From IMG/VR virus record IMGVR_UViG_3300043398_000223, positions 1 to 47,328 of that record: a DNA stretch of 47,328 nucleotides. The stretch is one strand, 5' to 3'. Within the stretch, counting starts at the first letter, position 1. Every line of letters starts with the position of its first letter. Shown here in pieces: positions 1 to 47,328 of this stretch. Below the pieces are notes generated by a model. That model searched no databases. It was not told the origin of the DNA and was given only the letters and a program-made list of their open reading frames with translations. The position numbers were made by a program, and so were the translations under genes. The stretch is from a virus.

Positions 1-100
1 GCCGGAGCCGGAGCCGTAGCCGTAGCCGGAGCCGGAGCCGGAGCCGTCGCCGGAGCCGGAGCCGTCGCCGTAGCCGTAGCCGGAGCCGGAGCCGGAGCCG
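1..100. repeat. GCCGNN hexamer tandem array (left end)
   Basis: Sixteen perfect-phase hexamers of the types GCCGGA, GCCGTA and GCCGTC, plus a partial unit. The same array reappears at the right end of the window (47294-47328), so the two ends almost certainly belong to one array split by assembly. On the minus strand the units read GGC-TCC, GGC-TAC and GGC-GAC, that is Gly-Ser, Gly-Tyr and Gly-Asp. Confidence 0.9.
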
Positions 101-111
101 ATCAGCCCCAC
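1..111 (-). CDS. Putative Gly-Ser/Tyr/Asp repeat protein, 5' part (runs off the window)
   Basis: On the minus strand a GTG at 111 opens a frame that overlaps the end of the DUF6948 gene by 10 nt. It continues as about 17 Gly-X dipeptides with X = Ser, Tyr or Asp. The frame is open to the window edge. If the genome is circular it rejoins the matching frame at 47328-47291, which ends in TGA. The function is unknown; low-complexity Gly/Ser/Tyr sequence is usually disordered. The start is uncertain because no clear Shine-Dalgarno is visible, and the repeat number is unresolved. Translation of this frame is an inference from in-phase Gly-X coding at both ends. Confidence 0.4.
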   Translation of the reverse strand, partial: MGLIGSGSGSGYGYGDGSGSGDGSGSGSGYGYGSGSG

Positions 112-410
112 GACGCGGCCTCGAAGTTGCGCACCGCTTCATCGGCGCACGGGATGATCTCGATGACGTTGAGTAGCGTGATGCTGTCGACGGCCTCGCT
201 CACGCGACTTCCGCTACCGACGCCGCGCTTGCTGATCTCGTGCAGCGTGTTGCGGCCCTGCCAACTCCAGACGCGCTTGGCGTCCGCGAGATCCAGCTCC
301 GTCCCGCGTCGCGCTGCCAGTGTGCCGTAGTGCACGCCCGCGCTTTGGGTGCGCACGATCACGCGCTGGGCCTTGCTCTTGCGCGTTGCCTTCTTTGCCT
401 TCGTTGCCAT
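102..410 (-). CDS. DUF6948-like phage protein
   Basis: 102 aa. After a Lys-rich leader (residues 1-15), the protein shows the pattern I associate with the DUF6948 family of phage proteins: QRVIVRTQSAGVHYGTL near residue 15, a WSW motif around residue 48, and IEIIP near the C-terminus. The family function is unknown. The ATG is preceded by AGGAG at good spacing. It is the last well-supported gene of the leftward recombination operon before the hexamer array, 33 nt downstream of the helicase gene. Confidence 0.75.
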   Translation of the reverse strand: MATKAKKATRKSKAQRVIVRTQSAGVHYGTLAARRGTELDLADAKRVWSWQGRNTLHEISKRGVGSGSRVSEAVDSITLLNVIEIIPCADEAVRNFEAASWG

Positions 411-443
411 TCGTCGCTCCTAACTGTGAGTTGTTGCGCCGCC

Positions 444-2093
444 CTAGCGGCCGTACGGTGTCGCCACGCTTGCGGTGTGCTCGCGCGGCTTGTGCCCAAC
501 TACGTCGGCCACTAGACGCCTAACGCTCTCCGAGTTGATATGCCTTGACGCATGAATTACGTCAATAGCTTTGCTAGCAGTCTCGAAGCGAATGTTTGTA
601 GCCGTTACGCCAAACTCGTGAAGCTTCTTGAGTTGCTTGTACGAGGCGAGGCCAAGCTTTCTGCGTTGCGCCACGGAGCGCATCACCTTCACCGCTTGGA
701 TGTGCGTTATCAGCTTGAGCTCAGAATGGTCGAGGCCGATTCGCTTCAGGGCTTCCATCATCTGCGGCGACGGCTTGCGCACGTCCTTTCCGTCAAACTT
801 AGAGCCGCTCTCTTGGCGAAGCCTGAAAGGGTCGAACATCTCGGTGCGTGACTTCACTTTTACGGCAATGGCCGCTTGCTGGGCAGCTCGGAGCTCGGCT
901 CGCGCCTCCTCAAGAGAACGCATCGGGTCTGGGTTCTTTTTCTTCTTCGCAAGTGCGCGCTCGTCGTCGGTGTATTTGCCGCCAAGTACGTCCTCGACGC
1001 TTACGAGGCTGTGTTTCCCGGAGTTGCCAACGAAGTCTAAGATCGTGAGCTGAGGCTTTCGGCTCGAGGCGATGGCGAGCTGCCGGGCAAAGGCGAGATC
1101 GGCCCCACCCATCGCGTCCACTGTACCAGGTAGTACGCGCGTTCCGCGGCCTCCCATTTGCATGTACAGAGAAAGCGATAGGGTTGGGCGTCCCATCACC
1201 ACGAGGTCGATGTCTGGAACATCGAAACCTTCGGTAGCGATCGCGCAGTTGCAGAAAAACTGCACCTTGCCGCTCTTGAAGTCGCCCACAAACTTTTCTC
1301 GAATGGCGGCCGGTGTCTCGCCGTCGACACACACGGCAGATCCTGGGCTCATCTCATTGAGAATGTTCGCCGCGAGTTGGGCCGATTTTACCCCAGGGAA
1401 AAAGAAGATGCCGCGGGCTAGCGGGTACAGATCGACGGTCTTGGAAACCATCGCTCCGGTCGCCTTCACGATCGCATCGTCCAGATCGCCGGCAGCGAGC
1501 TCGCCGTTCTTCGACGACACGTCGGAGATGTCGATTTCGTCCAGGTGCTCACGGTGGCCATGGATGGGAACGAGGTAGCCAGCTTCGATCGCGTCAACGA
1601 TGTCGAGCTGATAGGCCACGCTCTCGAAGATTCGGCCCATGGCCTTCCCGTCACCACGCACCGGGGTAGCCGTCACGCCTAGAAGCTTTGCGGAAGTGAA
1701 GTATTCGATCACCTTCCGGTAGGTCTTGCTGATGTAGTGGTGCGCCTCGTCGGCGATGATCAGAGAGAAGTGCGACGGGTCGAAGCGCTTGAGACGCGAC
1801 TCGCGCGTGAGCGTTTGCACGCTGGCAACCACGAGGCGAGCGGTCATTGCCCGAAAGCCGGCCTGCTCCACGTCGACCCATTCGCCCGTCATTTCCTCGA
1901 GCTTCTCCCGAGCCTGAGAGACGAGCTCCGTTCGGTGAGCAAGCACAAGCACGTTGCCAGGCCACAGCTTCGCTATCTCGGAGAAGCACACCGTCTTCCC
2001 GGTGCCGGTCGGCAGCACGAGGAGCGTAGACTTCCGCGTCTGCAACTCGCGGAACACGGCATCAACGGCCTCTTGCTGGTAGTACCGAAGCAC
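444..2093 (-). CDS. Superfamily 2 DEAD/DEAH-box helicase
   Basis: 549 aa, GTG start, 3 nt after the preceding gene. The SF2 helicase motifs are complete: an N-terminal Q-like LRYYQQEAV, Walker A PTGTGKT (28-34), DEAH (115-118), TATP motif III (141-144), and motif VI QMGGRGTR (312-319) in the second RecA domain. The protein resembles phage and Rad25/UvsW-like DNA helicases that branch-migrate or unwind recombination and replication intermediates. Its place behind the ERF annealase, nuclease and ParB-like genes supports a role in recombination-dependent replication. The C-terminal 130 residues are not assigned. Confidence 0.93.
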   Translation of the reverse strand: MLRYYQQEAVDAVFRELQTRKSTLLVLPTGTGKTVCFSEIAKLWPGNVLVLAHRTELVSQAREKLEEMTGEWVDVEQAGFRAMTARLVVASVQTLTRESRLKRFDPSHFSLIIADEAHHYISKTYRKVIEYFTSAKLLGVTATPVRGDGKAMGRIFESVAYQLDIVDAIEAGYLVPIHGHREHLDEIDISDVSSKNGELAAGDLDDAIVKATGAMVSKTVDLYPLARGIFFFPGVKSAQLAANILNEMSPGSAVCVDGETPAAIREKFVGDFKSGKVQFFCNCAIATEGFDVPDIDLVVMGRPTLSLSLYMQMGGRGTRVLPGTVDAMGGADLAFARQLAIASSRKPQLTILDFVGNSGKHSLVSVEDVLGGKYTDDERALAKKKKNPDPMRSLEEARAELRAAQQAAIAVKVKSRTEMFDPFRLRQESGSKFDGKDVRKPSPQMMEALKRIGLDHSELKLITHIQAVKVMRSVAQRRKLGLASYKQLKKLHEFGVTATNIRFETASKAIDVIHASRHINSESVRRLVADVVGHKPREHTASVATPYGR

Positions 2094-2096
2094 CGA

Positions 2097-2369
2097 TCAG
2101 CTACCACGCAGTCGGCGACGCGCAGCGATGGGCGCAGCCTCAGCATAGATGATGGCTGCTCGTAGACGTTGCAGCGGCGTGTCTCCGATCCTGATTCGAC
2201 CGAAGAGATCGATCGCGTGCTTCGCAACCGGAGCCGAGCTGCAAAGGTGCTTCTGAACGGCAAGCCTCCCGCGTGGACCGGGGATGGCAATGGCGATAGC
2301 GAACCCGTCGCGCCAGACACGCGTGCCCTCTTGGCGAAACTCGGCTTCGATCTTGTGAACCAGATTCAT
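2097..2369 (-). CDS. Small hypothetical protein in recombination operon
   Basis: 90 aa. The ATG at 2369 overlaps the TGA of the ParB-like gene as ATGA, which fixes the start; a longer in-frame reading is only an antisense extension across that gene. The protein is basic with a hydrophobic strand pattern (FAIAIAIPGPRGRLAV) and an Arg-rich C-terminus. No family was recognised. Coupling suggests an accessory role in the nuclease, ParB and helicase unit. Confidence 0.75.
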   Translation of the reverse strand: MNLVHKIEAEFRQEGTRVWRDGFAIAIAIPGPRGRLAVQKHLCSSAPVAKHAIDLFGRIRIGDTPLQRLRAAIIYAEAAPIAARRRLRGS

Positions 2370-3304
2370 CGCGTGACCTCCAGTGATTTGCTTTCCTCGT
2401 GCTCGGCCAGAACCTGCGCAACGCTGCGAAGCTCGTCGCCCACCATTGCGACCGTCGCGTTTTGGAGCTCGCTCGGCACTTCGATCGAGCCGATCCATCC
2501 GAGGTGGTAGCACTTGCCGCACTTCTCTTGGGCGCCTGGCAAGCCCTTGCACCACGCGCAGATCCCGCGCGGCGAGTGTTTGCGTATGATAGACCCAGCA
2601 AGCTCGAGAGAGTCTCGAATGCGACGCAGAACACCGGGCGGATAAAGACCATCCGCTTCGCGCTCGAGCTTCGTCAGCTCCTTCAGCGCTTCGTTGCACC
2701 GCGTGGCCGCTAGATGGCTCCGAAGCTCGATGTTGGCAAACGTCGCCAGGGCGGGGCTGCCGGTGAGCAAGCCGTAATGCTCGAAGCCGGGGGCTTTGCG
2801 CTGAGATGTGGCCCCCTTCTTCACGAAGCTTTCCGCCTTGTAGATGGTCGGCAGCTTGATCCCGAGCGCGTCGGCGGCCATCAAACGAGCTCGCCCTCGG
2901 GCGGTGACGGGGCGACCCACCATGTTGTCGAACGCCTGCGGGGTCCAAGGCATGTACTCCGCCTCGGGCTGGTAGAGGTCCACCAGCTTCGCGATCGCCC
3001 CATACCAGGCATCCTTGTCCTTGCGGTGTCTCGCCTCGAATGCCTTGTCCACGAGCTGCAAGCGCTCGAGCTCATGCTCTTGGCACTCGACGACCTTTGC
3101 CATGATGGCGCGTTGGTTCATGCGGACGGCGGCAGCCACGAGGCGCCGACCCATCACGAGCGTGAGCGGTTTGCCCTTCTCGATGAAGCGGAAGATCGGC
3201 TCCTCGATCGGATCGACCGTGGGGAGGTCTTTCGGATCGATGTCCGAAAGGTCGCCATAGTCGACCCGATCAAGAGGAACCTCAGTCAAGCGGATCACCT
3301 TCAC
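2366..3304 (-). CDS. ParB-like domain protein with zinc ribbon
   Basis: 312 aa from GTG 3304, which overlaps the upstream TGA as GTGA; GTG 3322 is possible but overlaps more. The N-terminus has a ParB/sulfiredoxin-like core with GRRLVAAAV (about 52-60) after a FRFIEKGKPLTLV strand. The middle is helical and could be the HTH part of ParB. Near the C-terminus, CAWC and CGKC (about 249-265) form a rubredoxin-like zinc knuckle. ParB-fold phage proteins can bind or nick DNA. Its position between a recombination nuclease and a helicase suggests a DNA-processing role, but specificity cannot be told. Confidence 0.7.
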   Translation of the reverse strand: MKVIRLTEVPLDRVDYGDLSDIDPKDLPTVDPIEEPIFRFIEKGKPLTLVMGRRLVAAAVRMNQRAIMAKVVECQEHELERLQLVDKAFEARHRKDKDAWYGAIAKLVDLYQPEAEYMPWTPQAFDNMVGRPVTARGRARLMAADALGIKLPTIYKAESFVKKGATSQRKAPGFEHYGLLTGSPALATFANIELRSHLAATRCNEALKELTKLEREADGLYPPGVLRRIRDSLELAGSIIRKHSPRGICAWCKGLPGAQEKCGKCYHLGWIGSIEVPSELQNATVAMVGDELRSVAQVLAEHEESKSLEVTR

Positions 3305-4320
3305 GGGTTGACCCACTTCCACATGTCGTAGGGCGAGCCCTCGCGGATCAGGTTGGTCATACCGGCGGCCTCGAGGTCTTTCACCGACGGACCGCTACGC
3401 TTGCCCTTGCACTCGATGCGCCGATAAGCCTTGCCGCTCACCGAATCGATCAGCGGCTGCCGCGACGCAAACGCCTTGACGCGCTCCTTCAGTAGCTTCC
3501 CGATCTCGGTGTATGCGTCCGCGAGTTGCGCCGCTCGCAAGGCAGCGTCGGCCGTGGTGACCTCGTTGCCTTCCGTAAACTGCGCGAGCTCGGAGCCTGC
3601 GAGAGCTGCCGGGAGCAGATGGTGCTCGCAATGCATGCGCGACCAACACCCCATGCAATGCGCGCCCGTTGCGTGCTCAGTGTTCGTTGCGGCGTGCACG
3701 AGGCGCTGGTAGACGATCAGCCCTTCGGCGGACAGAAGATCGACGTATTGCCCCACGTCCCACGTACCTTCAACGGCTGCCCAGATTGCCGGGACGTACC
3801 CATCGCATTGATGCAGCAGCGCGTAGGCCGTTCCGTAAAAGGCGAGCTGCAACGTCTTTGGGCCGTCCGAGGTCGTGTATTCGGAGCGCTTGATGTCGCC
3901 CACGAATGCGATGCGGATGCCGTTGTCGAGCTCGATCACCTTGGCCATGTCGAGGTGACCGATCGAAAGCGCGTCGGGGTCTTCGTCCTCCTTGGGGATG
4001 TAGCCACCGCCGCAACGATCGAGCGCGATTCGAAGCTCGTGTTCCATGTCCGCATAGCGGAGTTTGACACCCTGCCACTCGAGATCAGCCACGGGGTACC
4101 ATTCCGCGACTTCTTCGAGCTCTTCGGCCGTGAGCATGGCCCGGAGCGTTTCCGAGGGTGCGCCAGATTGGATCGCGTGGAAGTAGGAGCCTTGCAACGC
4201 ACTTCGACCGCTCGCGTTGTAGCGCTTGCTGAGCTGCGGCGAGTATCCGCAAAACTCCGCGATGCCGAGGGAGCTCGCCCGGTTCTGCGCGAGTACCGGC
4301 AGCTTGATCCGCTCGTTCAC
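3301..4320 (-). CDS. PD-(D/E)XK nuclease with Cas4/RecB-like Fe-S cysteines
   Basis: 339 aa, GTG start overlapping the ERF gene stop as GTGA. The nuclease core is visible: E94, GHLDM with D124, GDIK with D142 and K144, and a Q motif LQLAFYG with Q158. Cys24 plus C222-x2-C225-x5-C231 matches the arrangement of one early and three late cysteines that hold a 4Fe-4S cluster in Cas4, AddB and related nucleases. With the adjacent ERF annealase it probably forms a two-component exonuclease/annealase system that resects double-strand ends for strand annealing. Confidence 0.85.
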   Translation of the reverse strand: MNERIKLPVLAQNRASSLGIAEFCGYSPQLSKRYNASGRSALQGSYFHAIQSGAPSETLRAMLTAEELEEVAEWYPVADLEWQGVKLRYADMEHELRIALDRCGGGYIPKEDEDPDALSIGHLDMAKVIELDNGIRIAFVGDIKRSEYTTSDGPKTLQLAFYGTAYALLHQCDGYVPAIWAAVEGTWDVGQYVDLLSAEGLIVYQRLVHAATNTEHATGAHCMGCWSRMHCEHHLLPAALAGSELAQFTEGNEVTTADAALRAAQLADAYTEIGKLLKERVKAFASRQPLIDSVSGKAYRRIECKGKRSGPSVKDLEAAGMTNLIREGSPYDMWKWVNP

Positions 4321-5324
4321 GGCTGCTCACCAGCGACGACTGCGGGCATCGTGGTGCGAAGCTTCTCGAGCCACTTCTCAGCCGTGATGTAGGTCAGATT
4401 TGCCGCGGGAATGCCGCAGGTCTGCATGAGGTGCCCCACGAGCTGAGGCTGCGTCCAACCCAGGCGCCGGCCGTGGTTGCGGATCTCGGAGCTCTGCTCT
4501 GCCGACACCTTCTCGATCTCGACGACTCGAGCCGGCGGGGGCGTGCTCTTGGGCGTCTCTTGGGTCGGAGGCGTGGGCGCCGGTTGAGCGGCTGTCGGCT
4601 GAGGCGCGGGGGACGTAGGCTGTTGCGGGGTAGCGGGGGCCTCAGCTCGAGGCGCCGGAGCGGCCGACGTTGCCGCGGGCTTGGGAGCTCGGCCGGCCGG
4701 CTTGGGCTCGCGTTGCCGCGGGCCAGCGTCGGCGCCCGCCTCTTCGGGGCGCGTGGGCATGTCATCGGCGTCGGCGTCGGCGGCCACGTCGAGCATGGCA
4801 CCCTCGGAGTAGCGACGCCGGTACGTGAGCTGTGCGCCGAAATCCTTGATGTCGTGGCCACGCAGGAACGTGGAACGCGAGATCAACATGCCGCCCGACT
4901 TGTGCGCGAGCACGGTGTACAGCACAGCATCGTTCTGCCGCTCGGAATAGGGCTGAAGGATGGCCAATCCGTGGCGCACGAGGCATGGGCGCGTTGCGGC
5001 GTGGATCGTCTCGAGCGGCGCATAGTCGAATGAGTAGTTACCCTTTGCGCTCTGGATCTTGACCGTTCGAGTCTTCGGGATGGCCGGAAACTCGCCTTGT
5101 GCGAGACAGAATGCGGCCATGAGCTCGACAATCTGGCCCGGATGCCCCACGAACGACACGTCCGCATCGGGCATCGCGAACGTGGGCAGGTCGGGCACGG
5201 CGCCCGAAGTGAAGCCGTGGCGGTTCCAGGGGTTACCGCCGGCAGGCTCGGGCGGAGGCGTGGGATCGTGGAGCTCGACGGCTTCCGTTGCGATCTCTTC
5301 GTCAGTCATGATCTCGTTTGCCAT
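4317..5324 (-). CDS. erf: ERF-family single-strand annealing protein
   Basis: 335 aa. Residues about 65-190 carry the ERF signature: YAPLETIHAATRPCLVRHGL, then HKSGG, then GAQLTYRRRYSEGAMLDVAA ending in an acidic DADADD stretch. ERF (P22 type) anneals complementary single strands and promotes recombination and circularisation. A Pro/Ala/Gln-rich linker (190-270) leads to a separate C-terminal helical domain, unusually long for an SSAP. It is the first gene of the leftward operon, behind a promoter-like element at 5391-5362, and its partner nuclease follows with a GTGA overlap. Confidence 0.9.
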   Translation of the reverse strand: MANEIMTDEEIATEAVELHDPTPPPEPAGGNPWNRHGFTSGAVPDLPTFAMPDADVSFVGHPGQIVELMAAFCLAQGEFPAIPKTRTVKIQSAKGNYSFDYAPLETIHAATRPCLVRHGLAILQPYSERQNDAVLYTVLAHKSGGMLISRSTFLRGHDIKDFGAQLTYRRRYSEGAMLDVAADADADDMPTRPEEAGADAGPRQREPKPAGRAPKPAATSAAPAPRAEAPATPQQPTSPAPQPTAAQPAPTPPTQETPKSTPPPARVVEIEKVSAEQSSEIRNHGRRLGWTQPQLVGHLMQTCGIPAANLTYITAEKWLEKLRTTMPAVVAGEQP

Positions 5325-5361
5325 GTGGTCCCTTTCGTGCCGCGTGCGGCGTAGGTCTTTC

Positions 5362-5391
5362 GTTGTACCAATAGAGGTTATCTTACGTCAA
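5362..5391 (-). promoter_or_regulatory. Promoter-like TTGACGTAAGA element upstream of erf operon
   Basis: Reading leftward: TTGACG (5391-5386), an 18-nt spacer beginning TAAGA, then TACAAC (5367-5362). It lies 37 nt before the erf start. The same extended -35 recurs at 10453, 13048 and 13914. Confidence 0.65.
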
Positions 5392-5425
5392 TGACTTTTG
5401 CGAAAAACTGGCGTAACTTGCACCC

Positions 5426-5623
5426 ATGGCAAAGCAGAATGCATGGGTGCCCAAGGCTGCGATCGAGCAACGGCTATTGACTCAGATCGAGCGTGGCCAC
5501 GCCGCGGCGGCGAAGCGACAGCCCGATCTCAGTTTCAGCGCGTGGCAACGTCGGGCCTTACTCGAGCGTGCGAGCAAGGATCTGGGCGTTCCGGTTTCGA
5601 AGCTGCTAGCGGCGAAGGGCTAG
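5426..5623 (+). CDS. Small putative ribbon-helix-helix regulator
   Basis: 65 aa, basic, the only rightward gene among leftward ones here. Residues 33-60 contain a short strand-like LSFSAWQRRALLERASKDLGV segment. This resembles the strand and first helix of Arc/CopG-type DNA-binding proteins (S-x-S-x-W followed by a helix), but the match is by eye only. It is divergent from erf, with about 100 bp between them holding the TTGACGTAAGA element, so it is a candidate repressor of that promoter. Its stop shares a CTAG palindrome with the convergent gene. No strong Shine-Dalgarno is visible. Confidence 0.6.
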   Translation: MAKQNAWVPKAAIEQRLLTQIERGHAAAAKRQPDLSFSAWQRRALLERASKDLGVPVSKLLAAKG

Positions 5624-5802
5624 TCCTGCTCTGCGTCTAGCATCGCGTTCGCGATGCCTTCGGCGGTCGCGCACGGTTCGCACCATCGAGCACCGTCGTA
5701 GGTGCGCAGATCGTCTAGTTCGAAACGCTCGCCACACATGCAGCAGCGCGCGTGCGTCTCGACAGGATCGGGCGTTTCGTCACAGTCGCGGGCTCGGAAC
5801 AT
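5620..5802 (-). CDS. Small zinc-ribbon protein
   Basis: 60 aa from ATG 5802, chosen because GAGG sits 6 nt upstream and because the neighbouring gene ends at 5810; the 5832 ATG would overlap that gene in another frame. CCMCG and CEPC about 20 residues apart form a plausible four-Cys zinc ribbon in the middle. The N-terminus is acidic. It is the last gene of the 8.0-5.6 kb leftward operon. The function is unknown. Confidence 0.7.
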   Translation of the reverse strand: MFRARDCDETPDPVETHARCCMCGERFELDDLRTYDGARWCEPCATAEGIANAMLDAEQD

Positions 5803-5809
5803 AGCACCC

Positions 5810-5971
5810 TCACTTCTGCTCTGTGTAGCCATCGAAATACACGCCAGCCTTGCGCGTGTGCGGATCCTTGCAGTGGGCCTGCGCCATCGCGAGTGTTTGG
5901 TTCTTGCGAATGGTGCGACGACGCCCCGACAAGTAGAACCGGACGATCTTGTAGAGTGGTTCCGGGTTCAT
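5810..5971 (-). CDS. Small phage protein (YKIVRFY/QAHC type)
   Basis: 53 aa. The start ATG overlaps the upstream TGA as ATGA. The sequence has the pattern LYKIVRFYLSGRRRTI, AMAQAHCKDPHTRKAG, then a terminal DGYTEQK. I recognise this layout from many short uncharacterised phage and bacterial proteins. The function is unknown; the conserved AQAHC-x-DP and DGY segments suggest a small folded unit. Confidence 0.8.
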   Translation of the reverse strand: MNPEPLYKIVRFYLSGRRRTIRKNQTLAMAQAHCKDPHTRKAGVYFDGYTEQK

Positions 5972-6321
5972 TCGGGGATCTCCACGGCGCCGAGTTTGGC
6001 GATCTCACGAATGAGACGATCGAGGCTCCCGCAGTCCAGACGCCCCATGTCGAAATTGAGATACGCCAGCGCAGCCTGGAACATGTCGAGCGCGTGCTCG
6101 TGGAAGTATCCGTCCTCGCCGATCTTCACGTCGTCGTCGTGCGTGCCTGAGGCGTCCACGAGGGCTGCGAGCATGCGCACCATGTTCACCATAGCCCTTT
6201 CGCCCTTGCTCACTGGCACAACAAAGGCTTGTGCGTGCACGCTAGTCCAGTCGGTGTGGTTCCTGATAAGTTGGTTGGCGGTCATGTGTTGATCTACCAG
6301 TTGGCTTGCGGTCGGATTCAT
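5968..6321 (-). CDS. Hypothetical protein
   Basis: 117 aa, joined to both neighbours by ATGA overlaps (6318-6321 and 5968-5971). The N-terminal 30 residues are polar. The rest is helical, with an acidic DDDVKIGEDG loop and a C-terminal helix pattern RLIREIAKLGAVEIPE. No family was recognised. Confidence 0.75.
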   Translation of the reverse strand: MNPTASQLVDQHMTANQLIRNHTDWTSVHAQAFVVPVSKGERAMVNMVRMLAALVDASGTHDDDVKIGEDGYFHEHALDMFQAALAYLNFDMGRLDCGSLDRLIREIAKLGAVEIPE

Positions 6322-6572
6322 GGTTCGTACTCCGTTGATAGTTTGGTTAGCTCATACTCGAAAACGACTTCACGAGCGTTCGGGGAGCACCCTAGAACGA
6401 CGTGATAGCGACGGTCCTCGTGCGTGTACATGAGAGCCTCAAGACACGCTTCTTGCGGCACAGGTTTTCCCCATACCTTGCCTTCGCAGTGGCCGAATGC
6501 GTCGCACTGAAAGGCAACCTGGCGAACGTCCGAGGGGCCTCCGAATAGGAGGATTCCGAGTAGGGTGATCAT
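6318..6572 (-). CDS. Small, possibly exported Cys-containing protein
   Basis: 84 aa. A short hydrophobic N-terminus (ITLLGILLFGG) may be a signal or anchor, but it lacks the usual basic start. FQCDAFGHC, EACLEA and LGC then give four cysteines that could form disulfides if exported. ATGA overlap with the next gene. The function is unknown. Confidence 0.7.
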   Translation of the reverse strand: MITLLGILLFGGPSDVRQVAFQCDAFGHCEGKVWGKPVPQEACLEALMYTHEDRRYHVVLGCSPNAREVVFEYELTKLSTEYEP

Positions 6573-6757
6573 GTTGCGCTCCTAGCAGCCTTGCAGCGCG
6601 CTACGCATGATGCGCAGTGCATGGTCCTTGGCTCGCCACAACCCACGCACGAATCCCAACCGAGGATGCGTGCCACATCGGCTTTGATTTCGGCCTGCGT
6701 GGGTTCGCGGCCTAGCTTGTCGCGCAGTGCTTCATAGATGGTGGGTTTGCGGGTCAC
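6569..6757 (-). CDS. Small zinc-finger-like protein
   Basis: 62 aa from GTG 6757, which overlaps the upstream TGA as GTGA; the longer in-frame reading is antisense extension. The N-terminal helices (IYEALRDKLGREPTQAEIK) are followed by CVGC and CASC, a four-Cys knuckle typical of small zinc fingers. It could bind nucleic acid, but no family was recognised. Confidence 0.75.
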   Translation of the reverse strand: MTRKPTIYEALRDKLGREPTQAEIKADVARILGWDSCVGCGEPRTMHCASCVARCKAARSAT

Positions 6758-6948
6758 GTTGCAATCCTTTCCAAGGTTTCGCGAGCCTTGCGCGCTGCAT
6801 CCGCGAGATCGCAGCATTCGAGGCACGCCTCCGGGTCTTCGTAGTCCCAAGCCATACACACGGCGGCATGCGCACGCTTGGCTTGGATGGCGCGATCGAG
6901 TGCACGTTGTGCGTCGGACAGGCGCAGGCCGTAGGGTTTGGTGTGCAT
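6754..6948 (-). CDS. Small helical hypothetical protein
   Basis: 64 aa from ATG 6948, taken because the previous gene ends at 6953; the in-frame ATG 6996 would overlap that gene by 44 nt. Two helices flank a CLECC cluster around residue 45. GTGA overlap with the next gene. The function is unknown. Confidence 0.65.
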   Translation of the reverse strand: MHTKPYGLRLSDAQRALDRAIQAKRAHAAVCMAWDYEDPEACLECCDLADAARKARETLERIAT

Positions 6949-6952
6949 GATC

Positions 6953-7330
6953 TTATCCGTTGTCCGCGGGGTGCCAGTCGTGCGCGGGCGAGGCATTTTC
7001 GCAGTGCTTGCAACACATACTCAGGCACAGTTCGCCGCACCCGCGGCACGTGAGATCGGGCGCGTAGACAAGATCCCCAAGCCCAAACCAGTATCGCCCG
7101 ATGTAGTGACACAAGCTGACGGCGTTATCCGGAGTGAGTCCCGTGCGACACTCGATGTGGACTTCCCAGGGTCCATTGGATGGGCGAAACAGCCAGCCAT
7201 CTGGCAAGCTCTTAGTGCCTTTAAGGCGCTTGGCTCCGAATGCTTGCAAGGCAGGGCCATTGACGCGCACAAGATACAGACCTTGCGTCTGAGGGTGAGC
7301 GGCAATGTTAAATGGCTTGTGGGGATTCAT
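6953..7330 (-). CDS. Hypothetical protein with C-terminal Cys/His cluster
   Basis: 125 aa. ATG 7330 overlaps the upstream TGA as ATGA; longer in-frame readings are extensions through other genes. The N-terminal part looks like a small alpha/beta fold. The C-terminus has CRGCGELC, CCKHC and two late histidines, which could bind one or two zinc ions. No family was recognised. Confidence 0.75.
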   Translation of the reverse strand: MNPHKPFNIAAHPQTQGLYLVRVNGPALQAFGAKRLKGTKSLPDGWLFRPSNGPWEVHIECRTGLTPDNAVSLCHYIGRYWFGLGDLVYAPDLTCRGCGELCLSMCCKHCENASPAHDWHPADNG

Positions 7331-7491
7331 GGCCACACGTCCGTGCAAATGGTGAGGACTCCCGCAGGAGTCTGATAGGTACGTGAGCCGCGCTTGCGCG
7401 CGATGGTGGCGGTACGGGACCCGAAGATCGCTCGCACATCGGCGCAAACTTGCGCGCCGTCTAGGGCGTGCTGAATGAAAAGAACCTTCAC
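7327..7491 (-). CDS. Small basic hypothetical protein
   Basis: 54 aa from GTG 7491 (GTGA overlap upstream, ATGA overlap downstream). It has hydrophobic strands VKVLFIQH and VLTICTDVW around a basic middle (ATIARKRGSRTYQ). The function is unknown. Confidence 0.65.
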   Translation of the reverse strand: MKVLFIQHALDGAQVCADVRAIFGSRTATIARKRGSRTYQTPAGVLTICTDVWP

Positions 7492-7682
7492 CGTCGCACC
7501 TCCGCGATATTGCCGTACACCGGCGTAATGGGTTCGCATTCCTCAGACTCGCCCCACGAATAGGTGACGTGGGCGCACTCGCACGTGCTAGCAGGCTGGC
7601 CAAGCGCAACGTACGGGCCCATGGAGTAGCCGCTGCAAGTGGCGTCAAGGGTCAACGCGAGCATGTATACTAGCGCGCTCAC
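7488..7682 (-). CDS. Small Cys-containing hypothetical protein
   Basis: 64 aa from GTG 7682, overlapping the upstream TGA as GTGA. The N-terminus is hydrophobic, then come Cys16 and a CECAH motif, and later EECEP. Export or metal binding is possible but not demonstrable. The function is unknown. Confidence 0.6.
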   Translation of the reverse strand: MSALVYMLALTLDATCSGYSMGPYVALGQPASTCECAHVTYSWGESEECEPITPVYGNIAEVRR

Positions 7683-8017
7683 TTGATCCCCGCGCACGTG
7701 TAGCAGACCATATCCGAGCCGATTCCGTGCGCGCAGAAGGTAACGGCGCGTTTGAACCAAATGGTATGGCAGCGGCGCGCGCTGCCCACTGCCGAGCGGC
7801 GAGTGAAGCTCTGTTGCGTCAATCCGGGGCCCTGGTAACGCTCGGGAGCGATGCCAGCGAAAGCCGAGATGATGCGGCTGACTGGGTCGGCGCTGGTCAC
7901 GATCGCATCGACTTCGCCATACGCAAAGCCGCTACCGTGTCCAGCGTTATCTGCCGCCATTTGCAGGGCCAAGTCTGCGATATAGTGCCCGGAGAAGACG
8001 TATTCGGAAGTCATCAT
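7679..8017 (-). CDS. Hypothetical protein, first gene of leftward operon
   Basis: 112 aa, two adjacent ATGs, with GAAAGG upstream. The first half (HYIADLALQMAADNAGHGSGFAYGE, then IVTSADPVSRIISAFAGI) is rich in small residues. The C-terminal third contains a possible rubredoxin-like pair, CHTIWFKRAVTFCAHG and CYTCAG. A strong promoter-like sequence (8074-8047) precedes it, so it heads the operon running down to 5620. Confidence 0.7.
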   Translation of the reverse strand: MMTSEYVFSGHYIADLALQMAADNAGHGSGFAYGEVDAIVTSADPVSRIISAFAGIAPERYQGPGLTQQSFTRRSAVGSARRCHTIWFKRAVTFCAHGIGSDMVCYTCAGIK

Positions 8018-8046
8018 GCTATGCCTTTCGTTAGCGTGTTGCCTAT

Positions 8047-8074
8047 ATCATAGTCTCTTCGCTATCCGAGTCAA
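8047..8074 (-). promoter_or_regulatory. Sigma70-like promoter for 8.0-5.6 kb operon
   Basis: Leftward: TTGACT (8074-8069), 16-nt spacer, TATGAT (8052-8047). This is the closest match in the window to the bacterial sigma70 consensus. A TTAGCGT copy lies at 8031-8037 in the leader, between promoter and start codon. Confidence 0.7.
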
Positions 8075-8135
8075 GTAATCAACGCGTTCTTTCTCTATCC
8101 CGAGCTACATTATTATGCGCAATGACAGCGGAAAG

Positions 8136-8489
8136 TTACACAAAAGCTCCCCTGCGCGCGCGCCCGCCCGCAAAGAGATCTCTTTCTCCTAGGTTAGATC
8201 TGAGATCTGAATCTGAATCGGAGCTGATCCGAGGGAAGCCCGCCAGGGCGTCTCTCAGGCATTCGAAGGGCTTGTGGCCACTTGGCCCTAGGTAGGCTTC
8301 GGGACGGGCGCCACGGAGGCGCACGGCCCCAGCAATCACTAGGTCCGGAGTGTGGTTACAACGCTGTATCAGCCTATCGTAAGCAGCACTCCCCTTTGGA
8401 TTCAGGGGAATGGCTGCCGAGGATACAATAAGCGAAGCGATGGTCGGAGATGATAGGCCATCCATTACGCTATGTTCCAACTTGGCCAT
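8136..8489 (-). CDS. Possible hypothetical protein
   Basis: 117 aa from ATG 8489, which overlaps the stop of a 25-codon micro-ORF as TAATG. Alternating hydrophobic segments (TIASLIVSSAAIPL, DLVIAGAVRLRG) look protein-like. The C-terminus is Ser/Asp then Arg/Gly-rich and less convincing. No family was recognised. It sits between two control regions and may be only a chance frame. Confidence 0.35.
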   Translation of the reverse strand: MAKLEHSVMDGLSSPTIASLIVSSAAIPLNPKGSAAYDRLIQRCNHTPDLVIAGAVRLRGARPEAYLGPSGHKPFECLRDALAGFPRISSDSDSDLRSNLGERDLFAGGRARRGAFV

Positions 8490-8566
8490 TATCCTAGGGT
8501 GCACACCGTTTCCAGCGGTCCTATTAGACTCTCAGTTGGCTTGCGTATCAGCCTACGTTCTATCAT
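8489..8566 (-). CDS. 25-aa micro-ORF
   Basis: Starts MIERRLIRKP and ends in TAATG, so its stop overlaps the start of the next frame. No clear Shine-Dalgarno. It fits the pattern of bridging micro-ORFs seen elsewhere on this strand, but evidence for translation is only positional. Confidence 0.3.
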   Translation of the reverse strand: MIERRLIRKPTESLIGPLETVCTLG

Positions 8567-8576
8567 CGACCTTGCG

Positions 8577-8626
8577 TTAGCGTAGACCGTAGAGGCTGTG
8601 GGAGCTCTTAGCGTGCGCGTTAGCGT
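8577..8626. repeat. Cluster of three direct TTAGCGT repeats
   Basis: TTAGCGT at 8577-8583, 8608-8614 and 8620-8626; the last two extend to TTAGCGTGCG with 12-nt periodicity. Further copies lie at 8031-8037 (same strand) and 8770-8776 (opposite strand). The arrangement is iteron-like or operator-like. No protein that binds it is known. Confidence 0.5.
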
Positions 8627-8649
8627 GCGAGTCTCGAGTGCCTGGCGGC

Positions 8650-8692
8650 GGGGGACACCCGGGGGAAGGGGAGGGGGATCGTGGGATGGGGG
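8650..8692 (+). other. G-tract cluster (potential G-quadruplex)
   Basis: Six runs of 3-5 G on the plus strand (8650-8654, 8661-8665, 8668-8671, 8673-8677, 8683-8685, 8688-8692) within 43 nt of non-coding DNA. On the transcribed leftward RNA this would be C-rich. Together with the TTAGCGT repeats it marks the 8505-8711 gap as a probable control region. Confidence 0.6.
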
Positions 8693-8711
8693 CCCACCGC
8701 TCTAAAAAATT

Positions 8712-8864
8712 TCAAATCCCACCCTTATGTATCAGTTGCCATACGCCATCTCCGTGATAGCGGACGGTTACGCTAACGAGTCCGGCCAGCTTGTAGCGAT
8801 GGCGGAAGATGCGTTGCGCGCGCCGTTTCCTACGTCGCCAGCGGATCATCTTCTTGCGTGTCAT
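8712..8864 (-). CDS. Small basic protein downstream of cytosine methyltransferase
   Basis: 50 aa from ATG 8864 (54 aa from the in-frame ATG 8876). The first 24 residues are almost entirely Arg/Lys/Gln (RWRRRKRRAQR), followed by a compact strand-rich tail (SVTVRYHGDGVWQLIH). ATG 8864 overlaps the stop of a 13-codon micro-ORF as ATGA. It probably binds nucleic acid by charge; the function is unknown. Confidence 0.65.
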   Translation of the reverse strand: MTRKKMIRWRRRKRRAQRIFRHRYKLAGLVSVTVRYHGDGVWQLIHKGGI

Positions 8865-8902
8865 CGACGACTCCATGCGATGAAGCGTAGCGTCTCGGTC
8901 AT
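8861..8902 (-). CDS. 13-aa micro-ORF (MTETLRFIAWSRR)
   Basis: Its ATG overlaps the methyltransferase stop as ATGA, and its own TGA overlaps the next gene start as ATGA. A peptide this short may matter only as a coupling relay that carries ribosomes from the methyltransferase to the basic 50-aa gene. Confidence 0.45.
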   Translation of the reverse strand: MTETLRFIAWSRR

Positions 8903-9801
8903 CCCATCATCCTCGCTATCCCCATGAGCACATGCCCGACCACCTCGGCGCAGTCGGGGACTACGGCGTTGCCCAGCGCCTTCAGGGCAAGTCGGTCCAG
9001 TCCAACGGAAAACCCTGGAGCCAGCTTACAAAACGCCGGTTGAGCCTCAGCCGGCACTCGCCCCCATGCGAGCAGGTCGTCGGGAGCGGGCGGCCACTTC
9101 GGCAGGTCGCATCCGTCAGGCTCGTCCCCTCGTTCGAGGCGTTGCCATCCAGACCCCGAGCTCCACGCGACCCACTGCGCTTGGAGTCGCCCGCCGTCGC
9201 GGTTGGCCACAGCTTCGCCCAGCTCTCGAGTGATGGGTTCTTCGCTGTCGCATACGTCTCGCGACCATCCATCGGATCGCCATTGTTGCTCGAGCCGAAC
9301 CTGCTCGCCGTTGGCGTCGGATACTCGCCACGCGACCACGAAGATCCTCGCCCTCTTGTGGGGCGCTCCCACGTCCGCAGCTTGTAGATCGAACCAGAGC
9401 GCATCGTACCCGCGATCGGCAAGGTCTTGCAGGACCCGATCGAGTCCGCGACGCGCGAGCGCAAGGACGTTTTCGATGACGACGAAGCGCGGTCGCAGCT
9501 CGCCAATGAGCCAGGCGAAGTTTGCCCAAAGGCCGCTTCGAGCACCCTCGAGGCCAGCTCCTTTGCCAGCGAGTGAGATGTCCTGGCATGGGAATCCTCC
9601 GCAGAGGACATCGACGGGCTCAAGCTCCCAGGGGTACACGTCTCGGACATCGGAGAACCTCCGCACACTGGGCCAATGCTTCTCAAGGACGCTGCGGCAG
9701 AACGGATCGGCCTCTACTTGCCATGCGACTTCACCGACGCCAGCGAGCTCGAGCCCACGTTCTAGACCGCCGATGCCGCTGAAGAGAGAGCCGATCTTCA
9801 C
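8899..9801 (-). CDS. C5-cytosine DNA methyltransferase
   Basis: 300 aa, GTG start overlapping the upstream stop as GTGA. All key motifs are present: FSGIGG (7-12, SAM binding), GGFPCQDIS with catalytic Cys72, VIENV (108-112), the QxRxR-like HKRARIF (149-154), and ALGNAVVP near residue 285. The target-recognition region (about 165-270) gives no readable specificity. No cognate restriction endonuclease is seen nearby. The likely role is to modify phage DNA against host restriction. Confidence 0.95.
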   Translation of the reverse strand: MKIGSLFSGIGGLERGLELAGVGEVAWQVEADPFCRSVLEKHWPSVRRFSDVRDVYPWELEPVDVLCGGFPCQDISLAGKGAGLEGARSGLWANFAWLIGELRPRFVVIENVLALARRGLDRVLQDLADRGYDALWFDLQAADVGAPHKRARIFVVAWRVSDANGEQVRLEQQWRSDGWSRDVCDSEEPITRELGEAVANRDGGRLQAQWVAWSSGSGWQRLERGDEPDGCDLPKWPPAPDDLLAWGRVPAEAQPAFCKLAPGFSVGLDRLALKALGNAVVPDCAEVVGHVLMGIARMMG

Positions 9802-9989
9802 TTGCTGCGCACACCGACGCGAATGCGTGTGATGTCACCATCTTCACGCCTGAGCAGACTGAACTCGACGCCCGAAGCTTCGAGCATCTGCGCAATCTCG
9901 TCAGCTACCAGCTTCTCGTCTCGACGAAAGCTACGGAGCACCAGCTCCAAGGATCCGGTTTCGACGTTCTTTGCCATCACAGCGCGCAT
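9798..9989 (-). CDS. Small hypothetical protein upstream of methyltransferase
   Basis: 63 aa; Met5 is an alternative start. Its pattern is strand-helix-strand (LELVLRSFRRDEKLVADEIAQMLEASGVEFSLLR, with IRVGV at the end), like a small ferredoxin-type alpha/beta fold. GTGA overlap with the cytosine methyltransferase, so the two are co-translated. The function is unknown. Confidence 0.7.
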   Translation of the reverse strand: MRAVMAKNVETGSLELVLRSFRRDEKLVADEIAQMLEASGVEFSLLRREDGDITRIRVGVRSK

Positions 9990-10006
9990 CGTAGACCTCT
10001 TCCCGG

Positions 10007-10100
10007 TGGAACGAGCTGGAGTCGAACCAGCAACCGCGCCGACTTCCCAGGCCTCCGGGGCCTGTACTCATCGGTGCTCTACCTGTTGAGCTATCGTCCC
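10007..10100 (-). tRNA. tRNA-like gene A with 26-nt anticodon loop
   Basis: Acceptor GGGACGA pairs with TCGTTCC (one G-T). D-arm GCTC/GAGC has an AACAGGTA loop; T-arm GCTGG/CCAGC has loop TTCGACT. The anticodon stem CCGAT (10074-10070)/GTCGG (10043-10039) is sound but encloses 26 nt instead of 7. Inside, CAGGCC (10064-10059) and GGCCTG (10053-10048) form a 6-bp hairpin. The last seven loop bases, CTGGGAA, would make a classic loop with anticodon GGG (Pro) if 19 nt were removed; the hairpin tip would instead show CGG. Variable loop is 7 nt. The 3' end is ACCG, not CCA. Amino-acid identity is undecided. Confidence 0.65.
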
Positions 10101-10152
10101 AAACCCCCGTCTCTCCGGGGCGTCAAGCCTCTTTCATGTGGGCTTTCACTGG

Positions 10153-10223
10153 CGGGCCGGTGAGGACTTGAACCCCAATCACCCCGATTTGGAATCGGGC
10201 GCTCGACATTGAGCTACCTGCCC
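10153..10223 (-). tRNA. tRNA-Trp (anticodon CCA)
   Basis: Cloverleaf: acceptor GGGCAGG/CCGGCCC (one A-G mismatch), D-stem GCTC/GAGC with a short six-base loop AATGTC lacking the usual GG, anticodon arm CCCGA-TTCCAAA-TCGGG with anticodon CCA, variable GTGAT, and T-arm TGGGG-TTCAAGT-CCTCA. Discriminator is G and CCA is encoded (10152-10150). It reads UGG. It lies between two abnormal tRNA-like genes and downstream of the TGA-interrupted adenine methyltransferase. Confidence 0.88.
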
Positions 10224-10245
10224 AGAAAAGTCCGTTCGCTCCCGG

Positions 10246-10332
10246 TGGACCAAGCCGTCATGTGCGGTTTTCGAGGCCAGCACACATCACAGAGGGTTTT
10301 GGCCGACGAAGGTTCGCTAGCCTCTTCGTCCC
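10246..10332 (-). pseudogene. Degenerate tRNA-like remnant C
   Basis: The ends resemble tRNA-like A (5' GGGACGA; 3' TTGGTCC-ACCGGG), and the 87-nt length is similar. I cannot fold a T-arm with a TTCRA-type loop. The best internal pairings are GACGAAG/CTTCGTC and TGTGC/GCACA with a 14-nt loop. It is either a decayed tRNA or an unrelated structured spacer. Confidence 0.3.
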
Positions 10333-10349
10333 ATGAGCCTCGGATTCGG

Positions 10350-10439
10350 TGGAACAGGGTGGGTTCGAACCACCATCTCCAGCTTCACGCGGCCCCCGGG
10401 CCTGATCTGCTGGTATACTTCCATTTGTACTACCGTCCC
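10350..10439 (-). tRNA. tRNA-like gene B with 25-nt anticodon loop
   Basis: Acceptor GGGACGG/CTGTTCC (two G-T), D-stem GTAC/GTAT with loop AAATGGAA, T-arm GGTGG-TTCGAAC-CCACC, variable AGAT. The anticodon stem CCAGC (10413-10409)/GCTGG (10383-10379) is perfect but encloses 25 nt, including GGCC-CGGG-GGCC (10402-10391). Roughly two thirds of the loop positions match tRNA-like A. The last seven loop bases, GCGTGAA, would give anticodon GTG with C33 instead of U33. The 3' end is ACCG. The decoding capacity is unclear. Confidence 0.6.
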
Positions 10440-10453
10440 AAATCTTACGTCAA
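10424..10453 (-). promoter_or_regulatory. Promoter-like TTGACGTAAGA element before tRNA-like B
   Basis: TTGACG (10453-10448), 18-nt spacer, TACAAA (10429-10424), in the same orientation and spacing as the elements at 5391 and 13048. The -10-like hexamer lies inside the 5' half of tRNA-like B, so initiation here would truncate that tRNA and serve the Trp tRNA and methyltransferase region instead. Confidence 0.5.
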
Positions 10454-10653
10454 AGCTTACACGCCTCAGCGTCGGCTTGTCTAGCGGCTTCTGCCTTTTC
10501 CTCAAGCTCATGCGCTTCGTCGTGGTCCCTCCATGCATGCTCGACAGGTGACCGGCTCATTGAGTCCATCTTGCACGAATAGCCGCACGAGAACGTAAAC
10601 TTGATGGAATCATCGGACGGATTTAGGAATGAGCTTGAGATTCGGCAGTTCAC
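10450..10653 (-). CDS. Small charged hypothetical protein
   Basis: 67 aa from GTG 10653, overlapping the upstream TGA as GTGA. The N-terminal half is Ser/Cys-rich (NCRISSSF, CGYSC). The C-terminal half is a charged helix (DHDEAHELEEKAEAARQADAE). Its stop overlaps the promoter-like element at 10453. The function is unknown. Confidence 0.6.
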   Translation of the reverse strand: MNCRISSSFLNPSDDSIKFTFSCGYSCKMDSMSRSPVEHAWRDHDEAHELEEKAEAARQADAEACKL

Positions 10654-10763
10654 GATGTCCTCGAGACAGCTTTGCAGTAGAGATAGCTCGCGACGCAGAT
10701 GAGCACGAGAGCCGGGATGACGCAGAGTACGAAGTAGAACGCTGCGCGTGTTCTCTTGAACAT
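10650..10763 (-). CDS. 37-aa single-pass membrane protein
   Basis: Starts MFKRTRAAFYFVLCVIPALV: a basic N-terminus followed by about 22 hydrophobic residues and a short basic tail. It should be a single-pass inner membrane peptide. The ATG overlaps the upstream stop as TGATG and its stop overlaps the next start as GTGA, which supports translation despite the short length. The function is unknown. Confidence 0.65.
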   Translation of the reverse strand: MFKRTRAAFYFVLCVIPALVLICVASYLYCKAVSRTS

Positions 10764-11059
10764 CACTTCACCGCTTTCACTTCGCACCATCGCGGATCGA
10801 CATTCGGCTGATTCTTGCCATCGAGGCCGACGCGTAGATCGTGGATAGGTCTCTCCTCAGGCATGTGCGGAGACTTGTACATGATGCACGGAAGAGAGCA
10901 GCGTGGGCAGGTCAGCACGCGAAAGCGGTTCCCGACGATAGTCCCAAGCGGATACTCGCGCACGTCCACAGAGTGAACGGCTGCGAGCATGCGGCTGGGA
11001 GCCGCTGCCGGAAGAGGAAACAGCGCCACTTGGCGCGTGCTGAACTTGCGCCTGCCCAC
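10763..11059 (-). CDS. Hypothetical protein with CPRC motif
   Basis: 98 aa from GTG 11059, which overlaps the upstream TAG as TAGTG; the longer in-frame reading is antisense extension. The centre has RFRVLTCPRCSLPCIMYKS, a strand-CxxC-strand hairpin typical of half a zinc ribbon. The C-terminus is mixed polar. No family was recognised. Confidence 0.65.
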   Translation of the reverse strand: MGRRKFSTRQVALFPLPAAAPSRMLAAVHSVDVREYPLGTIVGNRFRVLTCPRCSLPCIMYKSPHMPEERPIHDLRVGLDGKNQPNVDPRWCEVKAVK

Positions 11060-11571
11060 TACTTGCTCAGCCCCGAGAACACGTCGGCGAACGCCTTCTC
11101 GGGTTCCTTGAGCCATTCGTACGGGATGACGCATTCCCGCTTCACAGGACGCGCGACGCGCTCCCAGTCGTCCGTGTCCTCGAGCACCGAGACGGTTGCG
11201 AAGAAGCGGACGGTGCGTGAGGCGCCGTCGACCGGCTGGATGTTGTAGCCGCAGTGCCCGTCGAGCTTGCGAGCGCACAGCTTCGCGATCGCGTCAGCGG
11301 CCTCGACGGCCACCTTGTGATCGAGCTCCGGCGGAGGAACCGAGGGCGGCTTTGCTGTCGCCCTCAAAAGAGCCTCTTCCGCAATCTGCTCTCGGAAGCC
11401 GAGCAGCGTCTGCGCGAAGTCGTACGCCGGACCATCCACGTGCACAGCAGTGAGCTCGGCCGCACGAGCGTGCAGGTCGCGAGCCACCGAGAGCGCAGAG
11501 TGCACGATCCACCGCTTCGCGCTGTCGAGCGGATGCGTGTCCAGGCACACGAGATTGTCGATCGCGCTCAC
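11059..11571 (-). CDS. Hypothetical protein
   Basis: 170 aa, GTG start with AGGTG upstream and a GTGA overlap with a preceding 18-codon micro-ORF. The first 100 residues are helical (WIVHSALSVARDLHARAAEL, FREQIAEEALL). The C-terminal part is strand-rich (TVRFFATVSVLEDTDDWERV, ECVIPYEWL). No known motif was recognised. Confidence 0.7.
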   Translation of the reverse strand: MSAIDNLVCLDTHPLDSAKRWIVHSALSVARDLHARAAELTAVHVDGPAYDFAQTLLGFREQIAEEALLRATAKPPSVPPPELDHKVAVEAADAIAKLCARKLDGHCGYNIQPVDGASRTVRFFATVSVLEDTDDWERVARPVKRECVIPYEWLKEPEKAFADVFSGLSK

Positions 11572-11624
11572 GGATTCACCTGAATCGCTGCCGTCCGGGA
11601 CCTTGCTGATTTCTTTGCCATCAT
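11568..11624 (-). CDS. 18-aa basic micro-ORF (MMAKKSARSRTAAIQVNP)
   Basis: Begins at ATG 11624 as an ATGA overlap with the upstream stop, with AAGGTAAGGGG just before it as a good Shine-Dalgarno. It ends as a GTGA overlap with the 170-aa gene. The peptide is Lys/Arg/Ser-rich. A relay for translational coupling is the simplest reading. Confidence 0.5.
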   Translation of the reverse strand: MMAKKSARSRTAAIQVNP

Positions 11625-11827
11625 CCCCTTACCTTTCCTTCGAAACTCCACAAGCCGACCCCGAGAGCGGGGCCGCGTTGCTTTCTGCGTCGCTCGATCG
11701 TCTTGTCCGACGACTCGTACGCCACGCGCTTCGTCTGGTCATGATCGAGCACACGTGCCATGCCTTCGAGTTTGCCGTCGCAGGCGTTCCACGGTGCACC
11801 CTTCGTCACGAAAGCGCTTCGGTACAT
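11621..11827 (-). CDS. Small basic hypothetical protein
   Basis: 68 aa from ATG 11827, overlapping the upstream stop as TGATG; the in-frame ATG 11857 lies inside the previous gene. The sequence is charged (DHDQTKRVAYESSDKTIERRRKQRG) with a GLWSFEGKV tail. No family was recognised. Confidence 0.65.
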   Translation of the reverse strand: MYRSAFVTKGAPWNACDGKLEGMARVLDHDQTKRVAYESSDKTIERRRKQRGPALGVGLWSFEGKVRG

Positions 11828-12213
11828 CACTTGCTCCTCCACGCAAGCCTGATCCACGATCCGCGGTCCACCTCGACGAGCCTAGAGCGCTGCTGCGCAG
11901 CGCGCAAAGCATCCTCCATGTCGGTTTCCGGTGGCGGCAGCAATTGCTCGGGGATGCGCCATTGCCCTTGCAGAAGCCGTTGCCGAAGTTCCTCTCCTCG
12001 GGCTTCGAGCTTCGATACAAGCTTGGTCGTGTTGCCGCAGGTCGGAGCGCACACGACGTACCCGCAGACACGGCACGCACGGTCCTCCGTCTGCATCAGC
12101 GTCCGCGACGTGTTCAGTGTCGGGTCACCGATCGGCCGCCTGTGCATCGGCGCGCTCGTCAGGCCGACCGCCTTCACGTCCTTTCGCTTCTTCCATGTCT
12201 CGGACTTGTTCAT
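11827..12213 (-). CDS. Hypothetical protein with zinc-binding centre
   Basis: 128 aa from ATG 12213, chosen for the GAGGAG just upstream and because ATG 12249 would overlap the previous gene. A basic N-terminus (KSETWKKRKDVK) precedes CRVCGYVVCAPTC around residue 50, a likely zinc finger, then a helical region KLVSKLEARGEELRQRLLQG. It may be a nucleic-acid-binding phage protein; no family was recognised. Confidence 0.7.
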   Translation of the reverse strand: MNKSETWKKRKDVKAVGLTSAPMHRRPIGDPTLNTSRTLMQTEDRACRVCGYVVCAPTCGNTTKLVSKLEARGEELRQRLLQGQWRIPEQLLPPPETDMEDALRAAQQRSRLVEVDRGSWIRLAWRSK

Positions 12214-12236
12214 AGCTCCTCGATGTTCATAGACGC

Positions 12237-12728
12237 TCACTCCCTCCAAATGATCATCGGATGGTCTTCGCGAGGCTCGACGTGCTCGCCAGTCACAATC
12301 AGACAGCAGTCACGTGGATAGGTGTAAGTCTTATCCAAGAACGCAAACTGCTTCAGGAAATACGTTCGACGCTCTGCTGACTTGCGGTAGCTCCACCACC
12401 ACTTCCGTCGAGCGCAAACAGGCACGAGCGCAATCTGACGCCAGGCTACGAAGAGCTGCCTATCGGACTGCGCGAACCACGAAGGCAGATCGTTGTATGG
12501 CGGGTTGAAGTACGTCCGATCGTGTCACGGCAGTTCGAGGCCGTTGTCGCCTTCATCGAAGCGATAGGCGAGAGTCGACCGAACAATCGAACCATGGGCG
12601 CCGCACGGGTCCAGCGTGATGCCTTCCGGCCACATGCTGTCAATGATTTCGATGACAGATGGCGGAGTGAGGACCGTTTGATCGGCGTCACCCTTCGACG
12701 CGTTCGCTGTGCCGAGTGCGGCGCCCAT
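12237..12728 (-). pseudogene. Phage N6-adenine methyltransferase with in-frame TGA
   Basis: One frame, 163 sense codons plus TGA at 12527-12525 (codon 68). Before it are TVLTPPSVIEIIDSMWP and the SAM-site-like ITLDPCGAHG. Directly after it are HDRTYFNPPYNDLPSWF, with catalytic NPPY (75-78), and a normal family C-terminus. Phage Dam-type enzymes usually have Trp in the GLELP-[W] position, so the TGA replaces one TGG codon. The stop context is TGA-C, which is known to be leaky. The N-part alone (67 aa) lacks the catalytic motif. Options are a nonsense mutation, a sequencing error or programmed readthrough; conservation of the downstream half favours a recent or tolerated stop. Confidence 0.8.
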
Positions 12729-12732
12729 GTTC

Positions 12733-12957
12733 TCAGAACGCGATCGACAGGCTCTCGAGGGAGCACACGGCAACCTCCGCGAGCTCGATGTGCTTCTTCG
12801 CACCAACGAAGTCGCCAGCCGCCACTGCTTCGCGCATGGCCTTGTGCTCGACCTCGAAGGTCAGCTTGGCCTCCTCGAGCTTGATGTCCGCCAATCGCTG
12901 CTCCGGCGTACGACGCGCACGCTTCTGCGTCGTGGCCGTTTCGGTTCCATCAGTCAT
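12733..12957 (-). CDS. Small coiled-coil protein
   Basis: 74 aa from ATG 12957, which overlaps the stop of a 13-codon micro-ORF as TGATG. It contains RRTPEQRLADIKLEEAKLTF, a charged amphipathic helix, then a second helix with alternating Ala/Glu. This is typical of short phage coiled-coil proteins that have no assigned function. It is 4 nt upstream of the adenine methyltransferase. Confidence 0.65.
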   Translation of the reverse strand: MTDGTETATTQKRARRTPEQRLADIKLEEAKLTFEVEHKAMREAVAAGDFVGAKKHIELAEVAVCSLESLSIAF

Positions 12958-12998
12958 CAGCACTTACCTTTGCCTTTCTTGCTCTTCTTCTTCGACAT
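12957..12998 (-). CDS. 13-aa Lys-rich micro-ORF (MSKKKSKKGKGKC)
   Basis: First reading frame after the promoter-like element at 13048-13019, about 20 nt downstream. Eight of 13 residues are Lys and the stop overlaps the next ATG as TGATG. It could act as a leader peptide or translation-entry relay. A Lys-rich leader could also respond to lysine supply, but no attenuator hairpin is evident. Confidence 0.5.
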   Translation of the reverse strand: MSKKKSKKGKGKC

Positions 12999-13018
12999 GC
13001 TCTGTCTCTGAGATATTG

Positions 13019-13048
13019 CTTCTAGCAGTTGCGTAAGTCTTACGTCAA
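13019..13048 (-). promoter_or_regulatory. Promoter-like TTGACGTAAGA element of methyltransferase operon
   Basis: TTGACG (13048-13043), 18-nt spacer, TAGAAG (13024-13019). The spacer contains GTAAGACTTAC, an odd palindrome that could be an operator. A 9-bp AT-rich hairpin, AAAGAAAAG/CTTTTCTTT (13059-13079), lies just upstream. Confidence 0.6.
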
Positions 13049-13703
13049 CCGTTAGGCAAAAGAAAAGCCTCTTTTCTTTCCCGGCGAGGCAAGACCGGCT
13101 CCGTACCCCTACGGAGAAACTAGAGATCCGGGGGTAGGGGGGGCAGGCCCGGAAGTCTAGTCGGAAAAATAATGCGCCAACGTGGCCAGGCAGAAAAGTC
13201 TCTCTCTAGCCTTGACCACGTTGGCGGCGACCCGCTAAGGTCACTGTGCTCAACCCGTGTGAGAGCAGCCTAGGTCAGTTTCGCGCCAGCTACAAGTGGT
13301 CGTGACCGAATCTTCTCCGCACGGGAGCCTTTAGGCTAAGCGCCGACCTGCGGCGCCCCATTGGACCAATGAGCGGGTCTGCGGCGGAAGCCGAAGTAGC
13401 AGGTTGTTCAATCGAGCTTGCAGGGACAGGCCCGCCAGATTTCGATCAGAAGGCCCACGCCACCGGCAGCAGCCGGGGTCATCACGGCAGTGTGCGTGGT
13501 TAGGCTGATCGGCACATCCTCGCGTCTGGTAGAGCTCGTGGCCGTAGAGAGGTGGTAGGCTTCGCTGTTCTAGCGATAGGGTCTACGGCTGGACGATATA
13601 GGCGGTCAGAGCGTGCAGGGAACATTGGCCCTCTCACGTAGCAGCCGTCGCGAGTCGCAGGAGCGGAGGGTGGCCCCAGGGCCAGGGCCAGAAAAGGCGG
13701 GGT
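13049..13703. other. 650-bp gene-free, hairpin-rich region
   Basis: I find no convincing gene. It holds hairpins at 13059-13079 (AAAGAAAAG/CTTTTCTTT), 13099-13116 (CTCCGTA/TACGGAG) and 13175-13226, a G-rich stretch at 13130-13147, a CATTGG/CCAATG palindrome at about 13360, and a short AGGGCC direct repeat near 13680. It lies behind the promoters of both major transcription units, so a replication origin or a structured RNA are both possible. I did not recognise RNase P, tmRNA or rRNA signatures. Confidence 0.6.
13175..13226. other. Long inverted repeat/stem-loop
   Basis: CGCCAACGTGG (13175-13185) and CCACGTTGGCG (13216-13226) are perfect 11-bp inverted repeats. A nested CAGGC/GCCTT partial stem flanks a pyrimidine-rich loop. 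There is no T-run, so it is not a typical terminator. Confidence 0.75.
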
Positions 13704-13898
13704 CTACTCTTTAGGCTGTATGCTATCCTGTAGGGTAAACCAATCCCTTGCACGCTTCGGCTTGCTCGTAGACTGTGAATAAGCGTGTCGCATAAGCCTT
13801 TCCCTGGCTTCGTCGAAGCGCTGCTTCCATCCTTGTTCGAGGTTTAGGCCAAGTCGTTTAGCTGCGCCGGATGGCATCTTGTTGATGATTCGCTTCAT
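13704..13898 (-). CDS. Small basic hypothetical protein
   Basis: 64 aa, rich in Lys/Arg (KRIINKMPSGAAKRLGLNLEQGWKQ, RERLMRH). It is divergent from the rightward block, with the rightward promoter-like element in the 60-bp gap. Its size, charge and position suit a small regulator of the divergent promoters, but no HTH was recognised. Confidence 0.55.
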   Translation of the reverse strand: MKRIINKMPSGAAKRLGLNLEQGWKQRFDEARERLMRHAYSQSTSKPKRARDWFTLQDSIQPKE

Positions 13899-13913
13899 GG
13901 CTTCGATTCTTTG

Positions 13914-13942
13914 TTGACGTAAGACTTGGCCAAGGATACAAG
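13914..13942 (+). promoter_or_regulatory. Promoter-like TTGACGTAAGA element of rightward block
   Basis: TTGACG (13914-13919), 17-nt spacer starting TAAGA, TACAAG (13937-13942). It is 18 nt before the ATG of the first rightward gene. The only plus-strand member of the four-copy family. Confidence 0.65.
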
Positions 13943-13960
13943 AGATTCCCCGGAGGTTCT

Positions 13961-14302
13961 ATGCGTCTTGTCTACATTGCTGGCCCGTACCGTGCGAAGA
14001 CCGTCTACGAGGTGAGCGAGAACATTCACCGAGCTCGCCAGTTGGGGGCGAAGGTTGCCGAGCTTGGTCTTCAGCTTTTTCCCGTGATCCCGCACACGAA
14101 CACGGCCTTCTTCGACGGTCTGCGCGAAGATGCCTACTGGCTCGAGGGGACCATGGAGGTGATGCGACGTTGCGATGCGGTGCTGCTGGTCGATGGCTGG
14201 CACGAGTCCAGCGGAACCATCGCAGAGACGGCGGAGGCTGACCGCCGCGGCATCCCCGTCTTCCGAAACCTGTCCGATCTGACGGATTGGGCGAAGGGTT
14301 GA
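13961..14302 (+). CDS. DUF4406/nucleoside 2-deoxyribosyltransferase-like protein
   Basis: 113 aa, ATG with GGAGG 7 nt upstream. The N-terminal YIAGPYRA (5-12), FPVIPHT around 41-47, and SSGTIAETAEADRRGIPVF near the C-terminus match the nucleoside 2-deoxyribosyltransferase fold as seen in DUF4406 proteins. Such enzymes cleave or transfer the base-deoxyribose bond. In phages they are thought to act in nucleotide salvage or modification. It heads the rightward block and overlaps rusA by 16 nt. Confidence 0.8.
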   Translation: MRLVYIAGPYRAKTVYEVSENIHRARQLGAKVAELGLQLFPVIPHTNTAFFDGLREDAYWLEGTMEVMRRCDAVLLVDGWHESSGTIAETAEADRRGIPVFRNLSDLTDWAKG

Positions 14303-14703
14303 GGTTCTCCTTCACGGTGCCAGGGCCTCCGCAGCCAAAAGAGCGCGCCAGATCCGGCAAGCACGGGTTCTACACGCCCAACAAGACCTCAAACTACGAG
14401 AGTTTGGTGGCGGTTCACGCTGCTGCGGCGGTGCAAAAGTGGGAGCTCGAAACCGGCCAGCAGTGGCCGCGTAACGTGCAGTACGAAGTCAACGTAAAGG
14501 CGTTTTTCGAGACGCGGCACCGTCGAGATACTGATAACGTACTGAAAAGCGTACTCGACGCGTGCAATCCAAAAGGATTCCTTCTTGGGCTTTGGGCTGA
14601 CGACTCGCAAGTGGCGGATACGTCGGCGAAGAGGCGCTTCAACAAAGCAAATCCGAGAACAGAAGTGACGGTTTCGGTGTTCACAGGATCGGACGAGGAG
14701 TGA
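14287..14703 (+). CDS. rusA: RusA-like Holliday junction resolvase
   Basis: 138 aa from TTG 14287; TTG 14299, a TTGA overlap with the previous stop, is an alternative. VPGPPQPKERAR at the N-terminus, HRRDTDNVLKSVLDAC (78-93) and LWADDSQV (102-109) reproduce the RusA pattern, with acidic metal ligands at D81, D83, D91 and D105/106. It cleaves four-way junctions, and so is a partner of the ERF, nuclease and helicase system and of packaging. Confidence 0.88.
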   Translation: MGEGLRFSFTVPGPPQPKERARSGKHGFYTPNKTSNYESLVAVHAAAAVQKWELETGQQWPRNVQYEVNVKAFFETRHRRDTDNVLKSVLDACNPKGFLLGLWADDSQVADTSAKRRFNKANPRTEVTVSVFTGSDEE

Positions 14704-14706
14704 GTT

Positions 14707-15189
14707 ATGGACGGTATCAACAGCGTCAACTTGGTCGGCAACGTAGCCCAGGACGGGAGGCTCAAGTACATCGGAACCAACGGCAACGCGGTGCTCGAGT
14801 TCAGCGTTGCGATCGGAAGCCGCAAGCCGATTCAGGGCTCGCGAGATCCCGATAACGGCAAGGTCGAGTACACCGACCACGTAGAGTTCGTGCAGATCAA
14901 GGTCTGGGGCAAGCGCGCAGAGTTTCTTGCGCAGTACGTCGTTCGTGGCGTCCCGATCGCGATCAATGGCGCAATCAGCACGCGCCGCTGGGTGGACAAG
15001 AACCAGCAGACCCGCTTCTCGACGTTCGTGAACGCTGAGGTGGTCCGCACGATGCCGCGCAATCCCGGCACGGCTCACCAGTACCGCGATCGCGACATGC
15101 CGGCGGGTCAACTGCCGTCGGGAGACAGCGCGCCCGAGGGTAACGACACACCAAGCCATGAGCCTGGCGAGGACGACACGCCGTGGTGA
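14707..15189 (+). CDS. ssb: Single-stranded DNA-binding protein
   Basis: 160 aa. The OB-fold signature INSVNLVGNVAQDGRLKYI (4-22), LEFSVAIGS, then VWGKRAEFLAQYVVRG, and FVNAEVVRTMPR ends the fold. A disordered tail finishes in EPGEDDTPW, an acidic tip like the protein-docking tail of bacterial SSB although the final Phe is replaced by Trp. It is 3 nt after rusA. It should coat ssDNA in replication and recombination. Confidence 0.93.
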   Translation: MDGINSVNLVGNVAQDGRLKYIGTNGNAVLEFSVAIGSRKPIQGSRDPDNGKVEYTDHVEFVQIKVWGKRAEFLAQYVVRGVPIAINGAISTRRWVDKNQQTRFSTFVNAEVVRTMPRNPGTAHQYRDRDMPAGQLPSGDSAPEGNDTPSHEPGEDDTPW

Positions 15190-15443
15190 GTCGCGAGCCG
15201 GTTCGCGCCGTCTGCCACTGCGGAGCCGATGTCTGGGAGGTGTGGAAGCCGATTCCGAAGGATAGGCACGCCGATCCAGACCGAGACGCGATTCAGATCG
15301 AGCGCAGTAAGTCTGGCGATCTGATCATGATCAGGGGTCGCGTGGTCCGCGCCGGCGCATTTGCGAAGGACTGCGGGGTTGCTCGCTGGAAAGAGCATGC
15401 CTGCGCGCCAACGCCTCCCCTTGCCGTTTCCGGTGCTCGATGA
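15186..15443 (+). CDS. Small hypothetical protein after ssb
   Basis: 85 aa from GTG 15186, overlapping the ssb stop as GTGA. VCHCGADVWEVW near the N-terminus and DCGVARWKEHAC near the C-terminus give four Cys plus His, a possible split zinc site. The last third overlaps an antisense HTH-like gene by 113 nt, so one of the two C-termini may be misjudged. Confidence 0.5.
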   Translation: MSREPVRAVCHCGADVWEVWKPIPKDRHADPDRDAIQIERSKSGDLIMIRGRVVRAGAFAKDCGVARWKEHACAPTPPLAVSGAR

Positions 15444-15597
15444 TGATGGCCCCGGCCTGCTCCTTGGTCAGGTGGTCGTACCGGAGCACGATGCCAACGA
15501 GCCTCGGCTTGAGCTCGACACCGGCGGCGATCGCCAGCTTGTGAAGTCGATCAGGGGACACCTTCAGGTGCTCCCGCAAAGCACGAACAGAAAACAC
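15331..15597 (-). CDS. Putative small HTH DNA-binding protein (antisense)
   Basis: 88 aa from GTG 15597. VFSVRALREHLKVSPDRLHKLAIAAGV looks like a helix-turn-helix, and VLRYDHLTKEQAGAIIIEHRKRQG follows as a second helical segment. It resembles short MerR/excisionase-type winged helices in outline. It is the only leftward gene inside the rightward block and overlaps the 3' end of the gene after ssb. It is a candidate transcriptional regulator of early/late switching. Confidence 0.5.
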   Translation of the reverse strand: MFSVRALREHLKVSPDRLHKLAIAAGVELKPRLVGIVLRYDHLTKEQAGAIIIEHRKRQGEALARRHALSSEQPRSPSQMRRRGPRDP

Positions 15598-15611
15598 CCG
15601 GACAGGATACC

Positions 15612-15923
15612 ATGCCCAAATATTACGTAGCAGTGCGCACAATCGAAATGAGCAACGGCCAATCGGTTCACCACGATCTCAAGGCGTACGAGACGGAAGG
15701 GGCTGCGTTGCAGCGGATCCAGGAGGAACAGGAGAACGTGGGCGCCGTGCTCGACGCCGAGTTGTGCAGGACGCACGGCGACATGATGGAGACGTTTGGC
15801 GGAATGAAGTTGCGCCACGTCTTCGCGAACATCGGCATCAAGGGCCTTCATTGCTCCGTTCGGGCAGTCGACGCGAGCGACCTGGACCTGATCGTTCCGC
15901 CGCCCAGCTTGCTGAAGCAGTGA
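15612..15923 (+). CDS. Hypothetical protein
   Basis: 103 aa, divergent from the HTH-like gene. An N-terminal strand YYVAVRTIEMSNGQSVHHDLKAY leads to a helix rich in Glu/Gln (ALQRIQEEQENVG). The C-terminus ends in a Pro-rich PPPSLLKQ. No family was recognised. Confidence 0.65.
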   Translation: MPKYYVAVRTIEMSNGQSVHHDLKAYETEGAALQRIQEEQENVGAVLDAELCRTHGDMMETFGGMKLRHVFANIGIKGLHCSVRAVDASDLDLIVPPPSLLKQ

Positions 15924-15943
15924 ATCTTGGTTAGGTTTGCCCC

Positions 15944-16414
15944 ATGGGCACAGTGGACCGTCTTCCCTGGGAAGACCCGATCGAGAGCGATGACGAGGAG
16001 TCTGCTCTCGCGCTTGTCGTGGAGCCCGAAGAGACGCCACTTCGGACGATGGAGCGCCAGCTCGAGGAGCTGAAGGAGATCGAGGAGGGGCTCTACAAGA
16101 AGTCTATGCGCACAGTTGGCGCATCGCTCGACTTCATGGACGTTGACCCGGCGAACTACGCGGAGACTCTCGAGAAGTGGACTTTAGAAGTGGGCGAGGA
16201 AGAAGCCAAAGCACGTTTGCGAGTCGCTTTGGCAAACTGGCAGACGGCGAAGGATGCTCCAGTCGGCCTGAAGATGGCCAAGGACGTGTCGGTCGCGCTG
16301 ATCAAGGCTCGAGCAACTCGCGAATCGGCCCCCGTCCACCTCAACATGTCGTTTGTCAAGATGACTGTGCCCAAGGATATCCTCGATGCCCTCGATGTGG
16401 GGGATTTAACCTGA
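15944..16414 (+). CDS. Probable terminase small subunit
   Basis: 156 aa. The acidic N-terminus is followed by long charged helices (MERQLEELKEIEEGLYKK, LEVGEEEAKARLRVALANWQ). There is no clear HTH, so the assignment rests mainly on position three genes upstream of the large terminase and on the helical small-subunit-like make-up. A -1 frame continues 38 codons past its stop (see findings). Confidence 0.5.
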   Translation: MGTVDRLPWEDPIESDDEESALALVVEPEETPLRTMERQLEELKEIEEGLYKKSMRTVGASLDFMDVDPANYAETLEKWTLEVGEEEAKARLRVALANWQTAKDAPVGLKMAKDVSVALIKARATRESAPVHLNMSFVKMTVPKDILDALDVGDLT

Positions 16415-16488
16415 GGCCATACCGTCGAGACGGAAAGATTTGGAAGCTAGTTTCCGTAACTCTTCTCCCTTCGCTTCCGTGGGAGCCT

Positions 16489-16530
16489 ATGATTCAGTCG
16501 ATTGAGGAGAAGATCATTGGCCGCTACTGA
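16489..16530 (+). CDS. 13-aa micro-ORF (MIQSIEEKIIGRY)
   Basis: Preceded by GGGAG at 4 nt. It overlaps the start of the following gene and contains that gene's GAGGAG ribosome-binding site. It may relay ribosomes into the TTG-started gene. Confidence 0.35.
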   Translation: MIQSIEEKIIGRY

Positions 16531-16933
16531 TTGGAAAGAGCTGAAGCACTACGAGCCTCTTCCGCACAATCGCGAGAAGTATCGCGACAAGGATTCGGGC
16601 GACCTCGGATACTTGGTGCGTCGCGACGGCAAGACGTGGATCAAGCTCGACCGCGTTGGGCAAGAGATCCTTCGCCCGTTCCGTGACGGCAAGTGGACTG
16701 CCGAGGTCGAGCACCGGCCGCTCACGCGCTACCACGCCGGTTGCGTCACCTTCGAGGCGGACAAGGCATTATGTCGCGCGCTTGGCGTTGCCGATCTTGG
16801 GCGTCGAGACTGGCTTTCGCTCACGGACGACAAGCGCAACGACTGGATCGAGAACGGTCCGGGGCCGCGCGACCCGAAGCGCCTCGAGCTGTACGAAGGC
16901 ATCCGCTCGATCTTGGATAAGATGACCGAGTAA
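16517..16933 (+). CDS. Hypothetical protein in packaging module
   Basis: 138 aa from TTG 16517, chosen because GAGGAG lies 7 nt upstream. The sequence is charged, with YLVRRDGKTWIKLDRVGQEILRPF and WLSLTDDKRNDWIENGPGPRD segments. It sits between the putative small terminase and an appendage-like gene. No family was recognised. Confidence 0.65.
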   Translation: MAATDWKELKHYEPLPHNREKYRDKDSGDLGYLVRRDGKTWIKLDRVGQEILRPFRDGKWTAEVEHRPLTRYHAGCVTFEADKALCRALGVADLGRRDWLSLTDDKRNDWIENGPGPRDPKRLELYEGIRSILDKMTE

Positions 16934-17388
16934 TGGCTTTCGTAAAGAAAACGATTCGTCAGCTCAAGCGCACCGCCACGGAGCTCGACAAGCTCAGCGA
17001 CAAGACGGCCGAATCGTTCGGCATCTTGCGCGACATGATCCGAGAGCTGTACGAGGCCATCTCTCGAGAGATTGTGCCGGTCGTCGTCAGCTTGCGCGAC
17101 GAAGTGAACAAGACCTGTGGCGACACCGTGAACGTCGGCGATGAGGACTATTCGATCCTTGCCACCGATCGCAGAATCATTTGCGACAACACGATCGGCG
17201 TGACCGTCTATCTTCCGTCGGTGGAAGAGAAGCTCATCGGGCAGGTGTTCAGCGTCTATCGCACCGGCGCCGCGGTAACTCTCCAGACGCAAACGGGGGA
17301 GCTTGTCGACGGCGCGGCCTCTGTCGCCATCGGAGCAAACTCGGGCGTCGAGGTGTTCTGCGACGGCGAAGGGTATCTCTCGGCGTGA
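16933..17388 (+). CDS. Coiled-coil plus small beta-domain virion protein
   Basis: 151 aa, TAATG overlap. Residues 5-60 form a coiled coil (KKTIRQLKRTATELDKLSDKTAESF). Residues 68-151 (VNVGDEDYSILATDRRIICDNTIGVTVYLPSV, then a TGELVDGAASVAIG repeat and DGEGYLSA) resemble the small beta domain often found at the end of phage fibre-like proteins. It may be a minor structural or accessory protein. GTGA overlap with terL. Confidence 0.65.
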   Translation: MAFVKKTIRQLKRTATELDKLSDKTAESFGILRDMIRELYEAISREIVPVVVSLRDEVNKTCGDTVNVGDEDYSILATDRRIICDNTIGVTVYLPSVEEKLIGQVFSVYRTGAAVTLQTQTGELVDGAASVAIGANSGVEVFCDGEGYLSA

Positions 17389-18878
17389 TCAAGGGCTACA
17401 CGCCGAGCCCTTGGCAGCAGAACTTTCACTCTCGAAGGGAGGACGAGGTTTTCGGGGCGGGGTCGGCTGGCCCCGGTAAGACGGAAACGCTCGTCCACGA
17501 TCCGTTTACGCAAATCATGGTGGAGCACGAGAGGTGCCTGCTCCCCAAGGATCATCCTCACTACCATCCGATGGGGAGCTCGAGCGGATGGTGCCTGACG
17601 CTGCGTCGCACGTTTCCGCGCTTGAAGCCGATCATGGACAGGCTTCACCGCATCGTGCCGCTTGTCGATCCTGGCGCTCGGTGGGTCGCCAGCGACCACA
17701 TGTGGATCATGAGCAGTGGCTACAAGTACCAGTGCGGCCACTGCAACGACCGCAACGACTGGGAACAGTACATGGGCTTCGAGTTCTCTCAGATCAACTT
17801 CGACGAGTTGATCGAGTTCGAAGAGGAGCAGTACGAGCAGATCACGTCTCGTCGCCGAAGCTCAGATCCGATCCTCGAGCGTCTGCGCCGTATCGCGTCC
17901 GCCAGCAACCCGGTGATGACGCAGCACGCCAACGACAACATCGTGGTCAACAACCCGCACTGGGTTCGCGATCGCTTCGTCAAACCGTGGCCAGACGGCA
18001 ACCGCACGCTCAAGAAGCGCCTCGACTACCCCGACGGTCGCGTAGGCTGGTGGACGAGTATCTATCTTCCGGCGACGATCGACGACAACCCAAACCCCGC
18101 GTTCGTCGAAAGCTACAAGCGCTCGCTTCTTTCGAAGCCAGCCCACATTCGTCAGGCGCTCCTTTACGGAAACTGGTGGGTGACTGCCGGCGGCTACTAC
18201 GCAGAAGCGTGGAACCCGCGCCTGCACGTCTGCAAGCCGTTCCGCATCCCGTCCGACTGGCCGCGCTTTCGTTCGCTCGACTGGGGCTACAAGGTGCCTG
18301 GCGTCGTCGGCTGGTTTGCCATGGACCCGGAAGGGAACCTCTTCCTCGAGCGCGAGCTTACCTTCAAAGGCAAGACTGACATCGAGGTCGCTCACATGAT
18401 CCGCGACATCGAGCGATCGATGGGTCTGTGGTCCGGCGGCTCGAGCAAGATCACGGGACCAGCAGACGATCAGCTTTGGGAGCAGCGTGGTAGCTCGGCC
18501 CGCTCCATGGCGAGCGTCATGGCAGAGGCCGGCGTCTCATGGGTGAAGGCCGACAAGCGCAGCCGAGCTCGCGCAGCCGAACGCCTCCTGAAGCGCCTCA
18601 CCGATCACGACCACGAGACGACGACACCCGGAATCGTCTTCTTCTCCACGTGTACGGGAAGCATCCAGACCATCCCGAGTATCCAGTGTGACAAGAACGA
18701 CGTAAACATTCCGGCAGACGGCGGCGACGACCACTGGCACGACATGGTGCTCTACGGTTGCAGCTATGCGTCGCACGGCCGCATCGGCGTCCCGGCCACC
18801 TCAGGCCCGGACGACGACGAGGACGACAAGGAAGATGCGGACGACAGCTTCCGCGGCGTCACTGGCTACGGTTGCTAG
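17385..18878 (+). CDS. terL: Terminase large subunit
   Basis: 497 aa from GTG 17385 (GTGA overlap); the longer in-frame reading crosses the upstream gene. The ATPase domain has GAGSAGPGKTE (24-34, Walker A with an extra Gly/Ala) and SQINFDE (135-141, Walker B). The nuclease domain has SLDWGYK with D299, GPADDQLW with D361/362 and DDHWHDMV with D453. It pumps DNA into the prohead and cuts it. The long acidic C-terminal tail (DDDEDDKEDADD) is notable. The packaging mode cannot be read from the motifs. Confidence 0.95.
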   Translation: MIKGYTPSPWQQNFHSRREDEVFGAGSAGPGKTETLVHDPFTQIMVEHERCLLPKDHPHYHPMGSSSGWCLTLRRTFPRLKPIMDRLHRIVPLVDPGARWVASDHMWIMSSGYKYQCGHCNDRNDWEQYMGFEFSQINFDELIEFEEEQYEQITSRRRSSDPILERLRRIASASNPVMTQHANDNIVVNNPHWVRDRFVKPWPDGNRTLKKRLDYPDGRVGWWTSIYLPATIDDNPNPAFVESYKRSLLSKPAHIRQALLYGNWWVTAGGYYAEAWNPRLHVCKPFRIPSDWPRFRSLDWGYKVPGVVGWFAMDPEGNLFLERELTFKGKTDIEVAHMIRDIERSMGLWSGGSSKITGPADDQLWEQRGSSARSMASVMAEAGVSWVKADKRSRARAAERLLKRLTDHDHETTTPGIVFFSTCTGSIQTIPSIQCDKNDVNIPADGGDDHWHDMVLYGCSYASHGRIGVPATSGPDDDEDDKEDADDSFRGVTGYGC

Positions 18879-18908
18879 CGAGCGTTCCGCCGTGATAGTA
18901 CGAGTGCC

Positions 18909-21086
18909 GTGGAAGAAGAGACTGTCATCGATCTAGACGAGCCTGAGAAGGCAGATCCGAAGAAGGCTCCGCTCGAGTACGAAGACGAGGATCCGAACCT
19001 CGTTCGAGCATTCCGCGCCAACGAAGACGGCCTCGCATGGCTCAAGAAGTTCAGCCTCCGAGTCAAGCGCCGCTTCGATAGCGAGTGGGACGCGAGCGAA
19101 GAGATGCGTCAGCGCAAGGCTGACAACATGCTGATCTTCGCCGGCAAGCTCCCGAAGAAGCAGTTCCCCTTCGAAGACTGCGCGAACGTCAACATCCCGA
19201 TCGCGCTCGAGACGATCACCCGCCTCCACTTCCGAGCCATCGGCGAGCTCTACGGCGACTGGAGCCGAATCTTCGACGTGCTGCCGACCGGCCCCGACGA
19301 CGAGGCCGTGGCATCACTCTTGACTCGCCACGGCAACTGGCAGCTCCGCGAGGAATGCCTCGACTTCCGCCGGCAGCAGTACAGAGCGCTCCTGTTGTAC
19401 TACATGCAGGGCGACGTAGCTGTCGAGAGTTATCGCGACACGTTTCGAGACATCAATCGCCACGACACGCTCACGTGCGACGATCTCGTGATCCCGTACG
19501 CGTACACGTCCACGATGCCGGACCTGTCCGACTGCCCCTATTACTTCGTCATCAAGCGCTACAAGGAGCACGAGCTCGAAGACCAGGCGGAGATTTGGGA
19601 GGGTGTCGACGAAGTGCTCGAGCGGAAGAATCCGCCGTGGGACTCCGAGCCCGACAGTCGGATGAAGGAGGCCGCCGACGAGGCTGCTGGCATCTCCATC
19701 TCGAGTGATACCGACAGCGGGGCGCCGTACAAGATCCTTCAGTACGAGGGCTGGGAGAAGCTTCCGGGCCAGAAGCGTCAGCGTTGGGTCAAGGCTTACG
19801 TCGACTACGCGACGGGCAATGTGCTTCACCTTGCGTTGCACGAAGAGGCCGACTGGCAGGAGCAGGCGCTTTACGAGGCGCAACTCGAGGAGCGCCAGGC
19901 GTACCTCAACGGCATCGACGACCACGCTGCGATGCTGCGTTCGTACGATGATGCATTGGCCATGCAAGCCGATGCGCCCCCGCAAATCGACCCTCTCAGT
20001 GGGATGCCGCTCCAGGCTCCTCCGCTCCCCGAACCGCCGCCGCCTCCTCCGATGCCGCTGTGGATGAGCGAAAAAGCCTCGCGCATGGCCGAGGACGACG
20101 AAGCGGACGTGGAGGTGGACGATCTCGGCATTCTGCCCGATCGACCCAAGATGCGCCCGATCCACATGATCGCTCGCGCCGTGTGCATCGAGCCGCTTGC
20201 AGGCTCCATCGGCATCGGCTTTGGCGACATCGAGGCCGACTTCAACCGCGCCGCGAACACGCTGATCAACCAGGCGATCGACGCAGCTACGCTCTCCAAC
20301 GCTGGCGGCTTCATCATCTCGAGCTTGGTGCAGTTCGAGGAGAAGTTCTCCTACAGACCCGGCAAGATGAACCGTCTGAAGGCGGGCATCTCGGGGGAGG
20401 AGCTCAGCAAGAACATCTTCCCGCTTCGGCCTCCTCCGGCGAATCCGCAGATGGTCGAGCTCGCGCAGAAGGTCTACGAGTGGGGCCAGTCCGCGATCCA
20501 GGCCCCAGACGTTCTCAGCGGCGAGAGCGGCAAGAGCGGCGAGACGTTTCGCGGCATCGCGACGCGTGTCGAGCAGGCCACCAAGCAGCTCTCGGTCAGC
20601 ACGCGCAACTACGCCACAAGCTGCCTGACTCCGACGCTGCGCAACAACGCACGCCTGAACGCGATCTTCATGCCGGAGTCGCAGTTCGTGTCCGTGAACG
20701 ACCACGTGCTCGGCAAGGCAAGCCGCTTCGAGGTTGGTCGCGCGATGTATCGCCGCAACTATCGAGTGAGCATCGCAGCAGACCTGAAGTTCTCAAGCGA
20801 GGCTCAGCGCATCTCCGAGGCCGATCAGCTTATCGAGCTTGGCCTGAAGTATCCGCCGCTTGGGCAAGACTTGGCCTACATGCACGGGGCGTACAAGCGT
20901 GCGCTGGAAGCCCGAGGCAAGCACGACATGGTTCCCACGCTCGGCGAAGCTCCGCCGCTCCCGAAGACTCCGTTTGCGATCATGCCGGCGGTTCCGCAGC
21001 AGCCAGGCGGGCCGCTTCCGACAGGACAACCGACCCAACCGAACGGCCCCAGCGGGCCGGCTCCAGAGGGTCCGCCACAACAGTGA
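18909..21086 (+). CDS. Portal protein
   Basis: 725 aa, GTG start. It follows terL and precedes the scaffold and capsid genes. The N-terminal acidic leader is followed by a helical wing region. The middle has GDVAVESYRDTFRDINRHDTL. The stem/clip part includes FNRAANTLINQAIDAATLSNAGG and VLSGESGKSGETFRGIATRVEQATKQLS, typical of podovirus-like portals. The C-terminal 60 residues are Pro/Gly/Gln-rich and probably disordered. A Pro-rich insert (about 355-385) is unusual. It forms the dodecameric DNA entry ring. Confidence 0.85.
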   Translation: MEEETVIDLDEPEKADPKKAPLEYEDEDPNLVRAFRANEDGLAWLKKFSLRVKRRFDSEWDASEEMRQRKADNMLIFAGKLPKKQFPFEDCANVNIPIALETITRLHFRAIGELYGDWSRIFDVLPTGPDDEAVASLLTRHGNWQLREECLDFRRQQYRALLLYYMQGDVAVESYRDTFRDINRHDTLTCDDLVIPYAYTSTMPDLSDCPYYFVIKRYKEHELEDQAEIWEGVDEVLERKNPPWDSEPDSRMKEAADEAAGISISSDTDSGAPYKILQYEGWEKLPGQKRQRWVKAYVDYATGNVLHLALHEEADWQEQALYEAQLEERQAYLNGIDDHAAMLRSYDDALAMQADAPPQIDPLSGMPLQAPPLPEPPPPPPMPLWMSEKASRMAEDDEADVEVDDLGILPDRPKMRPIHMIARAVCIEPLAGSIGIGFGDIEADFNRAANTLINQAIDAATLSNAGGFIISSLVQFEEKFSYRPGKMNRLKAGISGEELSKNIFPLRPPPANPQMVELAQKVYEWGQSAIQAPDVLSGESGKSGETFRGIATRVEQATKQLSVSTRNYATSCLTPTLRNNARLNAIFMPESQFVSVNDHVLGKASRFEVGRAMYRRNYRVSIAADLKFSSEAQRISEADQLIELGLKYPPLGQDLAYMHGAYKRALEARGKHDMVPTLGEAPPLPKTPFAIMPAVPQQPGGPLPTGQPTQPNGPSGPAPEGPPQQ

Positions 21087-21089
21087 TGC

Positions 21090-21326
21090 ATGGGAAACCC
21101 GGACGAAGAAAAAGACAGCAACTCACTCAACGACTGGCTTGGTCATCCGCAAACGTCGAGGCTCTACAAGAACCTCAAGTCGCAGGCGGACATGGCCTTA
21201 CAGCAACTCAACGAGGCGTGCCTGAAAAGCACTGACCCGCTCGTGCGCGAGCGCTTTGCGGTGTTGATCGAGCGCCGAACGATGCTCAACTACACGGACG
21301 CGCGCTTCAAGGGAGATCGGCAATGA
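21090..21326 (+). CDS. Small helical hypothetical protein
   Basis: 78 aa, 3 nt after the portal gene. It is highly charged, with LYKNLKSQADMALQQLNEACLKS and a second helix RERFAVLIERRTMLNYTDAR. Such small helical proteins between portal and scaffold can be head-assembly chaperones, but there is no direct evidence here. Confidence 0.65.
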   Translation: MGNPDEEKDSNSLNDWLGHPQTSRLYKNLKSQADMALQQLNEACLKSTDPLVRERFAVLIERRTMLNYTDARFKGDRQ

Positions 21327-21946
21327 GCGGCTGGCTGACAGACGGTCAGAAGATGACGCTGCTCGACGACGCGGCGAAGGAGTCGGAGGAGATCCGCAAG
21401 ATCATCTCTCCGCCCAACTCGCTCGGCTTGTCCCGGCTGCTCGACGACCGACGCTACGAGTTCGCGATCCCCGACTGCTGCTTCGGTGTGGAGGCATCGT
21501 TCGATCGCATCATCATCAAGCAGGTCACGGACTACGAGGGCAAGACCTACATTCCGGGCGGCAAGATCGAGATGCCGGACTCCACGAAGGGGCGCTTACT
21601 GAAGGAGGCGCCTCGCGGCGTGCTCGTTTCGGCCGGCCTGCGCGCCCTCGACGAGCTCCGCAGTAACGGCATCGACGTGGGCCACGTGGTTCGCTTCGTG
21701 CGCAACGCGCCCTATCGCTTCCGTGCCGGCGTCGTGCTGAGCAAGGAAGTCGAGCTTCTCATGCTTCGCTCCGGCGACATCGTGGGAAGCGAGGATCTCT
21801 CGAGGCTTCTTCGCGAAGGCAAGGTGAAGAAGCAGGTCGTCGAAGTGAAGTCGCCGAGCGGTGACACGGTTCGACAGCACATCTACACGGACGAAGACGG
21901 CAACAACTGGAACCCGGCGCTGCCGTGGATCTCCGACGATATGTGA
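21323..21946 (+). CDS. Head-module protein with GroES-like segment
   Basis: 207 aa, ATGA overlap. Residues about 60-145 (SFDRIIIKQVTDYEGKTYIPGG, TKGRLLKEAPRGVLVSAGL, VGHVVRFVRNAPYRF) have the layout of the GroES/Cpn10 beta-barrel: an IIIK strand, a PGG/PDS turn, a GVLVSAG strand and a final VGHVV strand. The homology is a judgement by eye. It could be a phage co-chaperonin that aids capsid folding, or simply a small structural protein. The C-terminal 60 residues are not covered by the barrel. Confidence 0.55.
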   Translation: MSGWLTDGQKMTLLDDAAKESEEIRKIISPPNSLGLSRLLDDRRYEFAIPDCCFGVEASFDRIIIKQVTDYEGKTYIPGGKIEMPDSTKGRLLKEAPRGVLVSAGLRALDELRSNGIDVGHVVRFVRNAPYRFRAGVVLSKEVELLMLRSGDIVGSEDLSRLLREGKVKKQVVEVKSPSGDTVRQHIYTDEDGNNWNPALPWISDDM

Positions 21947-21954
21947 GGAACCGG

Positions 21955-22884
21955 ATGGCACCGAAGCAAGATTTGGACAAGGACAACGAAGATGCGATCG
22001 AGGCTCGCGTCGAGCGCGGTCGCGCCGCTCGCAAGGCAGCAAGCGCGGGAGACGTGGCACCGGCGACGACCCGTGCCTCGGACGAAGATGACGGCGGCGT
22101 AATCGTCGACTTGGACGAAGACGACGACGATGACTCTGCGCCAGCGCCGGAGCGGCCGAGTCGGAAAGAACGCCGCAACGATCGCGTCTCTTCGTTCAAG
22201 CGGGACAAGGAAGCGGCTGAGGAGCGCGCTGCGGAGCTCGAGCGACAGCTTGCCGAGGCGCGTCGCGCGCCCGCGCAGGCTCCCGTTCAGCAGCCTCCGC
22301 GCGCCCAACCGGAGGAGGACGAGGCCGACCGGCTGTGGCAGGAGCGGCTGAGTCTTTCCGAAGAGTGGGGCACCATCCGTGACAAGGCGACGCCGGAGAT
22401 GGTGAAGCGCTACGCGGATCGGTCCCGCAAGCTCGAGTGGGACTACAACGAGGCGATGCGGAAGCGCAACGCTCCTCCGCAAGAAGATCCGAACGTCGCA
22501 TTCCTGCGCTCGCGAAACCACGACGTAATCTCGCACCCGGAGGCCGCCGCCTTCGCCCAGTCCGAGGTCTTGCGCGCGAAGGCGGCGAGGGAACCCATCA
22601 CGCTGCAAACCTTCGAACGCGCCTTCGAGTCGGCCCGCAAGCACTTCCGGCTCGGGCATCACGCCAACGCAGCGCCCTCGAGCGAGTCGCAGCGCTCGCG
22701 CTATGCCGGAGCGCCGCGGGGCGGAACCGGGGGCGGCAAGGAAGAGTCGAGCCGACAGGTCAAGCTCTCCAAGGCCGACATGAAGATGGCGGATGCTGCC
22801 CTGGGCCACGTCAAGGATCCCAAGCTGCGCTACCGCATGTTCGCGCAGCGGGTGGAGAAGCGTCAGCAGAAGAAGTCCGCGTAG
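21955..22884 (+). CDS. Putative scaffolding protein
   Basis: 309 aa from ATG 21955, with GAGGAA upstream. It is acidic at the N-terminus (DLDEDDDDDS), contains a charged coiled coil (RRNDRVSSFKRDKEAAEERA), a Pro/Gln linker and a basic C-terminus (KKSA end). This composition and its position right before the capsid genes are typical of internal scaffolding proteins that leave the prohead. No protease was identified nearby, so maturation may occur without cleavage. Confidence 0.7.
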   Translation: MAPKQDLDKDNEDAIEARVERGRAARKAASAGDVAPATTRASDEDDGGVIVDLDEDDDDDSAPAPERPSRKERRNDRVSSFKRDKEAAEERAAELERQLAEARRAPAQAPVQQPPRAQPEEDEADRLWQERLSLSEEWGTIRDKATPEMVKRYADRSRKLEWDYNEAMRKRNAPPQEDPNVAFLRSRNHDVISHPEAAAFAQSEVLRAKAAREPITLQTFERAFESARKHFRLGHHANAAPSSESQRSRYAGAPRGGTGGGKEESSRQVKLSKADMKMADAALGHVKDPKLRYRMFAQRVEKRQQKKSA

Positions 22885-22895
22885 CTTTTTCGCTG

Positions 22896-22925
22896 TTGAC
22901 AGGCGCCGGTGGCTCGTAGCAATAT
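22896..22925 (+). promoter_or_regulatory. Possible late promoter before head-protein genes
   Basis: TTGACA (22896-22901), 18-nt spacer, CAATAT (22920-22925). The -35 is perfect and the -10 weak. It lies in the 162-nt gap after the scaffold gene, leaving a long leader ahead of ATG 23047. Confidence 0.4.
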
Positions 22926-23046
22926 GGGTCATCGGCGCTTTGCTTTCTGCCAAGCAATAGTCGTCAGAGCGTCCACGGCGTCCCGGTCGGTTCGGACAGA
23001 TTCTCCAGGGAAAGTCGTCGCCCTTGCAGGCTGCGAACGGAGAATC

Positions 23047-23553
23047 ATGTCACTCGTACGTCAAGACCCGGACAAGACCAAGAACGCAAGCGCACGAGCG
23101 GGGGCGCGCACGTCTGCGCGGACAGACCCCAAGCCCCGTCACATCGACGGTAGTGCTCGCTTCTTCCAGCTCGAGAACAAGGATCCCGAACGCGAGTACG
23201 TGTTCGGCAACCGGCTCGATCCGCTCCACGGAATGGGCTACTACCTCGGCTTCGGCTGGCGGGTGGAGCAGCTCACCCAGGATGGTGTCCGCGTCAAGGG
23301 CCTGACCACGGTCAAGCTCGGCGAGGAGATCGAGGTCGCGGGCATGGTGCTCATGAGCATCGACCGCGAGACGTGGGACGACATCCAGCGAAACGGCATG
23401 GACGGTCAGAGCGGCCAAGCCGCGATCGATGCCGTGGAGAAGCGCATGATCGCTCAGAGCGGCGTGCGTGACGACTTCCGTGGGCTCGGCGTGAGCCGCA
23501 CGTGGATGAAGATCGTGAACGAGACGGAAGCTCTCGCTCCCGCGCAAGGATAA
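23047..23553 (+). CDS. Structural protein upstream of capsid
   Basis: 168 aa from ATG 23047 with GGAG 5 nt upstream; ATG 22924 is in frame but the extension looks non-protein-like. A basic Ala/Arg N-terminus is followed by beta-rich segments (FGWRVEQLTQDGVRVKGLTTV, EIEVAGMVLMSIDRETW). It is positioned before two head proteins. It may be a minor head or decoration protein; no family was recognised. Confidence 0.6.
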   Translation: MSLVRQDPDKTKNASARAGARTSARTDPKPRHIDGSARFFQLENKDPEREYVFGNRLDPLHGMGYYLGFGWRVEQLTQDGVRVKGLTTVKLGEEIEVAGMVLMSIDRETWDDIQRNGMDGQSGQAAIDAVEKRMIAQSGVRDDFRGLGVSRTWMKIVNETEALAPAQG

Positions 23554-23557
23554 GAAC

Positions 23558-24235
23558 ATGCCCGCCAATCGCGCAAAGTATGGTTTCCGCTTCTTCCGGG
23601 GCATCGACGGCTCGCTCAACATGCCGGCGCCGGAAGAGATGATCGTTGCCACCTCGCAATCGTTCGACGTGTCGGGCGGCGCGGCCAACGTCTACCTGCG
23701 TCCGGGCGATCCGGTCATCAAGCTGAGCACCGGCGGCGTGAACCTGTGCAACGGCACGGAGAACAGCCAGACCGCGGTTGGTCCCTACGGCATCGTCGTG
23801 GGCATCAAGTCGTACTGGGATGGCACCGTGATGAAGCCCAGCAATCGGCTTCCGAGCGACATCGCGTGGGGCACGAATCTCGACCGCCAGAGCAAGGTCT
23901 ACGTCATCCCGTTCAACGCGGCGATCTGGGAGATCGATGTCGACGACAGCTCGACGGCGACGACCGAGGCGGCCTACCAGGCGTTCATCGGCGAGAACGC
24001 AGACTACCAGCTCAAGGGCGCATCGGGCGAGTCGTACGCTGCCCCGCGGCTCGACATCTCGACGCACGCGACCACGAACACGCCCACGTGTCGCATCGTC
24101 GGAGTCTCCCCGAGCATGGAGAATCGCTACTTCGATGGCGACTACGTGAAGCTGCTCGTGCGCGCCAACCTCGCACAAGTTCCCCACTTCGGCTCGGTCG
24201 CTCAACCGACCCAGAACAGCGCCACGGGCGTCTGA
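23558..24235 (+). CDS. Probable head decoration protein
   Basis: 225 aa, AAGGATAAG upstream. Mostly beta sequence with many Gly/Ser/Thr turns: VYLRPGDPVIKLSTGGV, VGIKSYWDGTVM, SKVYVIPFNAAIWEIDVDD. Its place directly before the major capsid gene is where decoration proteins are common. Strand order and lack of motifs prevent a firmer assignment. Confidence 0.6.
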   Translation: MPANRAKYGFRFFRGIDGSLNMPAPEEMIVATSQSFDVSGGAANVYLRPGDPVIKLSTGGVNLCNGTENSQTAVGPYGIVVGIKSYWDGTVMKPSNRLPSDIAWGTNLDRQSKVYVIPFNAAIWEIDVDDSSTATTEAAYQAFIGENADYQLKGASGESYAAPRLDISTHATTNTPTCRIVGVSPSMENRYFDGDYVKLLVRANLAQVPHFGSVAQPTQNSATGV

Positions 24236-24247
24236 GGAGACTGAACG

Positions 24248-25159
24248 ATGTCCGCTACCGTATTCTCCACGACTCTCGGCATGTCCCTCAAGGACACGCT
24301 CGACGAGATCATCGACGACGACAGCGACGGCTACGAGGCGAGCGCCGACTACCACGACTACTGCGAAGTCAAGGGCATGGAAGATGCCCATGAGGACGAC
24401 CAGGAGTATGGCGGTCCGGGTCTTGCGTCCGAAGTGTCGGAGGGATCGGCGATCCCGGTCGGAACGATTCACGAAGGCTACACTCAGCGCTACATCGCTC
24501 GCAAGTTCGGCTTGCGTCTCGATGTGACCGAGGAGGCTCTCGAGGACAACAAGTACGACAAGACGATTCGCGCGGCCTCTCGCCTCAAGCGCATCGCCTA
24601 CAAGTCGATCGACATCGATGCTGCGAACCTGCTCGGTCGCGCCACCAACAGCTCGTACGTCGGTGGCGATGGCGTGTCCCTGGCTTCGACCAGCCACACG
24701 CTGCCGGACGGCTCGACGTGGAGCAACATGTTTGCCACGGCGGTCACCCCGAGCCGCATCGCGATCCAGACCGGCTGGGCCCAGGTGCGCAAGTACCCCG
24801 GCCACGACGGTATCACGGAAGGCTACGGCCTCAAGCGCATCCTCTGCCCCATCGAGCAGGAGCAGGGCTGGATCGGAATCACCGATTCGGAGAAGGCGCC
24901 GGAGCCGGGGGCGTTCAACGAGATCAACACCGTTCGCCGCATGAAGCTCGAAGTGAAGGGTTTGCGCCACTGGTCGAACACCACGACCGCGTGGGCGATC
25001 CAGACCGACTGCGAGAACGGCCTTCAGATCCGCTTCCGTCGCAAGCCCCGCTCGCGTTCGTGGGTGGAGAACAGCAACGAGATCATGTCGTACTCGATCA
25101 GCTACCGCCTTTCGCGCGGCTGGTCGGATGCGCGAAACATCCTCTTCAGCAACGCGTAA
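24248..25159 (+). CDS. Major capsid protein
   Basis: 303 aa with GAGGAG upstream. GLRLDVTEEALEDNKYDKTI (about 96-115) and RLKRIAYKSIDIDAANLLGRA, then GGDGVSLASTSHTLPDG and a C-terminal strand region, match HK97-fold capsid proteins as found in many tailed phages. The acidic N-terminal arm (about 15-60) is likely the N-arm. It is the most abundant virion protein in this arrangement, and the strong Shine-Dalgarno fits high expression. Confidence 0.85.
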   Translation: MSATVFSTTLGMSLKDTLDEIIDDDSDGYEASADYHDYCEVKGMEDAHEDDQEYGGPGLASEVSEGSAIPVGTIHEGYTQRYIARKFGLRLDVTEEALEDNKYDKTIRAASRLKRIAYKSIDIDAANLLGRATNSSYVGGDGVSLASTSHTLPDGSTWSNMFATAVTPSRIAIQTGWAQVRKYPGHDGITEGYGLKRILCPIEQEQGWIGITDSEKAPEPGAFNEINTVRRMKLEVKGLRHWSNTTTAWAIQTDCENGLQIRFRRKPRSRSWVENSNEIMSYSISYRLSRGWSDARNILFSNA

Positions 25160-25168
25160 GGGGTCAGC

Positions 25169-26158
25169 ATGGGTTACCAGCAACAGCCCTTCACTCTGGT
25201 CGGCGCGGGCATCCGCACCGAGCTCGCAACGGTGCTGCCTCCGGGCTCGCGCGTGGTCGCGTACGTGGACAGCAACGGCGCGGGCTCGTACACGGACCCG
25301 GCTATCAAGCCGATGATTCGCACCACGCTCAACTCAGCGCTCGGCCTTTGCCGGTCGGGCGACGGGGATGTGGTCGTGGTGATGCCGAATCACTCCGAGA
25401 ACATCTCGAGCGCGGACCAGATGTCGAGCCTCGTTGCTGGCACCAAGATCATCGGTCTTGGCTTCGGCAACAAGCGAGGCACGTTCTACTGGACGGCAGC
25501 GGCGGCGACGTTCCTGCTCGACGTGGCGGATGTCTCGCTGATCAACCTGCGCCTGTTCATGGCAGGCTCGCGAACGTCCACCACAGCACTCACGACCGCT
25601 GCGCCCATCACCGTCTCGGCGGCTGGCTGCGGCATCTTCGGATGCGAGATCGACTTCGGAGTGGACGCAAACCAGCTCGTCACGGTCGGCATCACGACCA
25701 CGGCGGCCGGTGACCAGTTCTTCTTCCACGACAACTACTGCGTGAGCGACACCGCGGCGGAGTGCACGACCTTCCTTCGGTTGGTCGGCGCAGACCACGC
25801 GAGCATCGAGGGCAACACGATCATCGGCGCCACGTCGAGCGTGGAAATCGGTCTGGTGCAGTTCATCACCACCGACTCGCTCAACGTGCGCATGGGCACC
25901 GAGCGTGCCAACCACCTACGCAACAACAAGGCGCTTTCGCAGGCGGTCGTGGTCGTGTCGGCGGGCGCAACGTCGTCCTCGGGTACGGTCAACAACCTGT
26001 ACCTCACGGCCCTGAGCGACGGCGCGAACGCGCTGGTTCTCGGCCATGCGGACGGTGCTTGGAATGCGTCGGTCGCAGCGTTCACCTTCGGCCGCCACGT
26101 GTACGCCGCCAACCTGGCTGGCGAGCGCATGGCAGAAGTCACCGTGGTGAGCGCGTAA
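25169..26158 (+). CDS. Right-handed beta-helix virion protein (head module)
   Basis: 329 aa, AAGGGG upstream. Repeating short strands with Asn/Gly/Ser turns (VSLINLRLFMAGS, GCGIFGCEIDFGV, HASIEGNTIIGATSSVEI) indicate a parallel beta-helix of the pectin-lyase type, with no polysaccharide-lyase active site that I can see. It directly follows the capsid gene and precedes a terminator, so a trimeric decoration or head-fibre role is more likely than a tail-spike role. Confidence 0.65.
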   Translation: MGYQQQPFTLVGAGIRTELATVLPPGSRVVAYVDSNGAGSYTDPAIKPMIRTTLNSALGLCRSGDGDVVVVMPNHSENISSADQMSSLVAGTKIIGLGFGNKRGTFYWTAAAATFLLDVADVSLINLRLFMAGSRTSTTALTTAAPITVSAAGCGIFGCEIDFGVDANQLVTVGITTTAAGDQFFFHDNYCVSDTAAECTTFLRLVGADHASIEGNTIIGATSSVEIGLVQFITTDSLNVRMGTERANHLRNNKALSQAVVVVSAGATSSSGTVNNLYLTALSDGANALVLGHADGAWNASVAAFTFGRHVYAANLAGERMAEVTVVSA

Positions 26159-26193
26159 CGGATAGCTGGTTCCTCGTCCGGGGATCTTGCTGA

Positions 26194-26232
26194 GGGGGCT
26201 CACGGACTCGTTTCGTGGGCCCCCGCTTTATT
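26194..26232 (+). terminator. Intrinsic terminator after head genes
   Basis: GGGGGCTCACG (26194-26204) pairs with CGTGGGCCCCC (26214-26224), 11 bp with one T-G pair. GCTTTATT follows. It separates the head module from the tail module and should give high capsid mRNA relative to downstream genes. Confidence 0.8.
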
Positions 26233-26240
26233 GAGGCACG

Positions 26241-26969
26241 ATGACGGTATCGACCACGGTTAGCTCGACGATGACGGTGGACGAGCTTGTTCTGCTCGCC
26301 TACCAGCAGTCTGGGCTCGTCTCGATCGAGCAGGGTTCGTCGGTGCCCGGATGGACCGCGAAGGCCGCCCATGGCCGACGGCTGCTCGGGATGGTGCTCC
26401 AGAAGCTCTCCATCATCGGCGCCCAGGCCCGCTTCGTGAGCTTCGAGAATGTGACGATGGAGGTAGGGGTTTCGTCCTACACGCTCGACGCTGGCATCTT
26501 CGACCTGCTCGACACGGCCATGTACGTCCCTGAAGGGGAAGACGTAGATGCGCCCTCGACGGAGACGGCGATGCGCAAGCTGACGCGGGAGCAGTGGCAG
26601 ACCCTCGGCTCCAAGTCCTCGGAGAGCGATCGGCCCACGCTGTACTACGTGAACCGCTCCGGCACGGGTTTCCAGGTCGAGCTCCGCATCTGGCCCATCC
26701 CGAGCGAGGCCGGCACCGTGCGCCTGCAAGCGCTTCGCCCGGCCATGTCGACGGCCGACGGCAACGCCCAGATCGATATACAGCCGCACTGGCATCTTGC
26801 GCTACTGTGGTCGCTGGCGGACGAGCTCTCCTTCGGCCAGGCGCTACCGCCGGCCCGCACCGCGGCGACTCATGCTCGGGCGCTGGCGGAGGTTGCGACC
26901 GCTCGAGGGATGTCTGGCGAGGGCGGCTCAATCGAAGCCGGGGTGGATCACCCCGCGGGATGGACCTGA
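26241..26969 (+). CDS. P22 gp4-like head-to-tail adaptor
   Basis: 242 aa. The first 110 residues show the pattern of phage head-tail adaptors: TVDELVLLAYQQSGL, then GRRLLGMVLQKLSIIG, then YTLDAGIFDLLDTAMYVP. The middle has TLYYVNRSGTGFQVELRIWPIPS, followed by a helical LALLWSLADELSFGQALP. It would dock below the portal to close the packaged head. It is the first gene after the terminator. Confidence 0.75.
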   Translation: MTVSTTVSSTMTVDELVLLAYQQSGLVSIEQGSSVPGWTAKAAHGRRLLGMVLQKLSIIGAQARFVSFENVTMEVGVSSYTLDAGIFDLLDTAMYVPEGEDVDAPSTETAMRKLTREQWQTLGSKSSESDRPTLYYVNRSGTGFQVELRIWPIPSEAGTVRLQALRPAMSTADGNAQIDIQPHWHLALLWSLADELSFGQALPPARTAATHARALAEVATARGMSGEGGSIEAGVDHPAGWT

Positions 26970-26970
26970 C

Positions 26971-28590
26971 ATGCACCTCGTTACACCGCTCGTGTCTGGC
27001 GTTCGCGGAGCTGAGTACGGCTACGTCCACATCTATCGCCGCGGCACATCTTCGGCGGTCAACTGGTACTCCGACTTCGAAGGGACGACCGTCAGCAGCT
27101 CGTCGGACGCGATCCAGCTCGACTCCAACGGAGGCGCTGAGGTCTACGTCAACGAGCATGCGGACGTGCAGGTCTACAGCTCTGCTGGCGTACTCGTTCG
27201 CGAGTTTGTAGTTGGCGTCGCGAGCTCGGGCGTCGAGTATCAGGGCCAAGGCTTCACCGGTGCCAACTACGACACCGCTGCGTCCGGCGCTGGCTCGGGA
27301 TACCAGACGACGGTCCAGGCCATTCTCGACCTCGCCCTCACTGCCTTCGGCGGTCCTGATTGGAAGGTGAGCGTCAACGGGACGAACACGTACATCGGCA
27401 CTGCGATCACTGGCGTGCTCGGCGTCATCTTCAACGTGAAGTCGTACGGGGCGCTCGGCGACGGCACCACCGACGACACGTCAGCTATCGCCGCTGCGAT
27501 CTCGGCTGCGAGCACGGCCGGCGGTGGCTTCTTGTTCTTCCCCAAGGGCACCTACCGGATCACGAGCACCCTCACCCTCACGGCGAAGATCAGCGTCTTC
27601 GGCGCTGGCTCCGAGGTGAGCGTCATCACGGTGGACCACGCGTCGGCGAACGGGTTGACGTTCACAGGCACCGACACCTATGCGCCACGCCTGCTCCACG
27701 GTGTTCGGGTCACGGCTGCGCAGGTCAACACGGGAACGCCGCTGGTCATCGGAAGCAGCACGCAAGTTGCAGTGAGCAACTGCTACTTCGGTGGAACCAA
27801 CAGCAACGGCACGATCGCATCGGTCGCTGGCAACACTACGATGCGTAACTGCTGGCTTACGTGCAGAACCGGAAGCACGGCCAGTATGGTGGTCGGATCC
27901 GCGTACATGCGCGACTGCTGGCTCGACGCCCCCGCCACATACAACCCGACCAATGGAATCGTGTACGCGTCCAGCCTGTACATGGACACGTGCAACTTCC
28001 GTAACACGTCATGCACGAGCGGAACTTTTTCGTGCATCAAGTGGTCGAGCACGACGGTTGCTGGACGCTTGCGCGGAGTGACATTCGGAGCAGGCGGCGG
28101 CGCGACCGTGACGGCGATGACGCTCGGCACGTACGCTGCTGCGAGCAACTTTGAGGAGCACGGGTCGATCTTCGGGACGAGCGTGACGGCATACAGCTAC
28201 ACGTTCGCTGCGGCTGCAACCGGCTCGCGAGTGAAGCTCGGAAGTCGTGACGATCGGGTGTACATCGCCGCGGACAACACGACCCCGCTCAGCATCCCGA
28301 CCGATCAGTACGGCACGATCGTGATCGAGCGAAGCACCAACGCCAACCAGGCGCTCAATGGCGCTGCTGTTCCGCCCGAAGGCGCGAAGACCATCGTGCA
28401 CGTGAGCAATCTGAGCGGAGCGGCTATCGCTCAAGAGGCGTTCGGAACGAACTTTCAGGGCACCACGCTTGCTTCGATCGCGATGGCGCAAAACACCGGC
28501 AACGACGGCAGCGCGATGTTCGTCTCGATCGTTCGTTCCGGCACGGCATACATGAAGATGATCGGCGTGGGCTCGTACACGACCGCATGA
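26971..28590 (+). CDS. Beta-helix tail spike with pectate-lyase-3-like domain
   Basis: 539 aa from ATG 26971; the longer in-frame reading crosses the adaptor. Residues 1-100 look like a virion-binding domain. FNVKSYGALGDGTTDDTSAIAAAI and GGGFLFFPKGTYRI (about 150-190) are the recognised Pectate_lyase_3 N-cap seen in phage tail spikes. The following 300 residues are beta-helix-like (CYFGGTNSNGTI, CWLTCRTGS, CWLDAP). It may bind or degrade surface polysaccharide, but catalytic residues cannot be placed from sequence alone. Confidence 0.8.
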   Translation: MHLVTPLVSGVRGAEYGYVHIYRRGTSSAVNWYSDFEGTTVSSSSDAIQLDSNGGAEVYVNEHADVQVYSSAGVLVREFVVGVASSGVEYQGQGFTGANYDTAASGAGSGYQTTVQAILDLALTAFGGPDWKVSVNGTNTYIGTAITGVLGVIFNVKSYGALGDGTTDDTSAIAAAISAASTAGGGFLFFPKGTYRITSTLTLTAKISVFGAGSEVSVITVDHASANGLTFTGTDTYAPRLLHGVRVTAAQVNTGTPLVIGSSTQVAVSNCYFGGTNSNGTIASVAGNTTMRNCWLTCRTGSTASMVVGSAYMRDCWLDAPATYNPTNGIVYASSLYMDTCNFRNTSCTSGTFSCIKWSSTTVAGRLRGVTFGAGGGATVTAMTLGTYAAASNFEEHGSIFGTSVTAYSYTFAAAATGSRVKLGSRDDRVYIAADNTTPLSIPTDQYGTIVIERSTNANQALNGAAVPPEGAKTIVHVSNLSGAAIAQEAFGTNFQGTTLASIAMAQNTGNDGSAMFVSIVRSGTAYMKMIGVGSYTTA

Positions 28591-28597
28591 GGTAGCG

Positions 28598-29437
28598 ATG
28601 ACTCTGAACGCAGTCTTCCCCAACGGCCTCGGTGAAAGCTCCGCGGACAGCATCGCGGTCAACGCGCCCTTCTACACGACCGGCAACGTCTGGTACGTGA
28701 ACGCGACTACAGGTACCGACGCGGCTTCGCCTGCGGGCCAGAATCGCATGAACCCGCTCGCGACTATCGGCCAGGCGTACACCAACTCTGCCAGCGGTGA
28801 CGTGATTGTGCTCATGGACGGGCACACGCAAACGCTCACCGCCAAGCTCACGGTGGCCAAACGCTTGCTCATCGTTGGCGGTGGCCAGTCGGACGGCAAG
28901 CCCACGGTGAAGCTCACGTTGAACGCGGCAGCCGACAATCTGCTGGAGTTCACCGTAGCTGGCTGCGAGCTTCGTAACGTGTGGATCGAGGAGAACGCTC
29001 AGACCAACACGGTTCCACGCGTCTCGATCGAGGGCCATCGATTCCGTATGCGCAACTGCTACGTGGAGTGCGGTGCTACCGACACGGGAGCCGGGGTTTA
29101 CGTGGAGGCCGGCGTGAACACGGCAGAGATCGAGTCGTGCACGTTCGTGTCGACGGCCACCTCGCGCTCGGCGCAACCGTTGAGCGCTTTGCAGGTTGGT
29201 GGCTCCGTTACGGATCTCGTAATCCGTGAGTGCACCTTCGACGGCGGCACGGTGGGCTTCTCGCGGTATCACGCAATCGACGGCGGCGGCGGAATCGTGA
29301 CTGCGCTGAACATGGAGAACGTCACGTTCCTTCGTGGCGCGGACGCGGCCTTCGTGCAGTCGACGACGGGCTGGGTAGCGGGCGTTACCTCTACGGAGTC
29401 GGCGCTCATCTCGTTCAACGAGGATGACCCTGCCTAA
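28598..29437 (+). CDS. Right-handed beta-helix structural protein
   Basis: 279 aa with GAGG upstream. Segments such as DVIVLMDGHTQTLTAKLTV, RFRMRNCYVECGATDTG and DLVIREC suggest stacked beta-helix coils. It lies between the spike and the gp10-like gene. It may be a second spike or a tail-collar decoration; it lacks the N-cap motif of the spike. Confidence 0.65.
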   Translation: MTLNAVFPNGLGESSADSIAVNAPFYTTGNVWYVNATTGTDAASPAGQNRMNPLATIGQAYTNSASGDVIVLMDGHTQTLTAKLTVAKRLLIVGGGQSDGKPTVKLTLNAAADNLLEFTVAGCELRNVWIEENAQTNTVPRVSIEGHRFRMRNCYVECGATDTGAGVYVEAGVNTAEIESCTFVSTATSRSAQPLSALQVGGSVTDLVIRECTFDGGTVGFSRYHAIDGGGGIVTALNMENVTFLRGADAAFVQSTTGWVAGVTSTESALISFNEDDPA

Positions 29438-30864
29438 TGGCAACCGATCCCATCTTCTTCGGCAACGCACAGGAGAGCGGCAACAGCAAGCTTGCCGGCG
29501 CTTCTCCTCTCGCTGTGAACGTCGTGATCGACGGTCGTGGCGTTGTGCGTCGTCGGCCGGGGGTGGTCGCGTTCTCTGGTCTGATCGACACCGCTGTGGA
29601 CGCTTCGGGGATCTCCGGCGTGTTCTCGGCGGAGTCGGGAACCATCTTCGCCGTGGGCTCCACGCCGAACCAGCGAGCCATCTATCGATGCAATGCGAGC
29701 TCGGCAGCGCTGCTAGCCTCTCTGTTGAACGGAACCGGCCGTCCGGTGTTTGCCGAGACGGATGCTCTCGTCGTGATCGCCGGTGGGCTCGACATGCAGA
29801 AGATCGATCTGCTCACCGGGCAGGCGTCTCTTCTTGGCGGCAGCCCTCCGCAGGCGACTCACGTGGTAGCGAACGCGCTGCGTCTGCTAGCTAACGATGC
29901 CTCCGTGGATCGGTCAAAGGTGCGCTACAGCGACATTTCACAGGGCACCACCGACTACTCGGGACACGAGACGTGGAGCTTCGGCGGCGCTGGAGTCAGC
30001 GGCTTCTTCACGGCCGAGGCAAGACCAGATCCGGTTGCAGCTCTTGCGGAGAACACCGGCGACGTGTTCGTGTTTGGCTCGAGCGGCGTCCAGGTGTACT
30101 CGCCAGACGGCGGCTCCATCTACGCTCCGGTCGGATCTCGTGAGTATGGGTGCTCGGCGCCCTACAGCGTGGTTCGCTACGATCAGTCGTTTGCGTGGCT
30201 CGACCACCGCCGCCGCATCATTCGAAGCGACGGGCGCAGCTACGACGTGCTCAGCGAGGGCATCCAGCAGACGCTCGACGACATGTCCACGGTGTCCGAC
30301 TGCCATGGCTATCGCTTCCATGAGGGTCCGGTGGACTGTCTCGTGTGGACGTTCCCTACCGACGGTCGCACCTTCGCGTATCAGATCGGCGGAGGCTGGT
30401 CGCAGTGGCAGGGGATCGGTCCTGCCGGCTTCATGGTGACTGCGCACTGCCACGACCGCGCAACCAACACGAACATCGTCGGAACCTCTTCGGGCTACCT
30501 CGGCAAGCTTGCTCTGGGACAGACGACCGATCTCGGTGACGACATCGCTGCTGTTGTCGAGACGGGCTTCATCGACCGCAAGACCACGAACAGGAAGTGG
30601 TGTCAGTGCGTGCGGCTCGTGCTCGAGCGCGGCACGACATCTTCCTCGACGGCTCCCGTTGGGTTTCTCCGCTACCGCGACGAGCCTGGCGAATGGTCGT
30701 CTCCGATGACGATCGACTTCGGCAGCATCGGGAAGCGGACCTGTGAGGTGGAAATCCGCGGGCTTGGAGAGTATCGTCGAAGAGCATGGCGGTTTGAGTT
30801 CTCGGGAGCTGCTGATTTGGAGCTCGTCAGGGTTTCCGAGGACTACTTGGATCTGGGCCAGTGA
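29437..30864 (+). CDS. P22 gp10-like tail hub/packaged-DNA stabilisation protein
   Basis: 475 aa, TAATG overlap. The N-terminal FFGNAQESGNSKLAGASPLAVNVVIDG and RRRPGVVAFSG are typical of the gp10-type hub family. Repeated beta-propeller-like blades follow (SGIFSAESGTIFAVGST, VFVFGSSGVQVYSPDGG, RRRIIRSDGRSYDVLSEG, TNIVGTSSGYLGKLALG). It should sit below the adaptor, retain DNA and attach spikes. Its presence is the strongest sign of a P22-like short tail. Confidence 0.8.
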   Translation: MATDPIFFGNAQESGNSKLAGASPLAVNVVIDGRGVVRRRPGVVAFSGLIDTAVDASGISGVFSAESGTIFAVGSTPNQRAIYRCNASSAALLASLLNGTGRPVFAETDALVVIAGGLDMQKIDLLTGQASLLGGSPPQATHVVANALRLLANDASVDRSKVRYSDISQGTTDYSGHETWSFGGAGVSGFFTAEARPDPVAALAENTGDVFVFGSSGVQVYSPDGGSIYAPVGSREYGCSAPYSVVRYDQSFAWLDHRRRIIRSDGRSYDVLSEGIQQTLDDMSTVSDCHGYRFHEGPVDCLVWTFPTDGRTFAYQIGGGWSQWQGIGPAGFMVTAHCHDRATNTNIVGTSSGYLGKLALGQTTDLGDDIAAVVETGFIDRKTTNRKWCQCVRLVLERGTTSSSTAPVGFLRYRDEPGEWSSPMTIDFGSIGKRTCEVEIRGLGEYRRRAWRFEFSGAADLELVRVSEDYLDLGQ

Positions 30865-30873
30865 GGTGATCCG

Positions 30874-31251
30874 ATGGGCATGTTCGATGTTTTCAAGGAT
30901 GTGATCGGCAAGACCGCTGCCCCGTTCGTCACTGGCCCGCTGGACCTGCTCGGCGTCGAGAAGCACAACCTTCCGATCGTCGGCGGCCTTTTCGAAAACC
31001 CGAACGAGCAAGCTCTCCTCCGCGAGTACCAGCAAGCCGCAGATCAGTACCGAGCGTTTGCGCCGGTGCAGGGCGATGCACGGATGAACGCTCTTGGGTC
31101 GCAGCTCGCTGCGTATCAGCCGATGAACAACATGCTTGGGCAGATGGGCGGCCCGCAGGCCCAGATCCCGATGGACAAGGTGTTCGCCGACCCTCGCGGC
31201 CAAGGCTACCCCGGAGCGCCTTCCGCCCGGTCGGTCTTCGGGGGGCGATAA
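30874..31251 (+). CDS. Small virion-associated hypothetical protein
   Basis: 125 aa with GAGGTGATCCG before ATG. The N-terminus is hydrophobic/amphipathic (MFDVFKDVIGKTAAPFVTG). The middle is a helical QALLREYQQAADQYRAF stretch, and the C-terminus is Gly/Pro/Gln-rich. It is followed by three large Ala/Gly-rich proteins, so it may be a small ejection protein. Confidence 0.55.
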   Translation: MGMFDVFKDVIGKTAAPFVTGPLDLLGVEKHNLPIVGGLFENPNEQALLREYQQAADQYRAFAPVQGDARMNALGSQLAAYQPMNNMLGQMGGPQAQIPMDKVFADPRGQGYPGAPSARSVFGGR

Positions 31252-32426
31252 TGGCTCGTCTTCCTTCCGGCTCGCTCACTGGTCGAGGTTCGCAGCGCAC
31301 GCCCCCGCGCGCGGATCCCTTCGCGGTGGACAATCCCGCCACAGTGGTGGATGAGACGGCGCCGGTGGCGCCCAAGGCAGCGACGGCCGGAGGCTTCGGT
31401 CGGCACTACGGCTCTGCGCCCATCGACGACGCCCCTGGCCTCTTCGGCGGCCTGAACCTCGACCAAACGCTCGGCCGCGTCCAGCACATGGGCGCTACGG
31501 CAGGTAGCAAGATTGCTCCTGCTGGCGGCGCTCCGGCTCCGGCGGCTGGCGGCGGTCCAGCGTCGTCGTTCGACTTGACCGCTCCGAGCTTTCAAGAGCA
31601 GGTCTTCGGGCAGATCGCGCCGCAGGTTGCGAACCAGGGCGCTGGGGCGAAGTTTGCCGCGGGCCAGCTCGAGGGGATGGTGGCTCCGGGGCAGTCGAGC
31701 CAATACTTCGACCAGGCCATGGGCTCGCTATTTGGCCACACTGGCGACGGGAACATGGCGGCAGAGGCGTACAGGAGCGCTGGCGAGCTCGCTCCCGCTG
31801 ACATGTCGGCCTACTACGAGAATGCGGGGCGTCAAGCGCTCGAACGCATCAACCAGAACGCGGCGGCTCGAGGCATTTACGGCAGCTCGGCGGCGATCGA
31901 CTCTGGCAGCGAAGCGCTGACCAATCTGGCGGCGGAGCGCTCGCTTCGTGAGGCACAATACGGCCTCGATCGGGCGGACATGATGGGGCGTCTTGGCTCG
32001 GCTGCTGAGCAGAGTCAGCTTGGATGGACCGAGGGTCTTGGAGGTCTGGCAGCGACGGCAGACGAGGCGGGGCTTGCTCGACAGCTCGCCGGGGCACGCA
32101 CCGGGCTCGAGATCGATGATGCCGATCGGGATCGCTTCTCGACGCTTCTCGACGCAGCGACGCGTGGCGATCGCGGCAAGATCGATCGCGTAGACACGAT
32201 GTTCGACTCCATCTTCCGCGGATCGGATGCCGTGGGAGATGCTGCTGGTGCCGGGTACGAAGGGCTTCTGGACGAGCAGTCCGGGCTCTTCTCGGCGCCC
32301 ATCGAAGCCGAGCTCGCGTCCAAGCTGGCGGCGCTCGGCTATGACGAGAAGCAGGCGCAGCAGATCCTCGACGGGCTCGGCACGGCCATCCAGGGTTACC
32401 GCGCAGCAAAGGGCATGCAAAGCTGA
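31251..32426 (+). CDS. Putative internal virion/ejection protein 1
   Basis: 391 aa, TAATG overlap. Very rich in Ala, Gly and Ser, with a Pro/Ala linker near residue 90 followed by long helices (GDGNMAAEAYRSAGEL, EALTNLAAERSLREAQYGLDRADMMGRLGS). Composition and placement after the tail-hub gene match the ejection-protein region of podoviruses, but sequence similarity to a known one was not recognised. Confidence 0.5.
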   Translation: MARLPSGSLTGRGSQRTPPRADPFAVDNPATVVDETAPVAPKAATAGGFGRHYGSAPIDDAPGLFGGLNLDQTLGRVQHMGATAGSKIAPAGGAPAPAAGGGPASSFDLTAPSFQEQVFGQIAPQVANQGAGAKFAAGQLEGMVAPGQSSQYFDQAMGSLFGHTGDGNMAAEAYRSAGELAPADMSAYYENAGRQALERINQNAAARGIYGSSAAIDSGSEALTNLAAERSLREAQYGLDRADMMGRLGSAAEQSQLGWTEGLGGLAATADEAGLARQLAGARTGLEIDDADRDRFSTLLDAATRGDRGKIDRVDTMFDSIFRGSDAVGDAAGAGYEGLLDEQSGLFSAPIEAELASKLAALGYDEKQAQQILDGLGTAIQGYRAAKGMQS

Positions 32427-33727
32427 TGGCGCCTCGCACGCCCAATTTCCTCGGCTCTGTGCCGACCTTCCGAGCGCCCGATCCGACCGCGATCATGGAC
32501 GCCCTAGGCGGCGTCGTGCGCGATCAGCAGGAGGCTCGTCGGCAGACCGAATCGGAGCGATCGAACCGCGTTCAAGAGGGGCTCGAAGGCCGTCGGGTCA
32601 ACGAGTACGAAGCTGCCGGCGGCAACACGCGCGAGCAGTCCAAGCAGAACACGATCACCGAAGTGGGTGCGCTCGTTCGTCAGGGCAAGTTCGCCGAAGC
32701 TATGGCGCTCGCCAAGCAAGCAGGCCTCGCCGACTACGTGAAGGCGATCGAGGATCTGTCCATGCGGCAGCAGGCCAAGGCGGCTCCCGCTGCGCCTGCC
32801 GAGCTCCCCGGCATGGTGCCGTACCGCGCAGGCGGTAGCCCGCTCCAGATGCTCGATGCGTTGCAGAAGCGTTCGCAGCCTGCCCCTGCCGAGATGCCTG
32901 GGATGGTTGCGCCTGCTGCTCCGCCCGCTCCGCCAGAGCCGCCTTCCATGGCCGATCTCTTCGAGCAGGGGGCTGCTTCCGAGCGCGCTGCCGTGCAGGG
33001 TGCCGTCCCCGGAAACGATCCCAAAGCGGCGAGCTCGCTTGCGGATGCTGCTCGGATGTCGGGGAAGGGTCCGTTCGAGGCCGCCAACATCGCGATGCTG
33101 GACGATCGCAGTCGAGAAATTGCGGACAGCCGCAACGCGACGCAGACCGAGGTGGCCAAGATCCGCAAGAAGGGTGGCGGAGTCGGCGGCCCGAGCGGCG
33201 CAGGCTGGGACGAGGAGAAGGTCAAGTTCGTCAGGTCGGTCATCAACGATCAGGGCCGCTTCGAGCAGGCCAACAAGCTGAACGCGGGCCTTCAGGCTGC
33301 CGAGCAGGCGCTGGCCGACATCGATCGTGGTGCGCTCGGCGAGCGCAAGGCGTTTGCCACGATGCTCAAGGGTATGTTCGGAGCGGCGAGCTCCAACTCC
33401 GAGCTCGCGTTCGTTCTTGGCGCCGGCGGCGTCCAGGGCCGGATCCAGCAGATGGTGGAGCAGTTGAGCCCGGACGGATCCGGCATCAGCGACTCCATGA
33501 TCTTGCAGATGAAGGACTCCATCCGCGGGGCAGCTCGCACGGCGCTGGATCAGAAGCGTAGGCTCGCCGAGTCGACGGCTGCGATCGTGGCAACCATGCC
33601 GAATGGGTACTCCAACCCGGAAGAGGCGAAGAAGTATATCGACTGGGCCCGCTCTGTCATTCTCGGCAGCCATGGCGGACAGGCGGCCCCCGGTGGCGGC
33701 CAAATTGGCGAGAGGGTGGACGACTAG
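32426..33727 (+). CDS. Putative internal virion/ejection protein 2
   Basis: 433 aa, TGATG overlap. A charged helical N-terminus (VVRDQQEARRQTESERSNRVQEG) is followed by a Pro/Ala-rich centre with two copies of PAE[LM]PGMV (about residues 129 and 153). The C-terminal half has long helices (GRFEQANKLNAGLQAAEQALADI, DSIRGAARTALDQKRRLAES). The PGMV/PGML element also occurs in the next gene product, suggesting shared origin or partner binding. Confidence 0.5.
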   Translation: MAPRTPNFLGSVPTFRAPDPTAIMDALGGVVRDQQEARRQTESERSNRVQEGLEGRRVNEYEAAGGNTREQSKQNTITEVGALVRQGKFAEAMALAKQAGLADYVKAIEDLSMRQQAKAAPAAPAELPGMVPYRAGGSPLQMLDALQKRSQPAPAEMPGMVAPAAPPAPPEPPSMADLFEQGAASERAAVQGAVPGNDPKAASSLADAARMSGKGPFEAANIAMLDDRSREIADSRNATQTEVAKIRKKGGGVGGPSGAGWDEEKVKFVRSVINDQGRFEQANKLNAGLQAAEQALADIDRGALGERKAFATMLKGMFGAASSNSELAFVLGAGGVQGRIQQMVEQLSPDGSGISDSMILQMKDSIRGAARTALDQKRRLAESTAAIVATMPNGYSNPEEAKKYIDWARSVILGSHGGQAAPGGGQIGERVDD

Positions 33728-36408
33728 TGTCTGAGCTGGCGATCGGTCAAATCGCGCGTCGAAAGTCTGGCGGGTGGAAGATATACCAAGCCGACGGTTG
33801 GCACGCGTTCGAGCCTCCGCCCGGCTGGACCCCGCCCGGCGAGGAAGGTGCCGATCCCGATCTCGAGCTTCGTCGCTCAGCTCGTCGCTCCGAGAACCCG
33901 GAGCAGTATGGCGCCGTCCCAAACGAGGCCAGGACGCGTGTTCGCGGCATCGGCGCCCCGTCTCCGGAGAGGGTCCCTGAAGCCAAAACGGCCGAGAAGT
34001 TTGTGCTCCAGGGGGCAACTTTGGGGACGTCGGACGGCGTGCAACGTCTCGCCCAGGGCTTCACCGAGGCCAGCGAAAGAGGCATCCGCTCGCCCGAAAA
34101 AATCGACGAAGAGCTTCGGGTTGCTCGCGAGTCCAATCCCGAGCTCGCGACTCTTTCGCAACTCGGTGCCACAGTTGCTACTGCGCCAGGGTGGTCCTAC
34201 CTGTCTCGCGGAGTCGCGGGCCTTGGCGGGCGCTTGCTACCGGGGATGCTCCCAGCTCTGCGCTCTGCCGTCCCGGCCGGCGTCGCGGAGGGGTTTGCGA
34301 AGCTCGCTCCGTGGGCGCAAGACATCGCCAAGGCCGCTGCCGTCTCTCTGCCGGCGGGAGCTGCCTTGCGCGCCACGCACGCGCCGGAGGGTCAGGCTGC
34401 CGAAGAGGCGTTCAGCCCGGCCGGTGCTGGCCTCGACCTTGTGCTGGCCTCGATCTTTGGTCCCCTTGCGGGCGCCATGGGTCGCAGCGCCATGAAGAAG
34501 CTTGGCGACAAGGAACCAGCCCTTCGCGAAGCCATCGACCAGGGCGCATCGCTCGAGGTCGGCAAGGTCATTCCGAGCGCGGAGCAGGCCGAGATTATCC
34601 GCCAGGGCCAAGAGCTTCGGCGCGTGAGCCCGACCGGCACTCCCGGCGCCGATCTCGCCTACCAGCGAGCGGGCGATGCGACGATGGACGCGTTGCAGAC
34701 CGAGCAAGCTGCCGCCATGAGCCAGGTCGAGGGAGCGAACCAGACCGCGATCGCGGGCATGGTGGATCCGCTCGTGGAGGCTGCAAAGTCCCGAGCTGTG
34801 CGCGGCCAGAGCGCGAGCGATGTGCTGCTCGACGATCTCACCGATAGTGTGATGAAACAGAGCCGGGAACGCATCAATGCAGCCCCGACGATCGACGACA
34901 TCGCGCTCGCCGAGCACCGTCAGCTTGCGTGGAAGCAAGAGAACATCGAAGAGCAAGTCGGCGCTCTGAGCAAGGAGATCGAGGCGCTTTACCCAAATCG
35001 CACGGCAACGTACGCCGAGTCGAAGCCGCTGCTCGAAAAGGCGAAAGAGATCATCCTTCGTAGCGAGGCCGCGGACGTTACCGAGGGCGCGATGGCTGCC
35101 GCGGCGAAGGAATCGGAGGGCTACCCGTTCCTCGCCGCCGTGGACGACGAAGGCGGAGATGCGCTCGAGTCGTTCCTTGGCCAAGAGCCTCCGGCCTGGC
35201 TGCTTAGTTCGGAGTCGGATCTGTACGGCGGCTCGGCGCCCACGATGCGCTCCATCGCTCGAAGCCTTGTCCGCAAGGTGGACGCTCCCGATCCTCCCGT
35301 TGGGTCTATGGCTGAGATTGCGGCAAGCGGTGGCGAAGCTCCTGCGGAGAAGGTCTTCCGCATGGCCAACTTTTCGGTGATGGATCTGGTGAACCTGCGT
35401 CGCAACTTTGATTCGGCGGCGCGGTGGGCAGCGCAACAGGGTCGCACTGCGGAGCAGAAGCAATTCGGCGAGCTTGCGAACGTGGTGCGCGAAATGCTCC
35501 CGCCGGACGTTCAGGCTCTAACCAAGCAGCAGGCCACGCTGCTCACGGAGCTCGAGGACATGCGTGCCGGGATCGGTCTGCCCATGGGCGCCAAGATCGA
35601 CATTCGGCAGTCCAACCAGACGAGCACGATCCGTGGGCGTCTCGCTGCCGATCCGGCGAAGCTCGAGCAGTCCCTCGCAAGCGCCATCACGCCCGACCAA
35701 GCAGCGGCCTACCGCGCCGCCGAGGCCGAGCTCGCAACATTCGGCCTTCCGGCCGGAACTCGAAAGGTTCCCGAGGGGCGCTCGCCTGCATGGGACACCG
35801 TTCGTGGCCGCCTCAGCGGGGATCCTGGCTCGCTTCGAACCAGCCCGCTGGCTGCCGAGCGAGGGGTTCCGCAGGGGCTAGATGCTGCTCACGCCGCGAG
35901 CCAATACGAGTCGCAGATGAAGTCGATCGGCGAGGCGATGCAGCGTGGGGATAGCCCGGATTCCATCGCGCGAACGCTACTCGAGAGCGGCGTGCCTATC
36001 GAGGAGCAGGAGAGGATTCTCTCTGCACTGCGCGAGCGCATGTCGGCGGTGACCGGCAAGCCGAATCCTGGGTTTCTTCCCGACGACCGCGAGCAGATGG
36101 CGACGCGTCTTCGGGCGGCTCCACCCGACCTTCCCGGCATGCTGCCGGAGGCTGCTCAGGGCCCGTATCGCCAGGCTCTCGGCGTGCGCGGCGTGGAGAC
36201 ATTCCCGTTCGACTCCTTCGGCAAGGATGTCGGCGCGGCAGCCACAAGCCCCATGCACAGCCTGCTCAACGCCATTTACCGGGCGTGGCTTCGTGATAGT
36301 AAGACGTTCATGCCTACGCGTCGGGCAACGGGCCCAGGACGAGTCCCGGCGCAGAGCGTCATCTCTCGAGAGACTGAGGATCGGCTATTTCCGGAGGATC
36401 GGCGATGA
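33727..36408 (+). CDS. Putative large ejection protein (893 aa)
   Basis: 893 aa, GTG start with TAGTG overlap. The N-terminal 45 residues form a small aromatic domain (GWKIYQADGWHAFEPPPGW). A strongly amphipathic or hydrophobic helical region (about 150-260, with GVAGLGGRLLPGMLPALRSAV and LDLVLASIFGPLAGAMG) could insert into membranes. The rest is long charged helices. There is no lytic transglycosylase motif. Its size and location suit the largest ejection protein that helps DNA cross the cell envelope. Confidence 0.5.
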   Translation: MSELAIGQIARRKSGGWKIYQADGWHAFEPPPGWTPPGEEGADPDLELRRSARRSENPEQYGAVPNEARTRVRGIGAPSPERVPEAKTAEKFVLQGATLGTSDGVQRLAQGFTEASERGIRSPEKIDEELRVARESNPELATLSQLGATVATAPGWSYLSRGVAGLGGRLLPGMLPALRSAVPAGVAEGFAKLAPWAQDIAKAAAVSLPAGAALRATHAPEGQAAEEAFSPAGAGLDLVLASIFGPLAGAMGRSAMKKLGDKEPALREAIDQGASLEVGKVIPSAEQAEIIRQGQELRRVSPTGTPGADLAYQRAGDATMDALQTEQAAAMSQVEGANQTAIAGMVDPLVEAAKSRAVRGQSASDVLLDDLTDSVMKQSRERINAAPTIDDIALAEHRQLAWKQENIEEQVGALSKEIEALYPNRTATYAESKPLLEKAKEIILRSEAADVTEGAMAAAAKESEGYPFLAAVDDEGGDALESFLGQEPPAWLLSSESDLYGGSAPTMRSIARSLVRKVDAPDPPVGSMAEIAASGGEAPAEKVFRMANFSVMDLVNLRRNFDSAARWAAQQGRTAEQKQFGELANVVREMLPPDVQALTKQQATLLTELEDMRAGIGLPMGAKIDIRQSNQTSTIRGRLAADPAKLEQSLASAITPDQAAAYRAAEAELATFGLPAGTRKVPEGRSPAWDTVRGRLSGDPGSLRTSPLAAERGVPQGLDAAHAASQYESQMKSIGEAMQRGDSPDSIARTLLESGVPIEEQERILSALRERMSAVTGKPNPGFLPDDREQMATRLRAAPPDLPGMLPEAAQGPYRQALGVRGVETFPFDSFGKDVGAAATSPMHSLLNAIYRAWLRDSKTFMPTRRATGPGRVPAQSVISRETEDRLFPEDRR

Positions 36409-36776
36409 TTCCGCAATTCAAGTACAGTGGCGGCACTCCCGGCGCCGACTCGAGCACCTACAGCGTGTTCAACACGGTGACCGCATTCCCTGGCGCTCGA
36501 GCGCTTCAGCTCGCTGGCATCGCGCGTATCACGCTGGCGATGACGCACAGCCACGATCTCACGATCAAGGCGTATCAATCGCAGAATCGCGGCACCACGT
36601 GGGACCAGATCTTCGAGGAGGCTGTGACGGCTCCGGCGGCGACCGCGAACACGGTTCGCGACTTCCTCACGGAGTCCTATCATGACTTCAAGATCGAGTT
36701 CGTGAACGGCGGCAGCGCCCAGACCACCTTCTACGTGGACGTGTCCGGCCACACCTCTCACAGCCCGGCGACGTAA
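36405..36776 (+). CDS. Small beta-rich virion protein
   Basis: 123 aa, ATGA overlap. Strands alternate (ALQLAGIARITLAMTHSHDLTIKAYQSQNRGTTWDQIF, FKIEFVNGGSAQTTFYVDVSGH), consistent with a beta-sandwich. It lies directly before a spike-like protein and may be a spike adaptor or minor structural protein. Confidence 0.6.
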   Translation: MIPQFKYSGGTPGADSSTYSVFNTVTAFPGARALQLAGIARITLAMTHSHDLTIKAYQSQNRGTTWDQIFEEAVTAPAATANTVRDFLTESYHDFKIEFVNGGSAQTTFYVDVSGHTSHSPAT

Positions 36777-36777
36777 G

Positions 36778-38115
36778 ATGTACGTCAAGATCCCAAGCGG
36801 CAGCGTCGGCAAGCTCGGCGGCTCGGCGAAGCTGAGTGGCTCGGCGAAGCTCTCGGGATCTACCGTTCCGGCAGAGGCTCCCGCCATCACCGAAACGCGC
36901 CCGTGCCCTGGCTATCCGGCATTCGGCCTCGACCAGTACGAGGCCGACATGAACGCCGCGTTCGCGTCTCGTGCAACGGGCGACTGGGGCACGCTCACCT
37001 GTCCGACGTTCCCGACCATGCCGAGCGGCTCGCTCACGGCCGCGACCGCTGGCACGCGCGCCGCGCTCGTTGCGGCACTCGGCAACAGCAAGGCGATCAC
37101 GCTCACGGGCAACTGCGACGGCGCGACGCCGGTCAGCTTCTCGAACTACACGAACATCGAGATCGATCTCGCGGGCTACCGCATCGACTGGATTCAGCCG
37201 AACCAGTCTCAGTACGTGCACATCTACAGCTCGGTTGCCGGCGGAGCCATCGGCAAGATCGAGCACGCGTCGGCCGTCACTGGCCCGATGCGGGATTGGA
37301 CCTTCGACGGCGTGCGCATCGGCATCGACTTCGCTGCTGCTGCAACGAAGACGGCGGCCGTTGCTGCCGACGTGGCGACGCCCATCTCGCTCTCTCTCGG
37401 CGCAGGCGGACAACTCGCGGCGAACCGCGTCCTGTTCGTCAACTGTATCGCCAAGGGCGTCAACCAGGCTGGCACGCAGAAGAACCGCTACGCGACGCTT
37501 ATCGCGGGCAGTGACATCATCTGGGTGAACAGCGCGCTCGCAGGCGGTTACCTCGGTGACGACGTAGCAAACATCGACGACTGGGCGCAGCGCAGTTCGC
37601 AGGGCGGCACGTACTGGTTCATCGACACGTACCTGTGCGCAGGTCGCGAGAAGGCCGTCTTCCGTGGCGGCGCGAACAACACCGACCCGCCCGCCGAAAC
37701 GATCGTGCAGTACACGACTCCGGCGGCGCGCAGCAACACGCGACGCACGCAAGCTGTGCATCCGCGAAACCAGAACTTGAAGCAGGTCTACGCGGTCCAA
37801 GAGTTGTACTACGAAGTCGACTGGTCGATCAGCGCCCTCGACGCGCTCGACCCGGCCGCGCAGTACACGATCAAGCCCGAGTGCGACTACTCGTACGGCT
37901 ACAACCTGCGCATGTACTCGCCGAGCGCCTCGGTGCTCACCGACGCCGCCTTCACCACAAGCGAAGGTTTGGTCGTCGAGGATGCTGAGGCGAACGTCGG
38001 TGGTGGCAACCAGTACCTCGCGTATAGCTCGCAGCCCACATGGCCGACGATTACGGGTGGCGCGACCAAGGGGTATTCGTATACGGTCGGGTCTGACCCA
38101 TATCTACTACCGTAA
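36778..38115 (+). CDS. Beta-helix tail spike/fibre-like protein
   Basis: 445 aa. An N-terminal low-complexity KLGGSAKLSGSAKLSG repeat (about 12-28) may tether it to the virion. The central region (ITLTGNCDGATPVSFSNYTNIEIDLAGYRID, RVLFVNCIAKGVN, DIIWVNSALAGGYLGDD) is beta-helix-like. The C-terminus (GYSYTVGSDPYLLP) differs from the first spike. No Pectate_lyase_3 motif. It could be a second receptor-binding spike. Confidence 0.65.
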   Translation: MYVKIPSGSVGKLGGSAKLSGSAKLSGSTVPAEAPAITETRPCPGYPAFGLDQYEADMNAAFASRATGDWGTLTCPTFPTMPSGSLTAATAGTRAALVAALGNSKAITLTGNCDGATPVSFSNYTNIEIDLAGYRIDWIQPNQSQYVHIYSSVAGGAIGKIEHASAVTGPMRDWTFDGVRIGIDFAAAATKTAAVAADVATPISLSLGAGGQLAANRVLFVNCIAKGVNQAGTQKNRYATLIAGSDIIWVNSALAGGYLGDDVANIDDWAQRSSQGGTYWFIDTYLCAGREKAVFRGGANNTDPPAETIVQYTTPAARSNTRRTQAVHPRNQNLKQVYAVQELYYEVDWSISALDALDPAAQYTIKPECDYSYGYNLRMYSPSASVLTDAAFTTSEGLVVEDAEANVGGGNQYLAYSSQPTWPTITGGATKGYSYTVGSDPYLLP

Positions 38116-38123
38116 GGAGTCCG

Positions 38124-38663
38124 ATGGCTGAGAACAAAAGTACCCCGCCCGCATCGATCCCGAATGATGCACCTGCCGATGTGCGCGTGATCGCCGCCGT
38201 TGCATCCGCGGTGCAGCTCGTGCTGTTCGCGCTCGCTGAGCTCCTCCTGCTCTTCGGTGGCGGGTTCCTGTTCTACGCGGGCAAGCTGACGCTCGTAGAG
38301 GTGTCGCCGATCGTTGGTCCCATCATCGCTGCGATCGCCTACGGACGCACGAAGGGCCGAACGATGACTGCGGCCGGCCTCGTGATGCTTGCTGGCAGTG
38401 CCGTAGGCTCGAAGATCGCCGCGATGCGCATGCTGACGGTGCTCGCGATGTGCTTCGTTGCGTTGCAGATCGGTGGCTGCGCTGCGTGGCAGGACGTGAA
38501 GCCTGTGGTGAAGCCTGTGGTGCACAGCGTGCTCGACTGGTTGCTCGCGCAGTGCGAAGCGAAGTCGGAGCTCGACGGATCCGATCCTCACGCGTGCGTC
38601 GATGCGCTCCTGAGTGCGGAAGAGAAGGCTGCCGCGGCTCGCATGTCTGTGAGCTCGGAATGA
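38124..38663 (+). CDS. Holin-like membrane protein fused to lipoprotein-like tail
   Basis: 179 aa with AAGGAG upstream. Residues 25-95 contain two to three hydrophobic helices with short loops, like a holin. Residues 101-119 then restart as MRMLTVLAMCFVALQIGGC: a basic Met, a hydrophobic core and a lipobox-like LQIGGC with Cys119. The frame is continuous, so it is either a fusion or one reading frame with an internal start at 38424 giving a separate lipoprotein (a possible spanin-like factor). It begins the lysis region. Confidence 0.65.
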   Translation: MAENKSTPPASIPNDAPADVRVIAAVASAVQLVLFALAELLLLFGGGFLFYAGKLTLVEVSPIVGPIIAAIAYGRTKGRTMTAAGLVMLAGSAVGSKIAAMRMLTVLAMCFVALQIGGCAAWQDVKPVVKPVVHSVLDWLLAQCEAKSELDGSDPHACVDALLSAEEKAAAARMSVSSE

Positions 38664-39517
38664 GCTTCGTCGCCACGGCGAAAGCGATCGTCGGGACCTC
38701 GATCGGCAAGAAGGGCACGGGTTGGAAGCCCAACAAGCCCGACTCGCGGGATCGCGTCTTCACTCCGGCGGGACCGCACGCTCGGGTGCTGCTTCGCTAT
38801 GGCCGCAGCTCGAACGTCCCGGCCCTCGAGAACTTCGTTCCCGCAGCCTGGGATCAGGGGTTCACGTCGCGCTGCACCGGCTTCGGAACGGGCCTCGGCA
38901 TCGTTTCCCTGATGAACATCTGCGGATTCTCGACGGCCTCACCCTCGAGCATCCCGAGCGTGAACGGCATCTACACCAACGGCCGCCTTCACACGCTGCT
39001 GCCGGGCGAGAAGCTTGCTGACGATGGTGCCTACCCGCGCTCGGTGGTCCAGATGATCGCTCGCCACGGGGCGCCGACCGAGGCGGCGTTCCCGTCGACC
39101 GTTGCCCGGGTGAATGCCGTGCCAAGCTTCGCTCAGCTTCAGGACGGCTACCGTTTTGCTGGGTTGCGCTACGAGCACATCACCGAGACGGGCCGGGAGA
39201 AGATTCGGGCGCTGCGCACGGCGCTGCTCGAAGACGTTCGCCCGGTTGGCTTCGGGATGCAGGTCACCCCGAGCTACGAGCGTTGGCGCGGTGGCCCTGG
39301 CGCGGTGTGGCGCCCGGCAGGCATCGATCGCGACACCGGCGGCCACTGGCAGCTCGCGATCGGCTTCAGCGAAGACTTGAACGCTGTTCTTGTCGCCAAT
39401 AGCTGGGGCACCTCCTGGGGCAACTCGGGGTGGTGCTGGATCGATGCGGACGTGTTCGCTGAACGCGCTCGAGATCTGACCGTGTTCCGCGACTTCCGAG
39501 GGGTGATGCTCACATGA
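38660..39517 (+). CDS. Papain-like (C1-fold) cysteine peptidase
   Basis: 285 aa, ATGA overlap. All three catalytic parts are visible: WDQGFTSRCTGFG with Gln66 and Cys72, GGHWQLAIGF with His229, and VANSWGTSWGNSGWCW with Asn247. This is the Cys-His-Asn arrangement of the papain family, with normal order and spacing. There is no signal peptide or propeptide inhibitor domain. Its substrate is unknown. It is in the lysis cassette between a holin-like and a lipoprotein gene, so envelope or host protein cleavage late in infection is possible. Confidence 0.85.
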   Translation: MSFVATAKAIVGTSIGKKGTGWKPNKPDSRDRVFTPAGPHARVLLRYGRSSNVPALENFVPAAWDQGFTSRCTGFGTGLGIVSLMNICGFSTASPSSIPSVNGIYTNGRLHTLLPGEKLADDGAYPRSVVQMIARHGAPTEAAFPSTVARVNAVPSFAQLQDGYRFAGLRYEHITETGREKIRALRTALLEDVRPVGFGMQVTPSYERWRGGPGAVWRPAGIDRDTGGHWQLAIGFSEDLNAVLVANSWGTSWGNSGWCWIDADVFAERARDLTVFRDFRGVMLT

Positions 39518-39753
39518 AGGCTCTTGTGGTTGTCGTGTCCTCGGTGATTCCGATCGTGCTTGCGTTCGTGCTCACGCTCATTTCGGGGTGTGCGCTCCCG
39601 AGGGTGATTCCGACGGATCCCGACGCTGGTCAGGTTGATGCCGGATCTTGCTCCGAGCTGCACGGAGACTGCGATCCGTGCAGGGAGCGCTGCCACGAGC
39701 TCGCGCAGGACAACCTCACGGATCGGGCGTCATGCATGGAGATGTGCCCATGA
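39514..39753 (+). CDS. Small Cys-rich lipoprotein
   Basis: 79 aa, ATGA overlaps on both sides. A lipoprotein signal (VVVSSVIPIVLAFVLTLISGC) has lipobox LISGC around residue 26. The mature part carries six further Cys (CSELHGDCDPCRERCHELAQ and a late CMEMC) that could form disulfides. Its position before the endolysin suggests an outer-spanin-like role in disrupting the outer membrane, but there is no recognisable inner spanin. Confidence 0.65.
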   Translation: MKALVVVVSSVIPIVLAFVLTLISGCALPRVIPTDPDAGQVDAGSCSELHGDCDPCRERCHELAQDNLTDRASCMEMCP

Positions 39754-40229
39754 GCGCACCGTGGATGGTGGTTGCTCAGATCGAGCTTGAGAACGATGTG
39801 CGCGAGACGCCCGGCGCCGGTGACACTCCTCGCGTGCTCGAATACATCGCCACGTGCTCAAAGAACCTGCTCGGAGCTCGGCTTCGAAGGTTCATGCACG
39901 ATTCGACGGCGTGGTGTAGTGCCTTCGTCAACTGGGTGCTGCTCGAATGCGGCATCCCAGGTACCGGAAGCGCTCTCGCGAAGAGCTGGGAGAAGTACGG
40001 GATCGCCTGTGAGCGCAAGGTGGGCGCGATCGCGATCTACAAGCGCGGGAAGCTCCCGTGGCAGCGCCACGTCGGCTTTGTCGTCGACATTCGCATCGAC
40101 AGTCAGGATCTCGTGCTCGGCGGGAATCAGAGAAACCGCGTGAGCACGCAGTGGCGCGACAACGCTGGCGCGGTGTATCGTTGGCCACACGAAGATCATG
40201 CGCACGATCGGACGCAACTGGCCTCGTAA
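39750..40229 (+). CDS. Endolysin-like NlpC/P60-CHAP-type amidase (TIGR02594-like)
   Basis: 159 aa from ATG 39750 (ATGA overlap). DSTAWCSAFVNWVLLECGIPGTG with catalytic Cys56, GAIAIYKRG, and RHVGFVVDI with His107, then LVLGGNQ, match the TIGR02594 family of small cell-wall hydrolases. It should cleave peptidoglycan stem peptides and release progeny. No signal peptide, so export would depend on the holin. Confidence 0.88.
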   Translation: MSAPWMVVAQIELENDVRETPGAGDTPRVLEYIATCSKNLLGARLRRFMHDSTAWCSAFVNWVLLECGIPGTGSALAKSWEKYGIACERKVGAIAIYKRGKLPWQRHVGFVVDIRIDSQDLVLGGNQRNRVSTQWRDNAGAVYRWPHEDHAHDRTQLAS

Positions 40230-41436
40230 CCGTCGCGGGGATTATCCGGCGACGTGCGACTACTGCGGCGTTCCTTGGCCGCGGTCGAAGTTGAAGCGCG
40301 ATCTGGGCGGGTTCTTGAAGTGCCCTGACGAGGGCGACGGCCGATCGACGGCTGAGCTCGCACGCCTTGCCGCCGCTCGAGCTTCGCGGCCTCGGCATGT
40401 TCCCCGCGTAGGTGACGGCAGCTACCAGCCGACGATCCCGCAGGGATCTCCGACGATCGACGCAGGAGAAGATCAGAACGTCTTCGGCCTCTCGTCGGAG
40501 GGAACGCTCAGCGCCTCGATCGAGACGAATGCGTTCTCTGTTGGCGCAACAGTGCTCTGGGAGCAGGAGTCCTCGAACGGAGTGATCACGTTCGAGGACG
40601 CTACGGCGCTCGAAACGACGTTCACGGCATCTGAAGCTGGCGAGTACACACTTCGCTGCACCGCCTCCGGCCCGTACGGAACCGGATCGGACACGCTCAC
40701 GGTCACCGTGTACGCATCCCCGCTCGACACGCACCCGGACGAGCTCTACGCGTGGTTCAGGGCAGCGCCAGAGTATCGGACACTCGCCGGCACTAAAGTT
40801 AGCATGTTGACCGACCTGAGCGGCCACGGAAATTCCGTCTCTCAGGGGACCGTTGCCCAGCAGCCGACGTGGCGCGAGAGCGGCGGCATGAACAATCTGC
40901 CGTACCTCGAGCACAACGGCGGAAGCTCGCTGCGTAGACTTGTCGCCGCCGGAATCGATGGCGCGCCAGGCAACACCGAAGCGTGCGCGATGTTCGCGGT
41001 TGGGCGATCGCGCGCGGAGCAGAGCACGAGCCCGAGCGAACCTCTGCGCCGCAGCATGCTCATGCAACGCAGAGGCAAGTTCGACGCGCTCGAAAGCAAC
41101 GGCAGTAACTACAGCGCGTACATGGGCGATGGCAACGGCCGCACGCTGTCAGGAAGCAACGCACTCAAGTGGGTCGTGTACGGCTGCTGGCAGACCGATG
41201 CGACGACGTGGCATCACGAGCTGTACGACGAAGACGGCGCGCACGTCTCCGAGTCGCAGTCGATCACGTTCCTGAATGCCACGGGCATGGTGGATATCGC
41301 CGTCGGCGGATTCAGCGCAGGCGCATCGTGCGGCGTCGGCGACTTTCACGAAGGGTGCAAGATCAAGGGTTTCATCACAGCCGAACAGGCCGCGGCAGAC
41401 TTCGCGTTCTTGCGCGCGTTCTACGGGTTCCAATGA
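40198..41436 (+). CDS. Adhesin/fibre with zinc knuckle, Ig-like and lectin-like domains
   Basis: 412 aa overlapping the endolysin end by 32 nt. The N-terminus CDYCG ... FLKCPD (about 20-43) is a zinc-knuckle-like tether. Residues 82-175 (IDAGEDQNVFGLSSEGTLSASI, YTLRCTASGPYGTGSDTLTVTVYA) are an Ig/PKD-type beta-sandwich. The last 230 residues (LYAWFRAAPEYRTLAGTKV, TDLSGHGNSV, MFAVGRS, AVGGFSAGASC) resemble a concanavalin-like jelly-roll. It is probably a receptor-binding virion protein placed after the lysis genes. Confidence 0.7.
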   Translation: MRTIGRNWPRNRRGDYPATCDYCGVPWPRSKLKRDLGGFLKCPDEGDGRSTAELARLAAARASRPRHVPRVGDGSYQPTIPQGSPTIDAGEDQNVFGLSSEGTLSASIETNAFSVGATVLWEQESSNGVITFEDATALETTFTASEAGEYTLRCTASGPYGTGSDTLTVTVYASPLDTHPDELYAWFRAAPEYRTLAGTKVSMLTDLSGHGNSVSQGTVAQQPTWRESGGMNNLPYLEHNGGSSLRRLVAAGIDGAPGNTEACAMFAVGRSRAEQSTSPSEPLRRSMLMQRRGKFDALESNGSNYSAYMGDGNGRTLSGSNALKWVVYGCWQTDATTWHHELYDEDGAHVSESQSITFLNATGMVDIAVGGFSAGASCGVGDFHEGCKIKGFITAEQAAADFAFLRAFYGFQ

Positions 41437-41828
41437 CGTACACCGTTCTGCCCAAGGAGCGCATGCGGGAGGTCAACGCCTCTTTGTTCGCCGCTCACTT
41501 GTCCAAGTTTGGGGTGACGGCACGCTCCATCGAAGAGGGCTCAGCCTCGATCGATATTGGGCCCGATGGTAGACCTGTGATCCCGCCAATCACGGTGCGC
41601 TTCATCGAAGCGATCGCGGAAGATGTCACCCCGAGCGGGGAAGCGTTGGTGCACTTCTCGGACGAACTCTACGGCGTCGCCAGAAAAGTTCTCGGGCCGG
41701 AGACGCTGCGACTCATCGATCGAAAGCTCGAGGGCCAACTGCCGGAGAAGTGGCGAGCTCGGCTCGAGGCCATCAAACAGTCAGATGCTGCGAGGGTGCA
41801 GGATCGAGACGGCGGCGCTGGACGCTAG
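41433..41828 (+). CDS. Hypothetical protein ending the rightward block
   Basis: 131 aa from ATG 41433 (ATGA overlap); longer in-frame readings lie inside the adhesin. It contains ITVRFIEAIAEDVTPSG and a helical C-terminus. Its stop is 1 nt from the stop of the convergent leftward block and no terminator was recognised between the blocks, so readthrough could produce antisense RNA. Confidence 0.6.
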   Translation: MTYTVLPKERMREVNASLFAAHLSKFGVTARSIEEGSASIDIGPDGRPVIPPITVRFIEAIAEDVTPSGEALVHFSDELYGVARKVLGPETLRLIDRKLEGQLPEKWRARLEAIKQSDAARVQDRDGGAGR

Positions 41829-41829
41829 C

Positions 41830-42144
41830 TCATTTCCCGCGCAACGCTCGCAGCTCCTCGCGCAGCCGGTCGCGCTCGCGTTCCAGCTCTAGGCACCCGT
41901 CATTCAGGTCGGCCAGTGCCTTGATGAAGCCGTCGCGCTCGTCGAGTAGCGCCTCCAGGCTGTTGCGCATGGCGGCGATCGCCGTGACATCGCGATTGGT
42001 GTGGCAGAGCGCCACCGCCAACTCGTCGTCATGGTTAACGCGCGACCATACCGTGCGTGTGCCGAGGTCGCTCCACGGCCCCGGCGTCGCCTTCGCCAGC
42101 AACTCCCGCAGCCGTCGCGCGTCGTCGTCGGTGAACGCGGTCAT
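41830..42144 (-). CDS. Small phage protein (ATPGPW type)
   Basis: 104 aa from ATG 42144, ATGA overlap. TDDDARRLRELLAKATPGPWSDLG and later AIAAMRNSLEALLDERDGF, ending in a charged coiled coil, is a layout I know from Ea22-like accessory proteins of many phages. The function is unknown. It is the last gene of the leftward accessory block. Confidence 0.8.
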   Translation of the reverse strand: MTAFTDDDARRLRELLAKATPGPWSDLGTRTVWSRVNHDDELAVALCHTNRDVTAIAAMRNSLEALLDERDGFIKALADLNDGCLELERERDRLREELRALRGK

Positions 42145-42479
42145 CGGCTCACCCGTACGCGCGCGCCTGGGTACTGCTCGCACGCGCGCAGCACGTCCTC
42201 GACGAACGGCACGAAGTGCTCGAATGTGCCCCAGCCGTTGGACGCGTTGTGCTTGCGCATCTCGTCGGGCTCGGCGAGCAGCTTTGCGTAGCCCGCGCGC
42301 AGCGGCTCGATCATCTGCGCGGCCGTCTCGATCCCGTTCTCGTCGGGACGCCACAAGCAATCGTAGATGCCGCACGCATTGGCCATGCGGGCGAGGTTGT
42401 GTGTGATGTTGCGCGAGTAGAGTTCGATCTCTGCGCCCGTGGCCGCGCCAACGTCGCTCAGGTAGATGTCCAGGCTCAC
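42141..42479 (-). CDS. Conserved phage hypothetical protein
   Basis: 112 aa, GTG start with GTGA overlap. MSLDIYL, SRNITHNLARMANACGIYDCLWRPDE and NASNGWGTFEHFVPFVEDVL form a pattern that recurs in uncharacterised phage accessory proteins. The function is unknown. Fully nested in the operon by GTGA and ATGA overlaps. Confidence 0.8.
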   Translation of the reverse strand: MSLDIYLSDVGAATGAEIELYSRNITHNLARMANACGIYDCLWRPDENGIETAAQMIEPLRAGYAKLLAEPDEMRKHNASNGWGTFEHFVPFVEDVLRACEQYPGARVRVSR

Positions 42480-42742
42480 GTCGCATCCTCCCCCGCGCCG
42501 CGGCGGGTGCTGTCGTCGGCCGTCACGATGAGCTGGATCGACTTGCTCACACTCAGGTCCGTCGCGACCTTGATCAGCTCGTCGCGCGCCCTAGACAGCA
42601 ACAGCGCAACTTCGGTGATGGCGCTCTCGTACGTGCGACCGTTGCGCGTGAGATCGACGACCGCACGGATGTACGGGCATTCGAGTGAGCGGCGCACGAA
42701 CGCATCCCACTCGACGTCCGTGAGTCCGTCAGGCTTGTGCAT
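42476..42742 (-). CDS. Hypothetical protein
   Basis: 88 aa, starting directly after the upstream stop. DGLTDVEWDAFVRRSLECPYIRAVVDLTRNGRTYESAI looks like a small helical domain. The rest is helical and charged. No family was recognised. Confidence 0.7.
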   Translation of the reverse strand: MHKPDGLTDVEWDAFVRRSLECPYIRAVVDLTRNGRTYESAITEVALLLSRARDELIKVATDLSVSKSIQLIVTADDSTRRGAGEDAT

Positions 42743-42925
42743 TCACGCGCCTCCTAGCGCGACGCCGATCACGATGCCGACGATCAGCACGCCGATGCCG
42801 CCAAGCACGGCCCAGCCGAGCGGACCGAGCGAGACGAGCCAGACGCCGCCGAGCGTCGCCGCTGCGCCGATCGCAACGCAAACGAGCGCGGCGCGCACGT
42901 AGTCACCTTTCGATGCTCCGTACAT
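42743..42925 (-). CDS. Small two-helix membrane protein
   Basis: 60 aa from ATG 42925, TGATG overlap. Two hydrophobic segments, VRAALVCVAIGAAATLGGVW and LGWAVLGGIGVLIVGIVIGVAL, are separated by a short loop. It is an inner-membrane protein. Roles could include a second holin or superinfection exclusion, but there is no direct evidence. Confidence 0.7.
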   Translation of the reverse strand: MYGASKGDYVRAALVCVAIGAAATLGGVWLVSLGPLGWAVLGGIGVLIVGIVIGVALGGA

Positions 42926-43200
42926 CAGACACCTCCCTTGAGCGCTTCCCGCGCTGCGTCCGGTGTCCACTGCCACAGTGGGGCGTCGTAGACCTTGCAC
43001 ACGCAGTCGAGCGCCGCGTCTTGTCGCGCCATGTAGCGATGCGCCGAGTCCCAGTCGGCCGTGCGGAGCGCGAGGTACTCACGCGTCTCGCCCGAGCACC
43101 GCTCGTACATTCGCCACGCAGCGCGCTCCACGAACCAGCGCCTCGCTACAAGCGCAAACAGCGCGCCGAGCGCGGACCACGAAAGTGCTTCCCACGGCAT
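42925..43200 (-). CDS. Hypothetical protein with N-terminal hydrophobic segment
   Basis: 91 aa from ATG 43200, TGATG overlap. A hydrophobic N-terminus (ALSWSALGALFALVA) could anchor it in the membrane. The remainder is helical, with CSGETREYLALR and CVCKVYDAPLWQWTPDA. TGATG coupling to the next membrane protein suggests joint function. Confidence 0.65.
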   Translation of the reverse strand: MPWEALSWSALGALFALVARRWFVERAAWRMYERCSGETREYLALRTADWDSAHRYMARQDAALDCVCKVYDAPLWQWTPDAAREALKGGV

Positions 43201-44852
43201 CACGCACCTCCTAGCGCGGCACGAAGCGATTTGCCGGTGTCCACGTAGACGCTGAGCGCGCCATCCCACCACTTGTCGTTGGCCGCGAACTCGCGAGCGA
43301 CCTCGGCGTTGCTCTCCATGAGCGCGGCCAGCTTCGCGATCGCAGCCCGCAGACCGTCGTCAGCGGCGATGGGGTGGACGGCGCTGGCGGGGATGAGTGC
43401 GCCTCTGTACGGCTCGCCATCCCAGTAGGTCGACAGCGTCGCCAGCAGGCCAACCAACGCGCCCTGAGCTGGCACCGAATAGGTGCGGTATCCATTCGGG
43501 TAGTTGTACGCGCGAGCCTTTGCCCACTCCTCAGCCTCGCTGCGATCGAAGAACACGCGCTCTGTTTCCCAGCGCTCGCGCGTGGCGTTCTTGCGAGACG
43601 TTCGCAACTGCAAAAGAAAGATCGGATTGCGCGTAGCTTCGCCTTGTGGAATGACGCGCTTCGGAAGCCACAGCGGCAACAACTCCGAGTTAGGCGCGCT
43701 CGCTTCGCGCGTAGGTTCGCGCTTCGGAAGCGCGTCAAGCGCAACGCGTGCGATGGCTTCACCGATGCGTCGATCGACTTCCTTGTCGGGCTCGCTCAAC
43801 TCTTCCCACGGCACGAGCCACGACGGCTTCGGGTTCGGCTGTTCGCGCGCCCACGCCATCCACACGGCGCGCACGGCTCGGCCCAGCTTCTCGCGGTCGC
43901 GAATGTCTTCGTGTGACCAGCGAATGCGCGGCTTGAGGCCAGCCTCTTCGATCAGATCGAGAAGCTGCGTGAACGCATCGCACTGCACAGGCGCGGACAC
44001 GGGGGCGGCCGTGACCTGCGGCGGCGCGACCGCATCTCGCATCGCTTCGTCGAGCGTGCGTCCGCACACGTGAAACGCGAGCGCGTTCTCAGCGCGCCAC
44101 GCTGCCCACGTGGGCGTTGCGCAGAGCTTGCAGCTCGACTTCCGAACGCGCGCGCCGCTGTCATGCACGTAGCCGCCATCGAACGCGCGCCACCCCGGCA
44201 GTCCCTCCCCGCCATCGCCGGACGGCTGCGGGTGGGCGGCATCCTCAGCACGCGCTCGCTCCTCCGCTTCGCAGGCGATGACGACGCGGCATGGCGAGCA
44301 GCCGCAGCACTCGCACACGTCCCCCGCCTGCTCGGGCTGCGCGGCGTCGAGGGTGGCGAGTCTCACGCGCTCAATGCGATCTTTGAGATGCCACGACGCG
44401 AAGTTGCGATCGTTGTGGTCGGCTGCGATGCGAGCGACTTCACCGATGTCCTTGCGCAGCGCTTCCCACGCCGCGAGCTTGGCCTCGGCGGTGTCGCGGG
44501 CGGCGCGGTACTCGTCGCGCTCACGCTGTAGCAGCCGGTTCACCTCGCGCGTGGTTTCGAGCATCGCTCTGGTGTCGCCGTAGCTCGTCACCAACTGTGC
44601 GAGGTTCTCCAGCATCGAGTGCTGTCGCGATGGCGGGCAATCGTTCGACCAGCCCGACACGTGCGGCTGCATGAGCTTCCACGCGGCGGCTTCGATCTCG
44701 CGCAGCTCGCCCGCCTCCCCGCCACGCGCTGTGATGCGCTCGTCGGCGATGACTGCGCGGACGTAGTCGGCGATGCGCTTCGCGTGCTCAGTGCCGAGGT
44801 AGCTCGACAGCGCCGCGAATGTCTCCATGGCTGCTGCTCTCGTGTCGGTCAC
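43200..44852 (-). CDS. Large mosaic accessory protein
   Basis: 550 aa from GTG 44852 (GTGA overlap). Apparent modules in order: a helical N-terminus with coiled coil, an Ea22-like region ending in CECCGCSPCRVVIAC, a zinc-like KLCATPTWAAW segment, a DAFTQLLDLIEEAGL domain, then the phage motif SEPDKEVDRRIGEAIARVAL (resembling the RyR-type element) and a C-terminal helical tail. It looks like several small phage accessory domains joined in one frame. The function is unknown. Confidence 0.7.
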   Translation of the reverse strand: MTDTRAAAMETFAALSSYLGTEHAKRIADYVRAVIADERITARGGEAGELREIEAAAWKLMQPHVSGWSNDCPPSRQHSMLENLAQLVTSYGDTRAMLETTREVNRLLQRERDEYRAARDTAEAKLAAWEALRKDIGEVARIAADHNDRNFASWHLKDRIERVRLATLDAAQPEQAGDVCECCGCSPCRVVIACEAEERARAEDAAHPQPSGDGGEGLPGWRAFDGGYVHDSGARVRKSSCKLCATPTWAAWRAENALAFHVCGRTLDEAMRDAVAPPQVTAAPVSAPVQCDAFTQLLDLIEEAGLKPRIRWSHEDIRDREKLGRAVRAVWMAWAREQPNPKPSWLVPWEELSEPDKEVDRRIGEAIARVALDALPKREPTREASAPNSELLPLWLPKRVIPQGEATRNPIFLLQLRTSRKNATRERWETERVFFDRSEAEEWAKARAYNYPNGYRTYSVPAQGALVGLLATLSTYWDGEPYRGALIPASAVHPIAADDGLRAAIAKLAALMESNAEVAREFAANDKWWDGALSVYVDTGKSLRAALGGA

Positions 44853-45307
44853 GTCGGCTCCTTCGGCTCGGGTGCGGCCACGTCGATGCGCATGCACCCA
44901 TGGTTGTGCCCGCAGCACTCATCGCAGGCGTACACGGATGCCTTGCCGGTGAAGCGCACGCAGCACGCAGGCTCGGGCGGCTCACCGAGCTTGTCCTCGC
45001 GCTCACCGCATTCGTTGCAGTCGGGCTCGGCGAGATTCGCCAGCGACACGACCGCCCTGCGAGCCGTCAACAAATCCCGCTCGACCTCCCCCACCCGCGC
45101 GTCACGGGCCGCGAGGGCGGCTTCCATCTTGGCGAACATGGCGAGGATGCCGGACGCCTCGTCGCGCGCCTTGTCCATCTCGGCGTTCGGGAGAACGGTG
45201 CTGAGCGTTGCGCCGCACGACCTTGCGACGCGCGCAGCGAATCGATCGATCGCGGCTTGCAACTCGCGCTCCCGCACGCGCTCGGGGGTGAGGTCGGGGT
45301 CAGTCAT
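44849..45307 (-). CDS. Coiled-coil protein with Cys-rich C-terminus
   Basis: 152 aa. Helical first 90 residues are followed by CNECGERED, PACCVRF, CDECCGHNHGC, a Cys/His-dense stretch that could bind two zinc ions. It overlaps the upstream gene by 8 nt. No family was recognised. Confidence 0.7.
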   Translation of the reverse strand: MTDPDLTPERVRERELQAAIDRFAARVARSCGATLSTVLPNAEMDKARDEASGILAMFAKMEAALAARDARVGEVERDLLTARRAVVSLANLAEPDCNECGEREDKLGEPPEPACCVRFTGKASVYACDECCGHNHGCMRIDVAAPEPKEPT

Positions 45308-45548
45308 CGGCGGCGTTCCCTTCGGTGTGCGCGGTGGGCGTCCCGAGTCGAGTGCTGATCAGCAGGTGCTTGGCAAGCTCAAGGTGCCCAAGCGCTTCGA
45401 CTTCGCTGAACGGTTCGGTGATGCGCAGGTTGGTCATGTCGTTGCGAACCTCGATGACGATCACCATCTGCGACTCGCCCGACTTCACGGACGCCATCGC
45501 GTTCTCAAGCGCTCTCAAGTCCTTGCTCACGCGCTCACTCTTCGGCAT
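45300..45548 (-). CDS. Small conserved phage protein
   Basis: 82 aa from ATG 45548, which overlaps the upstream gene by 14 nt; longer in-frame readings are antisense extension. QMVIVIEVRNDMTNLRITEPFSEVEALGHLELAKHLL gives a small alpha/beta unit resembling uncharacterised phage proteins. The function is unknown. Confidence 0.65.
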   Translation of the reverse strand: MPKSERVSKDLRALENAMASVKSGESQMVIVIEVRNDMTNLRITEPFSEVEALGHLELAKHLLISTRLGTPTAHTEGNAADD

Positions 45549-45822
45549 GGGCGGGCTCCTTCGTGCGCTTCTTCTTCGGCTCCGGCTGCGCGAGTGATGC
45601 GCCGCAGAACGGGCAGTAGTTGCACTCAACGAAGGTCGAGTTCGCGTACTGCGCTTTGCGGTCTTTGTTCTTGCGCATGCGCACAACGACCACTTCGCGC
45701 GGAGGCTTCTTGTCCGAGAGGGAGAACATCGTCTCGACCATCACGCCGAGCCGATCGCCTTCGCGCGGACGCTCCAGAACGAGGTTGAGTGCCGGACAGC
45801 ATTCGCCGAGCTTTGATTTCAT
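45535..45822 (-). CDS. Small zinc-ribbon hypothetical protein
   Basis: 95 aa, ATGA overlap. CCPALNLVLERPREGD near the N-terminus and ECNYCPFCGASL near the C-terminus suggest a zinc-ribbon protein, and the tail is Lys-rich. The function is unknown. Confidence 0.7.
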   Translation of the reverse strand: MKSKLGECCPALNLVLERPREGDRLGVMVETMFSLSDKKPPREVVVVRMRKNKDRKAQYANSTFVECNYCPFCGASLAQPEPKKKRTKEPAHAEE

Positions 45823-46106
45823 GCTCCGTTCTCCATCTCCGCACGCACTCGGCGCGCTTCGTCGGGTGACACGAGGGCGGCGCGTAGCACGGCTTGCACG
45901 TGGGCGAAGGTGCGGCCGGGCTGGTTGTTCCAGTTGCCCATTGCGTCGGTGCCCGCGAAGCCGAGCGCTCTTGCTAGCCGCGCAGGTTGGTTGACGTTTC
46001 GAGCGGCCGGGATTGCATTGGCCACCGAGTACAGCGTGCGCGTCTTGACCGTCGAACTTGCGTAAGAGTCCAAGACCGCTTGCACCAGAGCGCGCTCGTC
46101 GCTCAT
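45819..46106 (-). CDS. Hypothetical protein
   Basis: 95 aa with ATGA overlaps on both sides. The central NAIPAARNVNQPARLARALGF segment looks like a small DNA-binding-type helical unit. The C-terminal helix is RVRAEMENGA. No family was recognised. Confidence 0.65.
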   Translation of the reverse strand: MSDERALVQAVLDSYASSTVKTRTLYSVANAIPAARNVNQPARLARALGFAGTDAMGNWNNQPGRTFAHVQAVLRAALVSPDEARRVRAEMENGA

Positions 46107-46642
46107 GGCGCGGCCTCGGGGGTGGGGGCGCGCAAGTCGTAGGCCGTCACCTCGTCGAGCCTGAAGCCGGCCTGGTTGCAGCAGTTGACGCCGCTGACGC
46201 CAACGTGAATCTCGCCGCTTGGGTAGATCAGGAAGTCGTAAATCTCGCCGATGTCCCCAAGCTCCGAGCCCGGCGTGCGCACCTTGATGCCGTGCTTCAG
46301 CGTTGCGCCGTTCTTGTCGATGATGCCGTTCGGCTCGAAGGCGCCGCTGTGAAGGCGCACGATCGGCACATCAACCCTGGGAACGTCTACCCCGCCGCCA
46401 AGCATCGCGTGAACGTGACGCGGCCCGTCAAGCGACGTGTCACACCACAGCACGCGAGTCGCGCCGCCGTGCAGATGCACGCGAGCCACCGACTCGATGC
46501 CATCGTGCACCGTCGTCGTGCGCGTAGGCCCGCGCCACCGCACCACGGTCGTCCCGTCGCCGAAGATGCAGCCCTCCGCAACGATGCCGGTGCCCGACAC
46601 GCCTGTTTTGTCCTCACGTCGCCACAACAGAAACCTTCGCAT
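46103..46642 (-). CDS. Conserved phage protein (RFLLWRREDKTG type)
   Basis: 179 aa. The first 70 residues (RFLLWRREDKTGVSGTGIVAEGCIFGDGTTVVRWRGPTRTTTVHDGIE) match a short beta domain common in phages and bacteria. The second half (GAFEPNGIIDKNGATLKHGIKV, GEIYDFLIYPSGEIHVGV) resembles a second beta domain. It may be a fusion of two small phage domains. The function is unknown. Confidence 0.75.
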   Translation of the reverse strand: MRRFLLWRREDKTGVSGTGIVAEGCIFGDGTTVVRWRGPTRTTTVHDGIESVARVHLHGGATRVLWCDTSLDGPRHVHAMLGGGVDVPRVDVPIVRLHSGAFEPNGIIDKNGATLKHGIKVRTPGSELGDIGEIYDFLIYPSGEIHVGVSGVNCCNQAGFRLDEVTAYDLRAPTPEAAP

Positions 46643-46672
46643 CCCTGCATCCTCCTCCGCGCCCCACGGCGC

Positions 46673-46855
46673 TCACTCCACGTTGTCGACGAAGTTCGCG
46701 ACCTGCTCGCGAGCCTGTTGCAGCAGAATCACCGCGTTCGTCAGACGCACGTCAGCGCCCATGCGCTCCACTGCCTGCACGGCGTCGTAGATGGCTTTCT
46801 CGCCATCGCTCAGCTTGTCGATCTGAATGCGTCTCGGAATGTCGTTGATGCTCAT
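46673..46855 (-). CDS. Small helical hypothetical protein
   Basis: 60 aa from ATG 46855, with AAAGGA upstream; longer in-frame readings are not supported. DKLSDGEKAIYDAVQAVERMGADVRLTNAVILLQQAREQVANFV is a clear two-helix unit of a type seen in many phages. The function is unknown. Confidence 0.75.
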   Translation of the reverse strand: MSINDIPRRIQIDKLSDGEKAIYDAVQAVERMGADVRLTNAVILLQQAREQVANFVDNVE

Positions 46856-46886
46856 GCTCGTTCCTTTCGTTCGCGCCCCACGGCGC

Positions 46887-47099
46887 TCACTTGCCTGCGC
46901 GCTCGATGCGCGACCGTTGCGCGTGTAGCGGCTTCTCCCAGTGCAGCGTGTTGCCGTCCTCGCTCCACCACGTGAGCGCGCCACGGCACCTGCACCACCA
47001 CGTGATGTCGCCGTTCTGCTTGAAGACGACGACGCGTTGCGCCTTCGGGTGGCTGCATCGCCGCAGCGTCCGCGCGTCCAGCTTGCGCGGGCGGGTCAC
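46887..47099 (-). CDS. Small zinc-binding hypothetical protein
   Basis: 70 aa from GTG 47099, overlapping the upstream stop as GTGA. CSHPKAQRVVVFKQNGDITWWCRCRGALTWW forms a small Cys/His-containing beta hairpin, followed by a basic tail. It likely binds zinc and perhaps nucleic acid. The function is unknown. Confidence 0.65.
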   Translation of the reverse strand: MTRPRKLDARTLRRCSHPKAQRVVVFKQNGDITWWCRCRGALTWWSEDGNTLHWEKPLHAQRSRIERAGK

Positions 47100-47224
47100 G
47101 AGGACGGCTCCGCGGCATCGAACGCCGCGAAGTTGATGCGGCTGATGTTCACGAACGGCACGCCGTACCAGCTCCACGCGCCGATCGAAGTCTTCGCCCA
47201 TGCCTGCCATCCCTCATCTCCCAT
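47096..47224 (-). CDS. 42-aa hypothetical protein
   Basis: Starts MGDEGWQAWAKTS, ATG 47224, with AGGGCGGCG upstream. It is rich in Trp and aromatic residues (GAWSWYGVPFVN). GTGA overlap with the next gene supports translation. No family was recognised. Confidence 0.55.
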   Translation of the reverse strand: MGDEGWQAWAKTSIGAWSWYGVPFVNISRINFAAFDAAEPSS

Positions 47225-47290
47225 CAGCGCCGCCCTAGCGGCATCAGTCGCCAGCGCCCGCCCCGCACCACGCAGGGCGGGCGAGACGGA

Positions 47291-47328
47291 TCAGCCGGAG
47301 CCGTAGCCGTCGCCGGAGCCGTAGCCGT
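47291..47328 (-). CDS. Gly-Ser/Tyr/Asp repeat protein, 3' end (runs off the window)
   Basis: Minus-strand frame reading GYGSGDGYGSG and then TGA at 47293-47291. It is open to the window edge and matches the Gly-X frame at 1-111. The last unit at 47328 lacks one base, so the joined ends are out of phase by one and the true array must differ from the simple join. See the left-end entry. Confidence 0.4.
   Translation of the reverse strand, partial: GYGSGDGYGSG
47294..47328. repeat. GCCGNN hexamer tandem array (right end)
   Basis: Five complete hexamers of the same three types as at 1-100, followed by GCCGT. It marks the other side of the probable circular junction. Confidence 0.85.

What the first reader, a model, noticed from the sequence alone, without database searches (positions are those of the whole stretch)
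10007..10439. Two tRNA-like genes with 25-26 nt anticodon loops carrying a shared hairpin
Elements at 10007-10100 and 10350-10439 have well-formed acceptor, D and T arms and perfect anticodon stems, but 25-26 nt instead of 7 in the loop. Both loops contain a similar GC-rich hairpin (core CAGGCCC..GG..GGCC), about two thirds identical position by position. In the first, removing 19 nt leaves a canonical CTGGGAA loop with anticodon GGG. This could be a mini-intron, an extended anticodon arm with an unusual decoding role, or a non-decoding tRNA decoy (for example against host tRNA nucleases). A tRNA-Trp with a normal loop lies between them.
Basis: partly seen in the sequence, partly recalled or inferred. 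Interest (0 to 1): 0.82.

Follow-up and report, generated by a model that had tools for sequence, protein, structure and literature searches.

The report
Phage tRNA-Ala mimics lacking an anticodon
A phage genome carries two RNAs shaped like alanine tRNAs in which the codon-reading loop is replaced by a longer arm, so they probably do something other than decode messages; similar RNAs turn up in many unrelated phages, including cultured Klebsiella phages.

Summary
Two minus-strand tRNA-like genes (10007-10100, 10350-10439) pass the Rfam tRNA cut-off. All 21 cloverleaf pairs form in each, and between the copies 6 pairs change on both sides with none broken. Their anticodon loops are 26 and 25 nt. 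No fold within 6 kcal/mol restores a 7-nt U33 loop. The loop hairpin beats composition in the first copy (1.8% of shuffles) but not in the second (36%); the loops resemble each other beyond chance (p 0.0009). New here: both keep the tRNA-Ala acceptor set G1-C72, G2-C71, G3:U70, A73. In 117 ordinary viral tRNAs every gene with that set (7/7) reads Ala codons, so the 'hidden' Pro anticodon GGG is probably accidental. They are not an isolated oddity. Scans of viral contigs gave 39 distinct long-loop tRNAs (about 8 expected by chance), and two 'tRNA-OTHER' genes in cultured Klebsiella jumbo phages are further examples. These lack the C-U33...A38 signature of archaeal intron tRNAs (1/39 versus 28/32). 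Best reading: non-decoding, probably alanylated tRNA-scaffold RNAs, perhaps decoys. Function is inferred; no homologues of these two were found, and expression is untested.

The parts
10007..10100 (-). tRNA-like element 1 (94 nt, discriminator A at 10007, followed by CCG, not CCA)
   Evidence: Rfam tRNA 46.3 bits; MFE cloverleaf
10044..10069 (-). 26-nt anticodon loop of element 1: GAGTACAGGCCCCGGAGGCCTGGGAA
   Evidence: no 7-nt U33 alternative within 6 kcal/mol
10048..10064 (-). 6-bp hairpin CAGGCC-CCGGA-GGCCTG inside loop 1
   Evidence: MFE -11.1 kcal/mol, 1.8% of shuffles as low
10350..10439 (-). tRNA-like element 2 (90 nt, discriminator A at 10350)
   Evidence: Rfam tRNA 45.1 bits; MFE cloverleaf; ARAGORN calls 10348-10439 tRNA-Asp(atc)
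10384..10408 (-). 25-nt anticodon loop of element 2: AGATCAGGCCCGGGGGCCGCGTGAA
10391..10402 (-). 4-bp hairpin GGCC-CGGG-GGCC inside loop 2
   Evidence: not above composition (36% of shuffles as low)
10094..10100 (-). acceptor 5' strand of element 1 GGGACGA; pairs with 10008-10014 (TCGTTCC): G1-C72, G2-C71, G3:U70 with A73
   Evidence: sequence; Ala predictor in control set 7/7
10433..10439 (-). acceptor 5' strand of element 2 GGGACGG; pairs with 10351-10357 (CTGTTCC): same G1-C72, G2-C71, G3:U70, A73 set
   Evidence: sequence
10150..10223 (-). ordinary tRNA-Trp (anticodon CCA, encoded CCA end) between the two elements
   Evidence: ARAGORN; Rfam 53.0 bits over 10153-10223

Best explanation
The two elements are non-decoding tRNAs derived from tRNA-Ala. 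Shown: acceptor, D and T arms and the anticodon stem are kept by compensatory change, while the 7-nt anticodon loop is gone, replaced by a 25-26 nt extension with a hairpin. Inferred from established tRNA biology: such an RNA should still be cut by RNase P, receive CCA, be charged by host alanyl-tRNA synthetase (which reads G3:U70 and not the anticodon) and be stable, but it cannot pair with a codon in the ribosome. Inferred further: it acts as a tRNA-scaffolded RNA in which the tRNA body gives maturation, stability and recognition by tRNA-binding factors. It could work as a decoy for host factors that bind or attack the acceptor or elbow, resistant to anticodon nucleases, or display the extended arm. 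I put about 0.55 on 'non-decoding tRNA-scaffold RNA' and about 0.25 on a decoy role within it.
For: Cloverleaf scores and folds. 42 of 42 stem pairs standard across the two copies, with 6 two-sided and 3 one-sided changes and none broken. T-loop TTCGA, GG in the D loop, U8 and A14 retained (sequence). GGG/UCC + A73 acceptor set in both; in 117 ordinary viral tRNAs the 7 genes with that set all have Ala anticodons GGC/TGC. Recurrence: 39 distinct long-loop cloverleafs with a perfect 5-bp anticodon stem from two viral scans against about 7.7 expected from shuffled inserts; U at loop position 2 in 15/39 against 114/117 in ordinary viral tRNAs. Other genomes also carry two such elements: record G042, and two annotated 'tRNA-OTHER' genes of 102 and 108 nt in Klebsiella phage vB_kp_MJ359, the second 100% identical in 10 records. 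Some long anticodon arms carry a conserved RNA module. Replacing the anticodon loop of a tRNA by a hairpin is the engineered 'tRNA scaffold' used to produce RNA in E. coli (PMC3753655).
Against: No homologue of these two elements was found in IMG/VR or in phage records, and TerL relatives lack them, so selection rests on the comparison of two paralogues. The hairpin of element 2 is no better than its composition. No sigma-70-like promoter was found nearby, although other promoter types are not covered. Expression, CCA addition and charging are untested. Ala acceptor identity is not general in the wider class (G3:U70 in 2 of 39).
Confidence: 0.55

Rival explanations
1. Decaying pseudogenes: two tRNA-Ala copies whose anticodon arms took an insertion and are drifting.
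For: No homologues in relatives; no encoded CCA; element 2 hairpin at chance level; long-loop tRNAs encode CCA less often than ordinary viral tRNAs (7/39 vs 64/117).
Against: All 42 stem pairs intact with 6 two-sided compensations between diverged copies, including two in the anticodon stem, which a dead gene need not keep; loops of the two copies still similar (P 0.00085); the same architecture recurs in many unrelated phages and is nearly unchanged in isolates of a Klebsiella phage group.
Confidence: 0.22
2. The tRNA form is only a carrier: the extended arm itself is a specific protein- or RNA-binding module, as seems the case for other phage tRNAs whose arm carries a conserved 29-nt motif.
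For: A conserved 29-nt hairpin motif is found in anticodon arms of about six tRNA-like RNAs and in about 80 other contexts.
Against: That motif is not in the window elements, and no second context of the window hairpin was found.
Confidence: 0.13
3. Mini-intron: 18-19 nt are spliced out to give ordinary decoding tRNAs (Pro GGG for element 1).
For: Removing 19 nt from element 1 leaves CTGGGAA (sequence).
Against: No 7-nt choice gives U33 in element 2; Pro anticodon conflicts with the Ala acceptor; the C-U33..A38 signature of the mostly archaeal intron tRNAs (28/32) is absent from the viral class (1/39); no splicing or RNA-ligase gene among the window genes that could be identified; no 37/38 bulge-helix-bulge layout.
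Confidence: 0.08
4. Unusual decoding tRNA that reads codons or shifts frame with a hairpin-bearing loop.
For: The tRNA body is intact.
Against: A 25-26 nt loop with an internal hairpin has no room in the A-site decoding centre (general knowledge); no U33 at the usual place.
Confidence: 0.02

Closest known systems
Phage-encoded tRNAs, including those proposed to evade anticodon nucleases by anticodon-loop mutations (PMC10264068)
   Same: tRNA cloverleaf in a phage genome next to an ordinary phage tRNA; a changed anticodon loop would escape anticodon nucleases.
   Different: Those tRNAs still decode; here the decoding loop is lost. A text search of that paper found no mention of insertions or introns.
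Engineered tRNA scaffold (PMC3753655)
   Same: Acceptor, D and T arms kept, anticodon stem-loop turned into a hairpin insertion site.
   Different: Man-made; here natural and with alanine-type acceptor.
Archaeal intron-containing tRNAs
   Same: Long anticodon loop closed by a normal 5-bp stem.
   Different: Those keep C32-U33-anticodon-R37 | intron | A38; the window elements do not.
tmRNA tRNA-like domain
   Same: tRNA-Ala-like acceptor with G3:U70 and no anticodon loop, arm replaced by a longer helix (own knowledge).
   Different: Window elements have a full D arm, only 90-94 nt and no tag reading frame; ARAGORN finds no tmRNA.
tRNA-OTHER genes of Klebsiella jumbo phages (PQ182779 and relatives)
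   Same: tRNA body with extended anticodon arm; two per genome.
   Different: No sequence relation in the arm; acceptor not Ala-type; no description found in the papers searched.

Membership tests
tRNA (Rfam RF00005) | score above the curated cut-off with acceptor, D, anticodon and T stems | tested here: met
   46.3 and 45.1 bits against 29
tRNA (decoding) | 7-nt anticodon loop with U33 | tested here: not met
   26 and 25 nt; no alternative within 6 kcal/mol
tRNA-Ala | G3:U70 with G1-C72, G2-C71 and A73 | tested here: met
   sequence of both; the set marks Ala in 7/7 control tRNAs
tRNA-Ala | charging by AlaRS | not testable with these tools
   needs biochemistry
Archaeal/eukaryotic intron tRNA (37/38) | C32-U33 at the 5' side and A38 at the 3' side of the loop | tested here: not met
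   loops start GA and AG; 28/32 of control long-loop cellular tRNAs have it
Archaeal/eukaryotic intron tRNA (37/38) | splicing endonuclease and ligase available | tested here: inconclusive
   host unknown; none among the window proteins that were identified
tmRNA | tag reading frame and tmRNA fold | tested here: not met
   ARAGORN finds none; Rfam finds only tRNA in the window
viral long-loop tRNA group (defined here) | cloverleaf with 5-bp anticodon stem and loop of at least 12 nt without C-U33..A38 | tested here: met

The most novel reading that the evidence does not exclude
Phages across many groups use the tRNA fold as a natural scaffold for non-decoding RNAs: the anticodon arm is replaced by functional hairpin modules while acceptor and elbow are kept for maturation and for engaging tRNA-binding host factors. 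The window elements are alanine-charged members of this class.
Probability: 0.35. Interest if true: 0.82.

Novelty: new variant of a known kind. Interest (0 to 1): 0.62.

Why it matters
Why phages carry tRNA genes has been debated for decades, and the main proposals assume that the tRNAs decode. tRNAs that keep the body and discard the anticodon separate the two functions. They predict a role through the acceptor or elbow (charging, EF-Tu, tRNA-targeting toxins) or through the arm. Since cultured Klebsiella phages carry such genes, annotated only as 'tRNA-OTHER', the question can be tested directly.

Tried and rejected
Insert motif scan CAGGCCC..GGCC..T-arm: 20 hits, none a homologous long-loop tRNA. 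Acceptor/D pattern scan for close relatives: 3 hits, one ordinary tRNA-Leu and two non-tRNAs. BLAST of both elements against phages: only T-arm or D-arm fragments of ordinary tRNAs. TerL relatives: no long-loop tRNA. Solitary occurrence looked notable (12 of 22 long-loop records have that tRNA as their only one) but ordinary viral tRNAs gave 7 of 24, not significantly different (p 0.13), so I dropped it. The 29-nt module of other phage tRNA-like RNAs is not in the window. Known ribozymes in five other long-loop loci: none found by Rfam. ARAGORN's tRNA-Asp reading of element 2 needs a mismatched anticodon stem and is not the stable fold. Literature searches for extended anticodon loops, phage tRNA introns and tRNA-OTHER gave no description of such genes.

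Full report
What is in the window. The window is a 47,328-base IMG/VR virus record with a podovirus-like gene set: TerL at 17181-18878, SU10-type portal at 18909-21086, tail spike, head closure, and on the minus strand an ERF recombinase, a helicase and a C5 DNA methylase at 8899-9801. Just upstream of the methylase, on the same strand, lie three tRNA-type genes. The middle one is an ordinary tRNA-Trp. The outer two are the finding.

Check of the observation. Both outer elements pass the Rfam tRNA cut-off (46.3 and 45.1 bits). Without any constraint the minimum-energy fold of each is the cloverleaf with a 5-bp anticodon stem and a loop of 26 or 25 nt. Every one of the 21 stem pairs is standard in both. 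Comparing the two copies pair by pair, six pairs change on both sides and three on one side, none is broken. The loop hairpin is stronger than expected in element 1 (1.8% of shuffles) but not in element 2 (36%); the sequences of the two loops are nevertheless related (P 0.00085).

Identity. Both acceptor stems read GGG...UCC with A73, so both carry G3:U70, the classical alanine determinant that AlaRS recognises without touching the anticodon (general knowledge). I checked how well that set predicts identity in phages: among 117 ordinary viral tRNAs with the same D and T motifs (scan), seven have GGG/UCC+A73 and all seven have anticodons GGC or TGC, that is Ala; several of the seven are near-identical genes, so the independent number is smaller. 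So the 'Pro GGG' anticodon obtained by trimming element 1 is probably a coincidence, and the elements are best described as tRNA-Ala bodies without an anticodon.

Is it unique? Exact or near relatives were not found. A generic pattern for tRNAs with a long insert between D and T arms, followed by a structural filter, gave a different answer. The same kind of scan in cellular genomes returned 32 distinct ones, mostly archaeal, and these show the known intron layout: C-U33 at the start and A38 at the end in 28 of 32. In the viral set it is 1 of 39 (p about 2e-14), and U at loop position 2 is 15 of 39 against 114 of 117 in ordinary viral tRNAs. The viral set is therefore not made of 37/38 introns and most members have no decoding loop. 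The set is heterogeneous in acceptor and arm, and some members will be chance.

Cultured examples. One member came from a jumbo phage of Klebsiella. BLAST shows it in 13 phage records at 93-100% identity. In phage vB_kp_MJ359 it is annotated 'tRNA-OTHER', and a second 'tRNA-OTHER' of 108 nt, also with a long anticodon arm, follows about 500 bases downstream and is identical in 10 records. Two such genes per genome, near ordinary tRNAs, is the arrangement of the window.

Mechanism. Shown: conserved tRNA body, lost decoding loop, Ala-type acceptor, recurrence. Inferred: RNase P and CCA processing, alanylation, no decoding. The engineered tRNA scaffold, in which the anticodon stem-loop is exchanged for a hairpin insertion site, is used to produce RNA in E. 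coli (PMC3753655), so a natural counterpart is plausible. What the RNA then does is open. A decoy for host factors that act on acceptor or elbow, immune to anticodon nucleases, fits the known arms race over tRNAs (PMC10264068) but is not demonstrated.

Side result. One long arm (L093) contains a 29-nt motif that occurs in 102 viral stretches, 87 distinct contexts, nearly always preceded by GA and closed by complementary variable stems (72 of 87 with at least three pairs); six contexts are clearly the anticodon arm of a cloverleaf (a parser accepts eight, with 2.9 expected from mismatched flanks). Rfam 15 did not recognise it in L093 and the literature text search found no such string. It is not present in the window elements.

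Limits.

Noticed in passing
L093:7026-7054 and 101 further viral stretches (loci): A conserved 29-nt motif GTCCAAAGGGCTGTNACANGGCCAGCCAC at the tip of hairpins with variable complementary stems, in phage tRNA-like anticodon arms (L093, L364, L389, L408, L410, L434) and other structured RNAs; not matched by Rfam 15 in L093. Looks like an undescribed phage RNA motif.
   Followed up: partly
L366, L367, L370, L394, L426 (around the 29-nt motif): A recurring RNA of about 125 nt with three stems (GCATGAGGATTG..CTGGGGGACGCCCAGC..GGCAGTCCTCAT) carries the same motif.
   Followed up: no
L063, L087, L154, L170, L173, L174: A second shared arm sequence, TCATGGTGAAGGRCC..GGGAATAA-like, in long-loop tRNAs of several large phages.
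   Followed up: no
L574:1532-1633 and 2149-2256 (Klebsiella phage vB_kp_MJ359): Two 'tRNA-OTHER' genes with extended anticodon arms in a cultured jumbo phage, conserved in 13 records.
   Followed up: partly
L113 and L115: Two related long-loop tRNAs share acceptor, anticodon stem and loop ends (AAA...TACCTAA) but have different internal hairpins that both pair (TCCGG/CCGGA versus GAGGG/CCCTC).
   Followed up: no
L170:2958-3395: GOLLD RNA (194.9 bits) within a large phage tRNA cluster that also holds a long-loop tRNA.
   Followed up: no
L346 and L347 (record G044, 362 kb): Large phage tRNA cluster with many tRNA-like genes whose anticodon arms do not parse as normal 5+7+5.
   Followed up: no

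Follow-up and report, generated by a model that had tools for sequence, protein, structure and literature searches.

The analyzed viral DNA (hereafter the window, the whole stretch of 47,328 nucleotides) contains a gene for a Dam-type adenine methyltransferase with a single TGA at the codon where the family carries tryptophan. The question raised by this locus is whether the TGA is read as an amino acid or has inactivated the gene.

Organization of the interrupted gene

The gene is located on the minus strand, a detail absent from the original prediction, its frame extending from the opening ATG at position 12728 to position 12237. It comprises 67 codons, the TGA at 12527–12525 (codon 68), 95 further codons, and the terminal TGA at 12239–12237; a protein of 163 aa would result if codon 68 were read through. 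The frame reads MGAALGT...LDPCGAHG...NGLELP[TGA 12527-12525]HDRTYFNPPYNDLPSW...PREDHPMIIWRE[TGA] and is divided as follows:

12528–12728, minus strand: N-terminal (SAM-binding) half of Dam, codons 1–67, in frame and coding-like, with the T-P and L-D-P-C family motifs
12525–12527, minus strand: in-frame TGA, codon 68 (the invariant Trp of the family), next base C, from frame reading and alignment
12240–12524, minus strand: C-terminal half, codons 69–163, including the catalytic motif NPPY, then TGA at 12237–12239, by homology to phage Dams

Neither a second stop codon nor a frameshift was found in the downstream half, which retained the family motifs and was homologous to phage Dams up to the C-terminus. 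The coding score of the Dam frame was +8.1 in the upstream half (−9 to −27 in the other five frames) and −1.0 in the downstream half (−17 to −31 in the other five frames). Frame reading, coding score, and alignment thus bear out the original prediction of a SAM-binding half, one TGA in an otherwise intact frame, and an NPPY half with a normal C-terminus. The TGA-C context that it had pointed out was also confirmed; C likewise follows the stop in 7 of the 48 TGA-terminated genes of the window. Internal initiation of the downstream half was considered and rejected: the first in-frame ATG, GTG, or TTG lies after NPPY, and such a product would be devoid of the catalytic motif.

Family membership and the tryptophan of codon 68

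The readthrough protein matched the phrog_111 DNA methyltransferase family with an E-value of 1.2e-9 and PF05869 (Dam) with an E-value of 4e-4, both matches spanning the stop, in agreement with the Dam-type identity proposed earlier. The Pfam score of 20.5 bits is under the curated cut-off of 28.1; thus, the gene is a divergent member of PF05869. Halomonas phage QHHSV-1 Dam (PF05869; PHROG 111) has the same order of motifs—T-P, L-D-P-C, G-L-x3-W-x2-R, NPPY, and the C-terminal P-x-x-LI-x-G—and ~32% identity with the window protein across 70% of the length. In the record of this phage, the annotated start of the DNA methylase (L006, 948–1453) is too late, the open frame reaching upstream with the conserved N-terminal Dam half.

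The Trp expected at codon 68 was present in 9/9 aligned diverse phage Dam homologues, which had been picked without regard to this codon; therefore, the TGA of the window stands in for TGG. The same Trp was invariant in a 43-row alignment, the rows of which were selected by a pattern that itself contains Trp. Among the alignment-invariant residues D40, L64, W68, N75, P76, and P77, the window gene has all but W68, represented in the DNA by TGA, and it is in this codon that it differs from phage Dams of PF05869/PHROG 111. Judging by its sequence, the gene appears to be a broken member of the family and not an outsider.

Modeling of the readthrough protein with AlphaFold2 gave a structure of middling quality (pLDDT of 72, pTM of 0.66). 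Its best neighbors in the PDB, found with Foldseek, were adenine N6 methyltransferases (KsgA/DIMT1, RlmJ) with weak E-values of 0.04–0.15. The predicted structure is consistent with the methyltransferase family and adds nothing on the question of recoding.

We failed to find close relatives of the window Dam gene by a peptide-pattern search. For the phage itself, the terminase gave only fragments of 49–53% identity ending before the Dam region, and the major head protein gave no close relatives.

Genetic code, readthrough signals, and tRNA genes

TGA was the stop codon of 48 of the 66 other genes predicted in the window; therefore, the code of this phage is standard, and the exclusion of general recoding in the original prediction holds. 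None of these other predicted genes had a coding extension past its stop other than the next gene. No RNA structure was evident at the codon-68 stop: a 96-nt segment spanning the TGA and its downstream flank folded no better than shuffled sequences (z of −0.18).

The following genes of the window are relevant to decoding and methylation:

10150–10223, minus strand: tRNA-Trp (CCA), with a bit score of 53 (cut-off, 29), an anticodon stem of 5 bp, and a D-loop of 6 nt
8899–9801, minus strand: intact second DNA methyltransferase gene of the same gene cluster, with a PCQ motif, cytosine-5 type by motifs (phrog_363 DNA methyltransferase, E-value of 2e-73)

The tRNA-Trp with a short D-loop noticed earlier is real: it is encoded ~2 kb downstream of the Dam gene on the same strand, and its D-loop is one nucleotide shorter than in the Rfam model. 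UGA reading by tRNA-Trp is reported to be promoted by A9C, G24A, and a 4-bp anticodon stem (PMC13092985). None of these features, nor a UCA anticodon, was present in the phage tRNA-Trp, which differs from the UGA-reading tRNA-Trp of the Hirsh type or with a 4-bp anticodon stem in having an ordinary anticodon arm (CCCGA/TCGGG, 5 bp), the CCA anticodon, and A9 and G24 (numbered by hand). Its sequence is that of a presumably ordinary decoder. Two tRNA-like genes, located on the minus strand of the window at 10007–10100 and 10348–10439, scored 46 and 45 bits, respectively, above the Rfam cut-off; a GC-rich hairpin lies within the anticodon loop, and hence no clear anticodon could be read.

The same stop codon in other phages

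A set of 2.9 million viral contigs was scanned with the degenerate pattern G-L-x3-TGA-x2-R-x3-N-P-P-[YF]. Three of the seven matches were real Dam genes with a single TGA and an otherwise intact frame: IMG/VR 2574180082_000007 and 2571042052_000002, which are isolate prophages 99.7% alike over 7.8 kb with relatives in Bacteroides phages, and the unrelated 3300005253_000139. All three have the TGA at the same Trp codon as the window gene. They come from phages unrelated to that of the window and differ in having A after the stop, so that the 3′ base is not conserved (C, A, A in the three lineages); in addition, no tRNA-Trp was found in the contigs of these phages. In both groups, TGA is an ordinary stop elsewhere.

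In the case of the Bacteroides-type allele, TGG was present in all of the nearest relatives (L046–L055, 81–89% identity), indicating that TGA is derived there. At the same time, this allele is common to two isolate genomes and must therefore have persisted for some time, which counts against plain nonsense. Private changes on its branch in the half after the stop were 13 synonymous and 4 nonsynonymous, which fits recent loss and residual function alike. As a selection test, this comparison was set aside: the downstream half looks purifying, yet the stop could not be dated from it.

The same pattern with TAG at codon 68 gave no matches in the viral contigs. Several other candidates were rejected. 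Three matches with TGA or TAA at the Trp located five codons downstream were all due to chance, as were the 22 matches to the codon-68 TGA pattern in 85,000 species genomes, none of which was a real Dam. Of the split-gene annotations in Bacteroides phages, some were overlapping neighbors and others G-tract frameshifts.

Background frequency of broken Dam genes

As a control, the pattern with TGG at codon 68 was used; it matched at least 120 viral contigs, all with real Dam genes. Among the 120 matches listed, 5 (~4%) were broken other than at codon 68. One of them (L135, match at 1304–1351, minus strand) carried, in an otherwise intact frame, a single TGA at another conserved Trp located 17 codons past the invariant one; L090, L153, and L177 were apparently broken by frameshifts, and L180 by several stops. 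Among approximately 60 Dams in cellular genomes, one copy was decayed, with TGA replacing Trp at a third position, and another was frameshifted; the TAA within the match G974 proved to be the normal terminal stop.

Since 2 of 15 known relatives were recaptured among the 120 matches listed, the collection was estimated to hold ~900 such Dams (binomial range of ~300–7000). At ~0.1–0.2% per Trp codon, one or two codon-68 TGAs are expected among ~900 genes, an order-of-magnitude figure based on small counts, and two lineages were seen. The recurrence of the codon-68 TGA is thus accounted for by background nonsense.

All Trp-to-stop changes in the surveys, the window excluded, were to TGA (4: two at codon 68, L135, and G668) and none to TAG. 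This ratio would arise with a probability of 1/16 under equal mutation and is not significant; it hints that UGA may be tolerated because tRNA-Trp reads it at a basal level.

A G tract in Dam genes of the LoVEphage family

Outside the window, the same invariant Trp codon is the starting point of a G run (AATTGGGGGG...CGAATTTGG) in six records of the LoVEphage family, from Bacteroides and Phocaeicola (L063–L067, i.e., MW660583, PQ571302, OY725593, PQ571265, and OY731433, plus OY731444; tract start at locus position 773). The tract lengths were 6, 7, 8, 8, 9, and 9, the length in the second record with eight G being taken from its 100% match. Two of the records, with 7 and 9 G, are antibiotic-induced phages. 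The near-identical genes differ in length in step with the tract, and the Dam frame is kept only by a tract of 8, the other lengths leading to truncation at codons 63–76. This pattern of sequences suggests that the phage methyltransferase is likely switched on and off by slipped-strand mispairing (phase variation), although slippage of the polymerase or during sequencing of the homopolymer may also have produced the variation. The main text of the LoVEphage description paper contains no mention of methyltransferases or phase variation, and no direct report of phase-variable phage methyltransferases was found in the open-access literature. A nine-G tract was also observed at the same Trp codon of a further Dam gene (L056, 303–311), where it is in frame.

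Origin of the in-frame stop codon

We consider it probable that the window gene was inactivated by a single nonsense mutation, TGG to TGA, at the invariant Trp codon 68. Translation would then end after 67 residues, ahead of the NPPY catalytic motif, and no active enzyme would be expected apart from what basal readthrough of UGA in the host might yield. The remainder of the gene still looks intact, which points to a recent change; both the loss of function and the recency of the stop are what we infer. In the matched surveys, such breaks were an ordinary background event; thus, this is most likely a recently disabled gene rather than a case of a new reading of the code. The plain pseudogene, named in the original prediction as an alternative, is therefore a better reading than readthrough. 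The arguments against the nonsense mutation are the lack of a second lesion, the family motifs retained in the downstream half, and the fact that every surveyed Trp-to-stop change was to TGA, the downstream Trp having given none. The exclusive occurrence of TGA leans slightly, and not significantly, towards tolerance through readthrough. Alternatively, the true genome may have TGG, and the contig as deposited may be in error at this base. This explanation is rather unlikely. In its favor, it concerns one base of one contig, for which no near-identical second contig was found, in an otherwise intact gene; against it, the sequence shows no sign of poor quality, and the surrounding gene set is uninterrupted.

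Functional readthrough, in which the tRNA-Trp of the host or phage would read UGA-C at a few percent and supply a little full-length methyltransferase, sufficient or even selected for, is in our opinion unlikely, although low-level readthrough of this TGA is possible. The stop lies exactly at the invariant Trp, where reading by a near-cognate tRNA-Trp would restore the correct amino acid, and the phage encodes a tRNA-Trp. Readthrough of UGA is known in E. coli, where it was ascribed to the near-cognate tRNAs for Trp and Cys (PMC5373646). Also in favor of readthrough are the two unrelated phages that carry a TGA at this codon (one of them represented by two isolates), the lack of TAG at codon 68, and the substitutions downstream of the stop in the Bacteroides-type lineage, which look purifying. 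However, the recurrence equals the nonsense background of the Dam family, in which TGA was found at other Trp codons as well. The stop is unconserved, TGG being present in the relatives of the Bacteroides-type allele, and so is its 3′ base; the branch substitution counts cannot tell function from recency. The tRNA-Trp of the window phage is ordinary, no tRNA-Trp was found in the contigs of the other two phages, no structure accompanies the stop, and no other gene of the window appears to be read through. The local readthrough suggested by the original prediction is thus not supported.

Programmed UGA readthrough by tRNA-Trp occurs in phage Qbeta. The likeness to the window gene consists in a UGA where Trp would go in; in contrast, the window stop has neither conservation among relatives nor evidence of an extended product. 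A broader variant, to which we give little credence, holds that phage Dams tolerate UGA at Trp codons as a leaky state of low expression: near-cognate tRNA-Trp would insert the correct residue, methylation would be low, and here the level would be raised by the phage's own tRNA-Trp with its unusual D-loop. Selenocysteine insertion or genome-wide UGA reassignment is highly improbable, since nothing besides the in-frame TGA itself speaks for it, whereas TGA ends most genes of the window, no notable hairpin follows the stop, and the homologues have Trp, not Cys, at this position.

Should readthrough prove true, the gene would provide a rare example, for a DNA phage, of an epigenetic enzyme whose dose is set by leaky reading of UGA. 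The G tract of the LoVEphage family is a better lead than the TGA of the window. The window gene itself serves as a caution: a stop at an invariant Trp resembles recoding, yet ~4% of the surveyed Dam genes among the 120 matches listed are broken, and TGA in place of Trp is found at other Trp codons of the family too.
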